Source: a virus
DNA length: 23,500 bases
Reading direction: 5' to 3' (one strand)
IMG/VR virus record: IMGVR_UViG_3300034272_001041
Span: 1 to 23,500 of that record
The stretch's first letter is position 1. Each line of letters opens with the position of its first letter. Under the pieces are notes generated by a model, which was not told the origin of the DNA, searched no databases, and saw only the letters and a list, made by a program, of their open reading frames with translations. Below are positions 1 through 23,500 of this stretch, piece after piece. The position numbers and the translations under genes were made by a program.

Positions 1-1
1 G

Positions 2-331
2 TATGGGTTGAAAGAGTATGCACCTGAACAGATTGCATCGTTGTCACCTTCAGCATTATCAAAAATTGTTGAAGACTACAAAAAAGCTAAAAGAGCTTTA
101 CACATCATGAAGGCTAAAAAGTACTATCACGCTGAAACAAAGCTGATGAACGCTATTTTTCCTTCCTTCAATCTTGGTTCAAAAGATCATGATTGGTTCT
201 TGGAATTACCTAAGAATGTTACGTTAAGAAGTCTTGGAATATCAACTAAAGAAGTGATTGACGAGTTTATCAAACGTAAGCTATTACCTAAAAACTTTCA
301 CAAAATCACAATTCAAAACGTATCACTCTAA
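2..331 (+). CDS. Unknown protein, 5' end outside the window
   Basis: The reading frame is open from base 2, so the gene probably starts upstream; the only in-frame start inside the window is a TTG at 8, which would give 107 residues. The visible part is lysine-rich and mostly helical in character, with a run of K/A/Y around residues 25-45. It ends in TAA at 329-331, sharing one base with the ATG of the next gene, so the two are translationally coupled. No family is recognised. It lies in the same block as an HTH protein, which suggests an early or regulatory phage gene, but nothing in the sequence fixes a function. Confidence 0.6.
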   Translation, partial: YGLKEYAPEQIASLSPSALSKIVEDYKKAKRALHIMKAKKYYHAETKLMNAIFPSFNLGSKDHDWFLELPKNVTLRSLGISTKEVIDEFIKRKLLPKNFHKITIQNVSL

Positions 332-654
332 TGATTAAAACAGAAGAAACAGCTGAGTCCATCAAATATGGTGGACTTAGCAATTCTGAAATCATGATTG
401 TCTATTATCGCTTCAAAAAGTATATGGATGATCTTGAAGAAGGATTAAGCAAGAACCAAATTTCCAAGACTGTGAATACGCCAATGGGTAAAGGCACAGC
501 AATTATGCAAGTACCAGATGAACATATTCAGAAGTTCAAAGCTACTGAGTATTACAAGTTGTCAAAAGCAGTTGTTGCAAAACTTGGGCCCATTGTTGAG
601 CTATTACAGGAATGTGACGACAACTTTAAACAACTTGCAGATGAACTACGGTAG
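331..654 (+). CDS. Unknown 107-residue phage protein
   Basis: The ATG at 331 overlaps the stop codon of the upstream gene by one base. The product is a charged, probably all-helical protein without signal peptide or membrane segment. Residues 40-60 contain the segment QISKTVNTPMGKGTAIMQVP. The C-terminal third looks amphipathic and could form a short coiled coil. It overlaps the next gene (start 641) by 14 bases in another frame. No family is recognised; the tight coupling on both sides supports it as a real gene of the same operon. Confidence 0.7.
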   Translation: MIKTEETAESIKYGGLSNSEIMIVYYRFKKYMDDLEEGLSKNQISKTVNTPMGKGTAIMQVPDEHIQKFKATEYYKLSKAVVAKLGPIVELLQECDDNFKQLADELR

Positions 655-916
655 AATAAACAATGTTGTGTCCTATTCTGAGCTAATTTCTTTAGAGGCA
701 AAAGGATTGTACGCTATTGTTTGTTCACTTTGTGGGAACAAGGATTACTGCTATCCCGCATTATCAACTCTTGCAAAAATGTCTGGTAAAAGTAAATCTA
801 CTGTCCAGCGTTTACTCAAAGAATTAACAGAAAAGGGTGTTGTACAAAGGTTGTATGACCCAGCTCAAAGAAAAACCATCACTTATAACCTGATGGACAA
901 ACGTAAAAACTCTTAA
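641..916 (+). CDS. Winged-helix / HTH_36-type DNA-binding protein
   Basis: The 91-residue product carries a helix-turn-helix of the HTH_36 type, the class found in phage replication initiators and small regulators. Residues 38-69 read as YPALSTLAKMSGKSKSTVQR followed by LLKELTEKG, the usual 'fixed-sequence tests, then recognition helix, then wing' pattern; a basic/polar wing (residues 70-85) follows. The ATG at 641 is preferred to upstream in-frame starts (for example 518) because it removes a long overlap with the previous gene and puts the domain in a normal position. No second domain is present, so it is more likely a regulator or a minimal initiator than a full replication protein. Its target is unknown; the repeats at 1435-1473 are a candidate. 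Confidence 0.75.
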   Translation: MNYGRINNVVSYSELISLEAKGLYAIVCSLCGNKDYCYPALSTLAKMSGKSKSTVQRLLKELTEKGVVQRLYDPAQRKTITYNLMDKRKNS

Positions 917-928
917 AATCAATAAATT

Positions 929-1357
929 ATGTCAAAACAATCAATTTTATCGCAATTACGAGACTTAGAAGAAAAAGGTATGTCTTTTAATGATCATGTA
1001 CTTATCTGTATTGAAGCAGATGATAATGGTCTTCCTATTGGAAGTGCTGTTAAAGTAAAAGGTACTCCTTTCCAAACATTAGGTATGTTAGATCTTGCAA
1101 TTGCAAAATTGGAAGAAGCACGTGATTCTATTCATGAAAAGTTTCAAAGTATTGAAGATGCATCCCGCATGATGAATAATCTTCCAAAAGAGATGGTTGA
1201 CAAAATCAGAAACTTTGAAGAACAAGCACGTGAAGCTTTAAAGAATGGTGATATTGACAAGTTAGAAGCACTTCGTGACCAAGTTAAAAATGACCTTGGT
1301 ATAAAAGACGATGAAGGTGATGAAGACGGGTTCAATATTAATGACTTTAAAGGATAA
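929..1357 (+). CDS. Unknown acidic protein with coiled-coil region
   Basis: 142 residues. The N-terminal half (about 1-60) looks like a small alpha/beta domain (HVLICIEADDNGLPIGSAVK). The rest (60-125) is strongly helical with heptad-like spacing and probably forms a coiled coil. The C-terminus (about 126-142) is an acidic tail rich in D, E and G. The start at 929 follows an A/T-rich leader after a 12-base gap from the HTH gene. A strong hairpin terminator lies 19 bases after the stop, so this is the last gene of the first transcription unit. No family recognised; a multimeric scaffold or binding protein would fit the shape, but this is only inference. Confidence 0.7.
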   Translation: MSKQSILSQLRDLEEKGMSFNDHVLICIEADDNGLPIGSAVKVKGTPFQTLGMLDLAIAKLEEARDSIHEKFQSIEDASRMMNNLPKEMVDKIRNFEEQAREALKNGDIDKLEALRDQVKNDLGIKDDEGDEDGFNINDFKG

Positions 1358-1375
1358 TATTAAGAGAGGCCATGG

Positions 1376-1401
1376 TCATGGGTGACTACCCATGAATTTT
1401 T
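1376..1401 (+). terminator. Rho-independent terminator after the first gene block
   Basis: TCATGGGT (1376-1383) pairs perfectly with ACCCATGA (1388-1395) around the loop GACT and is followed by ATTTTT. An outer, weaker pairing of AAGAGA (1362-1367) with TCTCTT (1408-1413) could enlarge the structure. It separates the HTH block from the W-rich/AAA+/VWA block. Confidence 0.7.
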
Positions 1402-1434
1402 CCGCTTTCTCTTTATATTCTTCTCTTTACTTAC

Positions 1435-1473
1435 TAGTCACTGGTGAATACCATAGGTGGTCACTGGTGACTA
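1435..1473. repeat. Direct and inverted repeat of GTCACTGGTGA upstream of 1516
   Basis: GTCACTGGTGA occurs at 1437-1447 and again at 1460-1470, 23 bases apart. Each copy is itself nearly palindromic (TCAC/GTGA), and TAGTCAC at 1435-1441 is complementary to GTGACTA at 1467-1473, so the whole element can also fold into one hairpin. The core GGTGACTA also appears in the terminator hairpin at 1381-1388. It lies between a terminator and the next gene, where an operator would be expected. A dimeric DNA-binding protein such as the nearby HTH protein could bind here; that link is inference. Confidence 0.6.
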
Positions 1474-1515
1474 TGTACTCTTAAAAAATTCATTAAAAAT
1501 CAAACAGTTAAAAGT

Positions 1516-2100
1516 ATGGGAGTAGACATTTATGGAATTAGTCCAAAGTTGACTAGTCCAGCACCAGAAATGCCAAAAGATTATCATGAATTTACTGATG
1601 AGCAACAGTCTGCTTATTGGTCTATGCGTGATGAATGGGAACAGACAAATCCAGGTTTCTATTTTAGAAACAACTGGTGGCATTGGCGTCCTATTCAAAT
1701 GTTAATTAATGTCTTTAATGACGTAAACCAAATCAACATTCCAGAAGATCAGTTAAAAGGTCTTGGTGAAAATGGTGGTAATGGTGTAAAAGACAAAGGT
1801 CATTGTGAGCAACTTGCTAAATCTTTCAAAGAATTTACTGCTCTAATGAGAAATGAAGGCCAGAATGTTGTGTATTTCAACACAGGATGGTGGCACTTTA
1901 AGGACAAAGAACTTAATGGAGGAAAATCTATTGATGACCAAGACCTTATTGACAAGTTAAATGAAAAGTATCCTGGGATATTCTTTGAAGCGCCAACTCT
2001 TAATGGAGTTGACTATGAAGTATCTCACGCTACAAATGTTGACAATTTAGAAGAGTTTGCTCTTTTCTTAGAAAACTGTAATGGTTTTGAAATTTATTAA
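1516..2100 (+). CDS. Unknown W-rich phage protein (MGVDIYG type)
   Basis: 194 residues starting at the ATG at 1516. It begins MGVDIYGISP and contains an aromatic cluster, YFRNNWWHWRP at about residues 50-60, and later FNTGWWHFKD at about 118-127. These are hallmarks of an uncharacterised phage/bacterial protein class that I recognise only by pattern. There is no signal peptide or membrane segment. It is the first gene after the 1358-1515 regulatory stretch and is followed, after a 20-base gap, by the AAA+ ATPase gene, so it is probably cotranscribed with it. The tryptophan clusters suggest a ligand- or protein-binding surface. Function unknown. Confidence 0.75.
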   Translation: MGVDIYGISPKLTSPAPEMPKDYHEFTDEQQSAYWSMRDEWEQTNPGFYFRNNWWHWRPIQMLINVFNDVNQINIPEDQLKGLGENGGNGVKDKGHCEQLAKSFKEFTALMRNEGQNVVYFNTGWWHFKDKELNGGKSIDDQDLIDKLNEKYPGIFFEAPTLNGVDYEVSHATNVDNLEEFALFLENCNGFEIY

Positions 2101-2120
2101 AAACTTAAAAACAAATCAAG

Positions 2121-3407
2121 ATGATCCTATTACAATCGTTTATTAGTGGAACTAGTTATCAAGTAAAAACTCTTCCTAAGCAAGCATTTGAAAAGTCTTT
2201 GACTCGTCACATTGATGACATCAAGATTACTTCTCCAATTGCAGAATTTGCCAAATTTCCTTTAGGTACATTGTTCATGACTGATGGATATGATTTTCCA
2301 GAAGATGACCACTTACACATTCGTAAAGAGAATGTAGTACCTATTTCTTATGAAGGAACTGTGTTTCCTTTGGCGCACATTGATAAAGAGCGTCTTCAAA
2401 CAATAGCTGACTTTGTTGTCAACTATATGATTGACAGTGATGAGTACGGTTTTGAAAAAGCCAAAACAATGGCAGAACAATTTGCTACTTATGGTTATGA
2501 ATATGATTGGGATACCATGATTGCTCCTAAACCTATTGAAGGTGGTGAACTTCCTTCTGGTACAAACCTGAAGCGTACAATTGCTGCAAACTATCCTGTA
2601 CCATCTGTTGATGAGTGTGGTTTCCACATTGATCCAGACATGTGGTTCTTGCTTGTGAGAAACGTGTTGCGTGGTGAAAATACTTTGTTGATAGGACCAA
2701 CAGGTTCAGGTAAAACAGAAATTGTTTCCCACCTTGCTCTTGCAATGGAAAAGCACATGTACATCCAAGACATGGGTACTGTGCAAGATGCGCAGTCTGC
2801 ATTACTTGGTGTTCACCGTTTGAATAAAGAAGGTCACTCAGCATTTGAGTTTGCTCCTTTTGTACACAACATTCAAGCTGGTGGTATCATGTTGTTAGAC
2901 GAGCTTAACCGTTCACCTCTTGCTGCAAATAATATCTTGTTCCCTTGTTTGGATAAAAGACGTTACTTGCCAGTAGACATTGCATGTGAAGATTGTGACC
3001 GTAAGATTGCTGTTGATGAAAACACTGTTTTCTTTGCAACTGCTAATCTTGGTTCTGAGTACTCTGGTACTCATTCAATTGACCGTGCATTGTTGGATCG
3101 CTTCTTTCCTATTGAGTTAGGTTATCCTACAGAAAAGGATGAAGTGAATGTATTAAAATTGCGTACTGGAATTGATGAGAAAGCTGCTACAGCTATTGTT
3201 CGCGTATCTAATGAGATACGTAAGCAATACAAAGAGCAAGAGCTTTCAACACCTGTCTCTGTGCGTCATACTATTCAAGCTGCAAGTCTTATTGCAGATG
3301 GCTTTGATGTTGATAAAGCATTGCTTGCTACCATCATGCCATTGTTTGAAGATGGTATTGGTGTATCTGAGCGTAGCAAAGTGTTATCAATTGTATCAGC
3401 CTTCTAA
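2121..3407 (+). CDS. MoxR/CobS-like AAA+ ATPase
   Basis: 428 residues. The AAA+ core lies at about 165-400: Walker A GPTGSGKTE (192-200), Walker B GIMLLDELNRS with D260 and E261, a sensor-1-like segment FFATANLGS (about 303-311) and an arginine-finger-like DRALLDRFF (about 321-329). This arrangement matches the MoxR/CobS branch, whose members work with a VWA-domain partner to remodel proteins or load metal. An insert after Walker B carries a CEDC pair (about residues 291-294), possibly metal-binding. The N-terminal 160 residues are unassigned and may choose the substrate. The VWA gene begins 87 bases downstream, which is the classic pairing. CobS proper serves cobalamin synthesis, but no cobalamin genes are here, so 'CobS-like' describes fold and not pathway. 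Confidence 0.88.
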   Translation: MILLQSFISGTSYQVKTLPKQAFEKSLTRHIDDIKITSPIAEFAKFPLGTLFMTDGYDFPEDDHLHIRKENVVPISYEGTVFPLAHIDKERLQTIADFVVNYMIDSDEYGFEKAKTMAEQFATYGYEYDWDTMIAPKPIEGGELPSGTNLKRTIAANYPVPSVDECGFHIDPDMWFLLVRNVLRGENTLLIGPTGSGKTEIVSHLALAMEKHMYIQDMGTVQDAQSALLGVHRLNKEGHSAFEFAPFVHNIQAGGIMLLDELNRSPLAANNILFPCLDKRRYLPVDIACEDCDRKIAVDENTVFFATANLGSEYSGTHSIDRALLDRFFPIELGYPTEKDEVNVLKLRTGIDEKAATAIVRVSNEIRKQYKEQELSTPVSVRHTIQAASLIADGFDVDKALLATIMPLFEDGIGVSERSKVLSIVSAF

Positions 3408-3425
3408 AGTTGAATAGGATCAACT
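3408..3425 (+). other. Small hairpin just after the ATPase stop codon
   Basis: AGTTGA (3408-3413) pairs with TCAACT (3420-3425) around a 6-base loop. It is not followed by a T run, so it is not a terminator by itself. It could protect the 3' end of the ATPase mRNA or be chance. Confidence 0.35.
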
Positions 3426-3440
3426 ATAAAGTGATAATGA

Positions 3441-3468
3441 AAGGAGAGTGTAACAACTCTCCTTTTTT
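3441..3468 (+). terminator. Terminator between the AAA+ and VWA genes
   Basis: AAGGAGAGT (3441-3449) pairs with ACTCTCCTT (3456-3464), loop GTAACA, followed by further T residues to 3468. It would at least partly uncouple the VWA gene from the ATPase gene, which implies a separate promoter or partial read-through. Confidence 0.8.
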
Positions 3469-3494
3469 GTCACAAATCTTTAAAAAACAGTGAC

Positions 3495-5363
3495 ATGAGC
3501 AAATTAGTAAAAGATTGGTTTAATCGTAGAGCTGAAGACGCATTTACATTTCAAGATGAAAGTAAACGTTTTTTCAGCTGGGATAAAGGTAGGAGTTCTT
3601 ACTCTTCATACTTTATCAAAAATGACAACTCTCTAAAAGAGGCTTCTAAAATGATTGGTTCTATGTTTAGAGTTATTGGTGTTCCTAAGACTTTTAAGTA
3701 CACTAATGACATTCAAACTGCATCAAGACATACTGATAGAACATCTGTTCAAGTTCCTTTAAGCATGTTGCGTGATGAAGAAGGTAATTATTTAGATAAT
3801 GATCCTAATCTTCTTGACGCATTCTATGGCGCAGCAATTCAGAATGCATGTTTGGCATCAATGCAAACAACATATGAGTATCAAAAAACTATGCAAGCAC
3901 GTGATACATCTCGTGGTGCAACAGTTAAAGACTTGTTACACAGTGTGTTGAACACAGAACGTATTGATAAAAAACTTGCTGATCGTCTTCCTGGTTATCT
4001 GAAATTTGTTCAGAAGTACAAAGACCACAGGTTTGAAAATTATGAAGGACCTGGACCTGAAGCAGCAAAACAAAAACGTCTATTGGATCTTGTGGTAAAA
4101 ATGTTACGCTATCCTGCTAACATTACAGAAGAAGACATGGACGAGTTTGGTGAACCATTGAAAGCTATGGAACGCTTGCTTAAGAAGCATGGCGGTATCC
4201 CAGCAGACTTTGATGGTTGCAGCAGCATGGCAACAAGTCTTTCTAACATTGTTTACAAGTATGTAGACAAAGAAGAAGAACCTCCAGGTGGTGGTGGCAG
4301 TGGCGAAGATGAAGATGAATCAGATGGTTCAGGCGGAACTCCTCCTCCAAAAGCAAAACCTGAGATGAGCAAAGCTGAGCTTAACGATTTTGCCAAAGAA
4401 ATGATGCAAGCTTTGATTAATCCTGAAGAAGGTGAAAGCTCTGATGAAGATTTCAAAGCAGAATTTGATGACTTTGTGGATGACATGGATGAGTCAAGTA
4501 CTCCCAAAACAGATTATGAATGGGAAGAAGAAGGAACTGCTACTCAAGGTAATGTCTATTTTAAAAAAGCAAATATTAACGAGAAATCAAAAGAACGTTA
4601 TAAAGATGCTTTGACAAAAATTGACACAACAAAAGCTGCTGTACTTCAAAAGCTTTTTGCTCGTAAGAGTAAAAACTATGAGTTCTCTATGAAATCTATG
4701 CGTTCAGGACGTCTTGATACAAACAAGATTGCAGAAGCTGCTCAACAAGTTCCTACTATTTATGAAAGATTTGGTCAAGTAACTACCAGCAAAGTTTGTG
4801 TTGGTGTTCTTATTGACGAGTCTGGATCTATGGGAGGATCTAAAATTGAGAAAGCAAGAGAAGCTGCAATCTTTATCAATGAAGTTTTCAGAAAAATGCC
4901 TGATGTTGAGTTATTTATCTATGGTCATACTGCAGATACAACAAACACAGGTTCTGTAGACATGATGGTGTATCGTGAAAAAGGATTTATTACTGATCCA
5001 TTTTCTCTTGGTTCTGTTACAGCACGTGCAAATAACAGAGATGGTGATGCCATCTTTGCTACTGCAAAACGTATGCGTGGTCAAACAGAAAATCAAGGTT
5101 TACTTTTTGTGTTATCAGATGGTGCTCCTTCTGCCTCAGATTATGGTGGACGCAGTGCAATTGAAGATACACGTAAAAAAGTATTGCGTGCTCAATCGCT
5201 TGGCTTTCAAGTAATTCAGATTGCTATTGAGGAACACGTTCCTTCGCGTGATATGTTTGATTACTTTATCAAAATGACAGACATCAAGAATCTTCCAAAA
5301 GAACTTGTTGCTTACATGTCAAGAAAAGTAGACAAGCTTATCAAAGAAAAGGTAACTGTTTAA
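3495..5363 (+). CDS. CobT-like VWA-domain protein
   Basis: 622 residues. The C-terminal part (about 430-615) is a von Willebrand A domain with an intact MIDAS signature DESGSMGGSK beginning at D441 and a later acidic position in NNRDGDAI. The N-terminal part (1-250) is an unassigned, mostly helical region. Between them lies a low-complexity acidic linker (about 255-345) with poly-G, DEDE and PPP stretches. Helical N-terminus, acidic linker and C-terminal VWA is the architecture of the CobT-type chelatase subunit, the usual partner of a CobS/MoxR ATPase, here the preceding gene. The protein binds a metal ion through MIDAS and probably presents a client to the ATPase ring. The client is unknown. 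Cytoplasmic; no signal peptide. Confidence 0.87.
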   Translation: MSKLVKDWFNRRAEDAFTFQDESKRFFSWDKGRSSYSSYFIKNDNSLKEASKMIGSMFRVIGVPKTFKYTNDIQTASRHTDRTSVQVPLSMLRDEEGNYLDNDPNLLDAFYGAAIQNACLASMQTTYEYQKTMQARDTSRGATVKDLLHSVLNTERIDKKLADRLPGYLKFVQKYKDHRFENYEGPGPEAAKQKRLLDLVVKMLRYPANITEEDMDEFGEPLKAMERLLKKHGGIPADFDGCSSMATSLSNIVYKYVDKEEEPPGGGGSGEDEDESDGSGGTPPPKAKPEMSKAELNDFAKEMMQALINPEEGESSDEDFKAEFDDFVDDMDESSTPKTDYEWEEEGTATQGNVYFKKANINEKSKERYKDALTKIDTTKAAVLQKLFARKSKNYEFSMKSMRSGRLDTNKIAEAAQQVPTIYERFGQVTTSKVCVGVLIDESGSMGGSKIEKAREAAIFINEVFRKMPDVELFIYGHTADTTNTGSVDMMVYREKGFITDPFSLGSVTARANNRDGDAIFATAKRMRGQTENQGLLFVLSDGAPSASDYGGRSAIEDTRKKVLRAQSLGFQVIQIAIEEHVPSRDMFDYFIKMTDIKNLPKELVAYMSRKVDKLIKEKVTV

Positions 5364-5386
5364 TCATTATACCAAATAGTATTATA

Positions 5387-5416
5387 CCAGGTGGTGAAAT
5401 CTCATCACCTGGTTTT
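5387..5416 (+). terminator. Terminator after the VWA gene
   Basis: An 11-bp stem, CCAGGTGGTGA (5387-5397) with TCATCACCTGG (5402-5412) including one G-T pair, loop AATC, then TTTT. It ends the VWA unit 13 bases before the radical SAM start codon. Confidence 0.8.
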
Positions 5417-5428
5417 ACTTTTAACACT

Positions 5429-6286
5429 ATGGAACAAGTAATTAGAAAATCAATGCTCATCCGTGAGAGTGGCAGAAGTACAGACTTTATATCACCAAGC
5501 TTTGGGCATGGTTGTCTATTTGATTGTACATACTGTTACATGAAACGTCATAAACCTGAAGGTTTAGACATTGCCAAAAACACAAGTGAAATACTAACTG
5601 AAATTAACAATCATAGTTGGTTTTCTGTTGTTGACAAACCAAATCAAACTCATGAGAAGTTTATTACTTATGACATCTCATGTAATGAGGATTTTGCTTT
5701 ACACTTAAAATATCATAAGTGGCAATACATCTTTGACTTTTTTAAGCAAAGTGAGATTGCAATGGGTTCATTTGCAACTAAATACGTAAACAAAGAACTT
5801 CTTACGTACAATCCTGAAAAAAAGATACGTATAAGATTTTCTTTAATGCCTCAAAAGTATGCAGATTTGTTAGAACCTAACACTACTAAAATCATTGATA
5901 GAATCAAAGCTATTAATGAATTTATTGAAGCTGGTTATGATGTTCATATTAATTTCTCACCTGTAATTGTAACAGATGATTGGTTAGAGCAATACAGAAT
6001 GTTGTTTGAAGGCGTTGATGGTCTTGTGGATAGAAAGTATAAAGATCAAGTTAAAGCTGAAGTTATCTTTTTGACTCACAATCGTGACAAGCATATTCAC
6101 AATTTGCAAACTGCGAAACCTGGCGAAGAACTGTTGTGGAATCCTGATATACAAGAAGACAAAACTTCGCAGTATGGAGGACTTAACTTACGCTACAAAC
6201 ATAATCTAAAGTCTGAGTACATTGATCAGTTTACACAACTTCATGATGAGATCATACCGTGGAACAAAATCAGATATATCTTTTAA
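5429..6286 (+). CDS. Radical SAM protein, spore-photoproduct-lyase-like
   Basis: 285 residues. The radical SAM cluster motif CxxxCxxC is present as C29, C33 and C36 in GHGCLFDCTYCYMKRH, which would hold a 4Fe-4S cluster and cleave S-adenosylmethionine. The 'SPSFGHGC...YCYM' context and the later INFSPVIVTDDW strand are typical of the SPL-like/Rv2578c-like branch. Spore photoproduct lyase is about 340 residues, so this is short, and I cannot point to the SPL hydrogen-donor cysteine. A DNA-repair role is therefore possible but unproven; RNA or protein modification is an alternative. The gene starts right after the VWA terminator and is followed by the small genes at 6296 and 6487. Confidence 0.82.
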   Translation: MEQVIRKSMLIRESGRSTDFISPSFGHGCLFDCTYCYMKRHKPEGLDIAKNTSEILTEINNHSWFSVVDKPNQTHEKFITYDISCNEDFALHLKYHKWQYIFDFFKQSEIAMGSFATKYVNKELLTYNPEKKIRIRFSLMPQKYADLLEPNTTKIIDRIKAINEFIEAGYDVHINFSPVIVTDDWLEQYRMLFEGVDGLVDRKYKDQVKAEVIFLTHNRDKHIHNLQTAKPGEELLWNPDIQEDKTSQYGGLNLRYKHNLKSEYIDQFTQLHDEIIPWNKIRYIF

Positions 6287-6295
6287 AATCAGCAT

Positions 6296-6490
6296 ATGGA
6301 AGTATTAAGTGAAGGTTCTAAAGTAACATATGTTAAAGACAGAACAAAAGAACACGGTATTATAAAAGTTTTTTCTGAAGACGGTAGATTTGCATTTGTT
6401 GTGTATCATTGCAATGATGATTGGGACAATTACAAAAATTACACAGGTCAAATGACAGCAGTATCAAATTTAAAACCTGGATGGATATGA
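6296..6490 (+). CDS. Small SH3/KOW-like phage protein
   Basis: 64 residues, predicted all-beta: GSKVTYVKD...HGIIKVFSEDGRFAFVVYHC then NDDWDNYKNYTG and a closing NLKPGWI. This alternation of short strands resembles small SH3/KOW-like barrels, and the 'VVYHCNDDWDNY' core is one I recognise from unannotated phage genes. Stop TGA (6488-6490) overlaps the ATG of the next gene (6487), so the two are coupled. Nucleic-acid or protein binding is plausible; no catalytic motif. Confidence 0.7.
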   Translation: MEVLSEGSKVTYVKDRTKEHGIIKVFSEDGRFAFVVYHCNDDWDNYKNYTGQMTAVSNLKPGWI

Positions 6491-6735
6491 TGGGAGCATT
6501 TTATTGTCCACATTGTGGCACAGCAAACGCGTGTAATTGTAAAACATGCTCACCTCATATAAAAGAAGGTGAATATGTCAATACTTGGACTGAAGATGGT
6601 GAGGGTATGATTTGTGGCAAATGCTCTAAAACATATAGCCCTGATCAATCTTTAGATGAAGAAATGAGACAAAGAAATTTTCCCCTGCGAGGCGGAATGG
6701 ATGTGGGTAATCAGGTAGACACTCCCCAAAACTAG
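6487..6735 (+). CDS. Small zinc-ribbon protein
   Basis: 82 residues from the ATG at 6487 (a second ATG follows directly). Cysteine pairs YCPHCG, ACNCKTC and ICGKC give at least two potential zinc sites. The segment EGEYVNTWTEDGEGMICGKC is conserved-looking for a phage zinc-ribbon family. The last 15 or so residues (from FPLRGG) are coded by sequence that also looks like the beginning of the structured RNA stretch, so the C-terminus may be a read-out of non-coding sequence. Likely role: protein or nucleic-acid binding; not an enzyme by anything visible. Confidence 0.7.
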   Translation: MMGAFYCPHCGTANACNCKTCSPHIKEGEYVNTWTEDGEGMICGKCSKTYSPDQSLDEEMRQRNFPLRGGMDVGNQVDTPQN

Positions 6736-6805
6736 TGAGGTAATGAGAGGCAAAACAATTGTCTGACACTAGCAAAATCGTGACAGCGTGGAAAGACATG
6801 CACAC
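6700..6805 (+). ncRNA. Structured, probably non-coding stretch upstream of the tRNA-like element
   Basis: Several nested pairings sit here: GTGGG/CTCCCC around GTAGACA (about 6699-6727), CTAGTG with CACTAG (about 6732-6772) enclosing AGGCAA/TTGTCT, and GCGTG with CATGC (about 6786-6801) around GAAAGA. The first 35 bases overlap the end of the zinc-ribbon gene. The GGGTAATC and GTAGACA wording recalls P5-region sequence of group I introns, but I cannot find a convincing P7 pair, so I call only 'structured RNA'. Confidence 0.4.
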
Positions 6806-6964
6806 AGTCAGGTGGCGAAAGAAGGACTGCACTGATAAAGCAGTATCCTGATGGCAAACGCATGAACAAAGGTTAACAGTAAGGATAACGTAGAGTAACC
6901 TTGAAATACCCATAAGTATAGCTCATAAGTTATCATACAGGTTCGAATCCTGTCCTGACTACTA
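6806..6964 (+). tRNA. Interrupted or degenerate tRNA-like element
   Basis: The 3' end is textbook: T-arm ACAGG-TTCGAAT-CCTGT (6937-6953), acceptor strand CCTGACT (6954-6960), then ACTA instead of ACCA. A perfectly complementary 7-base strand AGTCAGG lies at 6806-6812, followed by TG and a D-arm-like GCG/TGC stem (6815-6817, 6828-6830) whose loop contains GG. Between these parts there are about 105 bases in place of an anticodon arm and variable loop. They can form ACTGC/GCAGT (6826-6844), AAGGTTA/TAACCTT (6869-6902) and GATAA/TTATC (6834-6838, 6930-6934). No canonical anticodon stem plus variable loop fits, so I assign no amino acid. It may be an intron-bearing, tmRNA-like or decayed tRNA. 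Note that TCAGG could instead pair locally with CCTGA (6847-6851). Confidence 0.5.
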
Positions 6965-6982
6965 AATTTAAAAACAAACAAA

Positions 6983-7318
6983 ATGGAAAAAGAACCAAAG
7001 TACAAGTATCCAGTTGGAGACTTTTTAAGTGGCTTTTCAGATGATCAGTCAAACCCATGTGATTATGAATTAGAATGTCAACGCATGGTTATTAAAGGAG
7101 TAGAATATTTTGATGACAATCAAGAAATGTTTGACCTTATTAATGAAGGTGGAAAAAATGTTTTTGATGATGAACTTAAACCTCTTGTAGATCATATGAT
7201 TGAAGGTGGTGATGGTCAAACTGGTGCTATGGTTGGTCATACAGTCAAACATGCTTTTTATGCTAAAAAGTTAGGCTGGAAAGAGTATATTAACAAACTT
7301 ACAGAAAAATCAGAATAA
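6983..7318 (+). CDS. Unknown 111-residue phage protein
   Basis: The ATG at 6983 follows the tRNA-like element by 18 bases of A-rich leader. The product starts MEKEPKYKYPVGDF and contains a long helical, acidic middle (residues 35-75) and a basic C-terminus (KHAFYAKKLGWKEYINKL). No signal peptide or membrane segment. It is the first of a run of small coupled genes; the next gene begins 1 base after its stop. No family recognised. Confidence 0.7.
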   Translation: MEKEPKYKYPVGDFLSGFSDDQSNPCDYELECQRMVIKGVEYFDDNQEMFDLINEGGKNVFDDELKPLVDHMIEGGDGQTGAMVGHTVKHAFYAKKLGWKEYINKLTEKSE

Positions 7319-7319
7319 G

Positions 7320-7565
7320 ATGACAGCAGATCAATTTAACGAGAAGTATAAAGACTTCTTAGAAAAAGGCCACTATGGTCTTGGTTTTAGTATTCCTGAA
7401 TTTACTTTGTGGTTAGATAAAAAGTTTGAAGAGTTTATTCTTAAACCAGGGTTTAGTTACTCTCAAATCAAAGCTAAATTTGGCATGGGAAGATTCTATT
7501 GTGAAGGTCTTACAAATGAAGAAGTTCGTGAAGTAGAACAATATATCACTGCAAAACTTAAGTAA
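7320..7565 (+). CDS. Unknown 81-residue phage protein
   Basis: Starts at the ATG at 7320, one base after the previous stop. The protein is small and cytoplasmic, with an aromatic-rich N-terminal half (YGLGFSIPEFTLWLDKKFEE) and a helical C-terminus (GLTNEEVREVEQYITAKLK). The central FGMGRFYCEGLTNEEV could be an HTH-like turn but is too weak to call. Function unknown. Confidence 0.65.
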   Translation: MTADQFNEKYKDFLEKGHYGLGFSIPEFTLWLDKKFEEFILKPGFSYSQIKAKFGMGRFYCEGLTNEEVREVEQYITAKLK

Positions 7566-7566
7566 C

Positions 7567-7653
7567 ATGGAAAATTATCCTCAATGGCTAAATAATCTTA
7601 TATACTTCTTTGCAGGTATTGGATTTGCTGGCGTAATGTTAATGTTTTTATAA
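7567..7653 (+). CDS. 28-residue single-pass membrane peptide
   Basis: A short frame beginning MENYPQWLNN and continuing into a 17-residue hydrophobic stretch, LIYFFAGIGFAGVMLMF. It starts 1 base after the previous stop and ends 6 bases before the next ATG, so it fills an otherwise empty gap exactly. The sequence predicts one membrane helix with a short, nearly uncharged outside or inside tail. Phage micro-proteins of this kind can act as antiholins, superinfection-exclusion or host-membrane modulators; which, if any, cannot be told. Its placement in a coupled gene run argues for it being translated. Confidence 0.55.
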   Translation: MENYPQWLNNLIYFFAGIGFAGVMLMFL

Positions 7654-7659
7654 TAAACT

Positions 7660-7872
7660 ATGACACCATTAGAACAAAAAGCAAATGAGCAATTCTTTCT
7701 TAACATGATTAACAGTCTGCATGAATATGGAGTCTGGTGTTGGAAAGATAAAAATCTTATTTACAAGAAAGTGGGCAACAAGCTTACAGCAAATTCAGAA
7801 GATCTTGCTTTTATTAAAGAGATTGTATCATCTGAATTCTTTGACAAAAATTTTGTAACTCTAAATGCATAA
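7660..7872 (+). CDS. Unknown 70-residue phage protein
   Basis: Starts MTPLEQKANEQFFLNMINSL and is short, helical at the N-terminus and mixed after that (GVWCWKDKNLIYKKVGNKL). No motif recognised. Stop TAA (7870-7872) lies two bases before the ATG of the next gene, so it belongs to the same coupled block. Reality is supported by packing and not by homology. Confidence 0.6.
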   Translation: MTPLEQKANEQFFLNMINSLHEYGVWCWKDKNLIYKKVGNKLTANSEDLAFIKEIVSSEFFDKNFVTLNA

Positions 7873-7874
7873 TT

Positions 7875-8276
7875 ATGGAACACAAACAAATAGTTTACAA
7901 CTCTGTGACTTGTCAAGAGTGTAATGAAACAATTGTGAGTTATCACAGACATGACTACAAAACCTGCTCTTGCCCAAATAATGCAATGGTAGATGGAGGT
8001 ACAGCTTATCTTAGATATGGTGCAAAAGATATGAGTAAAATCAAAATCTTTGCAGTATATGCTGATGATGACTTTGAAACTGTACGTAAATATGCCACAC
8101 GTGGAGGTAGAGGTAAAGATGGTACTCAGCCATTATCTTGGATTGCAATATGCGATATGACAGATGATCATCTTGAAGCAGTACTTGACTACGGAGGTGC
8201 TGATTGGCATCTAGAACTTATCAAAAAAGAAATTCAATACAGAAAAGAACATGGCATCAGCATTAAAGAAGATTAA
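7875..8276 (+). CDS. Two-part phage protein with cysteine-rich N-terminus
   Basis: 133 residues. The N-terminal third (about 1-50) has a probable zinc site (TCQECNET, TCSCPN) followed by MVDGGTAYLRYGA. This resembles a small phage domain with C-x2-C ... C-x-C and a 'DGG..YLR.G' tail that I know only by pattern (DUF7695-like). The C-terminal part (from about 85) reads QPLSWIAICDMTDDHLEAVLDYGGADWH, a separate domain motif with a C-terminal helix. It is therefore likely a fusion of two small phage domains. It overlaps the next gene (start 8251) by 26 bases. Function unknown. Confidence 0.68.
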   Translation: MEHKQIVYNSVTCQECNETIVSYHRHDYKTCSCPNNAMVDGGTAYLRYGAKDMSKIKIFAVYADDDFETVRKYATRGGRGKDGTQPLSWIAICDMTDDHLEAVLDYGGADWHLELIKKEIQYRKEHGISIKED

Positions 8277-8583
8277 ACCAAATGAGTTCAGAGTAGCTCT
8301 TGGCCTAGTAGACATAGGTGTAAATGAAAATACAGCAAGTATTATCCTTGACACAGTCTTAGCAATTGACAAAATGGGTTTACAGTTTGACGTAGAGTCT
8401 GCTGTTAAAATTCTTGTAAAACACAAGGAAGCAGCAAATGAAAAGTCAAAACGTGAACAAGAACTTAAGATTCGTTACAGAACATTGAGTGAACTTCATG
8501 AACCTAAAAGTCAGCACAAATTGCATAAACAAATTGGTGCTGAAATGGAAAACATTATTAAAGAACTTGAAAACTTAAAATAA
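8251..8583 (+). CDS. Unknown helical protein, 110 residues
   Basis: The ATG at 8251 lies inside the end of the previous gene. The product is mostly helical: residues 12-60 look like a compact helical bundle, and 60-110 form a long charged helix (KHKEAANEKSKREQELKIRY) likely to be a coiled coil. It ends in TAA sharing one base with the ATG at 8583. No family recognised. Confidence 0.65.
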   Translation: MASALKKIKPNEFRVALGLVDIGVNENTASIILDTVLAIDKMGLQFDVESAVKILVKHKEAANEKSKREQELKIRYRTLSELHEPKSQHKLHKQIGAEMENIIKELENLK

Positions 8584-9131
8584 TGGAACCACATGATGAT
8601 CGTGAATACATGTACATGATGCAAGCTGATGCATATAACTATTCAATGGGTATAGCTAATGCAGAAGCACAAGCTCATTATGATTCTCTTAAAATGGATC
8701 AACTTCATCAAGAAATTGAGAATTTAGAAGCAGGTATGGAATCTGTCAAACGTTCAATTGATTATCATCAGAACATTTATGATGGACTAGATGCCCAACG
8801 CAGACAAATACAATCTATGGTTCAACCAACATTTAATAAAGTAAAAATTCCTGTTGGATATGAAACATATATGTCTGAATCTCAAGATCTTCTTACTCTT
8901 TTAGAAAAAGCAGTTGTTGACGCATATCGTAAAGGTGGACATTATTCAGCTGAAGAATTTATAATCACCATGAATCCTAAAACTCTCTCTGATATTGCGC
9001 ATCTTTTAATGGCAGGAATGCATGGTGCTTCATTAAATCTTGAGATGAAGCATGATGGTAAAATTTTCTACAAAGGAATGAGAGTCATAAGATCTGGAGA
9101 TTTACATCCCCTTGAATTTATAATTAGATAA
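8583..9131 (+). CDS. Unknown 182-residue protein with N-terminal coiled coil
   Basis: The first 25 residues are M/Y-rich; residues 35-80 are strongly helical with heptad-like spacing (HQEIENLEAGMESVKRSIDY). The C-terminal half (85-182) looks like an alpha/beta domain that ends MKHDGKIFYKGMRVIRSGD followed by LHPLEF. The overall shape, a coiled coil followed by a small globular domain, is common in phage virion-associated or recombination accessory proteins, but no family is recognised. Coupled to the preceding gene by a one-base overlap. Confidence 0.65.
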   Translation: MEPHDDREYMYMMQADAYNYSMGIANAEAQAHYDSLKMDQLHQEIENLEAGMESVKRSIDYHQNIYDGLDAQRRQIQSMVQPTFNKVKIPVGYETYMSESQDLLTLLEKAVVDAYRKGGHYSAEEFIITMNPKTLSDIAHLLMAGMHGASLNLEMKHDGKIFYKGMRVIRSGDLHPLEFIIR

Positions 9132-9132
9132 C

Positions 9133-9579
9133 ATGAAAAAAATACTAATTGGTCACGTAGGAGTTGATTCAGGTCAGCTCCTTATGTGTGATCCTTGCTA
9201 CATTGATTCAGAATGGTCTAAAGAAGACTTTACTGATATCAGAGTGTATGAACACAAGGACACAAAAGAGAAACTTCAGTACATGGTGGATTTCCCACAT
9301 TATGAAGCTGAAATTGCAAAGTATGGCAAGAATATGAATCAGTTAATTGCAACTGGTGAATGGGATGATGTTCCCGCAACTGAATCAGAATTTCCATTTA
9401 GCTACAATGCTTGCTGTAAAGCAACGTTGTCAGACGATGGACATGGTCAGTTAAACTACAAACTAGGTCATCCTGGTGTAGGTGTAGCTTTCTCTACAGC
9501 ATATGGTGATGGTGTATACCCTGTGTATGCTGTTTACAGTGCTGCTGGAGTTTTGAAATCTGTAACTGTAGAATTTTAA
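9133..9579 (+). CDS. Uncharacterised 'DSGQLLxCDPCYI' family protein
   Basis: 148 residues. The N-terminus GHVGVDSGQLLMCDPCYI and the C-terminal VGVAFSTAYGDGVYPVYAVY are the two hallmarks of a family found in both phages and bacteria whose function has not been established as far as I know. The protein is predicted beta-rich and cytoplasmic. The paired cysteines (CDPC, and later ACCKA) could bind metal. It starts 1 base after the previous stop and sits mid-operon. Confidence 0.75.
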   Translation: MKKILIGHVGVDSGQLLMCDPCYIDSEWSKEDFTDIRVYEHKDTKEKLQYMVDFPHYEAEIAKYGKNMNQLIATGEWDDVPATESEFPFSYNACCKATLSDDGHGQLNYKLGHPGVGVAFSTAYGDGVYPVYAVYSAAGVLKSVTVEF

Positions 9580-9582
9580 CTT

Positions 9583-9834
9583 ATGAACAATTTAAAAATA
9601 GAAAAGAAACCATTTAGTGAAACATTGTTTTTTGCTGGAACCTACTCTTCTGACGTACAATGGGAAGATGAGTATGAAACTGAAAATTATGAGTTTACAG
9701 TAACTGTAACACATGACAATGAAAATCAACAGTATCATCTAGAAGAAATCATATGGGTAGACAAAACTCCACGCAATGTAGATGAGGTTGATGATTACAT
9801 TAATGAACACTTTTTTGAAATTACTGGATTATGA
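9583..9834 (+). CDS. Unknown acidic 83-residue protein
   Basis: Small, beta-rich, strongly acidic product (EDEYETENYEFTVTVTHDNE). It overlaps the following ATG by four bases (ATGA at 9831-9834). Highly acidic small phage proteins include DNA mimics that block host nucleases, but nothing specific supports this here. No family recognised. Confidence 0.65.
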   Translation: MNNLKIEKKPFSETLFFAGTYSSDVQWEDEYETENYEFTVTVTHDNENQQYHLEEIIWVDKTPRNVDEVDDYINEHFFEITGL

Positions 9835-10061
9835 GCGATCTAAACCGCAGAAACTTAAGTGGAGTGTACATATTCCACAAGTTTGACAACGAAGAAAAGC
9901 GTAAACCTACATGCTTTGAGGACTGTCCTGAGTCTAAACAAGATGAATGGTTAAATTCACTTGACCCAGAAGCGGTTAAAAACTTGGCTAAACACCTTGC
10001 CAAAACATTAAAAGAAATAGGTGATCATTTTGATATTATTAAAGGCGATGAGCATGAATAA
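9831..10061 (+). CDS. Unknown 76-residue phage protein
   Basis: Starts at the ATG in the ATGA overlap with the upstream gene. The sequence runs SGVYIFHKFDNEEKRKPTCF, then EDCPESKQDEWLNSL, and ends with a helical KNLAKHLAKTLKEIGDHFDI. The PTCFEDCP segment supplies two cysteines. I recognise the pattern as a recurrent small phage protein but know no function for it. The C-terminal end overlaps the next start codon. Confidence 0.68.
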   Translation: MSDLNRRNLSGVYIFHKFDNEEKRKPTCFEDCPESKQDEWLNSLDPEAVKNLAKHLAKTLKEIGDHFDIIKGDEHE

Positions 10062-10377
10062 CTTACCAATTGATGAGTTCTTAGAAAAGATTGACTCACC
10101 AGTACAACAAGAATTAATTGAACAAAAGTACAAGTTTACACATCCTTATAAAGATCATGAAGGACGTGAACAACGTGCTACTGTAAATCTTTTTGTAGAT
10201 TTTGAAAGTCAGACTTTTAAAGTTTATCCTGGAGATGGACGCTCTGAGTTTGGATTTGTAACAGGTTCTCACAAGTTTAATATGTGGCGTGCAACAACTC
10301 GTTGTTTATCTGCTGCTATTGAATTCGCTGTTGAAACTTTAAATCTTGAAATCAATGAGTCATCCTCTGCATCATAG
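10054..10377 (+). CDS. Unknown 107-residue phage protein
   Basis: The ATG at 10054 is preferred because it overlaps the previous stop by the usual few bases; ATG at 10048 is also possible. Strand-rich centre: RATVNLFVDFESQTFKVYPG followed by DGRSEFGF. The N-terminal NLPIDEFLEKIDSPVQQELI is helical. There is no signal peptide. It overlaps the next gene by 23 bases. No family recognised. Confidence 0.65.
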   Translation: MNNLPIDEFLEKIDSPVQQELIEQKYKFTHPYKDHEGREQRATVNLFVDFESQTFKVYPGDGRSEFGFVTGSHKFNMWRATTRCLSAAIEFAVETLNLEINESSSAS

Positions 10378-10753
10378 TATTTCAAGCCAGAAAAAATGGG
10401 GTGGGCATGTAGATGACTACTTGCCCATTCACAACTGGTTTGATGAAACTAAAATGCATTACCCTGACATGCGTCATAGGGCAATGCGTCATCACTCAGA
10501 AGGTATCTTCTGGTGTGAACAACAATTTGGCACTTATATCACTAACTCTGAAGGACGAATGGTTCCTGTAAGAGCAATTGGTGAACAACATTGCATGGAA
10601 GACCTTGGTTGGATTCCAACAATTAAAGATTATCTGGACAACATGGAAACAAAAGGTTGGATGTTTAAACCAGGTGAAGGACGTAAAATGTTAAAAGAGA
10701 TGTCAAAAGACAGATCTGATTTTGTTAAACAAGAAAATGCACAATTGCCATGA
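10355..10753 (+). CDS. DUF6915-like protein
   Basis: 132 residues from the ATG at 10355 (M-S-H-P-L-H-H). This start gives the conserved N-terminus, so an upstream TTG is not used. The sequence follows the DUF6915 pattern closely: SHPLHHSISSQKKWGG, DYLPIHNWFDETK, RHRAMRHHSEGIFWCEQQFG, and VRAIGEQHCMEDLGWIPT. Conserved histidines (in SHPLHH, RHRAMRHH, GEQH) hint at a metal site, but the family has no assigned function that I know. Homologues occur in bacteria as well as phages, so it may be an exchanged accessory gene. Stop overlaps the next ATG by four bases. Confidence 0.75.
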   Translation: MSHPLHHSISSQKKWGGHVDDYLPIHNWFDETKMHYPDMRHRAMRHHSEGIFWCEQQFGTYITNSEGRMVPVRAIGEQHCMEDLGWIPTIKDYLDNMETKGWMFKPGEGRKMLKEMSKDRSDFVKQENAQLP

Positions 10754-11433
10754 GCGAAAAAGAAATTACAATTAAAGAAATCTTAGACTGGTGTCTAAAG
10801 AAAACAGAAGAAGGTTCAACTGTCGTCCTTATGTGGGACGGTGGTGGAGATTCAGGATGGGTTCATCTTGAAGTAGATGGTGAAGACAGCACTGATGTTG
10901 AAGCAGAAGCTCTAGTAGACATGATGTATGATAAACTTGATTATGGTTCATGGGCTGGTGAATTCTCAGCATCTGGTGAAGCACCATTTGACCCTGATAC
11001 TAAAATGTTTCAAGGTACTGACTATTATACAGAAACTGATTCAACAAATGCTAGTTGCAAGATTGAAATCAGGATTCCAAAACACATTCACTTTGATGAT
11101 TTAGAAATTCATACTGAAGATGAAGATTGTTCAATTTCAGTTTCTTTTGGTATCAGAAATGGTTTTGAACATCCTGATGCTGCTGCATTAGAAGCAAAAC
11201 TTTGTGATGAATTAAAAGACCAAATTATCAAAGCAGCTGAAGATGACGTGGCTGATGAAGATGAGATTGATGGTTTCTGGGAAACTTATCATTTAACAAG
11301 AGAAAGTGATTTTACTGAAGATGGTGATGATTTAGTACACACAATGGATCATATCACATATTCAAAACGTTACACTACTGAAAATTATGTAGAAATTAAT
11401 TTAGAAGAACTTCTAGAAGACGAAACTGAATAA
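10750..11433 (+). CDS. Large acidic protein of unknown function
   Basis: 227 residues, very rich in D and E along its whole length, with W- and G-containing N-terminal strands (VVLMWDGGGDSGWVHLEVDG). The middle (100-140) repeats strand patterns, and the C-terminus is acidic again. No signal peptide. The strong overall negative charge is compatible with a DNA-mimic or protein-binding role; this is inference from composition only. Coupled on the upstream side by the ATGA overlap at 10750, and it ends two bases before the next gene. Confidence 0.68.
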   Translation: MSEKEITIKEILDWCLKKTEEGSTVVLMWDGGGDSGWVHLEVDGEDSTDVEAEALVDMMYDKLDYGSWAGEFSASGEAPFDPDTKMFQGTDYYTETDSTNASCKIEIRIPKHIHFDDLEIHTEDEDCSISVSFGIRNGFEHPDAAALEAKLCDELKDQIIKAAEDDVADEDEIDGFWETYHLTRESDFTEDGDDLVHTMDHITYSKRYTTENYVEINLEELLEDETE

Positions 11434-11435
11434 TT

Positions 11436-12137
11436 ATGAACTATCAAGAACTTAAATACACAGTAGAGAACCAATCAGGTATCTCTTACAATGACGCGTT
11501 GACTCTTTGGAAAACAATGTACAAAGACTTCAATACGTTTATGACAAATGTAATCAGGTTTGATTCAATGAAAGACTTTGGTGATCACTGTGCTTCAGTA
11601 TGGAAAGATGTCAAAGTTGCAACCGCACAAGATGGATTTGCTCAAGAAAATCTTGAAGTACGCAGGCTTTACTTTAAAGCTATTGGTATTGAAAAGATGT
11701 TTCAAGAACTTGAACCTACTCTTGTAGCGGAAGAAACAATTGTATTTAACAATGCTGTATGGAATGAAAGTGACAACAGCATGGACGTAAAAATCATTCA
11801 TGACAAGTATGAATTATACAAAATCAAGGGTGATAAGTTGTTTCCTGAAGAAAAATCAGATTGGCGCAGAGCTAATGCTGATATTTATGCAGTACGTTGT
11901 TGGTGTACGACAACTGGGCGTGAGTATTGGATTTATGTTCCAAGGTTTGTTGGTGAAGACAATGATGCAATCAAAGCGATTGCTTGGACTTTTCAACTAA
12001 ACATTTCCAATCCTGAAGCATTGTACCGTCAAGGTGATATTATTATTGCCAAAGCAGGTCCTGATTCAAAAGAATTAACACGTCCTTATCATATTGAAAA
12101 GGACATGTATCTTAAACTTCTAAAAGCACAATCATGA
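11436..12137 (+). CDS. Unknown 233-residue protein
   Basis: The N-terminal half (1-90) is helical; the C-terminal half (105-233) is mixed with aromatic strands (YAVRCWCTTTGREYWIYVPR). The second half reads like a small beta-domain that ends in GDIIIAKAG. No enzyme motif recognised and no signal peptide. It overlaps the next ATG by four bases. One of the larger unknown proteins of this block and a good candidate for a structural search. Confidence 0.68.
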   Translation: MNYQELKYTVENQSGISYNDALTLWKTMYKDFNTFMTNVIRFDSMKDFGDHCASVWKDVKVATAQDGFAQENLEVRRLYFKAIGIEKMFQELEPTLVAEETIVFNNAVWNESDNSMDVKIIHDKYELYKIKGDKLFPEEKSDWRRANADIYAVRCWCTTTGREYWIYVPRFVGEDNDAIKAIAWTFQLNISNPEALYRQGDIIIAKAGPDSKELTRPYHIEKDMYLKLLKAQS

Positions 12138-12385
12138 GTTTATCAAAAACAAATTGTCACAACTGTGTTCACTCAAGAAGTAACTCATTTGTAAATTCTG
12201 CGCATGTTCACTGTGCAATGTATTGGGCATATTATAAGAAGAACAAATCAGCTCATCCAAAAGGTGCAGAACATGCTGTTAAAAGTGGATGGTGGGATTT
12301 TCCTTATGACTATGATCCAATCTGGATGCAAGGTGAATGCGAAAGATTTGAAAAGAAAAGTGTATTACCAGAATCAAAATTGTAA
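12134..12385 (+). CDS. Small cysteine-rich phage protein (CxxC type)
   Basis: 83 residues with C8-x2-C11 near the N-terminus (NCHNCVHSR), a further cysteine at 27 and one at 69, and the signature GWWDFPYDYDPIWMQGECERF at the C-terminal side. This combination recurs in uncharacterised small phage proteins and suggests one zinc site formed by C8, C11, C27/H and C69. Start at the ATGA overlap. Role unknown. Confidence 0.7.
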   Translation: MSLSKTNCHNCVHSRSNSFVNSAHVHCAMYWAYYKKNKSAHPKGAEHAVKSGWWDFPYDYDPIWMQGECERFEKKSVLPESKL

Positions 12386-12386
12386 A

Positions 12387-12638
12387 ATGGAAACAAAAAC
12401 TGCAAAGCGCGTTGTCTTGGCAACAGGAGAAGGCGCAAACACTCATGCTATAAATAGCAAAAGTCCCATTGAATATGTTGATATGGGTAATCAGACAATA
12501 AAGCTGCTTGTTAAAGAACAATCAGTTATTACACATGAAGAGCATGCCACCATCATGCTTTTACCTGGCACATACTATAAAACAAACCAAGTTGAGTTTA
12601 ATCCATTCAACAATACTGTTTCATACGTATTTGACTAA
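12387..12638 (+). CDS. Unknown 83-residue protein, last gene of the block
   Basis: The ATG at 12387 is chosen because it lies right after the upstream stop; longer versions of this frame only overlap the previous gene. Beta-rich: ETKTAKRVVLATGEGANTHA, then DMGNQTIKLLVKEQSVIT and a closing FNPFNNTVSYVF. It resembles a small barrel but no family is recognised. A strong terminator follows 22 bases downstream, so it closes the 6983-12638 operon. Confidence 0.7.
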   Translation: METKTAKRVVLATGEGANTHAINSKSPIEYVDMGNQTIKLLVKEQSVITHEEHATIMLLPGTYYKTNQVEFNPFNNTVSYVFD

Positions 12639-12660
12639 AATGTGAAAATATCACAAAATC
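12639..12660. other. Short spacer between last small gene and terminator
   Basis: 22 bases of A-rich sequence (including GTGAAAATATCAC, a 5-bp mini-hairpin with a 3-base loop). No other feature seen. Confidence 0.4.
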
Positions 12661-12703
12661 AAGGGTTTAGAATGCTATAAACGCATTTTAAATCCTTTTT
12701 TTT
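12661..12703 (+). terminator. Strong terminator ending the small-gene operon
   Basis: A 15-bp stem, 12661-12675 with 12683-12697 (two G-T pairs), loop TATAAAC, followed by a run of T. The best terminator in the window. Confidence 0.9.
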
Positions 12704-12710
12704 GTTGGTA

Positions 12711-12745
12711 TTTGTCTTTTTTTGTAATATTGTAAACTAAATTTG
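12711..12745 (+). promoter_or_regulatory. Candidate Bacteroidetes-type promoter for 12751
   Basis: TAAATTTG (12738-12745) matches the TAnnTTTG -7 box and TTTG (12711-12714) can serve as -33 box with a 23-base spacer, slightly long. It lies between a strong terminator and a gene start. Only five bases separate the -7 box from ATG at 12751, so the transcript would be leaderless or almost so. Confidence 0.6.
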
Positions 12746-12750
12746 TCAGA

Positions 12751-13116
12751 ATGAGGCTAGATACCTTTGAAACATTAATTGCTCAAATAGTAGAAAATGA
12801 AGAAACAGTAAACATGCTGTATCCTAAAATTGACATTACAAATGTTACTGACGGGTACGCCAAAGCAATTACAATTCTTTTAAAATCATACTATGGTGAA
12901 CAAGGTGAAGACTGGATTAGCTGGTTTCTTTATGAAAGAGATCCTGAAAGAGGTCTTTTGGCTCATGACAAAGATGGTAATGAAATTTGCAAGACAATTG
13001 AAGAACTTTGGCAAATCTGTGAGGAATGTAAACTCACAAAAGAGGACTACATTGTTCCTACTCCAATGACAGATGAGGAAAGAATCAAACTTGTAGAAGA
13101 CTTATTTAAAAAATAA
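12751..13116 (+). CDS. Conserved-looking phage protein with EDWISWFLYE motif
   Basis: 121 residues, opening a new transcription unit. Central motif GEDWISWFLYERDPERGLLA then HDKDGNEICKTIEELWQICE. I recognise the pattern from many Bacteroidetes phage genomes but know of no assigned function. Helical and cytoplasmic. The likely promoter ends five bases upstream, so translation may begin at the very 5' end of the mRNA. Confidence 0.72.
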   Translation: MRLDTFETLIAQIVENEETVNMLYPKIDITNVTDGYAKAITILLKSYYGEQGEDWISWFLYERDPERGLLAHDKDGNEICKTIEELWQICEECKLTKEDYIVPTPMTDEERIKLVEDLFKK

Positions 13117-13120
13117 TCAA

Positions 13121-13384
13121 ATGTATAAAGCACCAGAACCTATGATGATTACTGTGAAAAATCACGGTAGAACTCTGACAGCTGAACTTCCTTGGGATTC
13201 AGGATTAGATGATATTTTTGAAGCAATTAATGGTTTACTTGTTGGCACAGGTTGGCATAGTGAATGGGTTGTCAGTGGCTTCAAAGAATACGCTGAAGAA
13301 CGATTACCAGAAGAATCAAAAAATACATGTGAATGTGGAGGTAACTGCCAATGTGTTACAAAAGAAATCAAAACAGAAGATTAA
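13121..13384 (+). CDS. Small protein with C-terminal cysteine cluster
   Basis: 87 residues. The first 65 contain an alternating strand/helix segment (MITVKNHGRTLTAELPWDSG) and a helix (DDIFEAINGLLVG). The last 20 hold a cluster CECGGNCQC able to bind a metal ion. It starts four bases after the previous stop and ends 12 bases before dUTPase. No family recognised. Confidence 0.67.
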   Translation: MYKAPEPMMITVKNHGRTLTAELPWDSGLDDIFEAINGLLVGTGWHSEWVVSGFKEYAEERLPEESKNTCECGGNCQCVTKEIKTED

Positions 13385-13396
13385 ACAACAAAAACT

Positions 13397-13819
13397 ATGA
13401 AAGTCAAAATCAAACGTTTGCACAAAGATGCTGTAATCCCATCATACGCTAAAGCAGGTGATGCAGGTTTAGATCTTGTTGCCACAAGTGTTATTAGCTT
13501 TGACAAAGAGCAAGTGACTTATGGAACTGGAATCGCTATTGAAATTCCAGAAGGTCATGTTGGTCTTATATTTCCTCGCAGTTCAATCCGCAAATATGAG
13601 CAATACCTCAGCAACTCTGTAGGTGTTATTGACTCAGGTTATCGTGGAGAAATTCAAGCAACTTTTAACTCACGCTACTATGCAGATGTAAAGTACAAAG
13701 TAGGTGATAAGATTGCACAATTATTAATCATGCCTTATCCATCAATTGAATTTGAGGAAACAAATGAATTGTCATCTACAGAACGTGGTGATGGAGGATT
13801 TGGCTCAACAGGTAACTAA
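13397..13819 (+). CDS. dut: dUTPase (trimeric type)
   Basis: Hydrolyses dUTP to dUMP and pyrophosphate, lowering uracil incorporation and supplying dUMP for dTTP. All five motifs of the trimeric family are visible: AGDAGLDL (20-27), PRSSI (mid-protein), GVIDSGYRGEI, GDKIAQLLI and the C-terminal RGDGGFGSTGN arm. Its 140 residues are close to the usual 140-150, and no key residue seems lost. The stop shares one base with the ATG of the next small gene. With the uracil-DNA glycosylase at 17418 it points to active uracil control in this phage. Confidence 0.96.
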   Translation: MKVKIKRLHKDAVIPSYAKAGDAGLDLVATSVISFDKEQVTYGTGIAIEIPEGHVGLIFPRSSIRKYEQYLSNSVGVIDSGYRGEIQATFNSRYYADVKYKVGDKIAQLLIMPYPSIEFEETNELSSTERGDGGFGSTGN

Positions 13820-13965
13820 TGACAATAAAATTCTTTATTGACTTTAACTCTAAAAAGTTTGGAGTAGGTGTGAGCCATGAAAAGCTCTCACTTACTTCTG
13901 ACTTTAAACATAAAGTGTTTATATCAATACTTTGGTTTGAAGTAGGAGTTAAATTTGGAAATTAA
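13819..13965 (+). CDS. 48-residue small phage protein
   Basis: A short gene whose ATG overlaps the dUTPase stop (TAATG). The product starts MTIKFFIDFNSKKFGVGVSH and closes with FISILWFEVGVKFGN; it is beta-rich with aromatic strands and no membrane helix. It fills the gap between dUTPase and the next gene almost exactly. Similar tiny 'F/W-strand' proteins recur in phages but have no known role. Confidence 0.6.
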   Translation: MTIKFFIDFNSKKFGVGVSHEKLSLTSDFKHKVFISILWFEVGVKFGN

Positions 13966-13975
13966 AACTTCACAG

Positions 13976-14344
13976 ATGCAAATTAATAAAAGCAGTGGGC
14001 AAGTAGAGATTGTAGGTCCGTATGGTAGAACTTATCTATACACCCATGATACAGCACACACTTTAGTTAGTGAGGTATTTGAAGCATTGAGTCAGAAAAA
14101 AAGATGGGATGATGCTGATTATTTATCCAAAATGGTATTCTGCAGAATGATTCCTCTAGAATGTTGGAAACAAGACACAGGATATGGAATTGGAACACAG
14201 CTTTATGCTGATATTAATCTTCTCATAACTCTTGACACAGTAAAACAGAATATTACAATTCAATCTGCAACAGACATGCATGATAAATTTCACATGTCTT
14301 TTGATCAATTTGTAAATTCATACGTCAGTAGTGCTGATTTGTAA
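13976..14344 (+). CDS. Unknown 122-residue protein
   Basis: The ATG at 13976 is preferred to a TTG at 13955, which would run into the small gene upstream. The N-terminus is beta-rich (SSGQVEIVGPYGRTYLYTHD), followed by a helical part around WDDADYLSKMVFCRMIPLEC and strands near the C-terminus. No motif or family recognised, no signal peptide. The 110-base gap that follows may hold a promoter for the next unit. Confidence 0.68.
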   Translation: MQINKSSGQVEIVGPYGRTYLYTHDTAHTLVSEVFEALSQKKRWDDADYLSKMVFCRMIPLECWKQDTGYGIGTQLYADINLLITLDTVKQNITIQSATDMHDKFHMSFDQFVNSYVSSADL

Positions 14345-14384
14345 AAAATTATAGCAATATAGTACACAATAAATTTATTTTTAG

Positions 14385-14392
14385 TATCTTTA
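14385..14392 (+). promoter_or_regulatory. Weak -7-like box in the 14345-14454 gap
   Basis: TATCTTTA resembles TAnnTTTG with one change, but no TTTG lies at the right distance upstream. Downstream, an imperfect inverted repeat surrounds TCAGATTTTAAATTCTGA (about 14430-14450). Both are weak; the gap otherwise shows nothing. Confidence 0.3.
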
Positions 14393-14454
14393 CGTTGTCA
14401 ATGTTCTGAGAAAAGTACTATTTTAGTAGTCAGATTTTAAATTCTGATACTCAA

Positions 14455-14748
14455 ATGCTATATCAATTACCAAACGGTAAATGTATAGAAATCTCAATAG
14501 AGCAATATTTGAGAATGACAGATGAAGAGTTGAACATGTATGTTGCATACAATTATGGTGAAGAAGTTAATGATCCTTTTGCACTGAGTGTTTTAAAATA
14601 CGGCAGTGGTTCTGAAAAAGAAGAGGAGTTTTTTGATGAAGAATCCATAATTGAAGAAGATGAATACATAGAAGATTTAACAGATGTACTTCCTGAAGAA
14701 AAACTTTATGATGATGAATACATTGACTACGACAACTTAGAAACATAA
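14455..14748 (+). CDS. Acidic 97-residue protein
   Basis: Starts at the ATG at 14455 after a 110-base gap. Residues 1-45 look like a folded helical domain (MLYQLPNGKCIEISIEQYLR); residues 50-97 are almost purely acidic, with repeated EEDE, EDEY and DDEY groups. An acidic tail of this size often marks DNA-mimic, chaperone or interaction proteins. No family recognised. Confidence 0.68.
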   Translation: MLYQLPNGKCIEISIEQYLRMTDEELNMYVAYNYGEEVNDPFALSVLKYGSGSEKEEEFFDEESIIEEDEYIEDLTDVLPEEKLYDDEYIDYDNLET

Positions 14749-14763
14749 GTGTAAAGCGAAAGT

Positions 14764-15180
14764 ATGATTCAACCAAAACTAAAACCATGCTCTGCTTGTG
14801 GAGAAGAAAAGGTTATTTGGAAAAACCATGAGGGTCAAAAGTTCTGCAAAGATTGCTGGCAAAAACAAAGCCCTGTAAAATTTCCTAAGAAGACTGGAAT
14901 TTTAAAACTGTCTTCTGATAAAAAGAAACCTTTAGATCAACTCTACTCAAAGCTGAGAAAAGAGTTTTTGGATCAACCTCACAACGCAACATGTCGCGCA
15001 AAATTACCTGGTTGTTTGAATACAATGGGACAAAATCTGACTGTTCATCATACAAAAGGACGTGGTAGGTATTATTTAGATATGCAAACCTGGATACCTC
15101 TTTGTATGTCATGTCACCAGTGGGTAGAAGAACACCCTGCGCAAGCTAAAGAACTTAATTTATCACAAACTAGATTTTAA
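14764..15180 (+). CDS. HNH endonuclease with N-terminal zinc ribbon
   Basis: 138 residues. Residues 9-31 form a zinc ribbon (C9, C12, C28, C31: CSACGEE ... FCKDC). The C-terminal half is HNH-like: a CRAKLPGC pair, then LTVHHTKGRG with the catalytic histidines, and finally LCMSCHQWVEEHP. The combination recalls NinG/Rap-type junction nucleases and other small phage HNH proteins. It lies upstream of the SF2 helicase and the NinB-like protein, which supports a role in recombination or DNA packaging. A free-standing homing-type nuclease is less likely because no interrupted gene is seen. Confidence 0.8.
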   Translation: MIQPKLKPCSACGEEKVIWKNHEGQKFCKDCWQKQSPVKFPKKTGILKLSSDKKKPLDQLYSKLRKEFLDQPHNATCRAKLPGCLNTMGQNLTVHHTKGRGRYYLDMQTWIPLCMSCHQWVEEHPAQAKELNLSQTRF

Positions 15181-15194
15181 AAACAAAAAAAAAG

Positions 15195-15515
15195 ATGAAA
15201 AAATTCATTGGTTATTACATCATTGGTGCTAACACACAAGAAGATGCACAAAATGAAAAAGGTTTAATGCTTTGGTCTCCAAACAAACCAAATGCACTTA
15301 AGCGTTGGTTAAATGAAAAATTACTTGGTATCTACTGGGTAGACAAAGATCGCGTTGTAGGTGGTCAAGACAAAGGAAAAACAATGCAGAGCGCAGATCA
15401 ACCTGTTGAAATGAGCAAGGTTGCCACTCCTGTAAAAGCAAAAGAAGACAAACAACCAACTGAAGCTCCACGCAAACCGCGTCAAACTCCACGAGCTAAG
15501 CCTTCCAAAAACTAA
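15195..15515 (+). CDS. Unknown protein with basic, proline-rich tail
   Basis: 106 residues. The first 50 form a small compact domain (KKFIGYYIIGANTQEDAQNE ... NALKRWLNEKLLGIYWVDKD). From about 65 on it is disordered and rich in K, P and A, ending in repeated PRK/PRA groups, a typical nucleic-acid-binding tail. Coupled closely to the helicase gene (5-base gap), it could be an accessory factor. No family recognised. Confidence 0.68.
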   Translation: MKKFIGYYIIGANTQEDAQNEKGLMLWSPNKPNALKRWLNEKLLGIYWVDKDRVVGGQDKGKTMQSADQPVEMSKVATPVKAKEDKQPTEAPRKPRQTPRAKPSKN

Positions 15516-15520
15516 AAATT

Positions 15521-16636
15521 ATGAGTGACTCTATTGAATTAACTAAAAGAGAGTTGATTCAACAAGAGGCCCTGGCTGCATCTGAAAAACATTACAGGTG
15601 CGGCCTTGGTATTTCTATGGGTGTAGGTAAGACCTTAATTGGTCTACGCCACATGGAAAGAGAGTTTCCAAATATGAAAACCAGATTTCTGGTAGTAGCT
15701 CCTAAAGTTTCAATCTTTGAAAGCTGGAAAGATGATGCTAAAAAGTTTGGGCTTGAATACTTGTTGGATCACATTGACTTTACAACTTACTTGTCCTTAA
15801 GTAAAAAGTCTAGAGATTATGATGTCGTCTATTTAGATGAGTGTCATAGTCTTCTTTATACGCATGACTATTACCTGTCTACATATGGAGGCAAGATTCT
15901 TGGATTAAGTGGTACACCACCACGTTACAAAAATTCTGAGAAAGGTGAAATGGTTAAAAAGTATTGTCCAATAGTGTACACTTACATTACAGATGATGCA
16001 GTTGAAGATAAAATTCTAAATGACTATAAGATTATAGTTCACAAAATACCTTTAAGCACTGCAAAAACTCATAAAGTGTCTACCAAAAAAGGTGGCTTCT
16101 TTATGACTTCTGAATCTCAGAACTATGATTACTGGTGTGGTAGAATTGATTCTGCTTTGAACGGGACGCAGCAAAAGATTTTTAGAATCATGCGCATGCA
16201 AGCCTTGATGCAATTTGCTTCTAAGGAAAAGTACGCAAGGCAGCTATTGAATATGATGGATGACAAGTGTATTGTCTTCTGTAATACAACAGAACAAGCT
16301 GACAGAATCTCTGTACATAGTTACCACAGTAAGAACTCTATGAGTGAGAAAGCTTTGCAAGCTTTTAAAGAAGGTGAAATTGAAGAACTGACTTGCGTTC
16401 AGCAATTAAATGAGGGTGTAAACATTCCTAACCTTAAGTATGGAATTATACTGCACTCTTATTCTAATGAAAGAAAGAGTAGTCAACGTATTGGACGTTT
16501 GTTGCGTCTTAGTCCTGACCAAAAAGCAATCATACATGTTCTTGTTTATGCGGGAACTATTGATGAAGACTGGGTCCAGGATGCACTTAGAGATTTAGAC
16601 TCTGAGAAGATTGTTTACACAGATCCTTTTTGTTAA
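15521..16636 (+). CDS. SF2 (DEAD/DECH-like) helicase
   Basis: 371 residues with both RecA-like lobes. Motif I SMGVGKT has K37/T38; motif II is D106-E107-C108-H109; motif III is GLSGTPPR; motif VI is SSQRIGRLLRL in the second lobe. The layout matches short phage SF2 helicases such as UvsW-like recombination helicases, which unwind or anneal branched DNA using ATP. The short C-terminal extension (about 350-371) bears no extra domain. It sits between an HNH nuclease and a NinB-like protein, a recombination-type neighbourhood. Confidence 0.9.
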   Translation: MSDSIELTKRELIQQEALAASEKHYRCGLGISMGVGKTLIGLRHMEREFPNMKTRFLVVAPKVSIFESWKDDAKKFGLEYLLDHIDFTTYLSLSKKSRDYDVVYLDECHSLLYTHDYYLSTYGGKILGLSGTPPRYKNSEKGEMVKKYCPIVYTYITDDAVEDKILNDYKIIVHKIPLSTAKTHKVSTKKGGFFMTSESQNYDYWCGRIDSALNGTQQKIFRIMRMQALMQFASKEKYARQLLNMMDDKCIVFCNTTEQADRISVHSYHSKNSMSEKALQAFKEGEIEELTCVQQLNEGVNIPNLKYGIILHSYSNERKSSQRIGRLLRLSPDQKAIIHVLVYAGTIDEDWVQDALRDLDSEKIVYTDPFC

Positions 16637-16639
16637 ATT

Positions 16640-17032
16640 ATGCATAACATTATTGTACACTACGTAAAAAAAGATGGAAAACTTGTGCCCGCTTCTGATG
16701 CAGAGGCGGCCAAGTTGAAACTCTTCACAATGTCATTGAAAGAAGATTCAAACATTGAAGTTTATCTTCAGATGACAAACAATGTTGACAAAACTGCTGG
16801 ACAATTAGCTAAAGTCCATGCTTTGATTAGAGAATTAGCTGCTTATACTGGTCACACATTTGAAGAAATGAAAGATGAGATCAAAAGAAAAGCGGGTCTG
16901 TTTGTTATAACAGGAACCCGCTCGTCTGATAAGCAGTTAAAAAGCTTTGGTGAATGCTCTAAAGAAGAAATATCTGCAGCTATTGAGTCCTGCATTGAAG
17001 TAGGACACATGTTAGGTTGCAACTTGTATTAA
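16640..17032 (+). CDS. NinB-like recombination protein (tentative)
   Basis: 130 residues, coupled to the helicase by a 3-base gap. The middle reads KTAGQLAKVHALIRELAAYT then FEEMKDEIKRKAGL, and the C-terminus SFGECSKEEISAAIESCIEV ends in GHMLGCNLY. The order 'KT.GQ..K..AL..E...Y', then a helix, then a late 'S.EE....I' is reminiscent of NinB/YbcN-class phage recombination proteins, which bind single-stranded DNA. The match is by pattern and I am unsure. Its stop (17030-17032) overlaps that of the convergent minus-strand gene. Confidence 0.5.
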   Translation: MHNIIVHYVKKDGKLVPASDAEAAKLKLFTMSLKEDSNIEVYLQMTNNVDKTAGQLAKVHALIRELAAYTGHTFEEMKDEIKRKAGLFVITGTRSSDKQLKSFGECSKEEISAAIESCIEVGHMLGCNLY

Positions 17033-17361
17033 TCTTCAGCTTCCCCCATTAATTTTTTGGCTTCATCAAGAGTAACAGCTTGGATAAATCCTTGCTCTCC
17101 AGCTCTTGTTTCAAACTCTCTGCAAAGAATTAGAATAGTTTCATAGTGGTTTACCCAATCTTCTGTGATATTCTGTTCTTTAATTTGAGTGTGAGCACTT
17201 TGCATTTCTTCGTTGGTCTTACCCTTAACTAAGAAAGCTACAATTGCTTGGACTTTCTGATAGTACCCTGTACTCATCTTAATGTCTACAATTGCACTTG
17301 GCATGATAACTTCAACTTTTGAAGTTGATTCATCTTGGTTGGTTTGATTTACTTCAGACAT
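17029..17361 (-). CDS. Unknown protein, the only minus-strand gene
   Basis: 110 residues, read from the ATG on the minus strand at 17361 (an upstream ATG at 17394 would add 11 residues and collide with the promoter). The product is a soluble helical protein with SAIVDIKMSTGYYQKVQAIV and a long helical, acidic second half (VNHYETILILCREFETRAGE). No family with known function is recognised. It has its own minus-strand promoter candidate, and its stop codon shares the TTAA at 17029-17032 with the converging gene. A reverse-strand gene amid early genes may be the edge of, or an outlier from, an oppositely oriented set. Confidence 0.68.
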   Translation of the reverse strand: MSEVNQTNQDESTSKVEVIMPSAIVDIKMSTGYYQKVQAIVAFLVKGKTNEEMQSAHTQIKEQNITEDWVNHYETILILCREFETRAGEQGFIQAVTLDEAKKLMGEAED

Positions 17362-17381
17362 GTCTTGTAGTTTAATTTCAA

Positions 17382-17413
17382 CAAAAATAAACAATTAATT
17401 TTAAATTAAGCAA
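17382..17413 (-). promoter_or_regulatory. Candidate minus-strand promoter for 17361-17029
   Basis: On the minus strand TATTTTTG lies at 17389-17382, matching TAnnTTTG, with TTG at 17413-17411 as the -33 element and a 21-base spacer. It would start transcription about 15-20 bases before the ATG at 17361. Confidence 0.5.
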
Positions 17414-17417
17414 AAAA

Positions 17418-18143
17418 ATGGCAGAAAAAGTTTCAATAGATTTGAAAGATATCAAGACCAAACTCTATGATTCATTGAAAGAATCAGGTTGGCACAATGT
17501 TCTAAAGGGATTCATACTATCAGAAGACTTTGATAAAATTTTGATTGCTTTAAAAGAGCAGGTTGAAGATGACAAGCGTTTTACGCCTCCTCTTAAACAG
17601 GTCTTTAGAGCATTTCAAGAGTGTCCTTTAGAGTCTCTGCAAGTAATTTTTGTAGGACAAGACCCTTACCCACAATTTGGAGTAGCAGACGGCATCTCAT
17701 TCAGTTGTGGAAACACAATGAAAAAGGAAGCTTCTTTGCGTTACATACACAATGCTGTATCAAAAACAGTTTACGATGACAAGGTTTTACCAAAAGATTT
17801 GTCAGCAGATTTAACACCATGGGCTAACCAAGGATTGTTGATGCTAAACACTTCTCTCACAACAGAGGTTGGTAAGATAGGAAAGCACTTTAGCATATGG
17901 GAACCATTCACAGCTTATTTGTTTGACATGATTAACAGCATGGATAAACAATTGATCTGGGTTTTCTTAGGAAAAAAAGCAGAAGAGTATTCAGAAATGA
18001 TTGATGACAGACACATTAAGTTAGTAGCAAGTCATCCTGCTTCAGCTGCATATCAAAAGCAGCAAGAGTGGAATTGCAACGACATCTTTAACAAGATAAA
18101 TGTGCATATTTCTGAAAATAATGGTAAAAATATCAACTGGTAA
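17418..18143 (+). CDS. ung: Uracil-DNA glycosylase, family 1
   Basis: Removes uracil from DNA by cleaving the N-glycosidic bond. 241 residues, close to the 225-230 of bacterial Ung. The water-activating loop reads GQDPYP with D82 as the catalytic aspartate; ADGISFSCG follows, then ANQGLLMLNTSLTTEVGKIG, and SHPAS with H206 is the leucine-intercalation/catalytic histidine region. It differs from the standard 'GQDPYHG' by proline after the tyrosine. The gene begins with an A-rich leader (AAGCAAAAAAATG), in a gap shared with the divergent minus-strand promoter. Together with dUTPase it indicates uracil control in phage DNA. Confidence 0.94.
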   Translation: MAEKVSIDLKDIKTKLYDSLKESGWHNVLKGFILSEDFDKILIALKEQVEDDKRFTPPLKQVFRAFQECPLESLQVIFVGQDPYPQFGVADGISFSCGNTMKKEASLRYIHNAVSKTVYDDKVLPKDLSADLTPWANQGLLMLNTSLTTEVGKIGKHFSIWEPFTAYLFDMINSMDKQLIWVFLGKKAEEYSEMIDDRHIKLVASHPASAAYQKQQEWNCNDIFNKINVHISENNGKNINW

Positions 18144-18144
18144 T

Positions 18145-18176
18145 TTTGCAATTTAAGATATTTTTTAGTAAGTTTG
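18145..18176 (+). promoter_or_regulatory. Strong Bacteroidetes-type promoter for the helicase unit
   Basis: TTTG (18145-18148), 20-base spacer, TAAGTTTG (18169-18176): this is the consensus -33/-7 promoter of Bacteroidetes. It leaves a leader of about 25 bases before the ATG at 18208, and probably drives the DnaB/Sak4/SSB run. Confidence 0.75.
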
Positions 18177-18207
18177 TAACTCTATCGTAAACGCTAACGC
18201 AACGTAC

Positions 18208-19308
18208 ATGTTTAATTCAAAAAGTCCATTTACTGGGGGAAGTCCCGCAGTAGATGAAGGCACTGGTGACGTGCCTAAACCAACCTCACCAACAGTTCCT
18301 TTTACAAGTCCTGTTTCAAAACCTGCCAACCATCCTCCACAAAACAAATACTGGAAGCGTTATGGTGATCTTATGGCAGAAGGCATTAACTACTTGGATC
18401 AACGCAAGTCAGGAAGTGCTAAATCACTCAAAACTCAATGGAGTGGTTTCAATAAAATTGGTCTTAATGGTATAGAATGGCAATCTCTCTATGTGGTTGG
18501 TGCACGACCTGGTGTTGGTAAAACACTATTTGCATCATCTGTAACTAGAGAATTGCAAAGGCTTAATCCTGATCAAGACTTTTCTGTTTTACATTTTCAA
18601 TTTGAGATGCTTGGTAGAAATATGGCAATTAGAGAATTGTCAAATGCTTCTAACCTCAACGTCAGATACATTCAATCTGCAACAGATGATGGATTACCTC
18701 CATTGTCAGAAAGTGATTTTAAAAAACTGGCTGAGTATGCTGCAAAACAAATTGATAGACAAGAGTATGTAGTAGATACTGCAACCAATGTCGCACAAAT
18801 GCAGGAGATTATTGAGAAGTTCTATCATGAGACTAAAAAACCATTTGTAGTAACATTAGACCACACTCTTTTAATAAAGCAAGGTGCTTCTGAAACAAGT
18901 AAGCAACAAACTTTAGAGAAACTGGCCACAATGATGACAATGTTAAAGAATAGGTATCCTATTATCTTTATTGTCCTTACACAATTGAACCGTGATATTG
19001 ATAATGCTGAACGCCAGATTCCAGGTAAGTTATCCAACTATCCTACAGAAGCTGATGTGTTTGGTTCAGATTCATTATTGCAATGTGCAGATGTGATGAT
19101 TGCAATGAACAGACCTGCTAAGTATAACATTAGTTCTTATGGACCAAATCAGTACATAATTGAACCTTCTATGGAAAATTACTTAGCATTGCATGTACTA
19201 AAGAATCGCTTTGGTAATGTAAGTGTTCAGTGGTATTATGCAAACTACTCAATCATGGGTCTTGAAGAAGTACCTGCACCAAGACAAAAACCTAAAAAAA
19301 CCACATAA
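18208..19308 (+). CDS. dnaB: DnaB-like replicative helicase (SF4)
   Basis: 366 residues with one RecA-like domain. Walker A GARPGVGKT (98-106), then FQFEMLGRN, a Walker-B-like FVVTLDHTLLI (about 215-225) and FIVLTQLNRD (about 252-261) are all typical of DnaB-family motors. An N-terminal proline/serine-rich stretch (1-45) looks disordered and replaces the usual DnaB N-terminal domain (bacterial DnaB is about 450-470 residues). The replicative hexamer would unwind the phage fork, probably with the primase encoded at 21618. First gene after the strong promoter at 18145. Confidence 0.88.
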   Translation: MFNSKSPFTGGSPAVDEGTGDVPKPTSPTVPFTSPVSKPANHPPQNKYWKRYGDLMAEGINYLDQRKSGSAKSLKTQWSGFNKIGLNGIEWQSLYVVGARPGVGKTLFASSVTRELQRLNPDQDFSVLHFQFEMLGRNMAIRELSNASNLNVRYIQSATDDGLPPLSESDFKKLAEYAAKQIDRQEYVVDTATNVAQMQEIIEKFYHETKKPFVVTLDHTLLIKQGASETSKQQTLEKLATMMTMLKNRYPIIFIVLTQLNRDIDNAERQIPGKLSNYPTEADVFGSDSLLQCADVMIAMNRPAKYNISSYGPNQYIIEPSMENYLALHVLKNRFGNVSVQWYYANYSIMGLEEVPAPRQKPKKTT

Positions 19309-19330
19309 TTTAATTTAAAACGCAAACGCA

Positions 19331-19969
19331 ATGAGTAACGCAAATGACAAACCTAAAAGGCACATCTCAGAGATCACTGCCGAGTACAAATCTTTTTGGC
19401 AACCGCTATTTAAAGATCTAAACGTTGACAATCCTACTTTTGGTGCAAAACTTTGCTATTTAGGCAAAGAGTTCAGCACTGATGGCACGCGAGAAGCATG
19501 TGTAAGATTCTTTCCTAGCGAACTTAGTAGTGGAAATGACTACTATACAGAGCTTTTTGATTGGGATCAGTATTATTTTACACCTAATCACAGGACTTTG
19601 TATAAGTTAAAGCACAACCCACACTGGAAAAGTGAACCTGAAAAATATGTTGAGGTTCCATCTGACAAATTACCTACTTCTACTTTTGCTGTAAGGCTAA
19701 GTGACTTAGAACTTGTAAACAAGAGTGATGTTACAGCAATTGTACCAAATCTTGGTACTGCTAAGCAAGCACCTGTTGGTGTTTTCAATTCAAACTTGTT
19801 TGACAATGTAGCTGATCCTTTTGATGAGCAGTCTTTTGACGAGACTTTTGCAGAAAAAGAAGACAATCACTATACATCATTGACAATACGCGACTTGTAT
19901 TGCATGATTCAAAATGTGCCAATGTCTAACAAAAAATGGTTAAACCAATTAATCTCTAAAAACAAATAA
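19331..19969 (+). CDS. Unknown protein in the replication unit
   Basis: 212 residues, lying between the DnaB-like helicase and the Sak4-like ATPase with 22- and 5-base gaps, so clearly part of the same operon. Residues 30-110 form an alpha/beta part with aromatic strands (SGNDYYTELFDWDQYYFTPN); 150-185 are acidic and probably unstructured; the C-terminal 30 (TIRDLYCMIQNVPMSNKKWL) form an amphipathic helix. Such tails often bind a partner such as SSB or a helicase; a loader or accessory factor would be in keeping with the position, but this is inference. Confidence 0.7.
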   Translation: MSNANDKPKRHISEITAEYKSFWQPLFKDLNVDNPTFGAKLCYLGKEFSTDGTREACVRFFPSELSSGNDYYTELFDWDQYYFTPNHRTLYKLKHNPHWKSEPEKYVEVPSDKLPTSTFAVRLSDLELVNKSDVTAIVPNLGTAKQAPVGVFNSNLFDNVADPFDEQSFDETFAEKEDNHYTSLTIRDLYCMIQNVPMSNKKWLNQLISKNK

Positions 19970-19974
19970 CAAAA

Positions 19975-20733
19975 ATGGCAGAAACAACAAATGAGTTGGT
20001 GCTTCCCACAAAAATTGTGAAAGCAACAAACAAGAGTCCAAAGAACATGATCATATTTAGTAAGCCTAAAGTAGGAAAAACTACTTTGCTTGCTCAGTTG
20101 GAAAACTGTTTGATCATTGACTTAGAAAATGGTACTGACTACGTAGACGCATTAAAGATTAAAGCAAACAGCGTTGCTGATATTGCTAAGATTGGACAAG
20201 CTGTCATCGCTGCAGGTAAACCTTACAAGTACATTGCTGTAGATACTATCACAGCTTTGGAAGAAATGTGCATCCCTTACGCAGAAGAGTTATACTCTAA
20301 AAGTGCAATGGGTAAATCTTGGTATACCAAAGGTAAACTTGAGTATGGTTCTATTTTGAACATGCCCAATGGTGCTGGCTATCCTTGGTTACGTCAAGCT
20401 TTTGAGAAAATTGTTGACTACATCAAGTCATTAGCTCCACACGTCATCCTTGTAGGTCACATCAAAGACACTCTTCTGGAAAAGAATGGTGCAGAGTTTA
20501 ATGCGTTAGATCTTGACTTAACAGGAAAGCTTAAGCGTATTACAACTTCAAACTCAGACGCAATTGGTTACTTGTATCGCAAAGGCAATAAGAACATCTT
20601 AAGTTTTAAAACAACAGATGAGATTGCTTGTGGTGCTCGTCCTGAACATTTGCGTAATGCTGAAATCACAATTTCAGAAGTAAATGAAGATGGTTCTGTA
20701 ACAACGTCATGGGACCAAGTATTTGTAGATTAA
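19975..20733 (+). CDS. Sak4-like RecA-fold ATPase (AAA_24 type)
   Basis: 252 residues. Walker A SKPKVGKTTLL (29-39) after the strand NMIIF, then LIIDLENGTDYVDA, Walker B-type KYIAVDTITALEEMC (about 83-97) and HVILVGHIKD (about 159-168). This order is that of phage AAA_24/Sak4 proteins: RecA-core proteins that anneal or exchange single strands with help from phage SSB. The next gene is a probable SSB-like protein, which is the known Sak4-SSB pairing. The central aromatic insert (MGKSWYTKGKLEYGS) is also usual. Function in recombination-dependent replication or repair is likely. Confidence 0.83.
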   Translation: MAETTNELVLPTKIVKATNKSPKNMIIFSKPKVGKTTLLAQLENCLIIDLENGTDYVDALKIKANSVADIAKIGQAVIAAGKPYKYIAVDTITALEEMCIPYAEELYSKSAMGKSWYTKGKLEYGSILNMPNGAGYPWLRQAFEKIVDYIKSLAPHVILVGHIKDTLLEKNGAEFNALDLDLTGKLKRITTSNSDAIGYLYRKGNKNILSFKTTDEIACGARPEHLRNAEITISEVNEDGSVTTSWDQVFVD

Positions 20734-20778
20734 TTTTTAAAACCAAAACAGTAACAAAAACAATTAAAATCAATTATT

Positions 20779-21543
20779 ATGTTTAAATCAAGTAATTTCA
20801 ATCCAAACGCAGGTAGCAACGTACCTAAAATTATCAACCCAGGAACACACCTTTGTCGTGTAGTAGACATCAAGCTTGATGCACCAGCTTACAAGAAAGA
20901 AGCATACTTTATTGTATTGACTCTTGAAGGTCAAGAGCGTGGTGGAGAGTTTGTAGGTTTGCCTATTGACAAGATGAATCCTTCTCTTGGAAACTACAAA
21001 GGCCAGATTGGCAATGTACGTTCAGGTCGTTATCCTTTTAGTGATTACACTTATCAAGGAAAAGAAATCACACGTGATGAGCAAATGTTCCGTTGGATTA
21101 ACAATGTGGCAAAGCAACTTAACGTGTTTGATGCAATGAACGCAGGTGATGGTATCCAAGCTGCAACCATTGAAGAGTACATTGACGCAGTACGCAAGTT
21201 TATTGTTCAACCAGAACTATGGGCTATGTTTACTGTTGGTGGTCAAGAATACTTTACTGAAGGTTATGACAGAGCTAACTACCGTTTGTTCTTCCCTAAG
21301 CAAGAAGGTAAATTATTCCCTTACTCTGCAATGGAAGACGCTGAAGGTAACTCTGTAAACTTGTTGCCTTACGAAGCTGACAAGCACATCATTGTAAAAG
21401 TAGATGAGCCTGCTCAAAGTGTAACTGAATTTGGAGGACAGACAACTACTCCTGCAAATGACATGTTCAATGTAGGTACAGCTATTCCATCTACAGCATT
21501 TCCTGAAGGTGGTGTTGCTCCAGCAACTTTAAACTTACCATAA
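20779..21543 (+). CDS. Probable phage single-stranded DNA-binding protein
   Basis: 254 residues starting at the ATG at 20779. The N-terminal half reads as an OB-type barrel: PGTHLCRVVDIKLDAPAYKK, AYFIVLTLEGQERGG, then RSGRYPFSDYTYQGKEI. The middle is helical (NNVAKQLNVFDAMNAGDG) and the last 45 residues are a flexible tail rich in T, A, N and P. An SSB with flexible tail directly after a Sak4-type ATPase fits known phage pairs. No direct OB-motif residue is diagnostic, so this is called on layout and neighbourhood. A terminator follows 28 bases after the stop. Confidence 0.65.
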   Translation: MFKSSNFNPNAGSNVPKIINPGTHLCRVVDIKLDAPAYKKEAYFIVLTLEGQERGGEFVGLPIDKMNPSLGNYKGQIGNVRSGRYPFSDYTYQGKEITRDEQMFRWINNVAKQLNVFDAMNAGDGIQAATIEEYIDAVRKFIVQPELWAMFTVGGQEYFTEGYDRANYRLFFPKQEGKLFPYSAMEDAEGNSVNLLPYEADKHIIVKVDEPAQSVTEFGGQTTTPANDMFNVGTAIPSTAFPEGGVAPATLNLP

Positions 21544-21570
21544 GTTTCTGTTCATTTCTGTTTGTATAAT

Positions 21571-21605
21571 AAAAGGGTGGGCCTAAAAACCCACCTTTTT
21601 TTTTA
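21571..21605 (+). terminator. Terminator after the SSB-like gene
   Basis: AAAAGGGTGGG (21571-21581) pairs with CCCACCTTTTT (21590-21600) around CCTAAAAA, followed by a T run. It ends the helicase-Sak4-SSB unit and overlaps a TAATTTTG (21604-21611) that might act as a -7 box for the primase. Confidence 0.88.
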
Positions 21606-21617
21606 ATTTTGCAAGAT

Positions 21618-22625
21618 ATGTTTTCATCAAAGTTTTTTATAAATGACGTAAATGAGATTCCATCAAACTGGATCTTTGAAAACTATCTTGGTCTATCTCA
21701 AAAGTTGTCAGGTCAAAGCATTAGAATAAACAGTCTTTTCAATATAAATGACAAGACGCCTTCAATGTATATCTATTACAATACAGAGTCAAATTCTTAT
21801 AAGTATAAGTGTTTTTCTACTGGTAAAAGTGGAGGACCTGTAGACTTAATGATGCACATCTGGAGTGTTTCATTTTATGAAGCTTCTCAGAGAATCATTA
21901 AGGACTATTCAGATTATTTAAAGACTGGCAAAATTTGTGAAACAAAAATTATAGAACATTCTAAGTGGAAAGTTGACAAATGCAAAACCAGGGGATGGAC
22001 CAAGAATGATGCTGAGTTTTGGTCTGAGTATAACATAAGCAGTCATTTGTTGCAACAATATAATGTTGTACCTATTGACAGATATGTTATGCAAAAAGTA
22101 TCGCATGACAAAAACGTAGAGAATGAGTTTTCAGTAGTTAGTAAGCATATCTATGGTTACTTTACAAAGGAAGGGATTCTTTACAAAATATACCAACCCA
22201 AAAACAAAGAAAGGAAGTTTATAAAAATCTGTGATTATATTCAAGGTTATGAGCAATTGCAAAACAAACCTATACTAATCATAGCATCTTCACTAAAAGA
22301 TTGCATGGCAATCAGAAGTATGAATCTAAATGTAGATGTTGTTGCACCTGATAGTGAAAATAGCATATTGCATGAAGATGTTATTTATGAGTTCAAAGAT
22401 ACATACCAATCAATAGTTACTGTTTTTGACAGTGATGAAGCTGGTATTAAAGCTATGAAAGCATATGAAGAAAAATATGGAATTCCCTTTTGTTATTTGC
22501 CCTTGGAAAAAGACATTGCTGACATTGTCAAAGTGCATGGTGTAAAAAAAGCAATTTATGAGTTTGTTCCTAAGCTGAATAATGCTATTGACAAATACTC
22601 ACAACTGCAATTAGCAGATGATTAA
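21618..22625 (+). CDS. DnaG-like primase with atypical Toprim
   Basis: 335 residues from the ATG at 21618; a TTG nine bases earlier is inside the T-rich -7-like box and is not needed. The N-terminal 90 residues resemble a CHC2-type zinc domain that lost most cysteines (YKYKCFSTGKSGGPVDLMMH). The Toprim part has FDSDEAG with D271/D273 and LPLEKDIADIV, but its first motif is IIASSLKDCMA (223-228 region) in place of the usual 'EGYMD' glutamate motif. I know this 'SSLKD' form from other Bacteroidetes phages. It should make RNA primers for the DnaB-like helicase. The Toprim variant may bind metal through the later E in APDSE. Confidence 0.82.
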   Translation: MFSSKFFINDVNEIPSNWIFENYLGLSQKLSGQSIRINSLFNINDKTPSMYIYYNTESNSYKYKCFSTGKSGGPVDLMMHIWSVSFYEASQRIIKDYSDYLKTGKICETKIIEHSKWKVDKCKTRGWTKNDAEFWSEYNISSHLLQQYNVVPIDRYVMQKVSHDKNVENEFSVVSKHIYGYFTKEGILYKIYQPKNKERKFIKICDYIQGYEQLQNKPILIIASSLKDCMAIRSMNLNVDVVAPDSENSILHEDVIYEFKDTYQSIVTVFDSDEAGIKAMKAYEEKYGIPFCYLPLEKDIADIVKVHGVKKAIYEFVPKLNNAIDKYSQLQLADD

Positions 22626-22649
22626 TTTTATTATCTGATTTTACTTGTT

Positions 22650-22671
22650 TATTTTTGTTATCTTATATTTT
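22650..22671 (+). promoter_or_regulatory. Weak promoter candidate before the GIY-YIG gene
   Basis: TATTTTTG (22650-22657) fits the -7 box but no TTTG lies upstream at the right place; TATATTTT (22664-22671) is a second, poorer candidate with TTG at 22645-22647. The gap is 51 bases of T-rich sequence. Either may serve the GIY-YIG/PD-(D/E)XK pair. Confidence 0.35.
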
Positions 22672-22676
22672 AATTT

Positions 22677-23132
22677 ATGACAAATTGGTACTTCCCTTCT
22701 TTAAAAAAGAAGATATTAAAAGTAGAAGATTTCCCAAATCATGAGGAAATTGTAGGGTTTATTTACAAGATAACAAACCTAAAAACTGGTAAGTTTTACA
22801 TTGGCCAAAAGAGTCTGTACCATAAGCGTAAGACTAAAATCTCCAAAAGAGAGAAAGTAGAAACAGGCACAAGAAAAGTATTCAAACAAGTTGTTAAAGA
22901 ATCTGACTGGATGAGCTATTATGGTTCTTCTGTAGATTTAAAAACAGATGTTGCTAGACTTGGTGCTGAAAATTTCAAAAGAGAAATCTTGGAAATATGC
23001 TGTACTAAAAAGTATCTGAATTACTGTGAGCTTTCACATCAAGTTAAAAATGATGTGCTAAAAGGAAACACGTATAATGGAAACATTTTAGGAAGATATT
23101 TTGCAAGAGATATGGAAAATTGTAAATATTAA
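22677..23132 (+). CDS. GIY-YIG nuclease-like protein
   Basis: 151 residues. The GIY-YIG core begins at 27: GFIYKITNLKTGKFYIGQKS, with GFIY (27-30) and YIGQ (41-44) in the GIY and YIG positions. Then come a basic stretch (HKRKTKISKREKVETG) and WMSYYGSSVDL, a form recurrent in phages ('Y.G.g..l...i...g...f...il'). The C-terminal helical part is CELSHQVKNDVLKGNTYNGN. It may cut DNA as a free-standing homing-like or repair nuclease, or serve as a junction/flap nuclease. A glutamate of the active site would be the E in CELSHQ. It ends three bases before the next ATG. Confidence 0.83.
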   Translation: MTNWYFPSLKKKILKVEDFPNHEEIVGFIYKITNLKTGKFYIGQKSLYHKRKTKISKREKVETGTRKVFKQVVKESDWMSYYGSSVDLKTDVARLGAENFKREILEICCTKKYLNYCELSHQVKNDVLKGNTYNGNILGRYFARDMENCKY

Positions 23133-23135
23133 AAA

Positions 23136-23500
23136 ATGGCGTTAAAATTTTCATCAGATGTAGCGTTTGCAGAACGCATGCAAAAAGAAGAACAATTCTT
23201 CTCAAAACCTTTTCTGCTATCCTATTCAGGATTGAACAAGTTATTGTTTAGCCCTGCTTTATTTTACAGCCACTATGTTCTTGGTCAAAGAGATGACACA
23301 GAAGATAAAAACATGGTGGAAGGTAAACTTATCCATTGTCTATTACTCAAACCAGAATCTTTTGATGATGAGTTTGTTCTAAGTGCCGTGAACACACCAA
23401 GTGATAATCCTAAAAAATTATTGCAAACTCTTTTTGCTCATTACAAAGAGTTGAAAGCTGACGGTGATACACGTGAAGATTTGCATGAATTTAGTGGTGC
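23136..23500 (+). CDS. PD-(D/E)XK (Cas4-like) exonuclease, 3' end outside the window
   Basis: 121 residues visible, open to the window end. SYSGLNKLLFSPALFYSHYV (residues 29-48) is the usual start motif of phage PD-(D/E)XK exonucleases, and EGKLIHCLLLKPESF (62-76) carries the first catalytic histidine-type motif of this class. The nuclease would supply single-stranded ends for the Sak4-type ATPase. The PD and ExK residues themselves lie beyond the window, so the call is a strong likelihood but not complete. Confidence 0.78.
   Translation, partial: MALKFSSDVAFAERMQKEEQFFSKPFLLSYSGLNKLLFSPALFYSHYVLGQRDDTEDKNMVEGKLIHCLLLKPESFDDEFVLSAVNTPSDNPKKLLQTLFAHYKELKADGDTREDLHEFSG

What the first reader, a model, noticed from the sequence alone, without database searches (positions are those of the whole stretch)
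6736..6982. Structured RNA ending in a perfect tRNA 3' half but with an abnormal body
The T-arm and acceptor 3' strand (6937-6960) are textbook, and a perfectly complementary 7-base acceptor strand with D-arm-like sequence sits at 6806-6830. In between there are about 105 bases with three or more hairpins and no normal anticodon arm. The 3' end is ACTA, not ACCA. Upstream sequence (6700-6805) is also structured, and parts (GGGTAATC, GTAGACA, GGCAAACGC) resemble wording in group I introns such as the Azoarcus and T4 td introns. Known explanations would be a tRNA with an unusual intron, a tmRNA-like molecule or a decayed tRNA; none fits cleanly. This makes it the best candidate for an unknown RNA in the window.
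Basis: partly seen in the sequence, partly recalled or inferred. Interest (0 to 1): 0.62.

Follow-up and report, generated by a model that had tools for sequence, protein, structure and literature searches.

The report
Phage tRNA frame with swappable cargo
Many uncultured phages carry small RNAs whose outer half is a proper tRNA but whose codon-reading arm has been replaced by one of well over a hundred different RNA modules, which points to an unrecorded family of viral RNAs rather than a broken tRNA.

Summary
Window 6806-6961 belongs to a phage RNA family absent from Rfam 15: intact tRNA acceptor stem, D arm and T arm, but no anticodon arm. The sequence between D and T arms is a swappable module. 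Exact-pattern scans gave 228 distinct AGTCAGG-type elements in 210 fetched loci, 164 cargo clusters, up to 15 copies per record, often beside ordinary tRNA arrays of phages that probably infect Bacteroidota. Only 3 of 215 could form a normal anticodon arm. The window's cargo recurs in 29 distinct elements; their acceptor, T and D stems covary, while the cargo's proposed pseudoknot is nearly invariant. The cargo class shares its core with a free-standing phage RNA ('X') whose pseudoknot does covary. At the window's own syntenic site, related phages carry other cargos and other D-loop hairpins beside about 90% identical genes. The flank 6677-6801 is a second conserved RNA ('U'). Group I intron, tmRNA and decayed tRNA are not supported. 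Most likely a natural tRNA scaffold, matured like a tRNA, that protects and displays interchangeable RNA effectors; a counter-defence role is inference. No transcript was seen.

The parts
6806..6961 (+). tRNA-framed RNA, whole element: acceptor stem, D arm with inserted hairpin, cargo, T arm, A73
   Evidence: frame shared by 228 distinct elements; stems covary
6806..6812 (+). acceptor stem, 5' strand AGTCAGG
   Evidence: 7/7 pairs with 6954-6960; covaries in the window class
6815..6861 (+). D arm: stem GCG 6815-6817 / CGC 6859-6861, conserved GG at 6853-6854, enlarged loop
   Evidence: aligned with 23 relatives
6824..6848 (+). hairpin inserted in the D loop (GGA-CTGC ... GCAG-TA-TCC, loop ACTGATAAA 6831-6839)
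   Evidence: same insert in L313, a different one in L309 and L284; 16 of 228 elements have long D-loop inserts
6862..6936 (+). cargo in place of the anticodon arm
   Evidence: 29 distinct elements with this cargo class; core shared with free-standing RNA X
6869..6902 (+). cargo stem S1: AAGGTTA 6869-6875 with TAACCTT 6896-6902
   Evidence: 93.5% of cells paired but almost invariant, so not proven by covariation
6884..6934 (+). cargo stem S2 crossing S1 (pseudoknot): GATAAC 6884-6889 with GTTATC 6929-6934, and GAG 6893-6895 with CTC 6922-6924
   Evidence: 100% of cells paired, nearly invariant
6937..6953 (+). T arm ACAGG-TTCGAAT-CCTGT
   Evidence: three of five pairs show changes on both sides
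6954..6962 (+). acceptor stem, 3' strand CCTGACT, then A73 and C74
   Evidence: A73 in 92% and C74 in 97% of AGTCAGG elements
6677..6801 (+). RNA U, a separate conserved RNA directly upstream; its 5' part overlaps the end of ORF 6490-6735
   Evidence: 21 viral stretches; two hairpins covary; found without that ORF in other phages
6786..6801 (+). 3' hairpin of RNA U, GCGTG-GAAAGA-CATGC
   Evidence: hairpins with this loop recur just upstream of many phage tRNA and framed genes; stem varies

Best explanation
6806-6961 encodes a non-decoding RNA built on a constant tRNA frame (acceptor stem, D arm, T arm, D-loop GG with a normal T loop). The anticodon arm is replaced by a module; here it can form a pseudoknot and is related to the free-standing phage RNA X. 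A second, optional module sits in the D loop. Inferred: the transcript is matured at both ends like a pre-tRNA (RNase P after base -1, a 3' tRNA nuclease after A73, CCA addition), which gives a stable RNA with defined ends that presents the module. Inferred: the modules act in trans on host factors during infection and are exchanged between phages by recombination in the constant frame, as expected for counter-defence. Shown by sequence: the frame, its covariation, loss of the anticodon arm, module diversity, and module exchange at one locus. Not shown: transcription, maturation, any target. The non-decoding frame-plus-module reading I hold at about 0.9, tRNA-like maturation at about 0.75, counter-defence at about 0.45; the figure below is for frame, module and maturation together.
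For: Constant frame with different middles in at least 120 viral stretches from either end; 228 distinct elements and 164 cargo clusters. Frame covariation in a set found by cargo alone: 7 pairs changed on both sides, score 0.099 against 0.054, 0 of 500 shuffles. Only 3 of 215 can form a canonical anticodon arm. T at -1 in 84%, A73 92%, C74 97%. Cargo class aligns with free-standing RNA X in order; X has a covarying pseudoknot. Different cargos and D-loop hairpins at one syntenic locus. Copies sit beside an array of 24 ordinary tRNAs in one record. Precedents: a laboratory tRNA scaffold made the same way works in E. coli (PMC3753655).
Against: No transcript or processing data. Single-sequence folding is not significant. 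The cargo pseudoknot of the window class is too invariant for covariation to test it. The window itself scores only 8.3 bits against X, within the range of shuffles; the link runs through its relatives. No host target and no telling neighbour gene, only a GIY-YIG-like endonuclease. C75 is not conserved, so the RCC signal of bacterial RNase P substrates is incomplete in the DNA.
Confidence: 0.68

Rival explanations
1. Elbow decoy: only the tRNA half matters, for example by occupying RNase P, the CCA enzyme or a toxin that binds tRNA elbows or acceptor ends; the middle is free filler that keeps the RNA out of decoding.
For: The frame is the constant part and the middle is extremely diverse; some cargos are only a short hairpin (L065).
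Against: Cargos are not free: the window's class is nearly invariant over 29 distinct elements, shares a core with a free-standing RNA, and cargos as a set fold better than shuffles (mean z -0.81).
Confidence: 0.15
2. The frame is mainly a recombination or homing-endonuclease site: conserved ends are kept by gene conversion and homing, and the middles are passengers without shared purpose.
For: GIY-YIG-like endonuclease is the commonest nearby protein family; the window looks like a fusion of two neighbouring framed elements of L217; phage homing endonuclease SegB amplifies a tRNA locus under defence pressure (PMC13096335).
Against: Frame stems change in a compensated way, which a DNA site would not need; tRNA-type bases at -1, 73 and 74 are kept. 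It may be how modules move, not what the RNA does.
Confidence: 0.09
3. A tRNA with an unusual intron (group I or other) that splices to a normal tRNA.
Against: No Intron_gpI match at E up to 1 while one is found in L343; no anticodon arm remains on either side of the cargo, and many relatives have cargos too short for an intron plus an anticodon arm.
Confidence: 0.02
4. A decayed tRNA pseudogene.
For: Low tRNA score (27.7 bits) and no ARAGORN call.
Against: Compensatory changes and strict conservation in many contigs.
Confidence: 0.02
5. A tmRNA or shortened tmRNA-like RNA.
For: tRNA-like ends plus a possible pseudoknot.
Against: No tmRNA by ARAGORN or Rfam in the window; normal D stem present; third acceptor pair is U-A, not the G-U of tmRNA (sequence); ARAGORN does report a separate tmRNA in L012, which also carries a framed RNA.
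Confidence: 0.02

Closest known systems
Engineered tRNA scaffold for recombinant RNA (PMC3753655)
   Same: Acceptor stem, T arm and D arm kept; anticodon arm turned into an insertion site for any structured RNA, which is thereby protected in E. coli.
   Different: Man-made, one insert at a time. Here it is natural, in phages, with many inserts and sometimes a second insertion site in the D loop.
tmRNA (RF00023)
   Same: tRNA-like ends around a non-tRNA body with pseudoknots.
   Different: No tag reading frame found, normal D stem, no G-U third pair, no Rfam or ARAGORN match.
Bacterial Y RNA YrlA (RF02553)
   Same: A tRNA-mimicking module with T-arm and D-arm features (own knowledge).
   Different: No Rfam match in the window at E up to 1; here the frame closes the RNA and the variable module sits inside.
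GOLLD and ROOL RNAs
   Same: Structured RNAs of unknown role in phages, often near tRNA islands (PMC12286853); a GOLLD lies beside X in L353.
   Different: Much larger, no tRNA frame; no match in the window.
Phage tRNAs that counter tRNA-cleaving defence (e.g. T6 tRNA-Tyr against Septu, PMC13096335)
   Same: Phage tRNA loci under defence pressure, amplified with a neighbouring homing endonuclease.
   Different: Those are complete decoding tRNAs.
Gammaherpesvirus tRNA-like transcripts carrying microRNA hairpins (MHV68 TMERs; own knowledge)
   Same: Several viral tRNA-like units with different cargos.
   Different: Eukaryotic virus; cargo follows the tRNA-like part instead of replacing the anticodon arm. 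Not tested here.

Membership tests
canonical tRNA | 7-bp acceptor stem, D arm and T arm | tested here: met
   present in the window; covary in relatives
canonical tRNA | anticodon arm of 5 bp with a 7-base loop and U33 | tested here: not met
   none in the window; 3 of 215 AGTCAGG elements
canonical tRNA | aminoacylation and decoding | not testable with these tools
   needs biochemistry
group I intron | catalytic core (Rfam RF00028) | tested here: not met
   no match at E up to 1 in the window; positive control in L343
tmRNA | covariance model or ARAGORN match with tag peptide | tested here: not met
tmRNA | G-U at the third acceptor pair | tested here: not met
   pair is U-A in all 24 aligned relatives
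Y RNA (YrlA) | covariance model RF02553 | tested here: not met
   no match at E up to 1
Y RNA (YrlA) | binding by a Ro60 (TROVE) protein | not tested
   no TROVE search was made
tRNA-framed cargo RNA (family proposed here) | constant acceptor, D and T frame | tested here: met
tRNA-framed cargo RNA (family proposed here) | cargo in place of the anticodon arm that also occurs elsewhere in the same frame | tested here: met
   29 distinct elements with this cargo class
tRNA-framed cargo RNA (family proposed here) | tRNA-type 5' and 3' maturation | not testable with these tools
   only sequence signals at -1, 73 and 74

The most novel reading that the evidence does not exclude
Phages carry an exchangeable set of RNA effectors, each displayed in a constant tRNA frame at one or two insertion sites and matured by the host's own tRNA enzymes; the sets diversify in an arms race with host defence systems.
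Probability: 0.45. Interest if true: 0.92.

Novelty: categorically new. Interest (0 to 1): 0.85.

Why it matters
It would be a natural counterpart of the laboratory tRNA scaffold and a large hidden class of viral RNA. Many members score as weak or odd tRNAs in annotation software and so go unnoticed. The constant ends make the class easy to find, and the modules give a long list of candidate RNA inhibitors of host factors that can be tested one by one.

Tried and rejected
Group I intron, tmRNA, Y RNA and other Rfam families. Minimum-energy folding as evidence: not significant. Isolate phages: no record covers 80% of the element or of the joined frame ends; the hits are partial, many of them ordinary tRNAs. 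Host origin of the frame: only 6 contigs with an exact 3' match among the species genomes, four in Bacteroidota bins and two in bins of other groups. Neighbouring genes as a clue: no synthetase or RNA-binding family stood out among the clusters printed, which I read by eye; the commonest looks like a GIY-YIG endonuclease. Literature: no description found in the held open-access library with the terms tried; preprints and most subscription papers are not covered. Leader hairpin TGAC..GGAAAGAC as coding sequence: versions with 3 and 4 extra stem pairs differ by 2 bases, so a reading frame is not kept. A search for cargos as free-standing RNAs other than X was inconclusive because masking of framed copies was incomplete.

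Full report
Observation. The window holds AGTCAGG at 6806-6812, perfectly paired with CCTGACT at 6954-6960, and a perfect T arm at 6937-6953. ARAGORN calls nothing; the Rfam tRNA model scores 27.7 bits, just under its cut-off. From 6862 to 6936 there is no anticodon arm. Thermodynamic folding alone says little.

A family. Printing what precedes it showed the frame AGTCAGG TG GCGGAAT(T)GGTAGACGC, or a close variant, in most of them and an unrelated middle in most. A scan for the 5' 26-mer gave the converse: of 132 sites 99 have an exact CCTGACT within 260 bases; a third of the 33 others were printed, and all but two of those still carry the T arm (one shows none, one runs off its contig). With all loci pooled there are 228 distinct AGTCAGG elements in 210 fetched loci (some loci overlap in one contig), falling into 164 cargo clusters; 16 have a long D-loop insert. 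Twenty records searched whole hold 1 to 15 copies each, within a record always on one strand, and the reversed pattern matched none of them. One 135-kb record has an array of 24 ARAGORN tRNAs next to about ten framed RNAs; the tRNAs have diverse acceptors, the framed RNAs share one. The 3' pattern is nearly absent from bacterial species genomes: six contigs, four of them in Bacteroidota bins. The window's helicase is closest to crAss-like phages (about 32-35% identity). Bacteroidota hosts are therefore likely, not proven.

Not a decoding tRNA. Only 3 of 215 AGTCAGG elements can form a 5-bp arm with a 7-base loop and U33 next to the D arm. Some cargos are a bare hairpin with a tetraloop (L065, read by eye). 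Positions that matter for tRNA maturation are kept: T at -1 in 84%, A73 in 92%, C74 in 97%, while C75 is not. That RNase P, RNase Z and the CCA enzyme act mainly on the acceptor-T half is established knowledge; that they act here is inference.

The window's own cargo. A pattern from the cargo alone found 47 stretches. All lie in the frame except one cut off by its contig end, giving 29 distinct elements. Because the frame was not part of this search, its covariation is an unbiased test: 7 pairs change on both sides, covariation score 0.099 against 0.054 in shuffles, 0 of 500 reaching it (24 sequences). Seven of the 29 have another acceptor sequence; in the ones aligned its partner changes too. 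The cargo can form an H-type pseudoknot (S1 6869-6875 with 6896-6902; S2 6884-6889 with 6929-6934, plus 6893-6895 with 6922-6924), but these stems hardly vary, so covariation neither proves nor disproves it within the class.

The cargo is a module. Weak profile hits outside the class led to a separate phage RNA, 'X', with the core AAAAGGGTTTATAGTA...CAGAAACCCTGAAAGACCCGAA, in many cases just upstream of tRNA or framed genes. X is not in Rfam in the twelve loci tested. In X the strand before CAGAAACC pairs with a strand upstream of the core in many different sequences (for example GTTAATGGT/ACCATTAAC, ATAGATGAT/ATCATCTAT, ATTATTATC/GATAATAAT); 63% reach the length score of 6 against 11% with shuffled upstream. 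A profile of 64 X cores aligns all 29 class members over nearly its whole length: 22.2 bits for the best, while the best of 3000 shuffles has 9.4. The lower third of the class, the window included (8.3 bits), lies within the range of shuffles, so the window's link runs through its near-identical relatives. In the window class the second stem's partner lies downstream, not upstream, as if X had been circularly permuted into the frame; this is interpretation.

Other cargos. Taking one cargo per cluster, a stem of at least 7 bp ending at the T arm occurs in 17% against 3.9% in shuffles; crossing stems of at least 6 bp in 18.5% against 9%; the mean folding z-score is -0.81. So many, not demonstrably all, are structured.

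Swapping. The window's locus (SPL-like radical-SAM gene, zinc-ribbon ORF, RNA U upstream; gene 6983-7318 downstream) is conserved in related phages. L313 has the window's D-loop hairpin but another cargo; L309 has that same cargo but another D-loop hairpin; both have the downstream gene at 89-90% identity. L307, L311, L298, L303 and L217 carry still other bodies after the same U RNA. Compared with L217 the window looks like a fusion of two neighbouring framed elements. Both insertion sites therefore change independently between close relatives. That pattern suggests diversifying selection and is why I favour a counter-defence role; no target is known.

RNA U. 6677-6801 is a separate RNA: 21 stretches match its 5' pattern, its central part is almost invariant, and two hairpins covary (score 0.163 against 0.051, 0 of 500 shuffles). 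It is followed by framed RNAs with different cargos and once (L312) by what reads as an ordinary tRNA with anticodon CAT (read by eye). Its 3' hairpin with a GGAAAGAC loop recurs before many other phage tRNA genes.

Limits. Counts are lower bounds from exact patterns, so the dominance of AGTCAGG is partly a search effect. No expression data were available. The held library lacks preprints and most subscription papers, so an earlier description cannot be excluded; if one exists, the novelty grade falls, not the description.

Noticed in passing
window 6677-6801; L298-L317: RNA U: a separate conserved phage RNA just upstream of framed RNAs; core CTAGTGAGGTAATGAGAGGCAAAACAATTGTCTGACACTAG almost invariant, two hairpins covary. 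Role unknown.
   Followed up: partly
L333, L343, L353, L371, L384 and others: RNA X: free-standing pseudoknotted RNA of roughly 100 bases in phage tRNA arrays, not in Rfam in the loci tested.
   Followed up: partly
many loci; window 6780-6801: Hairpin TGAC..GGAAAGAC.. ends 2-6 bases before the start of many phage tRNA and framed genes; stem length and sequence vary with pairing kept.
   Followed up: partly
window 6827-6843 and L313 (D loop); L298, L299 (anticodon-arm place): The hairpin loop ACTGATAAA, which contains CTGATAA as in the anticodon loop of tRNA-Ile(GAU), occurs at two different places of the frame with different stems.
   Followed up: no
L012, L034, L045, L080: A framed class with other acceptors (TGTCAGG, TGTAAGG, TGACAGG, TGTAGAG) and a large conserved cargo holding ATGGGTTGACCAC in most.
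   Followed up: no
L014, L053, L076, L180: Another short conserved sequence, AACCTGTACCCTTGAAAAACTCGTATT, in or beside these arrays.
   Followed up: no
L104 and L207: A further shared stretch before the GGAAAGAC hairpin (TAGCAAGGCATAAACGATAAGGAA...), possibly another RNA.
   Followed up: no
L016:4124-4186; L343:2063-2259; L353:758-1169: Same kind of arrays hold a near-cut-off freshwater-1 RNA match, a group I intron and a GOLLD RNA.
   Followed up: no
window 5429-6286: Spore photoproduct lyase-like radical-SAM protein (Pfam SPL, E 4e-24) encoded by a phage.
   Followed up: no
L233 (LR756501.1, 735-kb phage): A related frame with acceptor AGTTAAG/CTTAACT and an enlarged middle in a huge-phage genome; may be a tRNA-Leu with a long variable region.
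   Followed up: no
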